This document shows, piece by piece, positions 1 to 55,084 of a stretch of 55,084 bases of DNA. Position numbers and translations under genes: made by a program. The notes beneath the pieces were generated by a model, which was not told the DNA's origin, did not search any database, and saw only the letters and a program-made list of their open reading frames with translations. The DNA lies in assembly GCA_014879535.1 (NCBI GenBank), contig JACSRX010000067.1, forward strand, positions 1 to 55,084. The letters are read 5' to 3'. The stretch is from Chthoniobacterales bacterium (GTDB lineage: Bacteria; Verrucomicrobiota; Verrucomicrobiia; Chthoniobacterales; JACTMZ01). Position 1 is the first letter of the stretch. The number at the start of each line of letters is the position of its first letter.

Positions 1-1058
1 GCGGGCGTGGGCTCGGGCGCGGGAGGCGGGGTTGGCTGCGGTGGGAGAACCTCATCGGCTGCCACGGCGCGGGCGACGGGGATGCCATCCATTTCGTCCG
101 TGACTGCCAGGGCGCGGGCGACGGGCATGCCGTCCATGGTCTGCGTGGGAGGCTGGGGTGTGGCGTCGGGTGTCGTGGTGGTCTCGACCGGCACGGCGCG
201 CGCCACGGGGACGGCGTCGGGTTTCACGGGCTGCGGTTGCTGGACGCGCATGAGGGAGGGTGTTTCGGGGCTTTGGCCGGAGCGGTGCAGGTAGGTCTTG
301 TAGTGTTCTTCGGCGGCATCGACGGCGGCCTGATTCAGCACGGGCAGCCCGGCGCGGACGTTGAGTGTTTCGGGAGGTTCGAGGGTGAAGGTGCCGGTGG
401 AGCTGCTGGAGGTGTAGCTGCCGTAGAGGAGGGGAACGGCGGTGAGGTTGAGGCGGCCATCCGGCATGATGCGGGCGTTGATGAGGGCGGTCAGGTCGAG
501 CGTCTTGGCGAGCTTGATTTCGAGGCCGGTGGTGAGCATGCGCTCGAGGCTGGCCGAGTCCTTTTCCGCGCAGGGAAAGATGAGTTCGAGGAGGACGGCG
601 GGGTTTTCCGTCGAGCGTGCGAGGGCGACGACGCCATCGGGGAAGAAGTTGTTCGGTCCGAGCCGGAAGGCGCCGGTGACGGTGAACGAGCCGATGACGT
701 AGGGCACGAGTTCCTTGAACTGCTCGTAATTGCGCAGGTAGCTGCGTAGGAATTTTTCATTCTCCAGTGCGAGCTGCTGCGGAGGCATGGTCCCGTAGCG
801 CTCGAAGAGCTTATCGGCATCGAGGAACTGTCCGCGCGGCGCGGCGGTCAGCTCGAAGCGCTTGGGCGGATCGAGTTTGCCGAGTTTGCTGAGCAGGCCG
901 TAGCTGAACGCCTTTTCCGGATGGCCGAAGACGTAGAAGCTGCCGAGCCAGCACGCGAGGGCGAAGCCGGCGAGGAGCAGGATGAAGATCGTCCAGACGA
1001 AAAGGTTGTCGCCGTCGTCGGCATGACGGGGCGCTTTGAACCGGTGCTGTTTACGCAT
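1..1058 (-). CDS. Single-pass membrane protein with C-terminal VARA repeats (3' end outside window)
   Basis: I do not recognise this protein. The minus-strand frame stays open from the ATG at 1058 to the window edge, so it is at least 352 residues and its stop lies outside. AGGA about 8 bases before the ATG supports this start; an in-frame ATG at 1127 is possible but less likely. Residues about 20-40 form one hydrophobic helix after a charged N-terminus. A roughly 200-residue soluble domain follows. The C-terminal part is Pro/Thr/Ala rich and carries three copies of a degenerate D-x-hydrophobic-PVARA unit (bases about 60-220). It diverges from mutL across about 120 bp. It may be a membrane-anchored surface or envelope protein, but no function can be assigned. 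Confidence 0.75.
   Translation of the reverse strand, partial: MRKQHRFKAPRHADDGDNLFVWTIFILLLAGFALACWLGSFYVFGHPEKAFSYGLLSKLGKLDPPKRFELTAAPRGQFLDADKLFERYGTMPPQQLALENEKFLRSYLRNYEQFKELVPYVIGSFTVTGAFRLGPNNFFPDGVVALARSTENPAVLLELIFPCAEKDSASLERMLTTGLEIKLAKTLDLTALINARIMPDGRLNLTAVPLLYGSYTSSSSTGTFTLEPPETLNVRAGLPVLNQAAVDAAEEHYKTYLHRSGQSPETPSLMRVQQPQPVKPDAVPVARAVPVETTTTPDATPQPPTQTMDGMPVARALAVTDEMDGIPVARAVAADEVLPPQPTPPPAPEPTP
61..218 (-). repeat. Degenerate 11-12 residue coding repeat (D-x-hydrophobic-PVARA)
   Basis: Three coding repeats read DAVPVARAVPV, DGMPVARALAV and DGIPVARAVAA on the minus strand. They sit in the proline-rich tail of the truncated membrane protein and may continue past the left edge. 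Confidence 0.6.
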
Positions 1059-1124
1059 GGCGTCCTGTGTCGTCGGCAGAGTGCATTGAGTCTGTGCGGC
1101 AAGCCATGTATTCAGGGCCAGTGT

Positions 1125-1153
1125 CATTGAATCTCCGGAAACGGCAAAGTCAA
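1125..1153 (-). promoter_or_regulatory. Possible promoter of the leftmost minus-strand gene
   Basis: Minus-strand TTGACT (1153-1148), a 17-base spacer, then TCAATG (1130-1125). The -35 is good but the -10 is poor. The predicted transcript start near 1118 would favour the ATG at 1058 over the one at 1127. Confidence 0.3.
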
Positions 1154-1178
1154 AAGGGAGAAAATCCCGCGCGTCGGC

Positions 1179-2948
1179 ATGGGTAGGATCCGCGTGCTCC
1201 CGGAGGTGGTCGCCAGCCAGGTGGCGGCCGGCGAAGTGGTCGAGAGACCGGCCTCGGTGATCAAGGAACTGCTGGAGAACAGCCTTGATGCGGGGGCGCG
1301 GCACATGGAAGTGGAAGTGAGGGGGGCTGGAACGGCAATGCTGCGGGTGACGGACGACGGGGCGGGGATGGACCGGGAGGATGCGTTGATGGCGCTGGAG
1401 AGGCATGCCACGAGCAAGATTTCGACGGCGGCGGATTTGTCGTCGGTGCTGACGATGGGATTCCGGGGCGAGGCGCTGCCGAGCATTGCGAGCGTGTCGG
1501 AGTTCACGCTGCGCACGCGTCCACGGGGGTCGGAGACCGGGACCGAGGTGGCGGTGCGCGGGGGCAAGCTGGGGGCGGTTCGCGAGGCGGGCTGCGCGCC
1601 CGGGACGACGATCGAGGTGAAATCGCTTTTTTTCAACGTGCCGGCACGCCGGAAGTTCCTGCGCAGCGCAGCCACGGAGACGGCCCATTTGGACCGCGCG
1701 GTGGAGACGGTGGCGCTGGCGTTTCCGGCCGTGGCTTTGCATTACCTGCGGGACGGGCGCACGGTGCACCGGTTGCCCGCGGCGTCGAATCTGGCGGCGC
1801 GGGTGGCCGATCTTTACGGCGTGGAGGCGCGGCGCGACCTCCTCGAGGTGCCGGAGATGGACGCGGGCGGCATCCATGTCTCGGGGCTGGTATCGCGGCC
1901 GGGGGTGACGCGAGCCGACCGGGAGCGGCAGTATTTCTTCGTCAACGGGCGCGCGGTGGAGAGCGGGTTCCTCGCATCGGGTCTCCGCGAGGCGTTCCGG
2001 CAGATGCTGGAACCGGGGCGGCACCCCTCGGTGTTCCTTCATCTGCGCATGGATCCTGGGACGGTCGATTGCAATGTGCATCCGGCGAAGCGCGAGGTGC
2101 GGTTCCGCTCGGGCGGCATGGTGCGCGAGGCCGTGCGGGAGGCGGTGGAGGCGGCGCTGCGCGAGGCGCGCGCGGAATGGCTGCGTCCGCTGCGCACGCA
2201 TGTGGCGACGCGGTTGGGGGGCGATGCGGTGCCGGCCGAACCGCGTGTGATTGTTCCCGGGGCACACCAACCAGAGTTGCCCCGCCCGGTGGTTCCTGCG
2301 CCGGTGGAGGTTCCGGTCGGAGGCGGGGCGCCCCCGGTGCGGACCCCGGTCGAGGCTCCGCGTGGGGGGCCGGAGGAATTCCGGCTGATCGGCGGGTTGT
2401 CGGGGCGTTATCTGCTGCTCGAGGGTGGGGAGGGCTTGGTTCTTCTCGACCAACGGGCGGCGCACCAGAGGATCCTTTTCGAGCGTTTGCAGCGTGGCGT
2501 GGCGTCGGGGGCCGTGGCTTCGCAACGGCTGCTGGTTCCGGCGGTGTTGGAACTGCCCCCGCGTGAGCACGAGGTGGTGGCGGAGAACCTGGAGGTTCTG
2601 GCGGCGTCGGGGTTTGCCGTCGAGGTGTTCGGGGGGCGTTCGCTCAAGGTCGAGGCGCTGCCGGATTTCCTGGCCGGACGCGATCCCCGGCGGGTGCTGG
2701 AGGATTTCGCCGCGGACTTCCTCGCGGGTGCGGGACCGCGGACGCGGGGGGCGGTGACGGAGGATGCGGTGAGGCGCGCGGTGGCGCGGTTGACGCTGGA
2801 CACACTTGCCGCCCGAGACGAGCGCGAGCAGCGGGAATTGGTGACGCAGCTCCTTTCCTGCGAGCTGCCCTACTGCGATCCGGACGGCAGGCCGGTGATG
2901 CTGCAGTTTTCATGGCGCGATCTGGACCGCAAATTCGGGCGTTTGTGA
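1179..2948 (+). CDS. mutL: DNA mismatch repair protein MutL
   Basis: 589-residue mismatch-repair ATPase that links MutS to downstream nicking and excision. The N-terminal GHKL ATPase is clear: AAGEVVERPASVIKELLENS carries the catalytic Glu (about E30) and the Mg-binding Asn (N34), followed by DDGAGM and GFRGEAL. A proline-rich linker near residues 350-400 leads to the C-terminal dimerisation domain. That domain has the architecture of nuclease-type MutL, but the metal-site motifs differ. The DQHA(x)2E(x)4E motif reads DQRAAHQRILFE from about residue 424, and the CPHGRP motif reads CDPDGRP near residue 566. This suggests loss of intrinsic nicking activity. The start follows the canonical MutL N-terminus. 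It is the first gene of a tight plus-strand run. Confidence 0.96.
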   Translation: MGRIRVLPEVVASQVAAGEVVERPASVIKELLENSLDAGARHMEVEVRGAGTAMLRVTDDGAGMDREDALMALERHATSKISTAADLSSVLTMGFRGEALPSIASVSEFTLRTRPRGSETGTEVAVRGGKLGAVREAGCAPGTTIEVKSLFFNVPARRKFLRSAATETAHLDRAVETVALAFPAVALHYLRDGRTVHRLPAASNLAARVADLYGVEARRDLLEVPEMDAGGIHVSGLVSRPGVTRADRERQYFFVNGRAVESGFLASGLREAFRQMLEPGRHPSVFLHLRMDPGTVDCNVHPAKREVRFRSGGMVREAVREAVEAALREARAEWLRPLRTHVATRLGGDAVPAEPRVIVPGAHQPELPRPVVPAPVEVPVGGGAPPVRTPVEAPRGGPEEFRLIGGLSGRYLLLEGGEGLVLLDQRAAHQRILFERLQRGVASGAVASQRLLVPAVLELPPREHEVVAENLEVLAASGFAVEVFGGRSLKVEALPDFLAGRDPRRVLEDFAADFLAGAGPRTRGAVTEDAVRRAVARLTLDTLAARDEREQRELVTQLLSCELPYCDPDGRPVMLQFSWRDLDRKFGRL

Positions 2949-2996
2949 GACCGTGCCGCCTTGCGTTGCGGACAGGTTCCTCATTACAAGTGATGC

Positions 2997-3473
2997 GTGG
3001 CTGATTTGCGCATCGAGCCGGCGACGCTGGAGGATCTTCCGCTCATGGCGGAGTTGCTGGCGGATTTGTTTGCGTATGAGCCGGACTTCCATCCCGACCA
3101 GGCCAAGCAGATCCGGGGATTGCGCCTGATCCTGGAGAAGCCCGACCGGGGGAGGATTTTCGTGCTGCGCAACAACATGCGCATCATCGGCATGATCAAC
3201 CTGCTCTTCACGATCAGCACGGCGGAGGGCGGATTCGTGGTGCTGCTGGAGGATCTGGTGGTGCACGCGGAGCACCGCGGCCAGGGGCACGGCAGCCGCA
3301 TGCTCGAATACGCGGTGAATTTCGCGCGCGACAAGCAGTTCCTCCGCATCACGCTGCTCACGCACCGAGGTGACGGACGGTTGGTGGATTTCTACCGCAA
3401 GCACGGGTTTTTCGAATCCGAGATGGTGACGATGCGTCTGCTGCTCGGCCCCGATCCGCGACCCCAGCCGTGA
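2997..3473 (+). CDS. GNAT-family N-acetyltransferase
   Basis: 158-residue acyl-CoA-dependent N-acetyltransferase of unknown substrate. The acetyl-CoA pyrophosphate loop (Q/R-x-x-G-x-G/A) is visible as HRGQGHGSRML, after a beta strand reading LLEDLVVH. The end has the usual FYRKHGFFES motif. A GTG start at 2997 is chosen because the overlapping ATG at 2993 reaches a stop after three codons. It lies 48 bp after mutL, and its stop overlaps the start of the downstream nucleotidyltransferase by 4 bp, so the two are probably translationally coupled. The context suggests modification of a sugar or cell-wall metabolite, but this is inference. Confidence 0.85.
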   Translation: MADLRIEPATLEDLPLMAELLADLFAYEPDFHPDQAKQIRGLRLILEKPDRGRIFVLRNNMRIIGMINLLFTISTAEGGFVVLLEDLVVHAEHRGQGHGSRMLEYAVNFARDKQFLRITLLTHRGDGRLVDFYRKHGFFESEMVTMRLLLGPDPRPQP

Positions 3474-4447
3474 GCATGGCGCCGCGGACGGCTTTCGTGC
3501 TTTGTGCGGGTTGGGGGAAGCGTCTGCAGCCGCTGACCGACCAGGTGCCCAAGCCTCTGGTGCCGGTGTGCGGGGTTCCTCTGGTGGAATTCGCCCTCGC
3601 GCGGATCGCGGCGTCGGGTGTGGAGCGCATCGTGATCAATACGCACCGGCTCGCCGGGGAATTTGTGCGTCTTTTCCCCCGATATCCGGAGCCTTCGACG
3701 TATGCCGGAGTGCCGGTGTTTTTCCGCCATGAGGAGATCCTTCTCGAGACGGCGGGAGGCCTGAAAAATGTCGAGGATCTGCTGCTGCCGGGACCGGTGC
3801 TCGTCCACAATGGCGATATCCTCGCCGACCTCGATCTGGAGGCGCTCGCGGCGGCGCACGAGGGGGCAGAGGCACTGTGCACACTGGCGCTTCGTTCGTC
3901 CGGCGGCCCGCTGCAGATCGGTTTCGATACGGGCACCGGGCGGGTCACGGACATCCGGGGCGAGTTGGGATCGGCGGCGCCGCGGTTTCTCTACACCGGG
4001 GTGTGTGTCGTTGATCCGGCGCTGTTGGCGCGCGTGCCGTCCGGGCAGGCGGTCTCCTTCGTGCCCGTGTGGCTGGAGGCGTTGCGCGCCGGGGAGGTGC
4101 TTGGCGGTGTCGTGCTGGACGGCGGTGTGTGGCGCGATGTCGGCACGGTGCAGGAATATTGCCGGGTGCATGCGGATCTTGCCTCCGGAGCATTGAGGCT
4201 GGCCGCGCCGCCGACGGCGCCGGAGGGGTGGCCGGTGTGGCGGATGCCCGGGGTGACCCTAGGTGAGCGGGCGGTCCTTTCCGGTTGGAATTGGCTGGGC
4301 CCGGATTGCCATGTGGGCGCGGGTGCGGAGGTCGGGAATTGCATCCTGTGGGCGGGCTCGCGGGTCGAGGTGGGCGCGTCGATTTCCGGCAGCGTGGTGC
4401 GCGAAGGAATGATCGCCGCAGGGCACATCGGGGACTCCGTGGTATGA
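3470..4447 (+). CDS. Sugar-1-phosphate nucleotidyltransferase, MurU/GMP-type
   Basis: 325-residue enzyme that should transfer an NMP from an NTP to a sugar 1-phosphate. The nucleotide-binding signature is AGWGKRLQPL followed by PKPL (residues 13-30), and NGDILADLDL supplies a metal-binding Asp. The last 90 or so residues look like a left-handed beta-helix with hexapeptide repeats, an extension that the roughly 225-residue Pseudomonas MurU lacks. GTG at 3470 overlaps the previous stop; ATG at 3476 is an alternative start. Its stop overlaps the next ATG (ATGA). The pairing with an AmgK-like kinase resembles the MurU/AmgK muramic-acid recycling pair. Mannose-1-phosphate guanylyltransferase or another NDP-sugar enzyme cannot be excluded. 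Confidence 0.85.
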   Translation: MSMAPRTAFVLCAGWGKRLQPLTDQVPKPLVPVCGVPLVEFALARIAASGVERIVINTHRLAGEFVRLFPRYPEPSTYAGVPVFFRHEEILLETAGGLKNVEDLLLPGPVLVHNGDILADLDLEALAAAHEGAEALCTLALRSSGGPLQIGFDTGTGRVTDIRGELGSAAPRFLYTGVCVVDPALLARVPSGQAVSFVPVWLEALRAGEVLGGVVLDGGVWRDVGTVQEYCRVHADLASGALRLAAPPTAPEGWPVWRMPGVTLGERAVLSGWNWLGPDCHVGAGAEVGNCILWAGSRVEVGASISGSVVREGMIAAGHIGDSVV

Positions 4448-5406
4448 GGGAGCTGGTCCGCTGGGTGGAATCGGTGCATCCTCCGTCGTCGGGAGGGAGT
4501 TGGACGGAGATCGACAAGGGTGGTTCAGACCGCAGATTCTGGCGCGGAGACGGGCCTGCGGCGGGTCTGGTGGCTGTCGCTTACGGTGCCGAGAAAGCGG
4601 AGAACGCGCGGTATGCGGACTGCGCAATTTTCCTCCGCGAGCGCGGGGTGAGCGTTCCTGCGGTGCTGGCGCACGATGCCTCCGCGGGTTTCATGCTGCT
4701 TGAGGACGGGGGCGACGAAGACCTGTGGTCGCATCGGGAGGCCCCGTGGGAGACACGGCGGGAACTTTATGTCCGCGCGCTGGAGCAGGCGGCGCGCATG
4801 CATGCGGTGAGCCTGCCGGATGCCGAGCATGCCGGCGTGGTGCAGCAACCTTTCGATGCGGCGCTTTACCGGTGGGAGCAGGATTACTTTTTCACACATT
4901 TCATGGCGGGAGGGGGCGAAGACGGTGTGTCCCTGAGGAATAATCTGCCGCTGGAGGAACAGGCGGAGCAACTTGCCCTGAGGCCTCGTGTGCTGCTGCA
5001 TCGCGATTTCCAGTCGCAGAACATCCTCGTGCGGGGCGGGGACGTGAGCCTCATCGATTTCCAGGGCATGAGGGGGGGCCTTGCCGGCTACGACGTGGCC
5101 TCGCTGCTTTACGATCCCTACGTGCCGATGTCCGCCGGAGAGCGGGAGGAGTTGGCTGCGGTTTATGCCGGCTTGGCGGGACGAGGGGATGCGGCGGCAT
5201 GGGGGGAGGAACTGTGCGCCTGTGCGCGGCAGCGGTTGATGCAGGCGCTCGGCGCCTACGGCTTTCTCGGACGCACGAAGGGACGGAGACAGTTCCTTGC
5301 GCATATTCCCGTGGGCGCGGAAAGGCTTGCCGCTTTGTGCGAGGCCGAGCCGGACTGGAAGCCGATGGCCGATGCGGTCCGGCGTGCCGCTCAACGGGGA
5401 TTTTGA
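4444..5406 (+). CDS. AmgK-like aminoglycoside-phosphotransferase-fold sugar kinase
   Basis: 320-residue kinase of the APH fold. The catalytic loop HRDFQSQN (residues 186-193) provides D188 and N193, and IDFQ (D205) is the Mg-binding DFG equivalent. The N-terminal lobe has the GSDRRFWR loop at about residues 27-34, like the Pseudomonas AmgK family that phosphorylates the anomeric hydroxyl of MurNAc and GlcNAc. The ATG at 4444 overlaps the stop of the MurU-like gene (ATGA). A longer in-frame reading from 4285 exists but would run through the upstream gene. Kinase plus nucleotidyltransferase in one unit would convert a free amino sugar to its nucleotide sugar. The exact substrate is inferred. 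Confidence 0.8.
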   Translation: MRELVRWVESVHPPSSGGSWTEIDKGGSDRRFWRGDGPAAGLVAVAYGAEKAENARYADCAIFLRERGVSVPAVLAHDASAGFMLLEDGGDEDLWSHREAPWETRRELYVRALEQAARMHAVSLPDAEHAGVVQQPFDAALYRWEQDYFFTHFMAGGGEDGVSLRNNLPLEEQAEQLALRPRVLLHRDFQSQNILVRGGDVSLIDFQGMRGGLAGYDVASLLYDPYVPMSAGEREELAAVYAGLAGRGDAAAWGEELCACARQRLMQALGAYGFLGRTKGRRQFLAHIPVGAERLAALCEAEPDWKPMADAVRRAAQRGF

Positions 5407-5473
5407 AGGTCGTGCGGTCGCGATTCTATCTGTTCGCGGCGCTTTCCGGGGTTACACTCCGCGGCGCAGTCCC

Positions 5474-7468
5474 ATGAATAAAACCACCATGGTCATCGAA
5501 AACGTGCAACCGCTCCTTGACTGCGGACGGTATGCAGTCAAGCGCGTGGCCGGCCAGACGATGCGGGTGACCGCCGATGTGTTCAAGGACGGCCACGATG
5601 TCATCGCGGTGGTGCTGAAGTGGCGTCCTGCGGGCGCCAAGGCTTGGCGGGAGACGCCCATGAAGCACGAGGGCAATGACGCATGGTCGGGCGTATTTTC
5701 GTTGGTGGCCATGGGCGATTACGAATTCACCATTGAGGCGTGGCCGGATGCGTATGCCTCGTGGCGGGAGGAGTTCGCGAAAAAGCACGCGGGGGGACAG
5801 CCGGACCTTTCCTCCGAGGCCTTGGAGGGTGCGCATCTCCTGGAGGCCGGGGCGAAGCGTGCCGGCCGGAGGAAAGGGGCGAAGGAACTGCGGGCCGCGG
5901 CGCGTGAACTGTCCGCGGCGGATCGTGACCAAGCGGCGGCACTGGCGGCGCGCGAGGATCTGGCGGCGTTGATGGCGGGATACCCGGACCGTTCGCTGTC
6001 GGCGGAGTTCCGTCCGTGCGGCTTGGTCACCGCCGAGCGCCCCCGCGCGCTGTTCGCCGCGTGGTATGAATTTTTTCCGCGTTCGGCGGAGGGATTGGGG
6101 GAAAGGGGCTCGACGTTCCGCGACTGCATCGGACGGCTCGATGATGCGAAGGCGATGGGGTTCGACGTGGTTTATTTCCCGCCGATCCATCCGATCGGCG
6201 CGACGAAGCGCAAGGGGGCGAACAATTCGCTGGAAAGCGGGCCGGACGACCCGGGCGTGCCCTACGCGATCGGCAACCGGCATCAGGGATGCCCGCATGG
6301 CGGCGGTCACCGGGATGTGGCACCGGAGCTGGGGACGCTCGAGGATTTCGAGTGGCTGGTGGGGGAGGCGGCGAAACGCGGCATGGAGGTCGCTCTGGAT
6401 TTCGCGCTCAACTGCTCGCCGGACCATCCCTACGTGGCGGATCACCCGGAGTGGTTTTTCCACCGTCCCGACGGCTCGATCAAATACGCGGAGAATCCGC
6501 CGAAGAAATACGAGGATGTGTATCCGCTGGATTACCACAATGCGGATTGGCGGGCGCTGTGGGAGGAATTGAAGGATTTGATCCTGTGGTGGGCGGAGCG
6601 GGGCGTGCGGACGTTCCGCGTGGACAATCCGCACACGAAGCCGGTTTCGTTCTGGGAGTGGCTGATCGCGGAGACGCGCCGGAAATTCCCCGACCTGGTG
6701 TTCCTGAGCGAGGCGTTCACGCGGCCGAAGATGATGCGCGTGCTGGCGAAGATCGGCTTCACGCAGAGCTACACGTATTTCACATGGAGGAACACGAAGT
6801 CCGAGCTGACGGAATATTTCACCGAGTTGACCACGCACGAATCGGCGGAATACATGCGGCCGAACCTGTTCGCGAACACACCGGACATCCTGCCGTTTTT
6901 CCTGCAGCAGGGGGGGCGTCCGGCGTTCATGATCCGCGCCGTGCTGGCCGCCACGCTGTCGCCGGTTTACGGGATCTACAGCGGGTTCGAACTGTGCGAG
7001 AATGCGGCGCTTCCGGGGCGCGAGGAATACCTCGACAGCGAGAAATACCAGCTCAAGCCGCGTGATTGGAACGCGCCGGGCAACATCAAGGGTCTGGTGA
7101 CGGCGCTCAACCGCATCCGCCGGGAAAACCGGGCGTTGCAGGAACTGGCCAACCTCACGTTCCTGCCCGCCGAGAGCGACCAGATCCTGTTCTATGCCAA
7201 AGCCACCCCGGCTCTGGACAACATCCTGCTGGTGGCGGTGATTCTCGATCCGTGGCATGCCCAGTCGGCGTGGGTCGAGGTGCCGCTCGAGCAGTTAGGT
7301 TTGGCGGAGGATGAAACGTTTCAGGTGCATGATCTGCTCACCGACGAGCGCTTCCTGTGGCGAGGGCGGAGGAATTTCGTGATGCTGGACCCGCACGGGC
7401 GTCCGGCCCATGTGTTCCGCGTCCGTCGCCGCGTGGCGAGCGAGCGCGGGTTCGACCACTACGAGTGA
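5474..7468 (+). CDS. glgE: Alpha-1,4-glucan:maltose-1-phosphate maltosyltransferase (GlgE)
   Basis: 664-residue GH13_3 enzyme that extends alpha-1,4-glucans with maltosyl units from maltose 1-phosphate. Family landmarks include FDVVYFPPIHPIG and NNSLESGPDDPG. The nucleophile D384 lies in FRVDNPHTKP, the acid/base E413 in FLSEAFTRP, and D471 in FANTPDI. The spacing matches that known for Streptomyces GlgE (D394, E423, D480). The start is the ATG at 5474; an open frame extends upstream into the kinase gene. It follows the AmgK-like gene by 67 bp. No treS, pep2/mak or glgB lies in the window, so the maltose-1-phosphate supply must be elsewhere. Its last 10 bases overlap the convergent dehydratase gene. 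Confidence 0.95.
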   Translation: MNKTTMVIENVQPLLDCGRYAVKRVAGQTMRVTADVFKDGHDVIAVVLKWRPAGAKAWRETPMKHEGNDAWSGVFSLVAMGDYEFTIEAWPDAYASWREEFAKKHAGGQPDLSSEALEGAHLLEAGAKRAGRRKGAKELRAAARELSAADRDQAAALAAREDLAALMAGYPDRSLSAEFRPCGLVTAERPRALFAAWYEFFPRSAEGLGERGSTFRDCIGRLDDAKAMGFDVVYFPPIHPIGATKRKGANNSLESGPDDPGVPYAIGNRHQGCPHGGGHRDVAPELGTLEDFEWLVGEAAKRGMEVALDFALNCSPDHPYVADHPEWFFHRPDGSIKYAENPPKKYEDVYPLDYHNADWRALWEELKDLILWWAERGVRTFRVDNPHTKPVSFWEWLIAETRRKFPDLVFLSEAFTRPKMMRVLAKIGFTQSYTYFTWRNTKSELTEYFTELTTHESAEYMRPNLFANTPDILPFFLQQGGRPAFMIRAVLAATLSPVYGIYSGFELCENAALPGREEYLDSEKYQLKPRDWNAPGNIKGLVTALNRIRRENRALQELANLTFLPAESDQILFYAKATPALDNILLVAVILDPWHAQSAWVEVPLEQLGLAEDETFQVHDLLTDERFLWRGRRNFVMLDPHGRPAHVFRVRRRVASERGFDHYE

Positions 7469-7764
7469 TCTTCGCGAAGCTCCCGTGCCAGGCGGTCGAT
7501 TTCTTCCGCCAGCCCGAAGTCGAGTGCGGTGAGGCCGCCTTTGCTGTGCGTGGTGAGGCGGAGGGTGACCTTGTTCCACCGGATGTCGATGTCTGGGTGG
7601 TGGTTGGCCTGCTCTGCCAGGGTTCCCGCGCGGTTGACGAAGCCGAGGGCGGCTGCGAAGTCGGCAAACGCGAACGTGCGGACGATTTCACCTCCTTCGA
7701 GGGTCCAGCCGGGCAGGCGGGCGAGGGCCTCCCTGATTGCCCCTCCTGAAAGCAGTGCGTTCAT
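7459..7764 (-). CDS. Pterin-4-alpha-carbinolamine dehydratase
   Basis: 101-residue protein of the PCD/DCoH family, which recycles 4a-hydroxytetrahydropterin. The signature NHHPDIDIRWNKVTLRLTTH contains the active-site HHPD and the following conserved strand. The GWTL near residue 20 and the C-terminal LTALDFGLAEEID helix also fit. The start is the ATG at 7764, which gives the normal family length; an in-frame extension to 7830 would invade the cysK promoter. The gene converges on glgE with a 10-bp overlap at the 3' ends. No aromatic amino acid hydroxylase is nearby, so the physiological partner is unknown. Confidence 0.92.
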   Translation of the reverse strand: MNALLSGGAIREALARLPGWTLEGGEIVRTFAFADFAAALGFVNRAGTLAEQANHHPDIDIRWNKVTLRLTTHSKGGLTALDFGLAEEIDRLARELREDHS

Positions 7765-7789
7765 GACCGGAAGCTGGGCAAATCGGGCG

Positions 7790-7818
7790 TTGATTTCAAG
7801 CGGCTTTGCCCGTATCAA
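7790..7818 (+). promoter_or_regulatory. sigma70-type promoter of cysK
   Basis: TTGATT (7790-7795), an exact 17-base spacer and TATCAA (7813-7818) lie 30 bp upstream of the cysK ATG. They sit in the divergent gap with the dehydratase gene. Predicted transcript start is near 7825. Confidence 0.6.
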
Positions 7819-7847
7819 GACCCTCCCCACAAACGGGCACCATCACC

Positions 7848-8813
7848 ATGGGAAAACTCTACCAAAACATCGTCGAGACCGTCGGCCGCACGCCGCTGGT
7901 GAAACTGAATCACATCAGCAAGGGCCTTGATGCCACCATCGCGGTGAAGTGCGAATACTTCAATCCGCTCGGCAGCGTGAAGGACCGCATCGGCATGGCC
8001 ATGATCGAGGACGCGGAGAAATCCGGGAAGCTGACCAAGGATACGGTCATCATCGAGCCGACGAGCGGCAACACGGGGATCGCGCTGGCATTTGTCGCCG
8101 CAGCGAAGGGCTACAAGCTCATCCTCACGATGCCCGAGACGATGAGCATCGAGCGGCGCACCCTGCTGGCGATGCTCGGGGCCGAGTTGGTCCTGACGCC
8201 CGGGCCTGAAGGAATGAAGGGGGCGATCGCCAGGGCCGAGCAGATCTTGAAGGAAACCCCGAACGGCTGGATGCCCCAGCAGTTCAAGAATCCGGCCAAC
8301 CCGGCAATCCATGCGGCCACAACCGCCGAGGAAATCTGGGATGACACCGACGGCAAGGTTGACATCTTCGTCTCCGCCGTTGGCACCGGCGGAACGTGCA
8401 CGGGGGTCGGCGAGGTGATCAAGGCGCGCAAGCCGGGCTTCCGGGTGGTCGCCGTGGAACCTGTCGATTCGCCGGTGATTTCGCAGACGCGCGCGGGATT
8501 GCCGGTCAAGCCGGGGCCGCACAAGATCCAGGGCACCGGGGCCGGTTTCGTGCCTGACAACCTCCACCTCGATGTGGTGGATGAAGTCATCACCGTGAGC
8601 AACGATGATGCATTTGCCATGGCGCGCCGCCTGTCCAAGGAGGAGGGAATGCTTGCCGGCATCAGCTCCGGGGCGAATGTCCAGGCCGCCGTGGAGTTGG
8701 CCCGCCGTCCGGAGAACAAGGGCAAATTGATCGTCACCGTGGCCTGCTCGACCGGAGAGCGTTATTTGAGCACGGCGCTCGCCGATGAGGCGCGCACCGC
8801 GGCTTCCGCCTGA
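7848..8813 (+). CDS. cysK: Cysteine synthase A (O-acetylserine sulfhydrylase)
   Basis: 321-residue fold-type II PLP enzyme that makes cysteine from O-acetylserine and sulfide. The PLP lysine is K45 in [11 protein letters not shown]. The substrate-binding loop is TSGNTG (residues 72-77). The phosphate-binding glycine loop is VGTGGTCTG, and [12 protein letters not shown] and ISSGAN complete the family pattern. The ATG at 7848 gives the standard N-terminus; an upstream in-frame ATG at 7806 would overlap the promoter. It is followed after 7 bp by a TPR membrane protein gene. Confidence 0.96.
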
Positions 8814-8820
8814 ACTTGCC

Positions 8821-9474
8821 ATGGAAGAGCGCCGCGATTCCGTCCTTCTCCCGTCCGTGGACCCGGAGTTGGAACTGACCTCCAGCGACCTGTTCTGGCA
8901 GGAGCACTGGAGAAAATTCGTCGTCGGACTGGTTGCCGTTGTGGTTGCAATCCTCGTGGTCGGTGCATGGATGCTTTACACATCCCACGAGAGGACTTCC
9001 TCCGAGGCCCTCTACAGTCTGGCCGATACGCCGGAAGCCCTGCGCGAAGTGATCGAAAAATACCCCGGCTCGGTTCCGGCGGGCAACGCGCAGCTGCGTT
9101 TGGCAACCCTGTTGAGGTCGGAGGGCAAACTCGACGAGGCCGTGAAAGAGTTGGATGAATTCTTGGCGCGTCACTCCAACCATCCCTTGGCTGGTGCGGC
9201 ATGGCTCACGTTGGGGGAGGTGCGGCAGATGCAGGGTGACAAGGAGGCGGCACTTGAGGCCTACAGGAAGGCCTCCGCCTCCTATCCCAAGTCCTATGCG
9301 GCGCCGCTCGCCCTGCTCGCGGAGGCCAAATTGATCGCATCACAGGGGAGCGAGGGGGAGGCCCGGGCGATTCTGGAATCGGTCGGAATCACCTATCCCG
9401 GCACCCCGGCTGCCATGGTTGCCGGCGGAGAACTCGGCCGGATGGGTGCTCACCCATCCCCCGGGGCCCAGTAA
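8821..9474 (+). CDS. Membrane-anchored TPR protein (YfgM-like)
   Basis: 217-residue inner-membrane protein. A charged cytoplasmic N-terminus of about 32 residues precedes one transmembrane helix (about 33-53, VVGLVAVVVAILVVGAWML). An extracytoplasmic TPR domain follows, with helices such as AQLRLATLLRSEGKLDEAVK and AWLTLGEVRQMQGDKEAAL. The layout matches the PF09976-type family that includes YfgM, a SecYEG and chaperone-associated protein. ATG at 8821 is chosen; an in-frame start inside cysK (8785) would overlap it. The 7-bp spacing suggests cotranscription with cysK. The function is inferred from architecture only. Confidence 0.8.
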   Translation: MEERRDSVLLPSVDPELELTSSDLFWQEHWRKFVVGLVAVVVAILVVGAWMLYTSHERTSSEALYSLADTPEALREVIEKYPGSVPAGNAQLRLATLLRSEGKLDEAVKELDEFLARHSNHPLAGAAWLTLGEVRQMQGDKEAALEAYRKASASYPKSYAAPLALLAEAKLIASQGSEGEARAILESVGITYPGTPAAMVAGGELGRMGAHPSPGAQ

Positions 9475-9504
9475 GATCACCGCGCACTCCCCTCAAAAAG
9501 CGGG

Positions 9505-9534
9505 TTGACTTGAGAACCTGTTGGACTGTCAATA
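9505..9534 (+). promoter_or_regulatory. Weak promoter candidate upstream of the FecR-domain gene
   Basis: TTGACT (9505-9510), an 18-base spacer, then TCAATA (9529-9534). The -10 is poor, but the TTGACTT...TCAAT arrangement resembles the one upstream of the leftmost gene. Confidence 0.25.
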
Positions 9535-9539
9535 GCGCG

Positions 9540-10313
9540 GTGGAAACTTACAGTCATCTCCGGTTTGTTGCCCTCCTGATGGGGCTGGCCCTCCTGCCGA
9601 TCACAGGTTCGGCGGCGACTTTGATGCGGGCCAGCGGCAAGGCCACGGTGATTGCCCCGAAGGGGGAGCAGGCGGATGCAGCCTCTCTGGTCAATACGGA
9701 GTTGCCTCCCGGAACCATCATCACCACCGGGGATGATGGGCAAGTGGTTGTCGAGTTGGCTCCCGGCATCGTGATCACCATGCGATCTGAGACGCAGGTA
9801 ACGATTGAGCCGACGAAGGAAAATGGTGCGACCGATTCCTTGGGCAATCCGATGCCGGAACTTTACATCACGCTCACCGTGGGCACGATCGTTCTCAACA
9901 CGACGGCGGAAGGTTTGGGCATCGCTTACGATGCCAATGGGGAGTTGATCGGCTACACGAAGGGTGGCAACTCGATTGCAGGTTACAGCAAGGATTCCAG
10001 CAAGAGCGGTCCGCGCCCGACGGGTGCCGGACTGGTTGTCAGGACGCCCCGTGGCAACATCAGTCCCGTCCTCCCCGGAGAGGCAATCATCACTGTCACG
10101 GGTGACGATCCCGACCTGGCCACTGTCACCGTTCAGGCGGAAGTGGGCTCCATGATCGCCACGGATACCGAGGGGCAACAAATTCCGGTGCCGGAGGGGC
10201 TTGTGGTGATTCTGCGTCCCGGTCTGATTTTCACACCTCCCCCTGGGAACGTGCCCAGCGTCAACCAGCCTTCCGCGTTGCCCACGCCCCGGCCCAGACC
10301 TGTCAGCCCGTAA
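9540..10313 (+). CDS. Secreted FecR-domain protein
   Basis: About 257 residues. An N-terminal signal peptide (FVALLMGLALLPITGSAA) precedes a FecR-like beta domain with PPGTIITTGDDGQVVVEL and GIVITMRSETQVTIE. The C-terminus is proline rich. Many bacterial FecR-domain proteins of this kind are not iron regulators but secreted or periplasmic scaffold proteins. There is no sigma factor or TonB receptor next to it, so a Fec signalling role is unsupported. The start is uncertain: GTG at 9540 gives a compact signal peptide, and an in-frame TTG at 9510 would add ten residues. It lies between the TPR gene and a PfkB kinase on the same strand. Confidence 0.75.
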   Translation: METYSHLRFVALLMGLALLPITGSAATLMRASGKATVIAPKGEQADAASLVNTELPPGTIITTGDDGQVVVELAPGIVITMRSETQVTIEPTKENGATDSLGNPMPELYITLTVGTIVLNTTAEGLGIAYDANGELIGYTKGGNSIAGYSKDSSKSGPRPTGAGLVVRTPRGNISPVLPGEAIITVTGDDPDLATVTVQAEVGSMIATDTEGQQIPVPEGLVVILRPGLIFTPPPGNVPSVNQPSALPTPRPRPVSP

Positions 10314-10343
10314 TTCCGAGCCTCTGCCACCGTTCATTCCGCG

Positions 10344-11270
10344 GTGACAAGCTGTGATCTGCCAACAGATTCCGGGGGCATTCTCTGCCTTGGCGAGGCA
10401 TTGCTTGATTGCATCGGTGGGCGCGAGATTCCCGGCGGAGCTCCCGCCAATGTGGCGTGCCATGCTGCTGCGCTTTGCGCCAGAGGGGGACTGCTTTCGC
10501 GAGTCGGGGAGGATGAGCGCGGCCGGCGTCTGGCGGCCTGGCTCCGAACGGGAGGTGTTTCCACGCTGTTGCTCCAGACCGACCCTGCAGTGCCCACCGG
10601 TATGGTCCTGGTCGAGATCACAGGCGGCCTTCCGCGTTATGACATCGAGGGTCCGGTGGCTTGGGATTTTGTCGAGGCGACGCCCGTGGCGTTGTCCGCC
10701 GTCCGGACGGCACGGGTGATGGTTTGCGGGACGCTGGCGCAACGGATGCCGGTCTCACGGGGAAGCATCCGGCAGCTCCTGGCTGAAGGACGTGCTGCCG
10801 GAGCCTTGGTGCTTGCCGATCTGAATCTGCGCGCCCCGTATTTCGACGAGGAGATTGTCCTGTGGACCCTGCGCTATTGTGACGTCTTGAAATTGAACGA
10901 CGAGGAACTCCTGACAGTCGCCGGCTTGATTGGGGCGCGTGGTGAAACCGTCGAACTGTTCGCGGGATTGCTTCGTGAGTTCGGCATTTCACGCGCCGTG
11001 CTCACCTGTGGTGCCGGGGGAGCTTGGTGCCATGAGGGGGGGCGCACGTGGCACGTCCCTGCCGTTCCCACGGAGGTTTCCGACACCGTGGGAGCCGGGG
11101 ACGCCTTCACTGCGGTGCTGGCGACGGCGCTTGCCGCGGGGAAATCCCTGCGCGATGCCGCACCGTGGTGCTCCGAAGTTGCCGCGTTTGTCGCCTCGCA
11201 AGCGGGTGCAACACCGCACCTCCCGGAGGCGATGGTTTCCAGATTGCGTGCCGCCTTGCCGGTGACTTGA
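10344..11270 (+). CDS. PfkB-family sugar kinase (fructokinase-like)
   Basis: 308-residue ribokinase-fold carbohydrate kinase. The N-terminal signature reads GGAPANVACH, and the C-terminal PfkB signature DTVGAGDAFTA contains the catalytic base (about D253) and the anion hole. LCLGEALLDCI at the start and VLKLNDEEL in the middle match bacterial fructokinases. A GTG start at 10344 is used because no ATG is available nearby. It follows the FecR-domain gene by 30 bp and ends 7 bp from the convergent thioredoxin-like gene. Fructose is the likeliest substrate, but other sugars are possible. Confidence 0.88.
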   Translation: MTSCDLPTDSGGILCLGEALLDCIGGREIPGGAPANVACHAAALCARGGLLSRVGEDERGRRLAAWLRTGGVSTLLLQTDPAVPTGMVLVEITGGLPRYDIEGPVAWDFVEATPVALSAVRTARVMVCGTLAQRMPVSRGSIRQLLAEGRAAGALVLADLNLRAPYFDEEIVLWTLRYCDVLKLNDEELLTVAGLIGARGETVELFAGLLREFGISRAVLTCGAGGAWCHEGGRTWHVPAVPTEVSDTVGAGDAFTAVLATALAAGKSLRDAAPWCSEVAAFVASQAGATPHLPEAMVSRLRAALPVT

Positions 11271-11277
11271 GCAACGG

Positions 11278-11781
11278 TCAGTTGTCCGAGCCGGAAACAT
11301 CCTGCCCGGCCGCTTTTTTCCAGCCACGGAGCGCCTTGCGGGGATTTTCGGCCGCGTCGCCGCGTCCGTTCTTGGTGATGAGGTTGCCGCGGCTGTCCAC
11401 GATGACGAGCGAGGGGATGCCGCTGATCCCGAACTTCGAGGAGAGTTCGCCGCGCTTTCCGGAATCGAACGGGATGGCGGGCCATTCCATGTCATAGTCC
11501 TTCATGTAGCTTGCCTGATCCTCCGCGGAGCGGTCCGAGCTGACAAACACGACCTCGAAATCCTCGTCATTGCGGTCGCGCAGTTTCACAAGTTCCGGGG
11601 TGAAGGCACGGCATGGGCCGCACCACGAGGCGGAGAAGTAGAGGCCGATGATTTTGCCGTCGAGCGAGGCTACATCGACGGTCTCGCCCTTCGCGTTGAC
11701 AAGTTCGGTGCCGATGAGGTCCTGCAACGAGGCCAGGCAGGTGAGGGGGGCGAGCAGGAGGAGGGTGAGCAGCGATTTCAT
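11278..11781 (-). CDS. Secreted thioredoxin-like (tryparedoxin/nucleoredoxin-type) protein
   Basis: 167 residues. A signal peptide (MKSLLTLLLLAPLTCLA) is followed by a thioredoxin fold with the active site WCGPC at 53-57. The sequence around it, IIGLYFSASWCGPCRAFTPE, is of the tryparedoxin/nucleoredoxin type. The cis-Pro loop reads GIPSLVIVD. It probably acts in the periplasm as a disulfide reductase or exchanger. It is the last gene of the minus-strand run and follows nth by 12 bp. A haem or cytochrome maturation role is possible, but nothing nearby supports it. Confidence 0.88.
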   Translation of the reverse strand: MKSLLTLLLLAPLTCLASLQDLIGTELVNAKGETVDVASLDGKIIGLYFSASWCGPCRAFTPELVKLRDRNDEDFEVVFVSSDRSAEDQASYMKDYDMEWPAIPFDSGKRGELSSKFGISGIPSLVIVDSRGNLITKNGRGDAAENPRKALRGWKKAAGQDVSGSDN

Positions 11782-11793
11782 AGACCCGAGGAA

Positions 11794-12471
11794 CTATACC
11801 CGGCGAACCCGCTTGGAAACGATTTTCGACCCGCGGCCATGCTGTCCTGCCGTCGGGCAGCAACGGGCCAGCTCGCAACGGTCGCAGTCGGGGTTGCGGG
11901 CGAAGCATCGGCGGCGGCCATGCCAGATGAGCAGGTGGCTCCAGAGAGCCCATGCCTCGCGGGGAACGATTTTCATGAGATCCCGCTCGATCTTCACCGG
12001 GTCGGCATGGCTCGTGAGTTCCAGCCGGCGGCTCAGCCGGGCGACGTGGGTGTCCACCACGATGCCGGCCTCGATGCCGAAGGCATTGCCAAGCACGACG
12101 TTGGCCGTCTTGCGCCCGACACCGGGAAGGCCGGTCAACTCCCCGAGGTCGCGGGGAACCTCGCCACCGTGCTTTTCCACGATGGCGGCGGATGCGGCGC
12201 GGATGTTGCTGGCCTTGTTGCGGAAGAAACCGGTGGAGCGGATGAGGTCTTCAATGTCCTCCTGCCGTGCTGCAGCCATGCTGTCCGGGTCCGGGTATTT
12301 CCGGAAGAGTTCCGGCGTGACAAGGTTGACGCGCGCGTCGGTGCACTGCGCGGAAAGGATGGTGGCGACAAGCAACTGGAAAGGGTCGCCGTGGTCGAGT
12401 TCGCAGTGGGCGTCCGGGTAGGTGGCGGGAAGGATGCGGAGAATCTCCGACGCACGTTCGGCACGGGTCAT
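11794..12471 (-). CDS. nth: Endonuclease III
   Basis: 225-residue base-excision glycosylase/AP lyase for oxidised pyrimidines. The helix-hairpin-helix LTGLPGVGRKTANVV carries the catalytic Lys (K121), and IVVDTHVAR holds the catalytic Asp (D140). The [4Fe-4S] cluster ligands C189, C196, C199 and C205 follow the C-x6-C-x2-C-x5-C spacing. Length and order match Nth across bacteria. It starts 9 bp after the stop of the large TPR gene and is probably read from the same transcript, an odd partner for transport genes. A basic tail of about 15 residues follows the cluster. Confidence 0.96.
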   Translation of the reverse strand: MTRAERASEILRILPATYPDAHCELDHGDPFQLLVATILSAQCTDARVNLVTPELFRKYPDPDSMAAARQEDIEDLIRSTGFFRNKASNIRAASAAIVEKHGGEVPRDLGELTGLPGVGRKTANVVLGNAFGIEAGIVVDTHVARLSRRLELTSHADPVKIERDLMKIVPREAWALWSHLLIWHGRRRCFARNPDCDRCELARCCPTAGQHGRGSKIVSKRVRRV

Positions 12472-12480
12472 CGCCGCGGT

Positions 12481-15400
12481 CTATTGCCCACCCAGCGCGT
12501 TGAGTTTGTCCTTGGCTTGGGGTGCGAACTTGGAATCGGGGAATTTCTGCACGAGTTCCTGCAGGGCGCGGACCAACTGGGCGCGCTGTTTTTTGGCCTT
12601 CTCGGGATCGGAGCCCTGGAGGTCGTTGACTTGCTGTTCGAGAAGTTGGGCGCCCTCCCACAATCCGGTGGATGCCGCTTCCGGCACGCCGTCGTAAAAC
12701 GCGGAAATCTTGATGAAGTAGTCGATGGCGGCATCCCGCTCGCCCTTGTCCTTCTGGATGTAGCCGCCGAGCAGCATCGAATCGGCGCGCAGCTGGGAAG
12801 AGGCGTTGGGGGCACGGATGATCTGGGTGAGCAGTGCGACAGCCTCGTCGCCCTTGCCCTGTTCGCGCAGGGACGCGGCGATGCCGTAGTTGGCCTCGAG
12901 GACCTTGGGCGACCACGGGTAGAGCGTCTTGAGCTGTTCGAAGATCCGGCCCGCGTCCGCGGTGTCGCCTTTCTCCTGGGCGACGCGGCCGAGCCCGAAA
13001 AGGGCGGTCGCTTGGGCTTCCTGGATCGACGGGGGCGCCTGTTGCGGAGCCGCACCCTCGGGATTCGGGTAGTCGGCGGCGATTTTTTCAAAGACGGCCC
13101 TGGCTTCGTCGGTCTTGCCGCCGTCGAGGAGCGCCAAGCCGTAGATGTCGAGGTCGGCGGGCGCGTAAACGACGGATGTGTCGTAGGCCTTGTTCATCTC
13201 CCCGAGCGCACGGGAAGGATCCTTGATGTTGATGAATGCGGCGCGCACGAAGAGCACCTTGGTCTTGGCGCTTTCGGGGGCCTTTGCGGCGAGGTCCTCG
13301 AAATACTTCTCAACGCCGGCATCATCGGTTAGGCCCGCCTCGAGTTGCATCTGCTTGGCGGCAAGGAGTGCGCGAAGACCAAGGCTGAGCGATGGACTGT
13401 CGGGATACGAGGACGCCATTTTTTCAGACGCGGCAATGGAGGCGTCGATGGAGGCCTTCCATTTCTCCTGGTCCTCGGGGCCGAGGGCGCCGTAGCGGCC
13501 GAGGCGCTCCGCGGCGATGCGGTGGAGATCGGCGATCTTGAGCATGGCCTCGGGAGCTTTCGGCGAATCGGCATGGGCGGTGACAAAGCTCTCGTAGGCG
13601 TCGATGGCGGCATCGAAGTTCGCCCGGCTGGTCTCGGTCTGGCCGATGCTGTCGTAGGCGAAGAAGACCTTCTCGTCCCCGGGGTATTTCCCGATGAATT
13701 CGCGCATGAGCCGCACGACTTCGTCGCTGTTCTGCGCGGCGGCGGCGAGACGCGCGCGGTCGAAGTAGGTGAATGGAGCCGGCTGGCTCTTGGGGAATTT
13801 CCCGGCAATCTCCGCAAAGGCCGCGATGCCATCATCCGTTCGACCCAAGGCGATGAGGGCGGCGCCCTTCGCGTAGAGCGCGCTGGGCGTCAGGCTCGTG
13901 GCCGGGTATTTGGTGACGAACGCCTCCACAAGCGGAATGGCACCCTCATTGTCGCCCTTTTGCTGGGTGCCCGCGGCGACCCAGAACTCCGCCTCCTCGA
14001 CCTGGGCGGACTTGGGGAATTTCTGCACCAGATCCTTGAAGGCGGCAATGGCTTCGTCCCACTTTCCCTGCTCCTTGAACACGTTGCCGATGCCGAGTTG
14101 CGCGACGGCGGCGACTTCGGGCGGCGGGTTGGTGGCAAGGAAGTCACGGTAGGTCTTGAGGGCTCCCTCGAAATCGCCCTGCTGGGCGCGGGCGGTCGCC
14201 TCGTTGACGACGGCCAGACCGAGCAGCGGGCTGCCCGGATAGATCTCGGCGGCTTCCTTGAAATACTCGGCGGCCTTTTCCGGGTTGCGCACGGAGGCAT
14301 CCGGGTGGGTGAGGAACATGTTGCCGAGGGCGACGGGGAGGTTGGCGGCGATCGGGTCTCCCTTGTGGCTGCGTTGGAACTCCTCGTAGCGCGACGTGGC
14401 CTGCTCCGCTGCGTTCTGCAGGGCGTAGGTCATGGCGGTGTAATAAAGGTTGCGCTTCTTGTCACCGTCGTCGGTCAGCAGCGGTTGGACGTGGGAAAGA
14501 ACCACGCGGGATTCGTCGTAGCCGCCTTGCTGGAAGTAGGACTCCCCGACCTTCTGCAGGGCGGTGACGGTCTGGTCGGGGCGGGCTTGGAGTTCGGCGA
14601 GTTTGCGGCGGTCTCGTTCGGCCTGGCGGTCGATGCGGTTGCGCTCGGCGTCATTGCGGGCGCGCAGCGCAGCGGCCCGCAGGGCGGGAATGGCGTCGAT
14701 TTTCTTCTGCTGGAGTTCGAGGATGCTCTCCTTTGGCAGCACGCCGCGGAAGGCGTTGCGCGCTTCCTCCAAGAGCGCGGGTTTCCGATCATCCGGAGCG
14801 AAGGCGGCCTCGTTGAGGAGGATCTCGCCCAACTGGAACTGGGCGCTGTTCACAAGGGCGAGGTCGCTCTTGCGATTGATGATGTCGCGGAGGATTTTTG
14901 CGGATTCGCCGTAAAGAGCAAAGCCCGCATCGCGGTCTGCTCCTTCCTGCGAGAGCATCTGGCTGCCCTCGGTGGCATAGATCAGGGCGAGCAGGTTGCG
15001 GCTTTCGTCGATCCCCGGGGTGTTCGGGAACTTTTTGATGTTCGCCTCGAGTGCGGTCTTGGCCCCGGCGTAATCGCCCGCTTGGAATGAGGCGAGGGCG
15101 CTGCCGTAATAGGCGGACTCGAGCTCGGCGGATTGCGGGTATTTCTGGATGAATTCACCGAATTTTTTCGATGCCTCCGTGAAACCTGATTTCCTCGCAG
15201 GGTCGCCCGATTTGAGTGCATTGGCCAGGCCGGCCATCGCCTGCGGTTGGAGGATCGCGGCGAGTTCGGTCAACTCCGGTCCTGCCGATGGTCCGTCCTG
15301 GAATTTCTTGAGCATGTCCAAGCTCTTCTGGTTTTCGCCTGTGAGGTGGTAGGCGAAGGCGAGTTGCAACTGGGCATTCGGCACGACCGGTGAGGTCGGG

Positions 15401-15561
15401 TAATCGGTCAGGACTTTTTCGAAGGCTGCGACGGCTGCGGCATAGTCGCCGCCGAGGTAGATGTTGCTGGCGGCATCGAGGGCCTGACGCGGTGCATCCT
15501 GGGCGGTCGCAGTCACGCAGAGCGCGGCGAGGGCGAGAAGGGTCCGGGAGGGCAGATTCAT
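12481..15561 (-). CDS. Large secreted tetratricopeptide-repeat protein
   Basis: 1026 residues. The signal peptide is about 20 residues (LLALAALCVTATA). The rest is almost entirely TPR-like helical hairpins, often ending in a YP or FP turn, as in FEKVLTDYPTSP and FKDLVQKFPKSAQ. A coiled, charged stretch (residues about 275-325) interrupts the array. The ATG at 15561 overlaps the stop of the RND gene (ATGA), so translation is coupled. An open frame continues upstream to 16269, but it runs antiparallel-like through the RND gene and lacks a signal peptide. It probably works as an extracytoplasmic scaffold. A link to the RND pump is inferred from the coupling. Confidence 0.85.
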   Translation of the reverse strand: MNLPSRTLLALAALCVTATAQDAPRQALDAASNIYLGGDYAAAVAAFEKVLTDYPTSPVVPNAQLQLAFAYHLTGENQKSLDMLKKFQDGPSAGPELTELAAILQPQAMAGLANALKSGDPARKSGFTEASKKFGEFIQKYPQSAELESAYYGSALASFQAGDYAGAKTALEANIKKFPNTPGIDESRNLLALIYATEGSQMLSQEGADRDAGFALYGESAKILRDIINRKSDLALVNSAQFQLGEILLNEAAFAPDDRKPALLEEARNAFRGVLPKESILELQQKKIDAIPALRAAALRARNDAERNRIDRQAERDRRKLAELQARPDQTVTALQKVGESYFQQGGYDESRVVLSHVQPLLTDDGDKKRNLYYTAMTYALQNAAEQATSRYEEFQRSHKGDPIAANLPVALGNMFLTHPDASVRNPEKAAEYFKEAAEIYPGSPLLGLAVVNEATARAQQGDFEGALKTYRDFLATNPPPEVAAVAQLGIGNVFKEQGKWDEAIAAFKDLVQKFPKSAQVEEAEFWVAAGTQQKGDNEGAIPLVEAFVTKYPATSLTPSALYAKGAALIALGRTDDGIAAFAEIAGKFPKSQPAPFTYFDRARLAAAAQNSDEVVRLMREFIGKYPGDEKVFFAYDSIGQTETSRANFDAAIDAYESFVTAHADSPKAPEAMLKIADLHRIAAERLGRYGALGPEDQEKWKASIDASIAASEKMASSYPDSPSLSLGLRALLAAKQMQLEAGLTDDAGVEKYFEDLAAKAPESAKTKVLFVRAAFINIKDPSRALGEMNKAYDTSVVYAPADLDIYGLALLDGGKTDEARAVFEKIAADYPNPEGAAPQQAPPSIQEAQATALFGLGRVAQEKGDTADAGRIFEQLKTLYPWSPKVLEANYGIAASLREQGKGDEAVALLTQIIRAPNASSQLRADSMLLGGYIQKDKGERDAAIDYFIKISAFYDGVPEAASTGLWEGAQLLEQQVNDLQGSDPEKAKKQRAQLVRALQELVQKFPDSKFAPQAKDKLNALGGQ

Positions 15562-18500
15562 ACGCCACGCACGATAGACGATCCATGACCGGAGGGAAAG
15601 CGTGCGTGGTGCGGTGCCCTCAGGCGGCCGGTGAGCGAGTGCAGGTCGTCGAGGATGGCGTAGAGCGCGGGAATGAGGATGAGGGTGATGAGGGTTGCGA
15701 AGGTGAGTCCCCAGACGATGGCTTGGGCCATGGGGGCGAGGAACTCCTCCTGCCCACTGCTGAGGAAGGCGAGGCTGAAGAGCCCGGCCACCGTCGTGGC
15801 GGTGGTCAGCAGGATGGGGCGGAAGCGTGTGCACCCGCTCTCCAATATCGACCGCCACCGCATCCGGTTGCCGACTTGGGAGGCGCCCGGCGTGTCGGCG
15901 GGGGTGAAGACATTTCCGTGTCCGCCGGAGTGCCCGGCGCGGAAGCGGTTGATGAAATCGACGAAGACCACGGAGTTGTTCACCACGATGCCGGCCAGCG
16001 CAATGCTGCCCATGACGGACATGAGTCCCATCGGCTGTCCGGTGAAGAGGAGGCCGAGGATGACGCCCACCAAACCAAAGGGGATCACGGCCATGATGAC
16101 GACCGGTTGGAGGAAGGAGTTGGTGATGGTGGCGAGGAGGGCGTAGATGAGGAAGATGGCCACGAAGGCGGCGAATTTCATGGCCTCGATGCTGCGTTCG
16201 CTGTCCTCGTTTTCTCCGGTCAGCTTGATGCCGATGCCCGGATGGGTTGCGAGCAGATCGGGAATCCACCCGCTGAAGATGCGATTGGCCTCGGCCGATG
16301 TGGTGACGCGGGGGTCGACATCCGCGGAAACCGTGATGACGCGATCCTGGTCTGTGCGCCGGATGCGCGAGATGCCGCTGATCTGCTCGATGGCGGCGAG
16401 GCTGGCCAGGTCCACCGCACCCTTCGGTCCCTTCACGAGCAGGTTGCCGACCATGTCGGGATCCTGGCTGTAGCGTTCGTCCATCTTGACGCGGAGGATG
16501 ACCTCGTCGTTGCCCCAGCGGAGGCGGGCGGCTTCCAGGCCGCGGAAGGCGCCGAGAAGGTTGCGCCCCACGGCGGTGGCGTCGAGTCCGGCGCGGGCCA
16601 CGCGGTCCTCGTCGAGGCGCAGCCGGAACTCGGTCTTTCCCCGGGGGAAATCATTGCCCGTGTTGATGAGGCCGGGGATTCCGGAGATGCGCGCTTCCAC
16701 CTCGGACGCTGCGGCCTTGAGTGTCTCGAAATCGGGGCCGCGGATCTCGATGTTCAGTGCGCGCCCGACGGGTGGTCCTCCCTCCTCCTTCTTGGCGACA
16801 CCGTTGACCAGTTCCGGGAAGGCGAGCAGGAGGTTGCGCAAGTCGCGCTCGATGGCCGAAGGCTTGCGGCAATCCGGGCTTTGCTCGTCGATATCGACGA
16901 TGATCATGGCAAGGTTCGTGCCGTATTCGAGGAACTGGTCGCCGGAATCGAACATCACGCCGACACGGGTCAGAAGTGCAACCAAGTCGCTTTCCGGGAG
17001 GTTGTCCACGACGGCCTGCTCGATGCGTGCGGCCACGTCGGCGGTCTGGTCGAGGGTGTAGTCGGCTGGCAGCTCGATCTTGATGTTGATGACATCGGCG
17101 AAGTCCGTGGAGAAGAGGCGGAAGGGGACGACGCCGGCGCCGACAATGGCGCCGACGAACACGAGGGCCGCAATGAAGATGCCGACGACGAGGTAGCGCA
17201 GCCGCAGCGCCATGGTGAGCAGGTGGGCGTAAATTTCCACGGTGCGCGTGACGGTGCGATCGACGGCCTCACGGAGTTCCTCGTAGGCCAGCCCCGCCTC
17301 GTGGCGCAGCCGGCGGAACCCGCGGGGCGGGTTGGCGGTCGCTTCGGCCCTGCGTTGGGCGGCGGAGCGCACAGGGCGCAGGAAGTCCGCCATGTGCGAG
17401 GGGAGCACCAGAAAGGCCTGGAGGAGCGAGAAGACGAGGGTGGAAATGACCACGACCGGGACGATGGAAAGGAACTTCCCGATCATGCCCTCGCCCCAGA
17501 TGAGCGGGAGAAAGGCGGCGACCGTCGTGCTCACGCTGCCGAAGACCGGCCACATGACCTCCCTCGACCCGCGCACGGCGGCCTCGACCGCGCTCTCGCC
17601 GGCGGCGTAGTAGCGGAAGACGTTTTCCGCGGTGACCACGGCATCATCCACGACCATGCCCAGAGCCATGATCATGCCGAAGAGGGATAGCATGTTGATG
17701 GAATAGCCCCCGATGTAGAGCACGAGGAACGTCCCGGCGAAGGAGAAGGGGATGCCGAAGGCGACAAGGAGGGCCAGGCGCCAGTCGAGGAAAAGGAGAA
17801 GGATGACGGTGACGAGGATGAGCGACTGGATTCCGTTCTTGGTCACCGTCTCGATGCGGGTGTTGATGTATTTGGTGGTGTCGCCGATGACCTGGGTCTC
17901 GACGCCGTGCGGAAGCGCGGCCGCCTCTTCCGAGAACACGCGTCGGGCGGTGGCGACAGTTTCGATCACGTCGGTGCCGCGCTTCTTGACCAGAGTGAAG
18001 GTAACGGCGGGGTAGAGGTTGACGCGGCCGTAGGACTGGGGTTTCTCCGAGGTTTCCTTGACCGTCGCAATGTCGCGGATTTTGACCGCGTGGCCGTCGG
18101 CGGAGCGGCCGACGGGGAGGTCCTCCAACTGCGCGGCTTGGGTGATCTCGCCGAGGAGCCGGACGACGCGCTGTCCGCCGGCGGCATCGAGGCGTCCGCC
18201 GACGACATTGACGTTCTTCGCGGCGACGGCATCCATGACCTCGGTGAAAGACAATCCGGCGAGGCGCAGGCGGTAGGGATCGATCTCCACCCAGACTTCG
18301 CGGCGTTCGAGGCCGTCCACGAGCACCTTGGAGACGCCGGGGACCAGTTTCAGCCGGCGCTCGATCTGGTCGAGCACGGGCCGGATTTTGCGGAGATCGA
18401 AACCGGGAGGATACGAAACCGTGAAGCTGACGAGGGGGAAGGGGATGTCGAACTCCTCGATTACGGGAGGCTCGGCCGAGAACGGGATTTCCGGTTTGGC

Positions 18501-18851
18501 CTTGTCCACGGCCTGGCGGACGTCGTTGAGGACGGGTTGTATGTCCTCGATCGAGGCCTCCACCTCGACGAGGATGTTGGAGAAGTTGTCCTGGGAGGTG
18601 GAGAGGATCCGCTTGATGCCCTTGACGTTGGCCAGTTCCTCCTCGATCGGCACCGTGATGGTGCGCTCGATGTCTTCGGGCGCGGCGGTGGTGGCGTCGA
18701 GCGTGGTGATCTGGATGTAATTGGTGGTGACGTCCGGAAAGAGGTCGCGCTGCAGCTGGGTGAACGCCGCGTAGTAGCCTGCAAAAATGACGACGAGTGT
18801 GAAAATGTTCACCGCGACGCGGTTTCTCACGCTCCAAGACGCCATGCCCAT
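15558..18851 (-). CDS. RND-family efflux transporter permease (AcrB/HAE-type)
   Basis: About 1097 residues, the usual RND length. The N-terminus SVRNRVAVNIFTLVVIF is the first transmembrane helix, followed by the large porter loop and then TM2-6. TM4 carries the proton-relay pair in GMVVDDAVV near residue 401. The second half repeats the layout with TM7-12 and ends with GLTFATLITLILIPALYAI. The TM10 segment reads GIVVNNSVVFVDF, without the Lys found in AcrB. Start ATG 18851 or 18845 is used. No membrane-fusion protein or outer-membrane channel gene lies beside it; instead it is coupled to the TPR gene. The substrate is unknown. Confidence 0.93.
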   Translation of the reverse strand: MGMASWSVRNRVAVNIFTLVVIFAGYYAAFTQLQRDLFPDVTTNYIQITTLDATTAAPEDIERTITVPIEEELANVKGIKRILSTSQDNFSNILVEVEASIEDIQPVLNDVRQAVDKAKPEIPFSAEPPVIEEFDIPFPLVSFTVSYPPGFDLRKIRPVLDQIERRLKLVPGVSKVLVDGLERREVWVEIDPYRLRLAGLSFTEVMDAVAAKNVNVVGGRLDAAGGQRVVRLLGEITQAAQLEDLPVGRSADGHAVKIRDIATVKETSEKPQSYGRVNLYPAVTFTLVKKRGTDVIETVATARRVFSEEAAALPHGVETQVIGDTTKYINTRIETVTKNGIQSLILVTVILLLFLDWRLALLVAFGIPFSFAGTFLVLYIGGYSINMLSLFGMIMALGMVVDDAVVTAENVFRYYAAGESAVEAAVRGSREVMWPVFGSVSTTVAAFLPLIWGEGMIGKFLSIVPVVVISTLVFSLLQAFLVLPSHMADFLRPVRSAAQRRAEATANPPRGFRRLRHEAGLAYEELREAVDRTVTRTVEIYAHLLTMALRLRYLVVGIFIAALVFVGAIVGAGVVPFRLFSTDFADVINIKIELPADYTLDQTADVAARIEQAVVDNLPESDLVALLTRVGVMFDSGDQFLEYGTNLAMIIVDIDEQSPDCRKPSAIERDLRNLLLAFPELVNGVAKKEEGGPPVGRALNIEIRGPDFETLKAAASEVEARISGIPGLINTGNDFPRGKTEFRLRLDEDRVARAGLDATAVGRNLLGAFRGLEAARLRWGNDEVILRVKMDERYSQDPDMVGNLLVKGPKGAVDLASLAAIEQISGISRIRRTDQDRVITVSADVDPRVTTSAEANRIFSGWIPDLLATHPGIGIKLTGENEDSERSIEAMKFAAFVAIFLIYALLATITNSFLQPVVIMAVIPFGLVGVILGLLFTGQPMGLMSVMGSIALAGIVVNNSVVFVDFINRFRAGHSGGHGNVFTPADTPGASQVGNRMRWRSILESGCTRFRPILLTTATTVAGLFSLAFLSSGQEEFLAPMAQAIVWGLTFATLITLILIPALYAILDDLHSLTGRLRAPHHARFPSGHGSSIVRGV

Positions 18852-18930
18852 GGCGGCCAGTGTAGGCGCGGGTCCTGCCCCCGGCAACGGGGCTTTGCGG
18901 GCGGGACTTTCCTCCGGCGCGGTGTCCCCT

Positions 18931-18936
18931 TATATT
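18931..18936 (+). promoter_or_regulatory. Possible -10 element just before the phosphohexomutase ATG
   Basis: TATATT ends 8 bases before the ATG at 18945. The -35 position (TTTCCT) is poor. If used, transcription would begin almost at the start codon, giving a nearly leaderless mRNA. Confidence 0.25.
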
Positions 18937-18944
18937 GCCGCACC

Positions 18945-20906
18945 ATGAGTGATCTACTGGAGGCGCTGCAGTCCGGACGGGAGTCCGGGAGGTTGTTGGA
19001 ATCCTCGAAAGCGAACATCGAGGCGTTGCTGGACTCGCGCCCGGAGGATGTCGAGAGGGCAAGCATCGAGGAGTTGGTGGCGGCGGGAGATTGGGAGGAA
19101 CTCAACAACAGGTTTTTCCGAACACTGGCCTTCGGGACGGGCGGATTGCGGGGCAAGACTGTCGGGGCGGTGGTGACGGCGGCCGAGCGCGGCACTCCCC
19201 AAGCAATGGATCGCCCGGAGTTCCCGTGCACGGGCACGAATGCGATGAATTATTTCAACATCAGCCGCGCGACGCAGGGGCTGGTCGCCTACACGAGGGA
19301 GTGGGCGGCACGCGAGAAACTGCCGCACCGGCCGCGCATCTGCATCTCCTACGACACGCGGTATTTTTCCCGTGAATTCGCGGATCTCACGGCGCGGATC
19401 ATCACGGACTCGGGCTGCGACGCCCTGGTGTTCGCGCAGCCCCGGCCGACGCCGGAGTTGAGCTTTGCCGTGCGTCAATGCCGCGCACAGGCGGGAATCA
19501 ACATCACCGCCAGCCACAACCCGCCGCCCTACAATGGCTACAAGGTGTATTTCAACGACGGAGCCCAAGTCATCGACCCGCATGCCTCCGGGATCATCGC
19601 CAAGGTCAATGCGGTCTCCACGGCACATTACGATCCGCTGCCGCCGGAGGAGCGCGGGGAACGCCGGGAGCTCGGTGTGGAGATGGACGAGGCCTACCTT
19701 GATCGTCTGGAGAAAGTCGTGCTCGATCCGGAGGTCGTCGCCGCGGAGAAGGGGCTCAAGATCGTGTATTCGCCGCTCCATGGCGTGGGCGCGTCGATCG
19801 TGATGCCCCTGTTGCAGCGTCTGGGGTTCGACGTCACGGCTGTGCCCGAGCAGCTTGTTCCGGACAGCCGATTTCCCACCGTGAAGTCGCCGAATCCGGA
19901 ATATGCGGAGGCGCTGACCTTGGCCATGCGGCTCGCCGACAAGATCGGGGCGGATCTGGTCATGGCCACCGATCCGGACGACGACCGCATGGGTGTTGCC
20001 GTGCGCGGCCGGGACGGCCGCATGGAGCTTCTCACCGGCAACCAGATCGGCTCGATGCTGGCTTTCTACCGCGCGCAGAGGATGTTCGACGCGGGCATCC
20101 TGAACGACGCGAACAAATCGCGGGGCGTCATCATCAAGACCTTCGTCACGACCGACATGCAGAAGGCGGTGGCGGAGCATTTCGGTCTCCGCTGCGTGGA
20201 GACGCTGACCGGGTTCAAATACAATGCAGCCAAGCTGCGCAAATACGAGGAGGCCATCCCGGCCGGCCTGCGCGGCGATTATGCGCATCTTCCGGAGGAG
20301 GAAACACGCCGCCTGCGCCTCGAGCATTCCTCGCTGATGGTGATGGGCGGGGAGGAAAGTTATGGCTACACGCTCGCGGATTTCGCCCGGGACAAGGATG
20401 CCAACGCAGCGGTCGCGGCTTTTGCCGAGGTGGTCGCCCACGCCCGATCGCGAGGCATGACGGCACCGGAATACCTCGACGACATTTTCGCCGTGCTCGG
20501 GGTCCACCTCGAGCGGGGGGAGTCCTTGGTTTTCGAAGGAGCAGAAGGGGCGGCGAAGATCGCCAAGCTGGCGGCATCCTATGCGGACAACCCGCCCGCC
20601 AAGATGGACGGATCGGCGGTGGTGAGGATGGAAAATTTCGCCACGGACGTGATCCACGATGTTGAGGGCGACAGGGTTCCGGCCGAAGGCATGATCATTT
20701 TCACGTTGGCTGACGGCCGGAGGGCGGCGGTGCGTCCGAGCGGCACCGAGCCGAAGATCAAATACTACATCTTCGGGGTGGAAAAACCGGGGGGTTCCAA
20801 GATGACGCCGACGGAGGTTGCGGACTCACGTCGACGGGTGCAGGGGGGGATCGACCGGCTGTGGGATTGGCTGCATGCCGATGCCGTCCGGCGGGCTGCC
20901 GAGTAG
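18945..20906 (+). CDS. Phosphoglucomutase/phosphomannomutase
   Basis: 653-residue alpha-D-phosphohexomutase of the long bacterial class. The phosphoserine loop is TASHNPPPYNGYK with S190 as the phosphorylated residue. The Mg loop is DPDDDR, the sugar-specificity loop is GGEESYGY, and the C-terminal phosphate-binding loop is RPSGTEPKIKYY. It interconverts hexose 1- and 6-phosphates, and the GEESYG motif fits glucose or mannose. The ATG at 18945 is preferred; a long in-frame extension upstream (to 17907) is only an open antisense frame of the RND gene. It lies 12 bp before the DegP gene, so they are probably cotranscribed. Confidence 0.94.
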   Translation: MSDLLEALQSGRESGRLLESSKANIEALLDSRPEDVERASIEELVAAGDWEELNNRFFRTLAFGTGGLRGKTVGAVVTAAERGTPQAMDRPEFPCTGTNAMNYFNISRATQGLVAYTREWAAREKLPHRPRICISYDTRYFSREFADLTARIITDSGCDALVFAQPRPTPELSFAVRQCRAQAGINITASHNPPPYNGYKVYFNDGAQVIDPHASGIIAKVNAVSTAHYDPLPPEERGERRELGVEMDEAYLDRLEKVVLDPEVVAAEKGLKIVYSPLHGVGASIVMPLLQRLGFDVTAVPEQLVPDSRFPTVKSPNPEYAEALTLAMRLADKIGADLVMATDPDDDRMGVAVRGRDGRMELLTGNQIGSMLAFYRAQRMFDAGILNDANKSRGVIIKTFVTTDMQKAVAEHFGLRCVETLTGFKYNAAKLRKYEEAIPAGLRGDYAHLPEEETRRLRLEHSSLMVMGGEESYGYTLADFARDKDANAAVAAFAEVVAHARSRGMTAPEYLDDIFAVLGVHLERGESLVFEGAEGAAKIAKLAASYADNPPAKMDGSAVVRMENFATDVIHDVEGDRVPAEGMIIFTLADGRRAAVRPSGTEPKIKYYIFGVEKPGGSKMTPTEVADSRRRVQGGIDRLWDWLHADAVRRAAE

Positions 20907-20918
20907 GGTGGTTCAGGC

Positions 20919-22397
20919 ATGAGAAGCTTCCTCCAGTTCCTTGTCTTCGTGCTGGCGATCACCCTCGCGCTGGCCGGGCTTTACGCGTGGAAGAGCGGAC
21001 ACTTCGAATCGCAGGGTGGGGTGCAGGAGGAACACGTCCTGCCGCAGGTCAAGCCGGCGATCTCCCGGGGGGCGGTGCCGGGATTGGCGGCGCTTGATGA
21101 TGAGTTCAGCCGCGTGGCTGCGGCGGTCATCCCCTCCGTGGTCAGCATCACGGCACGCAGGAGCGAGGCGCTGGATCCGAGAGAGGAACTGCTCCGGCGG
21201 TTTTTCGGGCTGCCACCCAAGGAAAGCGCCCCCGACACGCCGCAGGGTTCGGGCGTCATTGTCTCTGCCGAAGGCCACATCGTGACCAACCTCCATGTCG
21301 TCCAGGATGCCGGAGAAATCCTGGTGGCATTGAGTGATGGGCGCCGTTTGCCGGGAGCCCTCCTGGGGGCGGACCCGCTCTCGGATATCGCCGTGCTGAA
21401 GATTGATGCCGTCAACCTGCGTCCGCTCGCCTTCGCGGATTCCGAGCAGGTGAAGGTTGGCCAGCTCGTGTTCGCGGTGGGGAGTCCCTTCGGCCTGCAG
21501 GAGACCATCACGCACGGAATCATCAGCGCGCGGGAGCGCCTGTTTTCGAGCGAGTCGGTGAACGAGTTTTTCCAGACCGATGCGGCGATCAACAGGGGGA
21601 ACTCGGGCGGTCCCCTGATCAATATCCGTGGCGAGGTGGTGGGGATCAACAACTTCATCCTGACCGAGTCGGGCGGCAGCCAGGGCTTGGGATTTTCCAT
21701 CCCTGCGAATTCCGTGCGTCGTGCGCTCGAGCAGATCATCGAGCATGGCCGCGTGTTGCGTCCGTATCTCGGCGTCCAATCGGCAAATCTCGGGGAACCC
21801 GGAGCCCGCGGGGCGCTTCTCGAGAAGGTGCTCCCCGGATCGCCGGCGGAGGATGCGGGGCTGCGTCCCGGGGATGTGATCACGAAATTCGACGGGAGGG
21901 ACATCCGCGATTTCAACGACCTCCGCAAGAGGGTGGCGAATGCCAAGATCGGAGCCGAGGTCAAGGTGGATGTCGTGCGGGATGGCCGGACGTTGGTTCT
22001 CCCGGTTACGATCGTGGAGATGCGGCGTCCCGGACGGAGCACCGGGTTGGCGCCTCCCCGGTCCGGGGGTCCGGGTCCCCAACCATCTCCGCAGGCGCCG
22101 GGAGCGCTGGATGCGAATGCGCTTGCGGGCATAAGGGTCCAGGAACTCACGCCGACCCTCGTGGCCCGCCACCGGTTGCCGGAGAATGTGCAGGGTGTGC
22201 TTGTCGAATCCGTGGCCCCGGGGTCGCCAGCCGAGGGCATCCTGCAGCCCGGGGATGCCATCGAGCAGGTCAATGACACGCCGATTTCCACGCCGCAGGA
22301 TTTTCGGCAGGCATCTTCGGCTCTGGCTCCGGGCGAGCGGGTTCTTCTGCTGCTCGCCCGCGGCCGGGTCCGCTCCTTCGAGGTGGTGGGGCCTTGA
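20919..22397 (+). CDS. Periplasmic serine protease, DegP/HtrA family
   Basis: 492 residues. An N-terminal signal or membrane anchor (FLQFLVFVLAITLALAGLY) is followed by a trypsin-like protease domain with the catalytic triad H126 (TNLHVV), D156 (LSDIAVLK) and S229 (NRGNSGGPL). Two PDZ domains follow: the first from about residue 280 with GALLEKVLPGSPAEDAGLRP, the second from about 400 after a Pro/Gly linker. It should degrade or refold misfolded envelope proteins. It heads, after the mutase, the run that includes the receiver-pseudokinase-FGE gene, so it may be the effector of that module. Confidence 0.95.
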   Translation: MRSFLQFLVFVLAITLALAGLYAWKSGHFESQGGVQEEHVLPQVKPAISRGAVPGLAALDDEFSRVAAAVIPSVVSITARRSEALDPREELLRRFFGLPPKESAPDTPQGSGVIVSAEGHIVTNLHVVQDAGEILVALSDGRRLPGALLGADPLSDIAVLKIDAVNLRPLAFADSEQVKVGQLVFAVGSPFGLQETITHGIISARERLFSSESVNEFFQTDAAINRGNSGGPLINIRGEVVGINNFILTESGGSQGLGFSIPANSVRRALEQIIEHGRVLRPYLGVQSANLGEPGARGALLEKVLPGSPAEDAGLRPGDVITKFDGRDIRDFNDLRKRVANAKIGAEVKVDVVRDGRTLVLPVTIVEMRRPGRSTGLAPPRSGGPGPQPSPQAPGALDANALAGIRVQELTPTLVARHRLPENVQGVLVESVAPGSPAEGILQPGDAIEQVNDTPISTPQDFRQASSALAPGERVLLLLARGRVRSFEVVGP

Positions 22398-22417
22398 GGG
22401 CGCATGTTTTCCGGCCG

Positions 22418-22447
22418 TTGACTTGTTCAGGCAATGCCCCTCATTCT
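22418..22447 (+). promoter_or_regulatory. Weak internal promoter candidate after degP
   Basis: TTGACT (22418-22423) with an 18-base spacer to CATTCT lies in the 58-bp gap before the next gene. The -35 is good and the -10 is weak, so this is a possible internal start for the downstream trio. Confidence 0.25.
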
Positions 22448-22455
22448 CTCGGGAA

Positions 22456-23451
22456 ATGAAAGTCCCCGCAGGAACGACGTTTGTGGTGGCTGCCAGTCTG
22501 CTCGGCGTGGCAGCGGTGGCGCAGTTGGTTGCCGTGCTCATTTATTTCGGCCCGGGATTCGCGCAGACGGCCGGTCCGGCGGTTGTTCCCGCTGCCTTGG
22601 AGGTTGCCGCGACACCCCCGCCACCCACCGCGGTGATCTCGACGGTGACGGCGGAGTCGACACCGGCGCCGGCGGAAAGCGGCAGCGATCAGGAGCGTCT
22701 CGCTGAATTGATGAAGGAGGTCGAGAAGCTCGAGGGCGGAACGGCGCCCGGGGACGCCCTGGTGCCTCTCGAAGAGGCGGTCGCCTTGCAGCCGAGAAAT
22801 CCCGAAATCCTCTCGCGGTTGGCGAGCCTTCAGGAGCGGCTCGGGCAGGCCGAGCTTGCCCAGGAAACTTGGAAAAGCGTCCTGGACCTCGGTCCGGATG
22901 CCGGCCGATTTCTGGATGTGGCAGAGATACGGTTGCGGCTTTTGCGGCAGGACCATGCCTCGTCGGCAGGATCGCTTGAATTGAGGGATCAAGTGGGCCT
23001 GCAGCCCGGGTCAACCCTCGGGGTCGTGGATCTCAAGTTGAATGACAGCAGTGACGGAGGCAACGCGATCAAGGACCTTCGCCTCGCGGTCAAAGCCCGG
23101 CCCGGAGAACCCGTGGACGGCAGTGACGTGCGCATCAATGTGACATTCTACGAGATGCTGGACGGGGAGATTGTGCCGACCATGAGCCGTGTGCAGTCGA
23201 TGTGGTTCACCTCCCCTGTGGACTGGAAGAACGAAGGCATCGAGATCCTCGAGGTCAAATACGAGGTGCCCAGGATCGGCCCCGACGGAGGTCCGCCGCC
23301 GAGATATTACGGTTACATGGTCAACATCTACCATCGCGGCCAATTGCAGGAGACACGGGCCGACCCGGTGGATTTGCAGGAGTTGTTCCCCCCGCCTCTC
23401 AACGAGTTGCCGGATTTTGAGGATCAGCCGGAACTTCCGTCCCTGCCGTGA
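22456..23451 (+). CDS. Membrane-anchored TPR-like protein of unknown function
   Basis: 331 residues, not recognised. The N-terminus has one hydrophobic anchor (about residues 8-32). A Pro/Thr/Ala-rich linker follows, then a helical segment with TPR character (ALVPLEEAVALQPRNPEILS, about 110-160). The C-terminal half is predicted beta-rich and contains YYGYMVNIYHRGQLQ. Start ATG 22456 follows a GGGA ribosome-binding sequence; longer open reading is shadow of degP. Its stop overlaps the GTG of the next gene (GTGA), so it is coupled to the receiver-pseudokinase-FGE protein. It probably faces the periplasm. Confidence 0.78.
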   Translation: MKVPAGTTFVVAASLLGVAAVAQLVAVLIYFGPGFAQTAGPAVVPAALEVAATPPPPTAVISTVTAESTPAPAESGSDQERLAELMKEVEKLEGGTAPGDALVPLEEAVALQPRNPEILSRLASLQERLGQAELAQETWKSVLDLGPDAGRFLDVAEIRLRLLRQDHASSAGSLELRDQVGLQPGSTLGVVDLKLNDSSDGGNAIKDLRLAVKARPGEPVDGSDVRINVTFYEMLDGEIVPTMSRVQSMWFTSPVDWKNEGIEILEVKYEVPRIGPDGGPPPRYYGYMVNIYHRGQLQETRADPVDLQELFPPPLNELPDFEDQPELPSLP

Positions 23452-25391
23452 AGATCCTGCTCGTTGACGACGAAGAGCTGGTGCTCGCGGCCTGGAGCGA
23501 ATTCCTCCGGGAGACGGGGCCTTGTGAAATCTCCACGGCTGTCAACGGCGGCGGGGCGCTCCAAGCAGCGCGCGCCATGGGAGGCCCCGATGTGCTCGTC
23601 ACCGACATCGTGATGAAGCCCATGGACGGGCTCAGCCTGCGTGACAGGCTTGTCGCGGAGTTTCCGCAGATGCGTGTGGTTCTGGTCAGCGGCCAGGATC
23701 CTTCCTCCTACGCCGAGCGGGTGGGTGGCGCCAAGGTGCTTTCCAAACCGGTGGATGTGGAGGAACTGGCCGGTGCGGTCGGATTCGTCAAGGATGCCCC
23801 CCCGATTGGCGCCACCGTCGCCGGTTACTATCTCCAGGAAGTCCTGCACAGGGGGCGCGGGATTGTCGATTACGTGGCCTGGGAGGCCAGCATGTCGCGG
23901 CATGTCGTGCTGCATGTCCTGGAATCCGCGCGGGCTGCCGAGTTCGGCGCGGTTGACGAGTTCCTTGCCAATGCCCGGGCGAAGGCGGCCGCGTCACATC
24001 CGTGTCTGCTCGCTGTGCATGATGCGGGGCAGTCCGGCGGGTGGAACTTCTACAGTTCCGATTTTTTGGTCGGCTATGCCCTCTCGGCCTATGCCGCAGC
24101 CGGACAGAGGCTGGATGATCGGGCGTTGCTCGGGGCCATGCGCAGCGCGGCGGAGGTGTCCGGATACTTCAAGGAGCAGGGGCAGGCGCGCAGGTCGATC
24201 CATCCCGAGGATATTCTGCTCGATTCCTCCCTGCGGTGCAGCTTGGCCAACGTGGCGAAGGTCGGGGCGGCGGAGGAAATCAACGAGGCCGAGGAGGTGG
24301 GGGAACTGGCCGCTGCTGTTGCGCGTTCCGCGGCGCCGGACGGACGCGCGGCCAAGGCAGCGGCGGCGCTGCTGGCTGCAGACAAGCCGGATTGGTCGTC
24401 CGTCTTGCAGGCGGCCGCTGCCGCCGCGCCGGTTGCCGCACCGAAGGACGTCAAACAGCTCAGCGCTCGGAGCGAAAAATCGAAAAGGCTTCTCGCGGAG
24501 GCGAAGCAGCAGCAGAAAAAACGCCTTCTCGTCACGGCCGGTCTTTCGGCCTTGCTCCTGCTTGTCGCCCTTGCGGCCCTGTTCCGTTTCTTCGGGGGCG
24601 GCTCCCGCAGCATTGCGACCAGAATGCTCCTCATCCCTGCAGGCGAATTCGCCTATCAGGACGGCGAGAAAGTGACGTTGCCGGACTTCTGGATCGACGA
24701 GCACGAGGTCTCCATCGCCGACTACAAGGAGTTCCTCGATTTCCTCGAGGCCAACCCGGGTGAGGCGGAAAAATTCGCCCATCCCGAGATGCCCAAGGGC
24801 AAGTCCCACGTGCCGCTGGACTGGGCGGACAACAACGAACTCACCCCGCCGATGCCGGGTTACTACAAGCGGGCCGTCCGATGGAAGCAATACAAGAATG
24901 CGCCGCTGGATGTGGATTCGCCCGTGTTCAATGTCGATTGGTTCGATGCCTACGCCTACGCCGCATGGAAGGGGCGCCGCCTGCCGACCGAGCAGGAATG
25001 GGAGAAGGCCGCGCGTGGCACCGACGGGCGCAAGTATCCTTGGGGCAATCCGGAAGACCCGAAGCTTGCAAACAGCGGCCACGACTTCGATCCCAATCCG
25101 AAAAAAGGGGGCGATATCGACGGCTACAAACGTTGGTCTCCTGTCAATCTGCCCGCGGGTGACATCAGTCCCTACGGCATCCACGGCATGGCAGGCAATG
25201 TTTCGGAGTGGACGGCGAGTTGGGCGCCATCAGAGGATGGCATGGCCGGGGAGGTTCCGGTGATCCGGGGTGGCAACTGGGGCAATCCCGAGCACCACTT
25301 GACACGCCGTCGCGCCATTCTCGATCCGTTGCAGCAGCAGGATACTCTCGGGTTCCGAACGGTCTCCGACACCGCTCCCACGAAACAATGA
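23448..25391 (+). CDS. Receiver domain-pseudokinase-TM-FGE/sulfatase-modifying-factor fusion
   Basis: 647 residues. Residues 1-115 are a CheY-like receiver with the acidic pair D7/D8, phosphoacceptor D53 (LVTDIVMKPMDG) and K100 (VLSKPVD). Residues about 126-275 look like a degenerate Hanks kinase. A glycine loop (LHRGRGIVDYVAWE) is present, but the VAIK Lys is H156, the catalytic HRD region reads RRSIHPEDILL, and DFG is replaced by LANVAK. An Ala-rich linker and one TM helix (about 358-381) follow. Residues 391-645 are an FGE-sulfatase domain (IPAGEF, RLPTEQEWEKAARG, GNVSEWT, RGGNW). That domain has no Cys pair near its end, so formylglycine chemistry is unlikely. The GTG start overlaps the previous stop. 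Confidence 0.88.
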   Translation: MKILLVDDEELVLAAWSEFLRETGPCEISTAVNGGGALQAARAMGGPDVLVTDIVMKPMDGLSLRDRLVAEFPQMRVVLVSGQDPSSYAERVGGAKVLSKPVDVEELAGAVGFVKDAPPIGATVAGYYLQEVLHRGRGIVDYVAWEASMSRHVVLHVLESARAAEFGAVDEFLANARAKAAASHPCLLAVHDAGQSGGWNFYSSDFLVGYALSAYAAAGQRLDDRALLGAMRSAAEVSGYFKEQGQARRSIHPEDILLDSSLRCSLANVAKVGAAEEINEAEEVGELAAAVARSAAPDGRAAKAAAALLAADKPDWSSVLQAAAAAAPVAAPKDVKQLSARSEKSKRLLAEAKQQQKKRLLVTAGLSALLLLVALAALFRFFGGGSRSIATRMLLIPAGEFAYQDGEKVTLPDFWIDEHEVSIADYKEFLDFLEANPGEAEKFAHPEMPKGKSHVPLDWADNNELTPPMPGYYKRAVRWKQYKNAPLDVDSPVFNVDWFDAYAYAAWKGRRLPTEQEWEKAARGTDGRKYPWGNPEDPKLANSGHDFDPNPKKGGDIDGYKRWSPVNLPAGDISPYGIHGMAGNVSEWTASWAPSEDGMAGEVPVIRGGNWGNPEHHLTRRRAILDPLQQQDTLGFRTVSDTAPTKQ

Positions 25392-26287
25392 GACGCAGCA
25401 CAATCCTCCCGGTCGTCGTATTGCTGGGCGCCCTTATCTTCGGCGCGACGGCAGAGCGTTGCTCCGCCCAGGTCCGGGTGGACATAAGCTTCAAGCGCAA
25501 GCTCTACGTGCTCTACGAGCCGCTGATCGCCACGGTCACCATCAACAACCTCAGCGGACGCCCGCTGCTGTTGGAAGACGCGGAGCACCACCGCTGGTTC
25601 GGTTTCACCATCGAGGCTGCCGACGGGCGCCTGATTCCCCCCATCAACCCCGACTACTCGCTGGCGCCGGCCGCGGTGGGGCCGGGGGAGAAGCTTTCCC
25701 GCGCGGTCAATTTGACGCCGTTGTTTCCGCTCGACGAGTTCGGCCTCTATCGGGTCAAGGCGACGGTTTATGCGCCGTCGTTCGACCGGTATTTCAGCTC
25801 GCCTCCCTTGGCGGTGGAAATCACGGAGGGGCGCCCGATCTGGCAGGAGGTGGTCGGCGTTCCGGGGGACAGCGGCCGCCCCGAACTGCGCACGATCACT
25901 TTGCTTTCTCACAAGCTTTCTCGAAGCACCCGGCTCTACGTGAGGATCGAGGACAAGGAGCGGGGAAAGATCTACGCGACCCATCAACTCGGGCCGTTCC
26001 TGACATTCGGCACACCGGAAGTCATGCTCGACGCGCGCAACGAGATTCACATCCTGCAAAACAGCGCCCCGAAGCAGTTCCTTTACACCCATCTGGGGTT
26101 GCAGGGGGAGGTGCTCGGGCAGCAGGCCTACCGCGAGGCCGGTTCGCGTCCCACCTTGTCCAAACAGTCGGGTGGCGTCATCACGGTGGTCGGTGGCCAG
26201 GCCTTTGTCCCGGGCGAGGAAGAAGCGGCCGCGGAGGCGCAGGCGGACAAGCTGGGCGACCGCCCTGTGCCTTTGCCGGGCCAGTAA
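25388..26287 (+). CDS. Secreted protein of unknown function
   Basis: 299 residues, not recognised. The signal peptide (TILPVVVLLGALIFGATA) is followed by a predicted beta-sandwich region. PLIATVTINNLSGRPLLLED and the FGLYRVKATVY strand look like an Ig-like fold that binds or covers a surface. The C-terminal 40 residues are Glu/Ala rich. The ATG at 25388 overlaps the stop of the fusion gene (ATGA), so three coupled genes run 22456-26287. A role together with the sensor-like fusion protein and DegP in the envelope is inferred from the operon only. Confidence 0.78.
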   Translation: MRRSTILPVVVLLGALIFGATAERCSAQVRVDISFKRKLYVLYEPLIATVTINNLSGRPLLLEDAEHHRWFGFTIEAADGRLIPPINPDYSLAPAAVGPGEKLSRAVNLTPLFPLDEFGLYRVKATVYAPSFDRYFSSPPLAVEITEGRPIWQEVVGVPGDSGRPELRTITLLSHKLSRSTRLYVRIEDKERGKIYATHQLGPFLTFGTPEVMLDARNEIHILQNSAPKQFLYTHLGLQGEVLGQQAYREAGSRPTLSKQSGGVITVVGGQAFVPGEEEAAAEAQADKLGDRPVPLPGQ

Positions 26288-26365
26288 GTCCGGCGGCCGG
26301 ATTGAAAATCCTTGCGTCCGTCCTGCTCGCCGGTTAGCTTCTCCGACCCTTCGAAAGATATCCCA

Positions 26366-27058
26366 ATGGCTGCGAAAAAGAAAAAACCTCCCGCCAAACC
26401 GGCCCGCAAGCCCGCGGCCAAGACGAAACCGGCGGCCGCGAAAAAGAAAAGGCCTGCACCTGCCAAGAAGTCCGCGTCTTCCCCAAAAAAGTCCGCGTCC
26501 AAAAAGTCTCCCGTCCGCGCCTCGAAGGCCCCTTTGGTCGGCACCCGCGACATGCTCGCCTTCGGCCAACCGGTGACCAAGGAGCGCCGCCTGAACCCGT
26601 GGCTCAAGAAGCAGCAGCTCCGGCTTCTTGCCCTCAAGGACACCCTGCTCGACTCCATGACCGGCGTGGCCAGGGACAACCTCCGCAATGGCCACGACTC
26701 GCACGAGGTTTCCGCCCACGGATTGCACCAGGCCGATGCCGGAAGCGATGCCTACGACCGCGATTTCGCCCTCAACCTTCTTTCGCAGGAGCAGGATGCC
26801 CTTTTCGAGATCGACGAGGCCCTCAAGCGCATCGCGCGCGGCACCTACGGCACGTGCGAGATGAGCGGGAAGCCCATCCCGAAGGCCCGGCTCGAGGCGC
26901 GTCCGTTCGCCCGCTTCACCGTCGAGTGCCAGGGCGAGATCGAACGCAAGAACCGTTTCAACCGCATCCGCCAGCCTGTCACGCGGCTCTTCGAGACCGC
27001 CGATGACGAGTCGGGCGAGGAATCCGACGAGGAGGCCGCGGCCGACTCCAAAGACTGA
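26366..27058 (+). CDS. DksA/TraR-family protein with basic N-terminal tail and degenerate zinc finger
   Basis: 230 residues. The first 55 are Lys/Ala/Pro rich and disordered-looking. Residues about 75-155 are the DksA-type coiled coil region, and 160-190 the zinc-finger region. DksA has CxxC-x17-CxxC; here [20 protein letters not shown] gives C164 with S167, and FTVECQ gives T185 with C188. Only two of the four cysteines remain. The EARPFAR core of DksA is kept. It probably binds RNA polymerase in the secondary channel, or DNA through the basic tail. The ATG at 26366 is used. It sits 5 bp before rpmG. Confidence 0.85.
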
Positions 27059-27063
27059 ACATT

Positions 27064-27237
27064 ATGGCCCAGGAAACCATCACCCTCGAGTGCACCGAGG
27101 CGGCTGCCGAAGGCAAGCCGGTCTCTCGCTACATGAGCACCCGCAACAAGAAGAGTCCGCGCACGCCCAACCGGCTCGAGAAAAAGAAATACAACCCGCA
27201 TCTGCGCCGGCACACGCTGCACCGCGAAACCAAATAG
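27064..27237 (+). CDS. rpmG: 50S ribosomal protein L33
   Basis: 57-residue large-subunit protein. [20 protein letters not shown] and the [12 protein letters not shown] end match L33. It has a single cysteine and no CxxC pairs, so it is of the zinc-independent (C-) type. It follows the DksA-like gene by 5 bp and precedes rpsR by 6 bp. It is shorter than the usual reporting threshold for ORFs but is clear. Confidence 0.95.
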
Positions 27238-27243
27238 ACCGAC

Positions 27244-27483
27244 ATGCAACCGAAGACACCCAAACGCCGCGCCGCCATGCGCCGGGCCAACCGCTCCATG
27301 CCTCGCCGCCGCATCGACCTGCCCCTCGAGGCGATCGACTACAAGAATCCCGAGCTGCTCAAGCGCTTCATCACGGAGAGCGGCAAGATTCTTCCGCGCC
27401 GCCTGACCGGTGTTCCCGCGCACCTGCACCGGCGCATCACGAACGCGATCAAGCGCGCCCGTTCCGTCCTGCTCCTGCGTTAG
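27244..27483 (+). CDS. rpsR: 30S ribosomal protein S18
   Basis: 79-residue small-subunit protein of the central domain, partner of S6. The family core [20 protein letters not shown] is followed by [14 protein letters not shown] and the usual basic tail. It ends the short plus-strand ribosomal run. Its stop codon overlaps the stop codon region of the convergent AsmA-like gene by 4 bp. Confidence 0.97.
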
Positions 27484-29885
27484 TTTCCGCGGGATTGCGC
27501 GTCGGCTTTGGGGGGCCTTCCCTCCCGGCCGCCGCCCCCGCCCTTGGGCAGCAGACGCGGCCGCCACTTCGGCTCGGACAATTTTCCGTCCGAAACGTAT
27601 TCCATGAGCTTGCTCACGGGATAGAGCAGCAGGCCCGGCACGCCCTGTGCGTTCACGCGCACGCCGAAGTCCATGCGGTCTTCGAGGAAAAAGAGCGAGC
27701 CCTGGCCGATCATGGTGAAGCCGGTTCCGAGAACGTTGAGGTTGTCGGTGCGGATTTCGCCGTCGGCCACGCGGAAGTCGCAGGTGGCCTTGCGGGAGGT
27801 CTGGTAGCCCGTGCCGGGAATGATGGCGTCGAGCAGCAGGCTGAGGGGGCCGAGAACCGGAATGGCGAAGACGTTGCCGTCCGTGACCACCATGTGGCCT
27901 GTTCCACGCATCTGCCGCGCCTCGCCGGGCACGAAGGAGAAATCGTAGTTCCCGCTGACTTCCCCCTTGGACCCCTGGTAATCGAAATACAACCGCGTGA
28001 GGGTTTCGAAGTTCACACCGTCCAGATCGACAGCCACTTGCTGCCGCGCGCCGGGCTGACCGGTGGTGATGGTGGCGTTGAGCTTGGTGAGGCCCCCGAA
28101 CAGCCGTGCCGACGGGATGCTGACGAGGATGCGGCGGCCGTTGAATTGGAGTTCGCCGGAGGTGGGGCCGAAATTGAGCGTCCGGTCGAGCAGGTCGTAG
28201 TCGAGTCCCTGGGGTGCGGTGAATTTCGCCGTGAGCCGGGTCTGATCGTGGTCCTTGAGCCAGATCACGCCGTTGACGCCGACGTCCGGCGGCGCCTTGA
28301 AACGGTAGGGCTCGGTTTCGCGTGCGACGCTGGGGTCGGCCCACAGGAGGACGTTGACGGGATTCATCGTGCTGCGGATGCCCTCGAGCCGCACCTGTTG
28401 GCGTCCGAAATCGTAGGTGAACGATCCGGAGCCCGAGCCCTCCGGGCGCCGGACCTGAAGATTGGAGAATTTCAGGGCCAGGTCTTCGAACGTGATGTCG
28501 GCCTTGGCGCTTTCCATCGCCGAGCCGTGGATGGAGGACTTTCCGAGGCTGATGCTCCCGTGCGCGGTCAGGGCGCCTGGGTCGAGCCTGGTTCCCGCGG
28601 CTTCGAGTGTGATGTGCGGCGGGTCGGTGAATTCGAGTTCCAGCTTGGCGAAATCCTCGCGGGCCTTCGGAGCAAGCAGTGCTGTGATCGGCAGCGGATC
28701 CGCCTTGCACTCGAGGCGCAGCCGCACGTCCTCCGGCTGGATCATCATGTCGCCGCGGATTGTTCCGGTCGGAAGCTCCAGGCGCAAATCGCTCACGTAG
28801 AGGTCCCCGTCGCGCCAGGCAAAGTCTCCAACCACACCGTCGAAGGCGGCATCGCGCAGATGGAACCGCCCGGCCGCGATCGCGCCGCGGACGGTCATGC
28901 GCGGTGTGCCGCCAGGGGTCAACTGCAGGACAGCCTGGATCGCCGGGGGGGAATTGAACGCCAGGTCCTCCCACGGCCCATCGGGCAGCAGGTCCGTCAG
29001 CCACGGAGCGGGGTCGAGGCTCGAGACAGCCTCGGCCTCGGCCTTTCCCGTCACGGTGTTCCATTGGCCCGAGACGGCGAGCGTCCCCCCTTTTTCGTCC
29101 GATGCGGAAAGGCGTTGCACGTCGAGGAGGCCCGCGTCGTAGGTGGCATCCAGGCGGACATTCCGCAACGATACCCTGCCGTAAACCACATGCGGTGCCA
29201 CCAGATTGATGTGTGTGAGCCGCAGGGCCGAGGCGTCGCCGGCGCGGGCGACGAAGTCGATCTCGAGGACGGGTTCGACGGGACCGAAATCGAGCGACTC
29301 CATCACCTCGAGCACCCGGGCGACTTCCGGTGGCAGAAGGCTTCCGGGCTTGCTCGCGGTCTTCTGTTCGCCGGGCAGGATCTGCCCGGTGGCCACGACC
29401 TCGATCCCCTGAAGGTTGAATCGGGCCAGCGGGACGCTGACCACGCCGTCTGCCAGCATCAGGCGGGCACGGGCCTTGGTGAGCCGCAGGGTGCGGGTCA
29501 CTCCGTCCCCGCTCACCACGGGGAGATAGAGCTGGGCGCCGCGCAGTTCAAGAGAGGTCAGCTCCACGCGGCCGCGGAGCAGCTGCCGCCAGTTGAGTGC
29601 GATGGCCGCCCGGTCCATGGCCACCTCCGGGTTTTCCAGAATCTGCTCGGATTTCAGGCGCACATCGTCCAAGACCAGCCCCTGCAGGAGGCTCAACCGC
29701 ATGCGGGAGAAGCTCAGGCGGATCCCTTCGTTGCGGGCGGCGTCGATGATCACCGGGTGGAGGGCGCCGGGCAACCCGGCCACGTCGAGCCAGAGGAGGA
29801 TCCCCGGCACGATGACAAACACCAGCACCTGCATCGTCCGGACGAAGCTCTTGAGGGTGTGGTGCGTGACAATGCGCCAGGACAT
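27480..29885 (-). CDS. AsmA-like membrane protein
   Basis: 801 residues. One N-terminal transmembrane segment ([20 protein letters not shown], about 20-40) anchors a long extracytoplasmic beta-rich region. The C-terminal part has AsmA-type signatures such as [20 protein letters not shown] and [16 protein letters not shown]. This family is linked to phospholipid transport between the membranes (TamB/YhdP/AsmA group). The ATG at 29885 is chosen, since an upstream extension has no supporting signal. It follows the FAH-family gene by 52 bp on the same strand. Its 3' end meets rpsR. Confidence 0.88.
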
Positions 29886-29937
29886 GGACCGGCAAGTTAG
29901 CAACGGGCCGCGTGCTTGTCAGGTGCGCCGCTGGTTC

Positions 29938-30744
29938 TCAATCCCCCTCCGCCACGGGGTTCTCCAGCGTTCCGATGCCCGCAATCCGGATCGCGACGGT
30001 GTCGCCAGGGTGAAGCCACACGGGCGGTTTCCGCGCCATGCCGACCCCGTGAGGTGTGCCGGTCAGGATGACGCTTCCCCCCGGCAACGTGGTGTCCGCA
30101 CTGAGAAACTCGAGCAGGGCCGGCACGTCGAAGATCATCTGCGAGGTGTCGCTTTCCTGCATGGGGCGGTTGTTGACATGCGTTGAGATGCCGAGATGCA
30201 GCGGGTCCGGCAGTTCATCCGCGGTGACGACCCACGGGCCGAGCGGACAGAATGTGTCGAAGGACTTGGCCCGGCACCATTGGCGCCCGGAGCGCCGCAG
30301 TTGCCAGTCGCGCGCGCTCACGTCGTTGGCGCAGGTGAAACCTGCCACGAAATCCATGGCCTCGGCGCGCGCGGCGTTGCGGCAGTCCCGGGAAAGCACG
30401 ACGGCCAGTTCAGCCTCAAAGTCAACCTCATCGCTGCGGAGGCGCCGCGGCATCCGGATGGGTTCCCCGGGACCGATGACAGAGCGGATGCTCTTCATGA
30501 AGACCACGGGAAAATCCGGCAGGGGCGCACCGGTTTCCGCCGCATGATCACGGTAGTTCAGGCCGATGGCATAGATTGCCGGAGGGGACAGCGGAGCGAG
30601 CAGCCGTCCTCCTTCGATCATGCGGCCCGTGGCGGTGAAGCCCGAAGCCCAGGTGCCGTGCAATTCCCGGAAGAGGGATGGGGTGTCGGTCGGGGCCCCA
30701 TGGTGGATGCCCCCTCCGCTGTCGGCGATCCGCGCGATCCGCAT
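29938..30744 (-). CDS. Fumarylacetoacetate hydrolase-family protein
   Basis: 268 residues with the FAH-fold C-terminal domain. AIGLNYRDHAAETG opens the domain. EVDFEAELAVVL and CANDVSARDWQ supply metal-binding Glu and Asp residues, and LTGTPHGVGMARKP is the family end motif. Enzymes of this group act on acylpyruvates, 2-oxohept-3-ene-dioate or ureidoglycolate; the substrate cannot be told from sequence. The ATG at 30744 is used because the longer open frame to 31140 overlaps the divergent heptose gene. It is probably cotranscribed with the AsmA-like gene. Confidence 0.9.
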   Translation of the reverse strand: MRIARIADSGGGIHHGAPTDTPSLFRELHGTWASGFTATGRMIEGGRLLAPLSPPAIYAIGLNYRDHAAETGAPLPDFPVVFMKSIRSVIGPGEPIRMPRRLRSDEVDFEAELAVVLSRDCRNAARAEAMDFVAGFTCANDVSARDWQLRRSGRQWCRAKSFDTFCPLGPWVVTADELPDPLHLGISTHVNNRPMQESDTSQMIFDVPALLEFLSADTTLPGGSVILTGTPHGVGMARKPPVWLHPGDTVAIRIAGIGTLENPVAEGD

Positions 30745-30798
30745 GGGGCGATTTAACCTGCATGCGAGGTCTTGCGCAATGGCGCACAGGCTGTGATG

Positions 30799-31290
30799 AT
30801 GCCTGCAATGCACGAGGGACGCATTGTCTGTGCGGAAGAACTTGCGCGGTTGCGCGATGCCATGGACAGGGACGGGCGGCGCCTCGTTTTCACCAACGGA
30901 TGCTTCGATCTGTTGCACGCGGGCCATGTCCGCTACCTCCGGCAGGCGAGGAATCTCGGCGATGCCCTCGCGGTGGGGCTCAACAGCGACCGCTCGGTGC
31001 GTGAATTGAAGGGCGACGGCCGCCCGCTCAACACCCAGGAAGACAGGGCGGAGGTTCTGGCCGCCCTCGGCTGCGTGGACTATGTGGTGATCTTCGGGGA
31101 CAAGCGGGCGACCGGCCTGTTGCGGACGGTGCGCCCGCACATTTACGCCAAGGGGGGGGACTACACGCCGGCGTCGCTGGATGCCGGCGAACGAGCGGCA
31201 CTCGAGGACGCCGGAGCGGAGATCGAGATTCTCCCCATGGTTCCCGGGCGCTCGACCACCTCGGTGCTGGAAAGGATGCGGGCGGCATGA
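30799..31290 (+). CDS. rfaE2: D-glycero-beta-D-manno-heptose 1-phosphate adenylyltransferase
   Basis: 163-residue nucleotidyltransferase of the cytidylyltransferase superfamily, the stand-alone equivalent of the C-terminal half of HldE. It makes ADP-heptose for lipopolysaccharide inner core. FTNGCFDLLHAGHVRYL contains the HxGH motif (H40, H43). KGGDY and GRSTTSVL are the further family motifs. Start ATG 30799 is chosen; 30796 and 30808 are close alternatives. A run of eight G (31152-31159) encodes the conserved GG of KGGDY. Its stop overlaps the purN ATG. Confidence 0.92.
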   Translation: MPAMHEGRIVCAEELARLRDAMDRDGRRLVFTNGCFDLLHAGHVRYLRQARNLGDALAVGLNSDRSVRELKGDGRPLNTQEDRAEVLAALGCVDYVVIFGDKRATGLLRTVRPHIYAKGGDYTPASLDAGERAALEDAGAEIEILPMVPGRSTTSVLERMRAA

Positions 31291-31889
31291 GTGCGGGCGA
31301 CAAGCTTCGTCTCGGTGTGCTGGGTTCCGGCCGGGGAACCAATCTGGACGCCATTTTCCGGGCCCTCCACGACCGGGCGATCCCGGCGGAGGTCAAGGTG
31401 GTGCTTTCCGACGTGCGGGACGCGGGCATCCTCCACATCGGCCGGTCGCACCGTGTGCATACAAAGTATGTCTATCCCGGTGAATCGCCGTTTCGCCTGG
31501 ATGAGGCCAGCGAGCACAACATCTCCAACGCCCTTCACCACGAGCAGGTCGAGTTGGTGATCTTGGCGGGTTTCATGCGCATCATCGGACCCGAGTTGCT
31601 CGCCGCTTATCCCCGCAGGATCCTCAACATCCATCCGTCCCTTCTGCCCAAGCACCCGGGCCTGCGGGCATGGGAACAGGCCTTGGCCGCGGGTGACACG
31701 GTGGCGGGATGCACCGTGCATTACGTCGACCAGGGCGTGGATTCGGGCGAGATCATCGCCCAAGCCGAGGTGGATGTGATGCCGGATGACACGCCGGAGG
31801 CGTTGCACGCGCGCATCCAGCATGCCGAGCATGTGCTTTACCCCGAGGTGATCGACCATTTCGCCCGGAATCGGCCTTTTGCGGGATAG
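31287..31889 (+). CDS. purN: Phosphoribosylglycinamide formyltransferase (GAR transformylase)
   Basis: 200-residue folate-dependent purine enzyme that converts GAR to formyl-GAR. LGSGRGTNLDAI is the phosphate-binding start. LNIHPSLLPKHPGL provides the catalytic Asn and His, and TVHYVDQGVDSGEII carries the catalytic Asp. The ATG at 31287 overlaps the rfaE2 stop (ATGA), so LPS and purine genes are coupled here. Length and motif order match PurN. Confidence 0.95.
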   Translation: MSAGDKLRLGVLGSGRGTNLDAIFRALHDRAIPAEVKVVLSDVRDAGILHIGRSHRVHTKYVYPGESPFRLDEASEHNISNALHHEQVELVILAGFMRIIGPELLAAYPRRILNIHPSLLPKHPGLRAWEQALAAGDTVAGCTVHYVDQGVDSGEIIAQAEVDVMPDDTPEALHARIQHAEHVLYPEVIDHFARNRPFAG

Positions 31890-31921
31890 ACAACCACGCC
31901 CGGCGGGCGTTTATTGGAATC

Positions 31922-32134
31922 ATGACTGCGGGACAGGGCTCGGCGGGCAACGTGATTGCGGCACTGGCCAGCCTGTTCATCCCGGGTTTGGGTCAGCTGG
32001 TCCAGGGCCGTCTGCTGGCGGCGATCCTTTTCTTTGCGGGTGCAGGTCTTGTGTGGTTCATCTCGATCGGAACCCTCGGCTGGATCATGCACCTTTGGTC
32101 CGCGCTGAATGCCGCCTTGTGGCGACCGCGCTGA
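31922..32134 (+). CDS. Small membrane protein
   Basis: 70 residues with two hydrophobic segments (about 10-27 and 32-52), joined by a short polar turn after FIPGLGQLVQGR. The FIPGLGQ motif is often seen in small TM2-like or DUF5683-like proteins. It lies between purN (32 bp) and the aldehyde dehydrogenase gene (22 bp). Function unknown. Confidence 0.65.
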   Translation: MTAGQGSAGNVIAALASLFIPGLGQLVQGRLLAAILFFAGAGLVWFISIGTLGWIMHLWSALNAALWRPR

Positions 32135-32156
32135 AACGGCAAACCTGATTCACCCC

Positions 32157-33635
32157 ATGAAGACCCTCCTCAATCACATCAACGGCCGGTGGGTCGCGGC
32201 GCAGCAGGGCGCGACCCGCGAAATCCTCAACCCTGCGAGCAACGGGGTCATCGCGAAGGCGACGGACAGCGGCGCAACCGATGCCGAAGCCGCGATCACC
32301 GCCGCGCGGGCGGCTTTCGACGGTGGCCCGTGGGGTCAGACGACCGGTCCCGACCGTGCGGCCAGGCTTTTCGCGCTCGCCGATCTGGTCGAGAAGCATG
32401 CGGAGGAATTCGCGCGCCTCGACACCGAGAACAACGGCAAGCCCCTGCGCGAGGCCAGGTTCGACGCCGCCGATGCCGCCGGGTGCTTCCGCTACTACGC
32501 CGGACTGGCAAGCAAGCCGCAGGGGCAGACCTACAGCGCGGGGGATCCGAACATGGTCTGCATGACCGTGCGCGAACCGATCGGCGTGTGCGCGCAGATC
32601 ATCCCGTGGAATTACCCGCTCCTCATGGCGGTTTGGAAACTCGCCCCGGGCCTCGCCGCGGGCAATGCCTGCATCCTGAAGCCATCCGAGATGACCCCGG
32701 TTTCCGCGGTGCGCCTGTTTGAATTGATCGAGCAGGCCGGTTTCCCGCCCGGAGCCGCCAATCTGGTGCTGGGGCCTGGCGACCCGGTGGGCTCGACCCT
32801 GGCGGCCAGCGACCGCGTGGACAAGGTCGCCTTCACGGGCGGGGGCGTCACCGGACGCAAGATCATGACCGCGGCGACCGGGAACCTGAAGAAGGTCACG
32901 CTCGAACTCGGAGGGAAGAGTCCGAACATCGTCTTTGCCGATGCGGATTTCGAGGCGGCCCTGGAGTTTGCAATGTTCGGCATCTTCGCCGGCCAGGGCG
33001 AGGTGTGCAGCGCCGGGTCGCGTCTGATCCTCGAGCGGTCGATCGCGGGCAAGTTCCTGCCCCGCCTGGCCGCGGCTTGCGGAAAGATCGTCGTGGGGGA
33101 CGGGTTCGACGAGGACACCGAGATGGGTCCCCTCATCTCCCGCGCCCACATGGAGAAGGTTCTCGGCTACATCAAGTCCGGCTTGGATGAAGGCGCCAAG
33201 CTCCTCTGCGGCGGTCACCGCATCGAGAAAGGGGCGCTGGGTGCGGGCAACTTCGTGCAGCCGACCGTTTTCACCGACGTCCCCGCGGACGCCCGCATCA
33301 TGCGCGAGGAGATATTCGGTCCGGTGCTGGTGGTCGATTTGTTCGACACCGAAGAGGAGGCCATACGCAAGGCCAACGACACGGTTTACGGCCTTGCGGG
33401 CGCCGTCTTCACCTCGGACGGCGCCAAGGCCCAGCGCGTGATCCGCCGCCTCCGCGCCGGCATCACGTGGATCAACAGCTACCATCCGACCTTCAACGAG
33501 GCCCCATGGGGCGGCTACAAGCAGTCCGGCATCGGGCGCGAACTCGGCACTTACGGCTACGAGGCCTACACCGAGGTCAAGCAGATCAACATCAACCTCG
33601 CGCCGGGGCGCGTGAATTGGTTCAAGAATCTTTGA
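32157..33635 (+). CDS. Aldehyde dehydrogenase (betaine/aminobutyraldehyde-type)
   Basis: 492-residue NAD(P)-dependent ALDH. The Rossmann NAD fold is present. IPWNYPLLM gives the oxyanion Asn (N152), TLELGGKSPNIVF gives the general base (E250), and GQGEVCSAGSRL gives the catalytic thiol (C284). The C-terminal YGYEAYTEVKQINI end is typical of betaine or gamma-aminobutyraldehyde dehydrogenases. The ATG at 32157 gives the normal N-terminus. It lies 13 bp before potA, so it may work in polyamine-derived aldehyde oxidation. The substrate is inferred. Confidence 0.93.
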   Translation: MKTLLNHINGRWVAAQQGATREILNPASNGVIAKATDSGATDAEAAITAARAAFDGGPWGQTTGPDRAARLFALADLVEKHAEEFARLDTENNGKPLREARFDAADAAGCFRYYAGLASKPQGQTYSAGDPNMVCMTVREPIGVCAQIIPWNYPLLMAVWKLAPGLAAGNACILKPSEMTPVSAVRLFELIEQAGFPPGAANLVLGPGDPVGSTLAASDRVDKVAFTGGGVTGRKIMTAATGNLKKVTLELGGKSPNIVFADADFEAALEFAMFGIFAGQGEVCSAGSRLILERSIAGKFLPRLAAACGKIVVGDGFDEDTEMGPLISRAHMEKVLGYIKSGLDEGAKLLCGGHRIEKGALGAGNFVQPTVFTDVPADARIMREEIFGPVLVVDLFDTEEEAIRKANDTVYGLAGAVFTSDGAKAQRVIRRLRAGITWINSYHPTFNEAPWGGYKQSGIGRELGTYGYEAYTEVKQININLAPGRVNWFKNL

Positions 33636-33648
33636 GCCCGAAGCACCA

Positions 33649-34737
33649 ATGAGCGCCCTGGTTGAGATCCGCGACGTCACGAAGACATTCGGGACCTTCA
33701 CCGCGCTCGACCATGTGACCTTGGAGATCAACCAGGGGGAGTTCATGACGTTTCTCGGTCCGTCGGGCTGCGGCAAGACCACGTGCCTCCGCCTGATCAG
33801 CGGTTTCGAGCAACCGACCACCGGGGAGGTTTTCATCGCCGGGCGCGAGGTCAGCAACGACCCGCCCTACAAGCGCAACGTGAACCAGGTTTTCCAGAGC
33901 TACGCGCTTTTCCCGCACCTCACCGTGCGGGAAAACATCGCCTTCGGGTTGCGCATGAAGCGCCTGCCGGCCGCGGACATCGCCGCCAAGACCGATTGGG
34001 CGATCGGGATGACCTCGTTGCAGGGGATGGAGGACCGCAAGCCCGCGCAACTGTCCGGCGGACAGCGCCAGCGGGTGGCCCTGGCGAGGGCGATCGTCTG
34101 CGAGCCGCAGGTGCTTCTTCTCGACGAGCCGCTCTCCGCCCTCGATGCCAAGCTGCGCACGCAGATGCGCTCGGAACTGAAAAACCTGCAAAAGCGCCTC
34201 GGGATAACCTTCGTGTTCGTGACCCACGACCAGGAGGAGGCGCTCAGCATGTCGGACCGCATCGCGGTCATGAACAAGGGCCGTGTCGAACAGATCGGAA
34301 CGGCGGCCGAGATCTACCATCATCCACGCACCGAATTTGTCGCCGGCTTCATCGGGGAGACCAACATCGTCGAGGCGGAGGTGCTTGAAAGGAACAGCGG
34401 CCGATTGCGCTGCCGGCTCGAGGGTGGACTCGAACTCTGGATCAAGGGAAACGGAAGCGGCGAAGGGGCGAAAATCCTCGTTTCCGTGCGACCGGAAAAG
34501 ATCCGGCTTCACCGTGCTCCGCCGGAGCAGCCGCGCGACAATCTTTTCGAGGCCCGCATCAACAGCGAAATTTTCAAGGGTGCCGTCGATGATCTGACGA
34601 TTGTCACGACGGGAGGTCTCGAACTGGGGGCCCTGCTGGCGAACGAGGGGGCCACCGGGCTGGAGTTCCACGAGGGGGAGCAGGTCTGGTGCTCGATCCA
34701 CCCCGACGACATCAGCCTCCTGACACGCGAGGCGTGA
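33649..34737 (+). CDS. potA: Spermidine/putrescine-type ABC transporter ATPase (PotA-like)
   Basis: 362 residues. The Walker A is FLGPSGCGKTT, the Q-loop is VFQSYALFPH, the signature is LSGGQRQRVALARA, and the Walker B is LLLDEPLSALD. VTHDQEEAL holds the switch His, and a C-terminal TOBE-type domain (about residues 240-360) follows. The overall match is to PotA or a related polyamine/iron ATPase. No permease or binding-protein gene lies downstream, where potB/C/D would be expected. It follows the aldehyde dehydrogenase gene by 13 bp. The symbol rests on the family resemblance. Confidence 0.88.
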   Translation: MSALVEIRDVTKTFGTFTALDHVTLEINQGEFMTFLGPSGCGKTTCLRLISGFEQPTTGEVFIAGREVSNDPPYKRNVNQVFQSYALFPHLTVRENIAFGLRMKRLPAADIAAKTDWAIGMTSLQGMEDRKPAQLSGGQRQRVALARAIVCEPQVLLLDEPLSALDAKLRTQMRSELKNLQKRLGITFVFVTHDQEEALSMSDRIAVMNKGRVEQIGTAAEIYHHPRTEFVAGFIGETNIVEAEVLERNSGRLRCRLEGGLELWIKGNGSGEGAKILVSVRPEKIRLHRAPPEQPRDNLFEARINSEIFKGAVDDLTIVTTGGLELGALLANEGATGLEFHEGEQVWCSIHPDDISLLTREA

Positions 34738-34819
34738 GCAACGCCTGGTTATTTTTGGCCAGATGCCCGAGGGAATGGTGGAGGAAACGGCGCACCGGTC
34801 TCCACCTCGACAGAGTAAG

Positions 34820-34827
34820 TTGGCACG
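34820..34827 (+). promoter_or_regulatory. Orphan -24-like TTGGCACG element
   Basis: TTGGCACG sits 27 bp upstream of the full sigma54 promoter but has no matching -12 element. It overlaps a short inverted repeat (TTGGC-N4-GCCAA). Confidence 0.35.
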
Positions 34828-34846
34828 GGCCAAAATTTCTTGTGCG

Positions 34847-34863
34847 CTGGCACGCTAATTGCT
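34847..34863 (+). promoter_or_regulatory. sigma54 (RpoN) promoter of the porin gene
   Basis: CTGGCACG-N4-TTGCT matches the -24/-12 consensus YTGGCACGRNNNTTGCW except at the R position. It lies 80 bp upstream of the porin ATG in a 205-bp intergenic gap. The predicted transcript start is near 34874, leaving a leader of about 70 nt. Such promoters need an enhancer-binding protein, often tied to nitrogen status. Confidence 0.75.
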
Positions 34864-34942
34864 TTCCTTGCCATGCGTCCGTGGCGTGATTCCCGTCAAG
34901 GGAGTGCCGGCAAACCAAACAAACCAAAACAACCTACATCCA

Positions 34943-35857
34943 ATGATCAAAAAAATTCTCACGGTAGTCGTTGGTTCCCTGCTCGCTGTCCAGTTGGCGG
35001 GGGCCCAAGTCGATACGGGTTCCTCGACCGGTGCGCAGGCATTGTCCGAGGCCCGCTCCGCACCGACCAGCCCTTCGGCTCCGGCGACAGAGACGGTTGA
35101 TGTCGTGGCCGTCTCCAGCGGCAAGAACATCAAGGAAGTCGTCGTCGTGGAGGAACCGGAAAAATGGTGGTCCGTCAACGCCTCCACCGGTTGGGACAGT
35201 CTCTACATGTTCCGCGGTGTGAACATCCTGGGCAACGGCCACGGCCTCTACTGGCTCGGCGGCGATGTGGGCATCACCCCGTGGGCCAACGGAACCTTCA
35301 CCGCCGGCATCTGGTATGGCGTTGGAACCGGCGTGGACTATCAGGAGCTGAATGTGTTCGCAAATTACACGCACAGCTTCGGTCCGCTTGATGCGACCTT
35401 CGGCTGGATTTATTACTACTACCCGACACTCGACCATATCAGCCAGAACGAGCTCTTCTGGGCGTTGGCTTACAATGCGGAGGTCGGTTCGGTCACGATC
35501 ACTCCGAGTGCCACCTATTACCTCAACGTCGGCCCCGACGTGAACAACGGCGGGTGGACCCAGCCTGCGGCCTCCTATCTGCTGTTCCGTGTCGATGCCA
35601 GCATCCCGGTTTACCAGGAGATCGTGTCCCTGGATCCGTGGGTCGGCTACGGCCTGAACTTCGACTTCAATTCCCGCAACGACGGAAGCTTCTTCAACGG
35701 CGGGAACAACTTCGAGCTGGGTCTGTCGCTGCCAGTCCAAATCACCAGCTGGTTCAGCGTGTCCGGCTACGTGGCCTACTCCTACCAGTGGCAGGAGCTT
35801 GTCAACACCGACGAGAACACGTGGTGGGCGGGCGCCAGCGCCAGCTTCTCGTTCTGA
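34943..35857 (+). CDS. Outer-membrane beta-barrel protein, Gcw_chp/TorF-like putative porin
   Basis: 304 residues. A signal peptide (MIKKILTVVVGSLLAVQLAGA) precedes a short Ser/Ala/Thr-rich stretch. Amphipathic strands then follow, with a high content of Tyr, Trp and Gly, for example WVGYGLNFDFN and FGWIYYYYP. The last residue is Phe (ASASFSF), the usual outer-membrane barrel end. The strand pattern near residues 75-120 recalls the Gcw_chp (TorF) family. The ATG at 34943 is chosen because the open frame upstream begins with an unsupported TTG. A sigma54 promoter drives it and a strong terminator ends it, so it is a single-gene unit. Confidence 0.85.
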   Translation: MIKKILTVVVGSLLAVQLAGAQVDTGSSTGAQALSEARSAPTSPSAPATETVDVVAVSSGKNIKEVVVVEEPEKWWSVNASTGWDSLYMFRGVNILGNGHGLYWLGGDVGITPWANGTFTAGIWYGVGTGVDYQELNVFANYTHSFGPLDATFGWIYYYYPTLDHISQNELFWALAYNAEVGSVTITPSATYYLNVGPDVNNGGWTQPAASYLLFRVDASIPVYQEIVSLDPWVGYGLNFDFNSRNDGSFFNGGNNFELGLSLPVQITSWFSVSGYVAYSYQWQELVNTDENTWWAGASASFSF

Positions 35858-35885
35858 TCTTTCCAACGGTTGCACCTCACAAAGT

Positions 35886-35914
35886 CCCCTCCGGCTCCGG
35901 CCGGAGGGGTTTTT
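35886..35914 (+). terminator. Rho-independent terminator of the porin gene
   Basis: A perfect 10-bp stem (CCCCTCCGGC pairing with GCCGGAGGGG), a TCCG loop and TTTTT. It lies 28 bp after the porin stop. Confidence 0.93.
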
Positions 35915-35971
35915 GCTTTCGCACCTTCGGTTGGCATTGTGCCCCGCAGGTGATTATCTTTCCGGGCACCC

Positions 35972-36982
35972 ATGGAAGTCCTCCAGCTTCTCGGCATCGC
36001 GGTCGGCCTGGCCTCGCTGGCCGGGCTCAATCTTTACCTCACCGTGCTCGTGACAGGACTCGCCGTGCGTTTCCACTGGATCACGCTGGCTCCGGAATAC
36101 ACGCGGCTGGAAGTCCTCGGCGAACCGGTGGTGCTCATCGTGGCGGGGTTCCTCTTCGCCATGGAGTTCCTCGCCGACAAGATCCCGTGGGTGGATTCCG
36201 CGTGGGATGCCGTCCACACCGCAATCCGCCCGGTCGGCGCGGCACTGCTCGCGATCATGGTCCTCGGCGATTCCAATCCCGTGTTCGACGTGGTGGTCGG
36301 GCTGCTTGCGGCGTGGCTGGGTTTCACCACCCATGCCCTGAAGGCGACGGTCCGCCTGCAGGCCAACGCCTCCCCCGAGCCGGTATCGAACGTCATTCTC
36401 AGCGTGGCTGAGGACGCAACCGTCGTGCTCGGACTGGGGCTGGTTTTCACTTATCCGCTGGTCGCCCTCGGGGTCGCGATCATTTTCCTCGCGGCCATCT
36501 GGTATTTCGTGCCCCGCATGCTGCGCGCCACGTGGGTGAAGATGTGGCTTTGCACCCGCAAGTTGCGCCTTGCTGCCGATGAGACGGTTCCGACGGAGCT
36601 TCCCTTGGAGCTCCCGAACTCGGCGCAGGCCTCCGTCGAGGAGGCGGCGGGTTCCGGTGCCCGTGTTGCATGGGCGGTCCCCTGCATCACGGGGGCGGCC
36701 CCGGGGTGTCCGTCCAACCGCTTCGGATGGCTGGTGGCGGTCGATGGCGGCACGGCAGGACTTTACTTCGTGTCCCGCGGACAACCACGGCGTCCGCGGC
36801 CGCTGCCTGTGGGAACCCCCGCCTCGGCCCGGCTCGAGCACAAATTCCTGGCAGACGCTCTCGTCATCGATTGGCCCGGTGGGGGCGCGCAGGCCCGCTT
36901 TCTTTTCGAGCGCGGATCGCGCGCGCTGGCCCAGCTTGTGGCGGACCGTCTGGCCGGACGGTCCCTGCAGCCGGCATCCTGA
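35972..36982 (+). CDS. DUF4126-like membrane protein
   Basis: 336 residues. The first 190 or so are strongly hydrophobic with five or more transmembrane segments, for example LLGIAVGLASLAGLNLYLT and VVGLLAAWLGFTTHALKAT. The N-terminal part matches what I know of DUF4126 proteins. The C-terminal 140 residues are soluble and hold a TWVKMWL region and a beta-rich end. The function is unknown. It stands after the terminator, in its own transcript. Confidence 0.75.
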   Translation: MEVLQLLGIAVGLASLAGLNLYLTVLVTGLAVRFHWITLAPEYTRLEVLGEPVVLIVAGFLFAMEFLADKIPWVDSAWDAVHTAIRPVGAALLAIMVLGDSNPVFDVVVGLLAAWLGFTTHALKATVRLQANASPEPVSNVILSVAEDATVVLGLGLVFTYPLVALGVAIIFLAAIWYFVPRMLRATWVKMWLCTRKLRLAADETVPTELPLELPNSAQASVEEAAGSGARVAWAVPCITGAAPGCPSNRFGWLVAVDGGTAGLYFVSRGQPRRPRPLPVGTPASARLEHKFLADALVIDWPGGGAQARFLFERGSRALAQLVADRLAGRSLQPAS

Positions 36983-37017
36983 TTTCAGGCTTCTCCGGGG
37001 CGCTGCAACAGGTTGAA

Positions 37018-37983
37018 ATGACCGGCCTGATGTCTTCGTGCAGTATCCTCATCACCGGTGGTGCCGGTTTCATCGGGTCCCATGCGGCCGCGCATTTCCT
37101 GCGCGAGGGCTGGCGCGTCGGGATTCTTGACGATTTCAACAATTTCTACGATCCGGCCATCAAGCGCCGGAACATTGCGTCGCTGCCGGGGGCGCACGAA
37201 TTGTTCGAGGGCAACATCTGTGACGCGTCGGTTGTGGATCGCGCGATGTCGTCCGGCTGGGACACGGTGCTCCACCTTGCCGCCCGTGCCGGCGTCCGCC
37301 CCTCGATCCAGTCCCCGGGGCTCTATGTCGAAACCAACGTCGGGGGAACCCTGCAGGTTCTCGAGGCTTCCGTCCGCGCCGGGGTGAAGAAACTCCTGTT
37401 CGCCAGCAGTTCCTCGGTTTACGGGGCGGCCGACGAGGTGCCCTTCCGCGAGGACGCGCCGTTGCGGCGCACGTTCAGCCCCTATGCCGCCACCAAGGTC
37501 GCGGGGGAACAGTTGTGTTCGACCTACGCGCATCTGCACGGCCTGCCGGTCGTGGCGCTCCGGTTCTTCACGGTTTACGGCCCCGGCCAGCGCCCAGACC
37601 TGGCCATCCACAAATTCACGCGGGCGATCAGCGAGGGACGCTCGATTGAGCAGTTCGGAGACGGGTCGAGCCGTCGGGATTACACATATGTGGACGACAT
37701 CGTGCAGGGGATCCGCGCCGCGGCGGATTATGACGGGGGGAATTACGAAGTCTTCAATCTCGGCGAGTCCGAGACCACGTCGCTTGCGGAACTGATCGCG
37801 CTGATTGAAAAGGCGCTCGGCCGCAAGGCGGTCATCGAGCGCAAGCCGGACCAGCCCGGGGACATGCCCGAAACATGGGCGGATATTTCCAAGGCGCGCC
37901 GCCTTCTCGGATACAATCCGACGACGAAGGTTGGCGAGGGGATCCCCCGCTTCGTCGAGTGGTTCCGGGCCGCGACGTCATGA
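37018..37983 (+). CDS. NAD-dependent sugar epimerase/dehydratase (UDP-glucuronate or UDP-glucose epimerase-like)
   Basis: 321-residue extended SDR. The NAD-binding loop GGAGFIGSH is at residues 14-22. The active-site Tyr and Lys are in PYAATKVAGEQ (about Y156 and K160), with the SSSVYG serine before them. ALRFFTVYGPGQRPD and RDYTYVDDIVQG match UDP-glucuronate 4-epimerase and related UDP-hexose epimerases. The start could be the ATG at 37018 or at 37030. The stop overlaps the ATG of the M20 peptidase (ATGA). Confidence 0.9.
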   Translation: MTGLMSSCSILITGGAGFIGSHAAAHFLREGWRVGILDDFNNFYDPAIKRRNIASLPGAHELFEGNICDASVVDRAMSSGWDTVLHLAARAGVRPSIQSPGLYVETNVGGTLQVLEASVRAGVKKLLFASSSSVYGAADEVPFREDAPLRRTFSPYAATKVAGEQLCSTYAHLHGLPVVALRFFTVYGPGQRPDLAIHKFTRAISEGRSIEQFGDGSSRRDYTYVDDIVQGIRAAADYDGGNYEVFNLGESETTSLAELIALIEKALGRKAVIERKPDQPGDMPETWADISKARRLLGYNPTTKVGEGIPRFVEWFRAATS

Positions 37984-39113
37984 CCCCGGCGCCCGGAAGC
38001 GTCGTCGAATTGGCGCAGGCGCTGGTGCGCATTGCGAGCGTGAATCCCGACGGCGATCCCGGCACGGACTGCATCGGGGAGCAGGAATGTGCGGAATTCG
38101 TGGCGGACTTCCTCCGGTCCATCGGCGCCCGAGCGGAGCTGCGTCCGGTCCATGAGGGACGTCCGAATGTCGTCGGGTATTTTCCGTCGTCGGGTGGCAA
38201 ACCGCGTCTGCTTTTTGCGCCGCACACCGACACGGTGAGCGTGGCGGGGATGACCATCGACCCGTTCGGCGGCGGGGTGCGCGACGGGCGGCTTTACGGG
38301 CGCGGGGCGAGCGACACCAAGGGACCGATGGCGGCCATGCTGTGGGCGCTGCGCGAGTGCCGGGACATCCTGCCGCACCTCACGCACGAAATCTGGTTCG
38401 CCGGGCTGATGGGCGAGGAGGCCGGACAGGACGGGGCGAAGGCGCTGGCCGCGCAGGAAGCATTCGATTTTGTCGTCGTCGGGGAGCCGACCGACGGCAA
38501 GGTGGTGTTCACCCACAAGGTGGATGTCACCGTGCGCCTCGTGGCGGAGGGGCGTGCGGCCCACAGCTCGTGTCCGGAGCGAGGCGAGAATGCCATCCTC
38601 AAGCTGGCGCGCGGACTGCTGTCGCTGGAGTCTGCGCTCGGGGAGCACTTTGCCGGGATGGACGAGGACCCGGTGTTGGGACGCCCGACGTTCAGCATCG
38701 GGACGATCCGGGGCGGTTCGAAGTTCAACATCGTGCCCGACCATGCCGAGGCCGTGGTCGATCTGCGCCTGCTGCCCGCGCAATGGAATGCCGGCCGCGC
38801 GGCGGAAGTTTTCCGGGTGATGGGCGAGGCCTGTCCGGATCTGCGGATTGAGAGGATTTTCGGATCCGAGGCGCTCGACACCGACCCTGCGCATCCGCTC
38901 GTGCAAATGCTTGCCGCCGGGGGGATGCCGCCCGGGGGGGCGGCGTGGTTCTGTGATGCCGCCATCTTTTCCGCCGCCGGAGTCCCTGCGGTCGCTGTCG
39001 GCCCCGGCTCCGTGGCCCAGGCGCACACCAAAGATGAGTTCATCGAGGTCGCCGCACTGGACGAGGGGGTCGGGTATTTCAAAAGATTTCTCCAAGGCCT
39101 CCGCGTCGGCTAA
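37980..39113 (+). CDS. M20-family metallopeptidase (ArgE/DapE/ACY1-like)
   Basis: 377 residues. The metal ligands sit in FAPHTDTVSV (His, Asp), GRGASDTKGPMAA (bridging Asp) and GLMGEEAGQDG (Glu pair). The lid dimerisation domain in the middle contains VRLVAEGRAAHSS, with the conserved His. The final metal ligand is in AQAHTKDEFIE. Family members remove N-acyl groups or cleave dipeptides, and the actual substrate is unknown. It is coupled to the epimerase gene and lies 34 bp before proS. Confidence 0.9.
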   Translation: MTPAPGSVVELAQALVRIASVNPDGDPGTDCIGEQECAEFVADFLRSIGARAELRPVHEGRPNVVGYFPSSGGKPRLLFAPHTDTVSVAGMTIDPFGGGVRDGRLYGRGASDTKGPMAAMLWALRECRDILPHLTHEIWFAGLMGEEAGQDGAKALAAQEAFDFVVVGEPTDGKVVFTHKVDVTVRLVAEGRAAHSSCPERGENAILKLARGLLSLESALGEHFAGMDEDPVLGRPTFSIGTIRGGSKFNIVPDHAEAVVDLRLLPAQWNAGRAAEVFRVMGEACPDLRIERIFGSEALDTDPAHPLVQMLAAGGMPPGGAAWFCDAAIFSAAGVPAVAVGPGSVAQAHTKDEFIEVAALDEGVGYFKRFLQGLRVG

Positions 39114-39146
39114 GATCCGCGGCTCCCGCTCAACTCTCAACGCCTC

Positions 39147-40655
39147 ATGCAGACCGCCATCACCCCGACCCGCGCCGACAACTTTCCCGAGTGGTATCAG
39201 CAGGTCATCAAGGCCGCCGACCTCGCGGAGAACTCCGACGTGCGCGGTTGCATGATCATCAAGCCGTGGGGTTGGGGGATCTGGGAGAACGTGCAGCGCC
39301 AGCTCGACGCGATGTTCAAGGCGACTGGGCATGTGAACGCCTACTTCCCCCTCTTCATCCCGCTCAGCTTCCTCGAAAAGGAAGCCGAGCATGTGGAGGG
39401 CTTCGCCAAGGAATGCGCCGTCGTCACCCATCACCGCCTTGAGGCGAAGGACGGGAAGCTCGTTCCTGCGGGCGAACTCAACGAGCCCCTCGTGGTCCGT
39501 CCGACGTCCGAAACGATCATCGGTGCCGCCTACGCGCGCTGGGTCCAGTCCTACCGAGACCTCCCTGTCCTCATCAACCAATGGGCGAATGTGGTCCGGT
39601 GGGAGATGCGTCCGCGCCTCTTCCTGCGCACGGCGGAATTCCTCTGGCAGGAGGGTCACACCGCCCACGAGACCATGGAGGAAGCGCTGGTCGAGACGGA
39701 GAAGATGCTCGGGGTTTACGAAAAATTCGCCCGAGAGCACCTTGCGCTTCCCGTCTTCACCGGCGAGAAATCCGAGAGCGAGCGTTTCCCCGGCGCGGTC
39801 AGCACGCTCTGCATCGAGGCGATGGTGCAGGACCGCAAGGCGATCCAGGCGGGCACATCGCATTTCCTCGGCCAGAATTTCTCCCGGGCTTCCGGCATCG
39901 AGTTCGCCACGCGGGACGGAGGCAAGGAATTCGCATGGACCACGAGTTGGGGCGTGAGCACGCGGCTCATCGGCACGCTCATCATGGCGCACTCGGATGA
40001 CGACGGCCTTGTGCTGCCGCCGCGCGTGGCGCCCTCGCAGATCGTGATCCTTCCGGTGCTGGCCAAGGAGGAGTCCCGCGCCGCGGTTTTGCAGGCTGCC
40101 GGGGAATTGGCGGCGGCGCTGCGCGTGCAGTCCGCCTTCGGCGAGCCGATCCGCGTGGAGATCGACCGGCGCGATGCCGGCGGCGGGGTGAAGAACTGGG
40201 AGTGGATCAAGAAGGGTGTTCCGCTCCGCGTCGAGATCGGTCCGCGGGACCTCGAAAAGGGCGTGGTGGCCGTCAGCCGTCGCGACCGCGGCCCCAAGGA
40301 GAAGGAATTTCCCGCGAGCGGGGACTTCGTGGCCACAGCCGGGGCGCTTCTCGAAGCGATCCAAGCCGGACTGCTCGAGCGTGCGACCGCATTCCGGGAC
40401 GAGCACACGCGGGTCATCGAGACCGGGGAGGAATTCCGCGCCTTTTTCACCCCGAAGAATGCCGCCCAGCCCGAAATCCACGGCGGATTCGCCCTGGCGC
40501 ATTGGGATGGAACCGCGGAGACGGAGGAAATGATCAAAGAGGAGCTGAAGGTGACCATCCGCTGCATCCCGCGCGACGCCAACCCCGAGCCGGGGGTGTG
40601 TCCGTTCAGCGGACGCCCCAGCGCGCGGCGCGTGGTGTTCGCGAAGTCCTACTGA
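39147..40655 (+). CDS. proS: Prolyl-tRNA synthetase, short (archaeal/eukaryotic-like) type
   Basis: 502-residue class II synthetase. Motif 2 region reads NVVRWEMRPRLFLRTAEFLWQ and the ATP-site segment VRPTSETIIGAAYA precedes it. The anticodon-binding domain follows, and the C-terminus ends in CPFSGRPSARRVVFAKSY, the typical zinc-domain end. There is no INS editing insertion as in long bacterial ProRS. The length fits the type 3 form. The ATG at 39147 gives the expected N-terminus. Its stop overlaps the start of the next gene by one base. Confidence 0.94.
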   Translation: MQTAITPTRADNFPEWYQQVIKAADLAENSDVRGCMIIKPWGWGIWENVQRQLDAMFKATGHVNAYFPLFIPLSFLEKEAEHVEGFAKECAVVTHHRLEAKDGKLVPAGELNEPLVVRPTSETIIGAAYARWVQSYRDLPVLINQWANVVRWEMRPRLFLRTAEFLWQEGHTAHETMEEALVETEKMLGVYEKFAREHLALPVFTGEKSESERFPGAVSTLCIEAMVQDRKAIQAGTSHFLGQNFSRASGIEFATRDGGKEFAWTTSWGVSTRLIGTLIMAHSDDDGLVLPPRVAPSQIVILPVLAKEESRAAVLQAAGELAAALRVQSAFGEPIRVEIDRRDAGGGVKNWEWIKKGVPLRVEIGPRDLEKGVVAVSRRDRGPKEKEFPASGDFVATAGALLEAIQAGLLERATAFRDEHTRVIETGEEFRAFFTPKNAAQPEIHGGFALAHWDGTAETEEMIKEELKVTIRCIPRDANPEPGVCPFSGRPSARRVVFAKSY

Positions 40656-41515
40656 TGCGCCGGCTGTGGCTTGTTGCGTTGGCGGTGGTGCTGATTCCGG
40701 CACCAGAGGCTTCCGCGCAGCTCCTGCGGTTCCTGGTTCCGGGGGGGAAGCTGGATACAGCCCTCGTGCCCGAGTGCTCGGGCCTGGTGCAGAGCCTGCG
40801 CTACAACGGGGTTTTCTGGGCGCTGAGCGATTCCGGCAATGAGCCCGTGATCGTGCCGGTGACCGCCCGCGGCAAGATCGCGCCGGGCTGGAGCGGTCCG
40901 GTGAGGATCGAGGGGGTGAAGAACAACGACTGGGAGGACTTGGCCCTCGATGCCAAGGGCAACCTGATCATCGCGGACGTGGGGAACAATTCCGGGCGCC
41001 GCAAGCAGCTCATGCTGCATTTCATCAAGGAGCCCAAGCCCGGCGCCACCACGGCCAAGCCGACGCGGACACTGCGGGTGCATTACGAGGACCAGCAGGC
41101 GGCGTCCCCGGACTATGACTGCGAGGCGGTTTTCGAGGCCGGCGGGGAGATTTTCTTCCTGACCAAGCACCGCACGGACACGCGCACGCGGCTTTACCGG
41201 CTCGACGGGGATTCAACCAAGAGGTCCAACCCGCTGCGGTTGGTCGATTCGTTCGAGATCGGCGGCATGGTGACCGGCGCGGACACCTCGCCGAACGGCA
41301 AGATGGTGGCGGTGCTGACCTACACGGTGCTCTGGGTGTTCGAGTTCGACCCGAAATCCGGGAACATCTTCACCGGTTCCATCCGCCGGACGCCGATCTT
41401 TGCGTGGCAGGCCGAGGGCGTGGCGTTCGACGGGAATGACTCGATCGTCATTGGAAACGAGGGCGGCCAGCTGTTCCGCGTGCCCCTCTCGGACTTGAAA
41501 ACCGTGCGTCCCTGA
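40655..41515 (+). CDS. Secreted beta-propeller-like protein
   Basis: 286 residues. The signal peptide ([18 protein letters not shown]) is followed by a series of strand-turn units such as [29 protein letters not shown] and [19 protein letters not shown]. The overall look is a beta propeller or an esterase-like phytase relative. I do not recognise a catalytic site. The ATG overlaps the last base of the proS stop (TGATG). Confidence 0.75.
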
Positions 41516-41524
41516 GGGGGGGGG
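41516..41524 (+). repeat. Poly-G tract (9 G)
   Basis: Nine G directly follow the stop codon (41513-41515) of the beta-propeller-like gene. The tract lies about 50 bp upstream of the M29 aminopeptidase start. Confidence 0.8.
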
Positions 41525-41574
41525 CGGTCATGTTTGCTTTTGCGCGGCGGGGCGCCGTCGGCCATAACGTTGTC

Positions 41575-42678
41575 ATGACAGACGCGCGTTACGACAAATT
41601 GGCCGAGGTTCTGGTCGGGCATTCCACGGCCCTCAAGGAAGGCGAGCGGGTGCTCATCGAGGTTTCCGATGTCCCCGACGGCATGGTCATCGCGCTCATC
41701 CGCGCCGCGCGCAGGGTCAAGGCGCTGCCTTTCGTGCAGCTCCAGCACAGCCGGATCGCCCGCGAGATGGCCGTCGGTGCCGTCAAGGAGCAGATGGCCC
41801 TCACGGCCGAGGTCGAGTTGTCCCGCATGAAGAAAATGGAGGCCTACATCGCCATCCGCGGCAGCGCGAATTCCACCGAGATGAGCGACGTTCCGCCGGA
41901 CACGATGAAGATGATCGCCGCCACCATGCGTCCCGTGATGAACCACCGGATCAACAAGACCCGATGGGTGGTGCTGCGCTGGCCTTCGCCGTCCATGGCC
42001 CAGCAGGCCCAGATGAGCACCGAGGCGTTCGAGGATTATTTCTTCCGGGTCTGCACGCTGGATTACGGCAAGCTGCGCAAGCCGATGCTGGCGCTCAAGG
42101 CCCTGATGGATTCCACGGACAAGGTCCACATCAAGGGGCCGGGCACCGATCTCCGGTTCAGCATCAAGGGCATCGGCTCGGTCATCTGCGGCGGGGACAA
42201 GAACATCCCGGACGGCGAGGTGTTCACCGCGCCGGTCAAGCGCAGCGTCGAGGGCCATGTGCAATTCAACGTGCCGACCATCTACCACGGCACCGCCTTC
42301 GAGGACATCCGCCTCGAATTCAAGCAGGGGAAGGTCACCGTCGCGGAGGGCGGCCGCAACACGGCGAAGCTCAATGCCATCCTCGATGCCGACGCGGGCG
42401 CGCGCTACATCGGCGAATTTTCGCTCGGGTTCAATCCGCACATCCTGCACCCGATCCGCGACATCCTCTTCGACGAGAAGATCGCCGGATCGTTCCACTT
42501 CACCCCCGGGCAGGCCTACGAGGTGGGCGGCAACGGCAACCGCAGCCAGGTCCATTGGGACATGGTCTGCATCCAGCGCGCGGATTACGGCGGCGGCGAG
42601 GTGTGGTTCGACGGAAAACTCATCCGCAAGGATGGCATTTTCCTGCCCTCGGACCTCAAGGCGTTGAATCCTAAGTAG
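41575..42678 (+). CDS. M29-family (AmpS/PepS) thermophilic-type aminopeptidase
   Basis: 367 residues. The metal site residues are in the C-terminal half: [15 protein letters not shown] and [13 protein letters not shown] supply Glu and the conserved Tyr/His, [10 protein letters not shown] supplies another Glu, and [12 protein letters not shown] and SQVHWDMVC supply His and Asp. The layout matches the M29 aminopeptidase family, which releases N-terminal residues with a dinuclear metal centre. The ATG at 41575 is chosen over the longer frame from 41530. It ends 209 bp before the next gene region. Confidence 0.9.
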
Positions 42679-42887
42679 TTGAGGGTATCTGGTTGAGTGT
42701 TGAGAGTTTGAAAGCAGAGCACAGCGCCCAAGCCGGAGGCGGGACCAGAAGATTATTTCGAAGGTAGGGCCGGGCCTCCGGACCGGCCGTGTGCCTTGAA
42801 AAAGCATCCCGGCGCGTCGGGGACGCCGCGTCCTACCTTGGGGAAATCTTTCGCCGCGCGAATCCCTCAACTCTCATCTCTCAACCC
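42679..42887. repeat. Intergenic palindromic repeat region
   Basis: The 209-bp gap between the M29 gene and the convergent small secreted gene holds an inverted repeat with AAGGTAGG (42761-42768) and CCTACCTT (42832-42839) at its ends and GC-rich arms between them. Another GTTGAG-type pattern near 42690-42715 is mirrored by CTCAAC runs near 42865-42890. This looks like a dispersed REP-like element. Confidence 0.6.
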
Positions 42888-43250
42888 TCAACTGCGAAGT
42901 CTTCCCGCCTTCTGGACATCATCCGGGGGACCTTCCGCCGGGGAGCCTTTCTTCCATGTGACGAGTTCGAAGCCGCCTTCGCCATCGCGGCGCAGCAGGC
43001 CGGTCCACCCGCTCGCCCAGAAAATGCGTGCGCCGTCATCCTCGGCGCGCCATGTCCCGGTGCCGTGGTAATCCCCGACCTGTTCCTTGGCTTCGCCTCC
43101 GGCCAGCAGGGAAATCCGGATCGGAACATCCGGCTTCGAGAGACTCGGGGCCGACCATTCGCCCACCCAGGGATCTTCCGAGGGAATGGCTTCCGCAAAC
43201 GCCGCCAGCGCGGTGAGCGCGCAGAGCAGAATGCCGGGGGCCGGTTTCAT
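42888..43250 (-). CDS. Small secreted protein
   Basis: 120 residues, not recognised. The signal peptide is MKPAPGILLCALTALAAFAEA. The rest has WVGEWSAPSLSKPDVPIRIS and TGTWRAEDDGARIFW, which suggests a small beta-sandwich or lipocalin-like fold. It starts 4 bp after the rhlE stop, on the same strand, so the two are probably cotranscribed. Confidence 0.72.
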   Translation of the reverse strand: MKPAPGILLCALTALAAFAEAIPSEDPWVGEWSAPSLSKPDVPIRISLLAGGEAKEQVGDYHGTGTWRAEDDGARIFWASGWTGLLRRDGEGGFELVTWKKGSPAEGPPDDVQKAGRLRS

Positions 43251-43254
43251 GCGC

Positions 43255-44490
43255 TCAATGCCGTCGCCGCCAGCCCTGCCCGCGGCGCCGCCCGCCCCGG
43301 CCGGGGACGCTCGGGCGTCCGTCCATGCGCGGCTCGATCTTCGGCTTCTTCGGGGCGAGCTGCTCCCCGTGCAGGGGCACATTGGTCCCTTCGAGCTGCA
43401 GGCGTTCGATCTTCTGCCCGATGAAGCGTTCGATCGCGGAGAGCTTTTTCATCTCCTCATTGGTGACGAGCGTGAAGGCGTCGCCGGTCTGCGCCGCGCG
43501 CCCGGTGCGGCCGATGCGGTGGACGTAGTCCTCCGGGTGCACGGGGATGTCGTAGTTGATCACATGGCTCACCCCGGCGACGTCGATGCCGCGGGCGGCG
43601 ATGTCGGTGGCGACCATGACTTCGTATTTGCCCGATTTGAACCCCTCGAGGGCCTCGATGCGCTGGTTCTGCGAGCGGTTCGCGTGGAGCACGCCGACCG
43701 AGTGGTTGTTGTCCCGCAGGCGCCGCGCGATGCGGTCGGCCCCGTGCTTCGTCCGCGAGAAGATGAGCACGCTCTGGTAATCGGTGGCGTCGAGCAGCGC
43801 CAGCAGCAGGCCGAACTTGCGGCTCTGCTCGGTGATGTAAACGCCGTGTTTGACCGTCGAGGTGACCGAGCGGGACGCGCCGATTTCGATGCGCACCGGA
43901 TCGCGCAGGGCCCATGCGGAAAGTTCGGCGATCTCGGGCGGCAGGGTGGCTGAGAAGAACAGCGTCTGGCGGTCCTTCGGACACTTGCCGATGATGCGCC
44001 TCATCGGGGGCAAAAATCCGACATCCAGCATGCGGTCCACCTCGTCGAGCACGAGGACTTCGATGTCCTGCAACTTCACGGTGCCCTGCTGCAGATGGTC
44101 TTCCAGGCGCCCGGGTGTGGCGACGAGGATGTCCAGCCCGTCGCGCAGCGCCGCCCGCTGCGCGCCATAGCCGACGCCGCCGAAGACCGAGCCGACGGTG
44201 AGGTTCGTGAAGCGTGCGAGGTCGCGCATCGAGGTCTCGACCTGCATGGCCAGCTCGCGGGTCGGTTCGAGAACCAGGCAGCGCAGGCGTCCGTGGTTCC
44301 CGAGCTTTTGCAGGGTCGGCAGCGCGAAGGCCGCGGTTTTGCCCGTCCCGGTCTGGGCGGACGCAATGACATCGCGACCCTCGAGGGCCGGCGGGATTGC
44401 CCGAAGCTGAACCGGGGTCGGATCCCCGTAACCCATGGCTTGGACGCCTTGGAGGAGTGGCTTGGAAAGCCCAAGCTTTGAAAATGGCAT
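43255..44490 (-). CDS. rhlE: DEAD-box RNA helicase, RhlE-like (DEVD variant)
   Basis: 411 residues. The Q motif (FSKLGLSKPLLQGVQAMGY), motif I (AQTGTGKT), motif Ia (PTRELAMQ), motif III (SATL), and motifs V-VI (ATDIAARGIDV, HRIGRTGRA) are all clear. Motif II reads DEVD, not DEAD, in LVLDEVDRMLDVGF. A basic Arg/Gly tail ends the protein. It unwinds RNA, probably in ribosome assembly or mRNA decay. Start ATG 44490 gives the usual N-terminus. No ribosome-binding sequence is evident. Confidence 0.93.
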   Translation of the reverse strand: MPFSKLGLSKPLLQGVQAMGYGDPTPVQLRAIPPALEGRDVIASAQTGTGKTAAFALPTLQKLGNHGRLRCLVLEPTRELAMQVETSMRDLARFTNLTVGSVFGGVGYGAQRAALRDGLDILVATPGRLEDHLQQGTVKLQDIEVLVLDEVDRMLDVGFLPPMRRIIGKCPKDRQTLFFSATLPPEIAELSAWALRDPVRIEIGASRSVTSTVKHGVYITEQSRKFGLLLALLDATDYQSVLIFSRTKHGADRIARRLRDNNHSVGVLHANRSQNQRIEALEGFKSGKYEVMVATDIAARGIDVAGVSHVINYDIPVHPEDYVHRIGRTGRAAQTGDAFTLVTNEEMKKLSAIERFIGQKIERLQLEGTNVPLHGEQLAPKKPKIEPRMDGRPSVPGRGGRRRGQGWRRRH

Positions 44491-44640
44491 GAGCCGCGGA
44501 CAGTCGGGCCGCGGGGGAAATTTGTCAATGAGGCCTTTGCTTGTGTCCGGCCCGGTGCTCCGTGCTGCCAACCGTATGACTTCGAATTTCGATCCAACAT
44601 TTGGCAAGCATCACCTATCGACTGCGAAGCACGGACCGCT

Positions 44641-44695
44641 GGCGTTTGCTTCGCTTCAGGACGGCAAGCGTCCTCACTCTGTTGAGATTTGTTGA
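44641..44695. repeat. Short repeats at the left flank of the RM island
   Basis: TTTGCTTCGCT (44645-44655) also occurs at 51754-51764 on the other flank of the RM genes. A small hairpin GGACG-GCAAG-CGTCC lies at 44659-44673. Confidence 0.5.
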
Positions 44696-44766
44696 CAGAC
44701 CCCTTTTGCCACACAGCCGAAGGCGTCATCGTCGGCGAAGGTAATTTTGGCGGGTTGGTCGCTCAT
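44674..44766 (-). pseudogene. Truncated 30-codon ORF downstream of mod
   Basis: ATG at 44766 opens a 30-residue frame, starting 16 bp after the mod stop. The first 22 or so codons (MSDQPAKITFADDDAFGCVA and on) are GC rich and gene-like, while the last eight (CQQISTE and so on) are not. It may be the 5' stub of a former third gene of the RM operon, cut at the island edge. It could also be a short real peptide. Confidence 0.4.
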
Positions 44767-44782
44767 GGAGAGTCGGGAGTGC

Positions 44783-47572
44783 TCAGACCCGGAAGACCTT
44801 CATGACTTCGTCGCCGAGGTGGTTGATGACTTTCACGGCGATGCGGCCGCTCTTGGGCTTCTCGAAGGGACGTGAGGTGTCGCTGTGGAGCGTGGACCAC
44901 GCTTCGGCGTCGATCTCCGCCTTCAAGGTCGTCTTGAGCGCGTTGTAGGGATCGTTCTGGCCGAGGAAGTAGGCGTGGCGGACGAAGAAGCTCTCTTCGT
45001 TGTAGTCGGTGTCGAGAAACCAGCAGGCGATGCCGTCGGCATTGCAGGATTCCACCTCGCCGGTCTGCGGCTTGAAGACGTCCACGCCCCGGACCTTCAC
45101 GCGGAGGCGGCCGTCTTTCTCGTTGAGCAGCTCGATGTCCGGCTCGCCGAAGATGACGAAGAGGTTGCCTTTGCCGGTGTTTTTGAGGTCCTCCGCCATG
45201 TGCAGGTCGGCATTCATGCGGGCCTTGAGCACGGGGAGTTTGCCCAGCTTGTTGAACTCCGTGGTGTGGGCCTCGTAGTTGAAGGCGCAGGCGATCAGCA
45301 CATCAAACCCGGCTTCCCCGGCCTCGCGGGCGGCGGCGGCGAGGTCGGCACGCTGGACGGTGCCGAACTCGGGACCAATGAAGATGGCGGCACGCTTCTC
45401 CATCTCGCCTTCGAGATAGCGACCTTCGCCGCAGACCAGCTGGCCGGGCCACGCCGTGAGGGAAAGGAAGTTGATGCGGTCCTGCTTGTCCGCCTGCTGC
45501 ACCCCGGCCGTCTTGAGATTCTCCAGGATGAGCTGGGGAAAGGACTGCTTGGCGTTGTAGTCGGCCGATTCCTCCTTGAGCGAGTCGATGAGCTCGTCAT
45601 TCTCATCCACGCCCAACACGCGGTGCGGGCTGAGGCTCTCGACGGTGAAGGGACCGGCCACGCGGACCTTCTTCCTGTCCTCGTAGGGCTTGTCGTAGAG
45701 GTATTCAAACTCCGCCTTGGCGGCGATGGAGGCGTCGATTTCCTTCTGCCGGGCGATGCGCGCCTGCCACCAATCGGCGTGCAGCTTCTTCGCGGGCTCC
45801 GGCCACGCCTTGTCCGCCTCGCGCGGAATCTCCCACTCCGGCCATTGCTGCTTGAGCGCGGCGTTCAGCTTCTCGCGCAGCGGCTCCAGCGTCTGCTGCC
45901 ACTTGTCCCAGATCACATCGATCTCGGCGTTGTTGGCGATGGATTTGAGGGTGATGTGCGGCACGCGCTCATAGACGAAGCCGTGGCGGATGTTGCCGTG
46001 GACGGGCTGGCTGCTCGGCGCAGTGCGGGTGACTTCGGCTTCCTTGATCTGGCCCTCGCGGGAATCGGCCAGCAGGTAAAAGGGATAACGCGCGCCCATG
46101 ATGCGGGCGCGGGCCAGCGCCAGCGCCACGCGGGAGGTGTCGATGGTGATCCAGCGGCGGCCCCATTGCTCGGCGACGGTGGCCGTGGTGCCGGAACCGC
46201 AGGTCGGGTCGAGCACGAGGTCACCGGGGTCGGTGGCCATGAGAAGGCAGCGTTCGATAGCTCTCGTGCTGGTCTGGACTACATAAATCAAACCGGTTCC
46301 AAGTTGGACCGATTCCCATCGGTCGGCGATCGGTAGAACGGCGAAGTCATCTACCTTCCTCATGAATTGCAGTGTGCTCGCCGGGGCATACAAACGTCCA
46401 GAAAGGCCAAGGCGTTTCATGCCCGAGTAGTTAGTCTTGAAGGTTCCCGCTCCTGCCGTAAACGCGCGGCCTTGGAAGTCGAAAGACTTCATATCACCTT
46501 CGCCAGATGGGCGAGCACTGGAGAGCGCCGTCAAGCGGGCTCGTGAGAAGCCTTCGCCAACATTCGCGCTGCCAGCTTCGTTGGCAGTTATCCGCCGCAC
46601 TCTGCCAGCCTCGTCCATTACGAGGTCATATCTATCCAAGGAAGGAGTGCCGGCTTGGCGGTCCAGATAGAGCTGCCTGTATTTCACCAAGTTCCTATTC
46701 TTCGCGTAGAACAGAATGTAATCGACGGTTTGCGGCAGCAACGCTTGGTCAGTCGAACCTGTTTTCTGGAAGCTGATTGTTGCGACGTGGTTTTCATCCC
46801 CGAACACCTCATCCATCGCCGCGCGGACGCGGTGAACATTTTCATCCCCAATCTGCACGAAGATGGAGCCGGAGTCGGTGAGGAGGTCGCGGGCGACGGT
46901 GAGACGGTCGCGCAGGTAGGTGAGGTAGCTGTGGATGCCGTCGCGCCAGGTGTCGCGGAAGGCTTTGACCTGCTCGGGCTCGCGGGTGATGTGGCCGGCG
47001 TTGCCGTCCTTCACGTCGCGGCTGGTGGTGGACCACTGGAAGTTGCTGTTGAATTTGATGCCGTAGGGCGGGTCGAAGTAGATGCACTGCACCTTGCCGC
47101 GCAGCCCCTCGCGCTCGGCGAGACTCGCCATGACCTGCAAGGAGTCGCCGAGGATCATGCGGTTGCTCCAGTTCTGGTCGTGCTGGTAGAACTCGGTCTT
47201 GTCCACGCCCTTGGGGATACCGTTGAAGTCGGCAAAAAGGTCGGGCGTGAGGAGCCCGTCGTCATGCTGCTTCTCCCGCGTCTGCCGCAAGAGGTCGTCG
47301 ATGAGGGCCTTGGGATGGACCTTTTCCTGGATGTAGAGCGGCGGGGCGTGGACGACCAACTCGCTCCAGTCCTGTTCATCCTTCCCGCGCCAGACGAGCT
47401 GCGGGTCGAGGTCGGCATTCCGCGGGTAGCGAAGCCTCCGCGGCTGCTCGATCTCCTTCTGCAGAATCGACTGCTGCTCGGCGCTGGGGATGTTCTTCCG
47501 CGTGGCCTCGGTGTGCTTGATGGCTTCGACGGATTTGGGGGCGGCTGGTTTCTTGGGCATGGCGGTGTTCAC
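44783..47572 (-). CDS. Type III-like DNA adenine methyltransferase (Mod)
   Basis: 929 residues. The beta-class order is seen: motif IV DPPY (IYFDPPYGIKF, residues 167-170) comes first, then the target-recognition region (about 257-437), and then the SAM motif I (DPTCGSGTT, about 452-460). It should methylate adenine N6 in one strand of its recognition site. The C-terminal 400 residues are a large domain typical of this helicase-associated group. The GTG start at 47572 overlaps the NYN stop; ATG at 47560 is an alternative. The recognition region (46260-46800) has lower GC than the rest of the gene, about 45-50 percent by hand count. Confidence 0.9.
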   Translation of the reverse strand: MNTAMPKKPAAPKSVEAIKHTEATRKNIPSAEQQSILQKEIEQPRRLRYPRNADLDPQLVWRGKDEQDWSELVVHAPPLYIQEKVHPKALIDDLLRQTREKQHDDGLLTPDLFADFNGIPKGVDKTEFYQHDQNWSNRMILGDSLQVMASLAEREGLRGKVQCIYFDPPYGIKFNSNFQWSTTSRDVKDGNAGHITREPEQVKAFRDTWRDGIHSYLTYLRDRLTVARDLLTDSGSIFVQIGDENVHRVRAAMDEVFGDENHVATISFQKTGSTDQALLPQTVDYILFYAKNRNLVKYRQLYLDRQAGTPSLDRYDLVMDEAGRVRRITANEAGSANVGEGFSRARLTALSSARPSGEGDMKSFDFQGRAFTAGAGTFKTNYSGMKRLGLSGRLYAPASTLQFMRKVDDFAVLPIADRWESVQLGTGLIYVVQTSTRAIERCLLMATDPGDLVLDPTCGSGTTATVAEQWGRRWITIDTSRVALALARARIMGARYPFYLLADSREGQIKEAEVTRTAPSSQPVHGNIRHGFVYERVPHITLKSIANNAEIDVIWDKWQQTLEPLREKLNAALKQQWPEWEIPREADKAWPEPAKKLHADWWQARIARQKEIDASIAAKAEFEYLYDKPYEDRKKVRVAGPFTVESLSPHRVLGVDENDELIDSLKEESADYNAKQSFPQLILENLKTAGVQQADKQDRINFLSLTAWPGQLVCGEGRYLEGEMEKRAAIFIGPEFGTVQRADLAAAAREAGEAGFDVLIACAFNYEAHTTEFNKLGKLPVLKARMNADLHMAEDLKNTGKGNLFVIFGEPDIELLNEKDGRLRVKVRGVDVFKPQTGEVESCNADGIACWFLDTDYNEESFFVRHAYFLGQNDPYNALKTTLKAEIDAEAWSTLHSDTSRPFEKPKSGRIAVKVINHLGDEVMKVFRV

Positions 47573-48186
47573 CAGGTGGGAGGCTTGTGGAAGGTGCCTT
47601 GGGAGTCGGTGAGGGAGTCGGGGAATTGCGATGCCTCAAGGACGCCACGGCGGATTTGCTTGTAGAAATCGACTTCGGGTTGGAGGGCGTAGCTGAGGCG
47701 CTTCTGGGGGTTGATCAGGCCGACCGTTTTCCGGAACCGGCGCCGCACGATGCGGATGGGTTCAAGCAGGTCGGAGTCGTTCGAGAGAACGACAGCGCAC
47801 TCCATGGCGTCGTCGAAGGCATCGAGGAGCAGGGCCACGGCGAGGTTCACATCGGAGCCTTTCTCCTCGGTCTTGAGCACATCAACCTTCACGGGCGGGG
47901 TGCCCAGCGGGAAGAGGGGCATCTTCTTCACGCTCTGCAGAAATGCCCCGAGCTGGATATCCAACTCCGGCAGCGTGCGCAGCGCCCGCAGGTAGGTGTG
48001 CTGACGCGTGGATTTGTCCGGGTCCATGGGATCGGGTTTGATGAGCGCGGAGAAATAGCGGATGCGAAGGATGTCGTGCCCCGGGAGGAGGGCCTTGGCA
48101 ATGGCGCGGGGGTCCACCCACCGGATGCCGAACCGGCGCATCCCGTAGTAGAAATTGAAACCATCGATGTAGAGGATGGTCTTCAT
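47569..48186 (-). CDS. NYN-domain (PIN-like) protein within the RM operon
   Basis: 205 residues. The start MKTILYIDGFNFYYG holds D8 and N11 of the NYN nuclease fold. KGSDVNLAVALLLDAF (D112) and VVLSNDSDLLEPI (D137, D139) complete the acidic site. NYN proteins of the LabA/DUF88 type are putative RNases. It lies between res and mod, and its stop overlaps the mod start (GTGA). No ribosome-binding sequence precedes the ATG; instead a hairpin with a U-run lies directly before it. A regulatory or toxic RNase role is possible. Confidence 0.88.
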   Translation of the reverse strand: MKTILYIDGFNFYYGMRRFGIRWVDPRAIAKALLPGHDILRIRYFSALIKPDPMDPDKSTRQHTYLRALRTLPELDIQLGAFLQSVKKMPLFPLGTPPVKVDVLKTEEKGSDVNLAVALLLDAFDDAMECAVVLSNDSDLLEPIRIVRRRFRKTVGLINPQKRLSYALQPEVDFYKQIRRGVLEASQFPDSLTDSQGTFHKPPTW

Positions 48187-48189
48187 GCC

Positions 48190-48224
48190 AAAAAGCAGGG
48201 GCCGCGCCTTGCGGCAACGGCCCC
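48190..48224 (-). terminator. Terminator-like hairpin directly upstream of the NYN start
   Basis: On the minus strand GGGGCCG and CGGCCCC (48224-48218 and 48204-48198) pair around a GC-rich loop. TGCTTTTT (T run at 48194-48190) follows, 3 bases before the ATG at 48186. It could end res transcription or act as an attenuator in the NYN-mod leader. Confidence 0.65.
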
Positions 48225-48263
48225 GCGTCCTTTCGCCGAAGCTACTCGGAGGGATGATTCAGC

Positions 48264-48292
48264 AATATTTGCGAGGAACCCTTGTCCGTCAA
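48264..48292 (-). promoter_or_regulatory. Promoter for NYN-mod
   Basis: Minus-strand TTGACG (48292-48287), exactly 17 bases, then AATATT (48269-48264). The predicted start near 48257 gives a 70-nt leader that contains the hairpin described above. Confidence 0.6.
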
Positions 48293-48439
48293 GGCACGAA
48301 AACGCCCGAGCGGTGCCGGTCTTTGTCGATCGCCGGCGAGGCAGCAACCGCAAAGCAAGAAAGCCCCAGGACCTCGGTGCATGCTCCGGATCGGCGAGCG
48401 GACCTGCCATCAAGGGGCGGATATCGGAAAAATGGGGCA

Positions 48440-51400
48440 TCAGCGTGATCCTGCAGGCGGATTTTTCGTCGTGGCTTGGGTGACCATCTGGTTGAAGTGC
48501 TGCTCGACCTTCGTAGCGAAGTCGGACTCGATCTCGTAAACGTCGCAGAACTCGGCGAAGGCCCAGCGGCCGTAGGTGCCGAGGTGGTTGACCCCGGGGA
48601 TCCAGTAGGAATTCATGGTGGAGGCCTTGATCTTCGCGTCCTCCCGCCGGTAGCCCTTGATCTCCACGACCAGATGCAGGAGATCGGGAGAGCCGTCCGG
48701 CTTCGGCGGCCGGCCGTCATCGACCAGAACGATGAAATCCGGGAGGTATCGGCGGTTTTCCCCGGCCATCTGGTAGGGCACTTCGAGTCCGAGGTTCTGG
48801 TTCTTCACGTAGGCGCGGACCTTGGGATGCGACTCGGCCACGCGGCAAAACTCGGCCTCCCAATCGCTGTCGAGGATGACCCAGTTGATGTGGCACTTCC
48901 CGGCATTGGTCTCCCAGCGGTCCGTCTTCGAGGTGTTGAAACGGACATGGCGGGTCGAGCCGGTGGGGTTGTAGGGATCGAGGAGGGCCTTGATGGGATT
49001 TTCGCCGACCAACGCGGACGTGATGCCCGCGGTGATGCGCTCGCAGGCGAGGTCGGCCAGCTCCTGATACATGAGCTGGGCGGGGTAGGTGCCGCCCTTG
49101 CAGACGAGGCAGGTGTCGAGCCATTCCTTGGTGATGCGCTTGAGTTGGCCGAACAGGTGCAGCTTCGGGGCATCGCCGGGATCGCGCCACTTGGTGTAGA
49201 GCAGGCGCTGGGTGAGATGGTAAACGAGGGCCGAGGGCCGGAGGTCGCCGAGGTGGTCCACGGTGAGGTCCACGCCTTGACCGATGATGCCTTCGTTGCG
49301 GTTCTTGGTGGGGCCGGTGAGCTCGGGCGTGAGGGTGAGGATGTGGTCCTCGCCGAATTTCGCGGAAAGTTGCTCCTCGGGCAGTTCCACGCGGTAACCC
49401 TCGACTCGCGGGAAGCGGATCTCCAGAGCATCACGTTCCGGCCTCACCGCCTTGACCTGGATGACCTCGCGCGGCTTCTGCGGCGGGGAGATGACAGGCT
49501 TGGCCGTGAAGTCGAAGGGAATGCCCAGCACGTCCGCATATTCCACGTTGAACAGGCCGTCTTCGTTCAGGTCGTAGGATTGGCGACGCAGGGCACGGCC
49601 GATGACCTGCTCACAGAGCAGCTGCGTGCCGAAGGCGCGGACACCGAGGACGTGGGTCACCGTGCTGGCATCCCAGCCTTCGGTCAGCATGGAGACAGAA
49701 ACCACGCACCGGACGTTGCCGCCCAAGGCGCCGTGCTTGCCCACGGTGTTCATGACCTCGCGCAGCAAATCCTGATCGGACAGGTTCTCCCCGGCGTGTG
49801 CGTCGCCGCTGCGCTCGACCAATTCGCGGCGGAACCGCTCGATTTCGTCCGCGGCCATGTGGCGGAAATTGTCATCCAAGGCCTCGCCCGACTCGAGCTG
49901 CGCGCTGTCGATGAGAAGCGTGTTCGGCCGCGGCAGCGGCTGGTTGTGTTCGTCGAAGTTGCGGAACAAGGGAAGGCGTCCGTTCTCCAAGACCTTCCCG
50001 CCGCCATCCTGCTGACGGAAGAAGCCGGAGACGTAGTCGTAAACGAGCTTCGAGATGGCGGTGTTCTGGCAGACGATGATGAAGCAGGGCGGAACGCGGA
50101 TGCCGGCCTCCTCCCACAGCGCGTAGGTCTTGGCGTAGTGCCCGTAGAGGGCCTGCAAGGCGGTCTGGAGAAGCGCGGGAAGCTTGAGCGGATCGAGGTC
50201 CTCGCCGGCACTGCGGCTCTTCTTCGGCATCTTCGTCCGGATGTGCGTCCAGAGATCGCGAAACATCGGCATCTGGTCGTCTGAGGCCCCCGGAAGGTTC
50301 TGCGCCACGGGGACGCGGGGCAGCTTGACGATTCCGCACTCGATCGCATCCATGAGCGAGAAATCGCTCATGGTCCAAGGGAACATCGTGCCCTCGACAT
50401 AGCCGGAGCCCGCGAGGAAAAACGGCGTGGCGGAAAGATCCAGCACGCGGGAGACGCCGAGCTTGCGGTTCACCGCCTCCAAGCCGGAGATCCACAGGCG
50501 CGCCGCCTCCTTGTTTTTCTCCGCCTCCTTCTTCTCGTCACCCTTGAGATCGTCGGTTGGCTCCAAGGCTTCGCCGGGCTTTTCGCGGTAGCAATGGTGG
50601 GCCTCGTCATTCATGACGAAAATGTTCTTCAGCCCCATCAGGTCCGGCATGACGCGTTGCAGCATCTGGCCTTCGGTTTCCGTGGTGAGGATGTCGTCGC
50701 CGGTGCGGCCCTTGAGAAGTTGGCGCCCGCCCTTGGACAGCTCCATGCGCTCCCGCAACTTGAAGGCGTGATAGTTGGTGATGACGATCTTGGCGCGACG
50801 GACGTCCTCCAAGAGGTCGGCCGGAACCAGCTCGCGGGTGCTGTAGTAGTTGTCCGGGTCGTTCGGCTGAAGAACGCGCAGGCGGTCGCGAATCGTGAGT
50901 CCGGGGGCGACGATGAGGAATCCCCGGGAGAAGTGTCTGCTGCCGGGGCGACGGACGGCGTTGATCGTCTGCCAGGCGATGAGCATGGCCATCACGGTTG
51001 TCTTGCCCGCACCGGTCGCGAGCTTCAGGGCCAAGCGGTTGAGCTCGGGGTTTGCCTCTTTGTTGGCCTGAGTCAGGTGGTCCAAGATGCGCTTGCCCGC
51101 GCTGGTGTGCGGCGCAACTTCCGTGAGCCAGATCGCGGTCTCGACGGCCTCCACCTGGCAGAAGAATGGGCGCTGGTTGCTGAATGAATGATGCCGCCAA
51201 TGTTGCAGGAGACGGGCGGTTTCCGGCGTCACTTGCCACTGGCTTGCGTTTGGCAAAGAGCGCCATGTGTCCACCAAGCTGCGAACCTCGTTGATGATCG
51301 AAGTCGGGTCATATTGTTGCTCCTCGGAGGATAGCCCCTTCCCCTCGTCGAAAATGATCTCCTGCTGTGCGGCGGAACGATGGCGCTTCTTCGGCTTGGG

Positions 51401-51541
51401 GATGGGAGTGATGAACTCCGCCCGCCTGCGCTCAGGTATCACCCTCTGTGTCGGGTGCCCAACGCTATCCAATTCCCAATGCCTTTGAGGATACTCGTAG
51501 GGAGAGTTGAGAATAGGGCGATCGAAAAAAGGGTTACTCAC
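48440..51541 (-). CDS. Type III-like restriction enzyme, helicase-nuclease (Res)
   Basis: About 1033 residues. A SF2 helicase core shows LKLATGAGKTTVMAML (Walker A), MNDEAHHC (motif II), LDLSATPFFLAG (motif III) and CEQVIGRALRRQ (motif VI). The C-terminal PD-(D/E)xK nuclease reads YLPDFIVLVDDG and VVEIKGYR. The N-terminus MSNPFFDRPILNSPYEYP resembles the BPTD_3080-type restriction endonucleases as I recall them. The GTG at 51541 fits that N-terminus; the longer frame begins with an unsupported TTG at 51655. The first part of the gene is lower in GC. It is separated from NYN-mod by 253 bp. Confidence 0.9.
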   Translation of the reverse strand: MSNPFFDRPILNSPYEYPQRHWELDSVGHPTQRVIPERRRAEFITPIPKPKKRHRSAAQQEIIFDEGKGLSSEEQQYDPTSIINEVRSLVDTWRSLPNASQWQVTPETARLLQHWRHHSFSNQRPFFCQVEAVETAIWLTEVAPHTSAGKRILDHLTQANKEANPELNRLALKLATGAGKTTVMAMLIAWQTINAVRRPGSRHFSRGFLIVAPGLTIRDRLRVLQPNDPDNYYSTRELVPADLLEDVRRAKIVITNYHAFKLRERMELSKGGRQLLKGRTGDDILTTETEGQMLQRVMPDLMGLKNIFVMNDEAHHCYREKPGEALEPTDDLKGDEKKEAEKNKEAARLWISGLEAVNRKLGVSRVLDLSATPFFLAGSGYVEGTMFPWTMSDFSLMDAIECGIVKLPRVPVAQNLPGASDDQMPMFRDLWTHIRTKMPKKSRSAGEDLDPLKLPALLQTALQALYGHYAKTYALWEEAGIRVPPCFIIVCQNTAISKLVYDYVSGFFRQQDGGGKVLENGRLPLFRNFDEHNQPLPRPNTLLIDSAQLESGEALDDNFRHMAADEIERFRRELVERSGDAHAGENLSDQDLLREVMNTVGKHGALGGNVRCVVSVSMLTEGWDASTVTHVLGVRAFGTQLLCEQVIGRALRRQSYDLNEDGLFNVEYADVLGIPFDFTAKPVISPPQKPREVIQVKAVRPERDALEIRFPRVEGYRVELPEEQLSAKFGEDHILTLTPELTGPTKNRNEGIIGQGVDLTVDHLGDLRPSALVYHLTQRLLYTKWRDPGDAPKLHLFGQLKRITKEWLDTCLVCKGGTYPAQLMYQELADLACERITAGITSALVGENPIKALLDPYNPTGSTRHVRFNTSKTDRWETNAGKCHINWVILDSDWEAEFCRVAESHPKVRAYVKNQNLGLEVPYQMAGENRRYLPDFIVLVDDGRPPKPDGSPDLLHLVVEIKGYRREDAKIKASTMNSYWIPGVNHLGTYGRWAFAEFCDVYEIESDFATKVEQHFNQMVTQATTKNPPAGSR

Positions 51542-51740
51542 GGTGGAAGCGTCAGCGAATCGGAGGAGTCTCTCGTATTCCAAAGCATTGTCCGATGGCA
51601 AATCGAGATCATTGGTAAGGCGCCTTTGGGGACAGAAGCAACATGAGGCGCGCAAATCACGAATCGCGCAAGCCCAAGCGTCTTTTTATGACGCAGAAAG
51701 TTCGTTGGTCTGCGGTCGGCCGTTGGCAGTGTTCAGATGG

Positions 51741-51764
51741 AGGCGGATCCGCCTTTGCTTCGCT
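51741..51764. repeat. Short palindrome and repeat at the right flank of the RM island
   Basis: AGGCGGATCCGCCT is a perfect 14-bp palindrome (51741-51754), followed at once by TTTGCTTCGCT, which also lies at 44645-44655. Confidence 0.55.
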
Positions 51765-51784
51765 ACAGCGAGAGGGGGGGCGGT

Positions 51785-52552
51785 TCACCAGTATTCGACG
51801 AGGCGGTAGAAGGCGCGCTTCTTCAAGCCGATGGGATGATAGAACTCGCGTCCGATTGCGGCGCCGTCCCACCAGGAGGCGATGGTTTGCCATTGGTCGG
51901 TGGCCAGGTCCTCGCAGACTTGGAGGTCGCAGGAGAGGTTGAGGCGTGTGGTGAACGCGATCCTGGCGTTTGTTGCGCCCACGGACAGCGCCAGAGCCGG
52001 CGGGGCTTGGGCGCGGAAGGTGACGGTTTTCAGCGGGCTCGGCGTGCGCTGTGCGGCTTCATCCACGGCGCGGAAGGTGACGGTGTAGGTTCCTTCGCGG
52101 TCGGTGGTGAAGGCGCGGCCGTGAAGGTGTCCGTAGCCGGTGGTGGGATCTTCGTAAACAACGATGGCCGGGCGGTCGTCCCCGGCGGCGGTCCAACCGG
52201 TGGGACGGCTCCATGTCGGGGAGGATGTGCCGGCTTCCCAGAATGAAAAGCTGCCCCCGGCGGGACCGCTCACGGAAACCAGCTCGATGCGGACGAGTGA
52301 CCCGGCGGCGAAATCGAGGGCGTTGGTTTCCGTGCTGAACGTGAGCTCGCAGGCGAAGCTGCCGCCGGGGAAGTCGGGGAAGTAGCCACTGAACGGCTCC
52401 CCGCGCGGCACCCAGAGGGCAAGCTGGAAGGCGGGGCCTTCCATGAACAATTGCGAGGGATCGCCGGGATTTTCCCCGATTTCGATGTGGTCGTGGGCGC
52501 TGGCTGCGGTCAGCAGCGCGAGCAGGAGGAGGGGGAAGAGGATTTGTTTCAT
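51785..52552 (-). CDS. Secreted HDH protein, all3515-like
   Basis: 255 residues. The signal peptide (LFPLLLLALLTAASA) is followed at once by HDHIEIGENPGDP, a His-rich start that suggests metal binding. Further on GYGHLHGRAFTTDREGTYTV and LTFSTETNALDF look like a secreted beta-sandwich. The pattern recalls the cyanobacterial all3515-type Zur-regulated PEP-CTERM proteins, but without a sorting tail. This is memory, not a search. The ATG at 52552 overlaps the pseudopilin stop (ATGA), so they are coupled. Confidence 0.75.
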   Translation of the reverse strand: MKQILFPLLLLALLTAASAHDHIEIGENPGDPSQLFMEGPAFQLALWVPRGEPFSGYFPDFPGGSFACELTFSTETNALDFAAGSLVRIELVSVSGPAGGSFSFWEAGTSSPTWSRPTGWTAAGDDRPAIVVYEDPTTGYGHLHGRAFTTDREGTYTVTFRAVDEAAQRTPSPLKTVTFRAQAPPALALSVGATNARIAFTTRLNLSCDLQVCEDLATDQWQTIASWWDGAAIGREFYHPIGLKKRAFYRLVEYW

Positions 52553-53181
52553 GGTTGGATGAACGGGGTGGCGGAAGACATCAGGCGTGTCTGGACATCG
52601 GACCATGCGAGGTTTTCGGCGTGGCCGTCGGCGAAGAGGTAATTCGCCCCGCGTCCGTGGCATTCGACGTTGACCATCGAGCGGAAGAAGGACGGGGTGA
52701 CGACACCGCGGGACGCGCCGCGGAAATGGAAGTGTTCGCTGGTCTGGTTGGTGGCGAGTTCGCCGAGGACCATGGTGTTGTTCGGCGCACGGCAGCGGGC
52801 GAGCGGGATGCCGGCGCCGTTGGTTTCCGTGAGGAGATCGTTCCAGCCGTAGGTGATGCGGGAGCGATGGTCGGGCACGGCCGGGCAGCGCCCGAGGAAG
52901 TTCGTGCCGAGATAGGCCGAAAGGGTGCTGGTCCAAGACAGGGACGAGCCGTCGGCCGCGCGCAGGTGGCTGCTGGAAGGCAGCCGCCCGTTGTTGTCCC
53001 CCGCATGCATCTGCATCGCCGCGCCGACCTGGCGCATGGATTGCAGGCATTTCGTGGACTGCGCGCGGTCGAGGCCCCCGCCGACGGCCGCGATGGCGAT
53101 CATCGTGAGCAGGGCCATGATGGCCGTTGCCACGAGGATTTCGATCAGCGTGAAGCCGTGATGCCGTGGACCAGCGATCAT
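52549..53181 (-). CDS. Type II secretion-like pseudopilin
   Basis: 210 residues. The prepilin peptidase site and N-terminal helix read GFTLIEILVATAIMALLTMI. The soluble domain ends in NYLFADGHAENLAWSDV, the FADGH motif common in Verrucomicrobia/Planctomycetes pseudopilin-like proteins. AAGGAAG before the ATG at 53181 is a good ribosome-binding sequence and lies inside the end of the PEP-CTERM gene. It lies one base after the stop of the PEP-CTERM gene. No other secretion genes are nearby, so its role here is unclear. Confidence 0.85.
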   Translation of the reverse strand: MIAGPRHHGFTLIEILVATAIMALLTMIAIAAVGGGLDRAQSTKCLQSMRQVGAAMQMHAGDNNGRLPSSSHLRAADGSSLSWTSTLSAYLGTNFLGRCPAVPDHRSRITYGWNDLLTETNGAGIPLARCRAPNNTMVLGELATNQTSEHFHFRGASRGVVTPSFFRSMVNVECHGRGANYLFADGHAENLAWSDVQTRLMSSATPFIQP

Positions 53182-53182
53182 C

Positions 53183-53989
53183 TTACTTCCTTGGGCAACG
53201 GCGCAGCAGGGTGGTTGCCGCGACACCGGTCAGGACCAGCGCCCATGTCGAGGGCTCGGGGACGACCGAGACGGTGGTGCTGATGCCGTAGGTCGGGTAG
53301 GTCGGACCGGTTTCGATTTCCTGAGAGGCGTAGTTCGCGCCGCCCACGAAGAGCGAGTAGTCGCCGGCGGCAAGGTTCTCGAAGAGATACGTGACGTAGC
53401 CGTCCGCATTGCCGTCCCCGTTGATGCCGGGGGCGTCCCCGTAGTTGGCCGGGGTTCCGTCCGCCGCATGGCCGATGTAGGTGAAATGCCGGAGGCTGGC
53501 CGGGTAGAGGATGCCGCTTCCGGGATCGCCGGAGACGACGTAGGTCGGGTCGTTGCCGACGGACCAGTCGGTGAGCGCGCGCAGCGAGCCTTCGGTGCCG
53601 ATCGGGCGGCTGTTCGTCGAGAGCGCCGCGGAGTCGTGGCTGCCCTGCTCGGGCGCCAGGTGGCCGAGCCCGAGGTAGAGCGAGAACGCCGGCAGGAAGA
53701 CGCCGTTGGTCCCGGTGCCCAGGGAGTTGCGCTCGACGGTGATGCTCACGGAAACCGTGTTGGTCAGCGTGAAGCGGAAGAACCGTCCGCGGTGGCTGTC
53801 GCCCCAATCGGTGTCGGTGGCATCCGCCCAGCCGAACGCGCTGCTGACGGTCTGGTTGCTGATGGTGAGCGAGACCGGGTTGGTCCCGAAGTCGCGTCCC
53901 CCATAGCCGATGTGGGCCGAAGCGGGGCGCGTGGTGAGGAGAAGGACGGTGACGGTGGTCACCGCAAGGAGATGGAATGGAATTTTCAT
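53183..53989 (-). CDS. PEP-CTERM sorting domain protein
   Basis: About 268 residues. The signal peptide (LLAVTTVTVLLLTTRPASA) leads into AHIGYGGRDFG and a beta-rich middle. The C-terminus has the full PEP-CTERM signal: VPEPSTWALVLTGVAATTLL, then a basic RRCPRK end. Such proteins are processed by an exosortase and attached to the surface or the extracellular polymer. Start may be the ATG at 53989 or at 54010. It is followed directly by the pseudopilin gene. Confidence 0.87.
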   Translation of the reverse strand: MKIPFHLLAVTTVTVLLLTTRPASAHIGYGGRDFGTNPVSLTISNQTVSSAFGWADATDTDWGDSHRGRFFRFTLTNTVSVSITVERNSLGTGTNGVFLPAFSLYLGLGHLAPEQGSHDSAALSTNSRPIGTEGSLRALTDWSVGNDPTYVVSGDPGSGILYPASLRHFTYIGHAADGTPANYGDAPGINGDGNADGYVTYLFENLAAGDYSLFVGGANYASQEIETGPTYPTYGISTTVSVVPEPSTWALVLTGVAATTLLRRCPRK

Positions 53990-54164
53990 GAAGATTTTTG
54001 AAACTGACATTGGTGTTGCGGGTGCATTCGCGGGGAATGCTTCCAGTTCCGCACACGCGGACTGGATGAGCGCAGGAGCATCGCCCGGGAGGTTTCCCCC
54101 GGCGCGGATGCATCAATCTGCGTTGGCATCACCGCCTCTGCGTGAGGCAGGGCGGCGTGTCGGG

Positions 54165-54563
54165 TCAGCCGACGATGGGGACGGGAACAGGAGGCGCCTC
54201 GTTGCGGGAGGACGCGAAGACATCACCGGGGTGCGGGTAGGAGAATCCGCCGCGCAGACGCGGGCCGATGCTCTCGGCAACGGGCAAGACGATCAGGTCG
54301 ATCCGCTTGGCGGCGTCCACGGATTTCACGGGATTGCTCTGGCTGCCGTGGGAGGCATCCTTGATGCGCGTGCAAAGTTTGCAGGGGTGCTCGCCGTCGA
54401 ACGTTTTGCGGGCGGCCTCGGCGACGGAGCTTTCCGAGGCCGAGTAGTTCCAGAGCATCGCGCCCCATGCGGTCACCTGCAGGGCGGCCAAGTGGGCGCC
54501 CGACCCGCAGGCCAGCACGGCGAGCAGGAGGATGGCAAGGAGGCGATGGAATCCAATCAGCAC
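54165..54563 (-). CDS. Small secreted HPCKLC protein (DUF2946-like)
   Basis: 132 residues. The signal peptide (LLAILLLAVLACGSGAHLAA) is followed by a GEHPCKLCTRIKDA motif, a possible metal-binding CxxC. The end is Pro rich (EAPPVPVPIVG). Small proteins of this kind often lie beside heavy-metal RND pumps, and this one follows the CusA-type gene by 58 bp. A GTG start at 54563 is used because no in-frame ATG exists nearby. A 150-bp stretch without a gene separates it from the PEP-CTERM gene. Confidence 0.7.
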   Translation of the reverse strand: MLIGFHRLLAILLLAVLACGSGAHLAALQVTAWGAMLWNYSASESSVAEAARKTFDGEHPCKLCTRIKDASHGSQSNPVKSVDAAKRIDLIVLPVAESIGPRLRGGFSYPHPGDVFASSRNEAPPVPVPIVG

Positions 54564-54621
54564 CGGCGCGGTTGATAGACCCCGCGAGAGGGTGGTGGCA
54601 ATGTTTTCTTTCCTCCCGATA

Positions 54622-55084
54622 TCAGTTCTTCCGTCCGAAAATCTCGCGCGAGCGCAACGCGTAGAAAATCACCGGGGTCACGATGAGGATGTGCAGGAGA
54701 CTGCTGACCATGCCGCCGATGACCGGGGTGGCGATGGGCTTCATGACTTCGGCGCCGGTCCGAGAGCTCCACATGATGGGCAGGAGGCTGGCGATCACGG
54801 TGGAAACCGTCATGACCTTGGGCCGCAGCCGCAGGAGCGCCCCCTCCTTGACCGCCGCCAGGAGGTCGGCGCGGGTGAAGCGATCACCGAGCTCCTTCAG
54901 CCTCCTTTGCAGGGCTTCCTCGAGGTAAACGACCATGACGACGCCCGTCTGGATGGCGGTGCCAAACAAGGCGATATAGCCGACCCAAACGGCGACGCTG
55001 AAGTTGTAGCCGAGGAGCCATTGCAGGAAGACGCCCCCCGTGAGGGCGAATGGCACGGCGAGGATGACATGTGACGCCTCCAGC
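54622..55084 (-). CDS. CusA-type heavy-metal efflux RND protein, C-terminal part (5' end outside window)
   Basis: About 154 residues are visible and the frame is open to the right edge ([17 protein letters not shown]...). The segment [20 protein letters not shown] and [20 protein letters not shown] is the CusA/CzcA end signature, with TM11-12 and a short tail. It exports monovalent or divalent metals through a CusBC-type system. The remaining genes of the system would lie outside the window. Confidence 0.92.

Follow-up and report, generated by a model that had tools for sequence, protein, structure and literature searches.

The run of genes at one end of the window, that is, of the whole stretch of 55,084 nucleotides of Chthoniobacterales DNA that was analysed, is probably a copper-responsive operon for the handling of copper at the cell surface, most likely for its acquisition. 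We infer that the metal is copper, and likewise the direction of control, the location of the proteins, the transport and the role of the pilin. All five genes listed in an earlier note on this DNA were found on the minus strand in the order given there (Table 1). The gap between cusA and the gene for the small CxxC protein is 58 nt, and that between the CxxC gene and the PEP-CTERM gene is 154 nt. The genes for the PEP-CTERM protein, the pseudopilin and the HDH protein abut or overlap, in agreement with their description as three tightly coupled genes; the likelier start of the pseudopilin gene is the ATG at 53181, one base past the PEP-CTERM stop. The window stops within cusA because the contig ends there, and another contig of the same genome shares the window's final 69 bases at its start and goes on with the rest of cusA and with cusB. 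The order CxxC-PEP-pilin-HDH was found again in four related loci (L023, L025, L026 and L027), and in one further genome (G006) the same run is divided between two contigs. Synteny, which the earlier note had proposed to check, is thus kept in relatives, and therefore the run is not due to chance.

Table 1. Features of the gene run and of the leader RNA, with positions in the window
Feature	Position	Strand	Evidence
C-terminal part of CusA (heavy-metal RND efflux pump)	54622..55084	-	ACR_tran E 2.3e-26; CusA/CzcA TIGR00914 E 1.3e-39
Predicted CutF/CruR-like leader (uORF), CxxC protein, 132 aa	54165..54563	-	hydrophobic N-terminus, CxxC, tail
Structured leader RNA, uORF stop to PEP-CTERM start	54011..54164	-	fold energy of 53990-54210
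PEP-CTERM exoprotein, predicted CorA/MopE fold	53183..54010	-	profile match, predicted model, invariant residues
Pseudopilin, prepilin N-terminus, H-X9-DG-like C-terminus, EHFHF motif	52549..53226	-	PF07963, TIGR02532
HDH protein, secreted, His-starting	51785..52552	-	signal-peptide-like N-terminus; distant choice-of-anchor M domain

CusA had been regarded as a part of the system. However, it was present in only 1 of 17 related loci (two of which, L034 and L042, belong to one genome) and in 1 of the 9 loci whose sequence reaches at least 4 kb upstream of the CxxC gene. We therefore rejected the idea that CusA is a conserved partner; it is a neighbour and no conserved part of the cassette. By eye, CusA-like genes were also seen near the leader in L099, where they are divergent, and in L251, where a run that includes CusB- and CusA-like genes starts with a leader of the same family. 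These arrangements bear on the possibility that a CusAB-linked operon sequesters surplus copper at the surface and is induced by copper as CutO is by CutF. Such a detoxifying role would suit the position of cusBA directly upstream of the leader, the run in L251 and, as far as the available text on CutF goes, the increase of CutO by CutF in the presence of copper. It is nevertheless unlikely, given the rarity of cusA in related loci and the fact that TonB receptors, which belong to an uptake class, are what is most often encoded behind the leader family. In addition, according to the available text on CorA and MopE, copper represses the synthesis of these two proteins, whose fold is predicted for the PEP-CTERM protein.

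The CxxC protein, which had been counted as a secreted metal binder in its own right, is best interpreted as a predicted copper-sensing leader (upstream ORF, uORF) of the CutF/CruR type. It contains a hydrophobic N-terminus (in the alignment), CxxC at residues 61-64 and the C-terminal tail RNEAPPVPVPIVG, which includes RNEAPP and ends with APPVPVPIVG. We place its start tentatively at the GTG at 54563, and the open frame extends further upstream. Members of the leader family were found in 38 of 57 relatives and in 71 of 288 genomes of the window's phylum. CxxC is present in 108 of 108 members, and 103 of 108 have PP within the last 15 residues versus 65 of 1364 other genes (Fisher p 5e-106), a count that is not fully independent because the tail is part of the profile with which the family was collected. 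The length from CxxC to the end is nearly constant (69.5+-5.6 aa), and the spacing between CxxC and PP is 54-63 in 36 of 38 members, with a mode of 58. In the phylum-wide set, the next gene is on the same strand in 41 of 41 cases, versus 71 of 135 for other genes; further counts were 36/37 and 34/35 for the leader versus 184/298 and 409/591 for other genes. The gap behind the leader is never shorter than 45 nt, and in 38 of the 41 cases of the phylum set it is shorter than 1000 nt.

The RNA behind the leader is structured. The region 53990-54210 has a fold energy of -87.8 kcal/mol (z -3.54), and in it a strong GC hairpin, which has no U-run, lies about 20 nt past the uORF stop. For gaps of 60-300 nt after the leader, to which the comparison was limited, the family is more structured than control gaps (median z -2.07, n=67, versus -0.82, n=110; p 4.7e-6). 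The excess of C over G is also higher behind the leader (0.084 versus 0.048, p 0.0016), which would, as a weak hint, suit Rho-dependent termination. A hairpin that covers the downstream ribosome-binding site did not emerge from the fold; no clear Shine-Dalgarno motif was seen before the PEP-CTERM start. The earlier note had also suggested a search for Zur or CueR sites; in the four upstream regions scanned for Zur, CueR and CsoR sites, no pattern was better than 22 of 100 shuffles.

The genes that accompany the leader are diverse. Among 35 proteins scanned behind it (33 first genes and 2 later ones) were 17 TonB receptors, two SCO1, two CCP_MauG and one NosL, and in relatives SCO1-CusF, azurin, NosZ, CopC and PCuAC genes are near the leader. 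SCO1, PCuAC, CopC, NosL and azurin are copper-related proteins. It could be argued that the CxxC protein itself functions after secretion, as a copper chaperone or an assembly factor, with the pilin and PEP proteins as its clients, which would be compatible with the other readings of the operon. Its export-like N-terminus and conserved CxxC would allow for that. However, the PP tail, the constant length, the same-strand gene, the structured gap and the widely differing downstream genes together fit a cis-acting leader better, and therefore we give the chaperone little chance.

Because of these family features, we infer for the leader the mechanism described for CruR of Bordetella and CutF of Rhodobacter. 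The nascent exported chain would sense copper via CxxC, its proline-rich C-terminus would slow or arrest the ribosome, and the arrest would set the expression of the genes behind the structured leader RNA. As far as described in the available part of PMC9426467, CruR (Bordetella pertussis bp2923, DUF2946) is a copper-responsive uORF that resembles the window leader in being a small (in the window, putatively) exported CxxC protein with an Arg/Pro-Pro tail, a long gap behind it and copper-related genes downstream (TonB receptor, SCO, PCuAC, CopC). In contrast, the DUF2946 profile had no match at E<=1 in the 28 members of the leader family scanned. The tail of CruR is RAPP, whereas that of the window leader is RNEAPP and the family type is R-x-[DE]-A-P-P-V-P-V-P-I; the spacing between CxxC and RAPP in CruR is 45, whereas the mode of the CxxC-to-PP spacing in the window's family is 58. 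The CruR pattern, in which about 45 residues separate CXXC from RAPP, is thus absent from the window leader. CorA-fold, pilin and HDH genes are not named for CruR in that part of PMC9426467.

The rules used to screen for CutF-like proteins, in the available part of PMC9973294, fit the window protein: it has fewer than 150 aa from the chosen GTG, PP in the last 15 residues, a Cys/His motif and a same-strand gene within less than 1000 nt. Where the rules ask for an N-terminal Sec signal peptide, the alignment shows a hydrophobic N-terminus. CutF-type nascent-chain copper sensors are listed there mostly from Pseudomonadota and Bacteroidota, and the main text makes no mention of Verrucomicrobia; the present family was found in the window's phylum. 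For CutF (Rhodobacter capsulatus) itself, the available text states that the tail failed to stall a LepB reporter, a point against the proposed mechanism. The leaders of the window's phylum would represent a separate CutF-like family. Genes for TonB receptors or copper proteins often lie behind its members, and searches for new copper genes could therefore start from them.

The PEP-CTERM protein has a predicted CorA/MopE copper-protein fold. With the predicted model (pLDDT 84.9), Foldseek yielded CorA at 8e-9, MopE at 2e-8 and the next match at 1e-3. Structure comparison gave Z scores of 15.0 for CorA, 13.8 for MopE and 9.5 for the next match, and the match with Z 15.0 spans 174 of 198 residues with an rmsd of 3.3. 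The link to CorA is one of fold only, because the PEP profile (A6) had no match to PDB chains at E<=10. According to the available part of PMC3912023, CorA (Methylomicrobium album) and MopE (Methylococcus capsulatus) are copper(I) exoproteins, and the window protein shares with them the predicted fold and the export. However, of the copper ligands of CorA and MopE, Trp/Kyn-x-His plus a second His, the W-x-H pair is absent in 29 of 29 members of the PEP family, which have invariant W61, H73 and H33 instead; the other invariant residues are A32, directly before H33, Y36, D66, D71 and D126. By eye, H33 is the mature N-terminus, and in the copy at L169 H33 and H73 are the sole histidines. Also unlike CorA and MopE, the window protein carries PEP-CTERM and is paired with a pseudopilin and an HDH protein. 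The sorting signal is at residues ~250-272 (TIGR02595 22.5 bits, cut-off 16; Pfam PEP-CTERM 19.7, below its cut-off of 20.7), and the genome contains four matches to exosortase, two of them over the cut-off (TIGR02602), so that both the C-terminal signal and the exosortase expected for a substrate of this pathway are present. Sec would export the protein and an exosortase would sort it. In the main texts of open-licence papers, no earlier joint report of PEP-CTERM and MopE was found.

Some neighbours of the PEP family point to uptake. In Nitrosovibrio and Nitrosospira, TonB-copper receptors (TIGR01778, E 1.1e-102 and 1.5e-100; 345 and 338 bits, both below the cut-off of 472) lie one to two genes from the PEP family, a context that argues against metal export as the purpose. 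A TonB receptor was present in 2 of the 11 Nitrosomonas/Nitrosospira/Nitrosovibrio loci only, and the hemin model outscores TIGR01778 in four proteobacterial loci besides these. As for CorA and MopE, a gene of the CCP_MauG class (CorB-like) is near the PEP family in some loci: it was beside it or one gene away in 5 of 5 chosen loci, and over the cut-off in 2 of 5. In iterative HMM searches the HDH and PEP families matched each other, which was profile drift and was excluded as homology; the neighbour labels around L128, L251 and the Nitrosovibrio/Nitrosospira loci come partly from such drifted profiles. Because of the fold and the invariant histidines, the exoproteins may bind copper outside the cell. 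The predicted fold and the copper-gene neighbours of the leader family support the surface metal-binding system proposed in the earlier note, while CusA membership, export and an all3515/Zur-type zinc function were not supported. A PEP-CTERM family with the predicted fold of methanotroph copper exoproteins is shared with ammonia oxidisers.

The pseudopilin has the prepilin cleavage/methylation motif (PF07963 32.3 bits, cut-off 21.2; TIGR02532 30.2, cut-off 16.3). Pseudopilins are partners in 28 of 45 non-proteobacterial loci, as counted with profiles A4 and A5 and a two-round pilin profile, and the window genome has seven matches to type II secretion/type IV pilus ATPases. The pseudopilin and the H-x-H secreted protein would be made alongside the PEP-CTERM protein. 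A more specific version of the copper operon, which is possible but rather doubtful, is that bacteria lacking TonB receptors acquire copper independently of TonB, by means of a leader-controlled CorA-fold exoprotein, a second exoprotein with H-x-H and a pseudopilin that binds metal (EHFHF). The nascent chain of the leader would sense copper and switch on the exoprotein genes, the CorA-fold exoprotein would hold copper in a histidine-brace-like site made of the mature N-terminal His33 and of His73, and the pseudopilin would present or move the exoproteins on the cell surface by way of a type II secretion-like machine. Histidine braces are known from LPMO and CopC.

No TonB receptor was found among 11 genomes of the window's genus. 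The 21 genomes with the cassette had a mean of 0.57 TonB receptors per genome and the 17 genomes of the other group a mean of 3.53 (by genus p 0.0008), with groups set by hand, 19 genomes without a leader left out and one genus (g25) in both groups. Borderline genomes were G001, whose run is broken over contigs, G016, in which a pilin was not seen, and G037, where one match was under the cut-off. TonB receptors are fewer where the cassette is present, which is suggestive only. Zero counts from BLAST for TonB receptors near the non-proteobacterial loci are unreliable, because BLAST missed a partial receptor in L116. The TonB-independent version would offer a testable explanation of the way in which copper might be gathered by bacteria that lack TonB receptors.

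The HDH protein, predicted to be mostly beta, has H20-D-H22 after a signal-peptide-like N-terminus and H142-x-H144-G-R; HDH proteins begin with H-x-H. No C-terminal anchor was seen, and a fold search with the HDH model yielded generic Ig/FN3 matches only. It had been described as resembling all3515, but the all3515 model (NF040463) had no match to it at E<=1, and its only relevant match was to choice-of-anchor M (NF038134; E 7.6e-6, 26.1 bits, below the curated cut-off of 55), which 7 of 10 HDH proteins match at E<=0.01. A distant relative, L032, weakly matched the all3515 model over its C-terminal stretch (E 0.0031, 17.4 bits, cut-off 75).

That the cassette is the verrucomicrobial counterpart of the Zur-repressed zinc exoprotein ZepA (All3515) is very improbable and was rejected as the main reading: NF040463 was over the cut-off in 0 of 288 phylum genomes, weak in three and unmatched in the window genome, no Zur-like site stood above the shuffles, the predicted PEP-CTERM fold is copper-protein-like, and the neighbours of the leader are mostly copper genes or TonB receptors. 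In the available part of PMC10957091, ZepA is, like the window protein, an exported PEP-CTERM protein with His residues near the mature N-terminus, although its fold is described differently, and the H-x-H start of the HDH proteins would also suit zinc. Other hints in that direction come from neighbouring genes: the cassette is followed by ZnuA in L083 and adjoined by a CobW-family gene in L025, and a CobW-like gene was seen by eye in L128. CobW/COG0523 proteins stand beside ZnuA as signs of zinc.

Across the 69 bases that the window, which is the entire contig C52, shares with the start of contig C42 of the same genome, cusA is complete, and it is preceded by cusB. Past the downstream end of the cassette, two large genes flank one small gene; judging from the sequence, we take this region (44783-51655, minus strand) to comprise restriction-modification genes, probably of type III.

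Genes of the run and of its downstream flank
Feature	Coordinates	Strand	Remark
CusA pump, C-terminal 153 residues	54622-55084	minus	window's end
CxxC protein, 132 aa	54165-54563	minus	
PEP-CTERM protein	53183-54010	minus	
Pseudopilin	52549-53226	minus	
Secreted protein, 255 aa	51785-52552	minus	HDH after signal-peptide-like stretch
Res, probable type III	48440-51655	minus	sequence reading
NYN-like gene, 205 aa	47569-48186	minus	between Mod and Res; sequence reading
Mod, probable type III	44783-47572	minus	sequence reading

The earlier note had treated the pump and the genes following it as one run. The cassette part of this claim held, as the order CxxC-PEP-pilin-HDH recurs at four related loci (L023, L025, L026, and L027). 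CusA, however, was not a conserved partner, being present at 1 of 17 loci and at 1 of the 9 where 4 kb or more of sequence precedes the CxxC gene; CusA-like genes near a leader were also seen at L099 (divergent) and L251 (by eye). Because the cassette recurs without CusA, we regard it as the unit and the adjoining cusBA as mostly local. Among the 57 genomes of relatives, the CxxC protein had matches in 38, the HDH protein in 14 (6 with E 3.5e-65 or better), and the PEP-CTERM protein in 14 (10 with E 1.8e-37 or better, the remaining matches being mostly restricted to the C-terminal part). The order CxxC-pilin-HDH was found at L028, L029, and L031-L033, where the HDH-type proteins mostly bear a PEP-CTERM of their own, and CxxC-pilin-HDH-PEP at L034. 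At L023 and L025, an additional secreted protein rich in His and an additional pseudopilin are encoded convergently to the cassette (L023:8516-9256 and L025:10957-11649, minus strand); at L025, a CobW-family gene sits in between.

The CxxC gene is best read as a CutF/CruR-like leader. CxxC was present in all 108 distinct family members gathered, 69.5±5.6 residues from the end, and PP occurred among the last 15 residues in 103 of them versus 65 of 1364 other genes. In the phylum-wide set (the 41 best-scoring of 92 places, on 40 loci, 5 in the window's order being excluded), the next gene was on the same strand in 41/41 cases, compared with 19/33 for the upstream neighbour and 71/135 for other genes, and the gap was never below 45 nt. 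Two additional sets, which overlap in the genomes they cover, gave 36/37 and 34/35. The RNA behind the leader was more structured than that of other same-strand gaps (median z -2.07 versus -0.82, p 4.7e-6; 67 versus 110 gaps of 60-300 nt), and the window's own leader RNA had a z of -3.54. A small, putatively exported protein, CxxC, and a C-terminal proline motif are common to this family and to published CutF and CruR. However, the DUF2946 profile matched 0 of 28 members and the spacing differs; therefore, we label the family as CutF/CruR-like, not as a member. Directly ahead of cusB, contig C42 contains a small secreted Cys/His-rich ORF (L003:4453-4815, minus strand; end AHAPPPREKQRALQVWLI), a candidate second CutF-like leader of a different type.

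According to published work, CutF (PMC9973294) and CruR (PMC9426467) lie upstream of genes for TonB receptors, SCO, PCuAC, CopC, and Cus proteins; the window's family appears to share the first four. In 35 proteins downstream of the leader (33 of the 41 genes immediately after it, once 8 calls that were short or doubtful had been dropped, plus 2 later genes), we found matches to TonB receptors (17), Phenol_MetA_deg (6), SCO1 (2, presumably the two later genes), CCP_MauG (2), NosL (1), and a prepilin motif (1). In nearer relatives, SCO1-CusF, azurin, NosZ, CopC, PCuAC, and TonB receptor genes adjoin the leader. At L075, L076, and L077, the leader and a second HDH-type gene are oriented divergently from the genes for SCO1-CusF, azurin, and NosZ, with Pfam confirmation for L075 only. 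A CD[LV]CGC-type motif lies near the N-terminus of the proteins that follow the leader at L078, L081, L084, L089, L093, L101, and L103 (here CDLCAC); the L081 copy had no match in Pfam or NCBIfam, and a copper-related family without a name is possible. Sigma-factor-like genes follow it at L239, L241, and L244 (genus g36, family f16; by eye), and one protein of the downstream scan, presumably that of L239, matched sigma-70.

The PEP-CTERM protein is predicted to have the fold of the copper proteins CorA and MopE. The closest PDB matches to its AlphaFold2 model (29 sequences, pLDDT 84.9) were CorA (E 8e-9) and MopE (E 2e-8), followed by 1e-3. VIA-align gave Z 15.0 for CorA (174/198 residues, rmsd 3.3), Z 13.8 for MopE, and Z 9.5 for the next, collagenase domains of about 100 residues. 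CorA was absent among the best 50 matches of the HDH model, which was run identically. CorA is described as a copper-repressible Cu(I) protein of the cell surface, in which Kyn62, His64, and His114 are located at the copper (PMC3912023). The PEP-CTERM family had no sequence match to CorA or MopE, and W-x-H was absent in 29/29 sequences; invariant in all 29 were A32-H33, Y36, W61, D66, D71, H73, and D126. The L169 copy has only two histidines, which must be H33 and H73, as these are invariant. Cleavage of the signal peptide after A32, the site judged by eye, would make H33 the mature N-terminus. In the HDH protein, A19-H20-x-H22 and H142-x-H144 are likewise retained in 10/10 cases. A start with His following Ala, common to two dissimilar folds, suggests putative copper(II) sites of histidine-brace or ATCUN type.

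The main alternative considered was that the cassette serves zinc. ZnuA comes after the cassette at L083, and at L025 the cassette has a CobW-family gene as its neighbour, so some relatives may do so. Against zinc, the all3515 resemblance proposed earlier found no backing: the all3515/ZepA model had no match in the window's genome and none over the cut-off in the 288 phylum genomes, with weak matches in 3. Likewise, in four upstream regions, no Zur- or CueR-like site, for which the earlier note had proposed a search, and no CsoR-like site was better than shuffled sequence.

With copper as the preferred metal, the leader would read copper scarcity, the surface copper binders would then be made in greater amount, and the pseudopilin may help to place or move them. 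The direction of control is uncertain because CruR allows the genes behind it to be expressed without copper, whereas CutF raises such expression with copper; arrest was demonstrated in vitro for CruR (PMC12992588), and the CutF tail gave no stalling in a LepB reporter. The window's genome has four exosortase matches, two over the cut-off, and seven T2SS/T4P-type ATPase matches. TonB receptors (PF00593) had no match in this genome, nor overall in the 11/11 genomes of the window's genus, some of them incomplete drafts; within the order, receptors are fewer in cassette genomes, a trend confounded by relatedness.

A genome scan with the PEP family yielded 68 loci, split by record label into 23 proteobacterial and 45 others; L131, labelled 'Proteobacteria' but carrying the cassette, was placed among the 45; metagenome-bin labels of this kind may be wrong. 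Among the 45, a leader lay at most 5.2 kb upstream in 33, a pseudopilin was near in 28, and the HDH type in 20; none of the three was near the PEP family in the 23. TonB receptors were found at 10 of the 23, but at just 2 of 11 Nitroso- loci: two genes off in Nitrosovibrio (L178) and one gene off in Nitrosospira (L130), with the TonB-copper model as best match, at scores below its cut-off (E 1.1e-102 and 1.5e-100). The hemin model outscored the TonB-copper model at four further proteobacterial loci, and a siderophore-type receptor lies downstream at the cassette locus L116. In 5/5 loci chosen for scanning, CCP_MauG-matching proteins (E 1.4e-7 to 0.0055; 2/5 over the cut-off) adjoin the PEP protein or are one gene away, an arrangement that resembles corA-corB. 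At the proteobacterial loci L151, L171, L174, and L177, the PEP family and a TonB receptor occur together with short secreted proteins whose N-terminus is TTxxEPxTQP-like; the two copies scanned, L151 and L171, have a PEP-CTERM.
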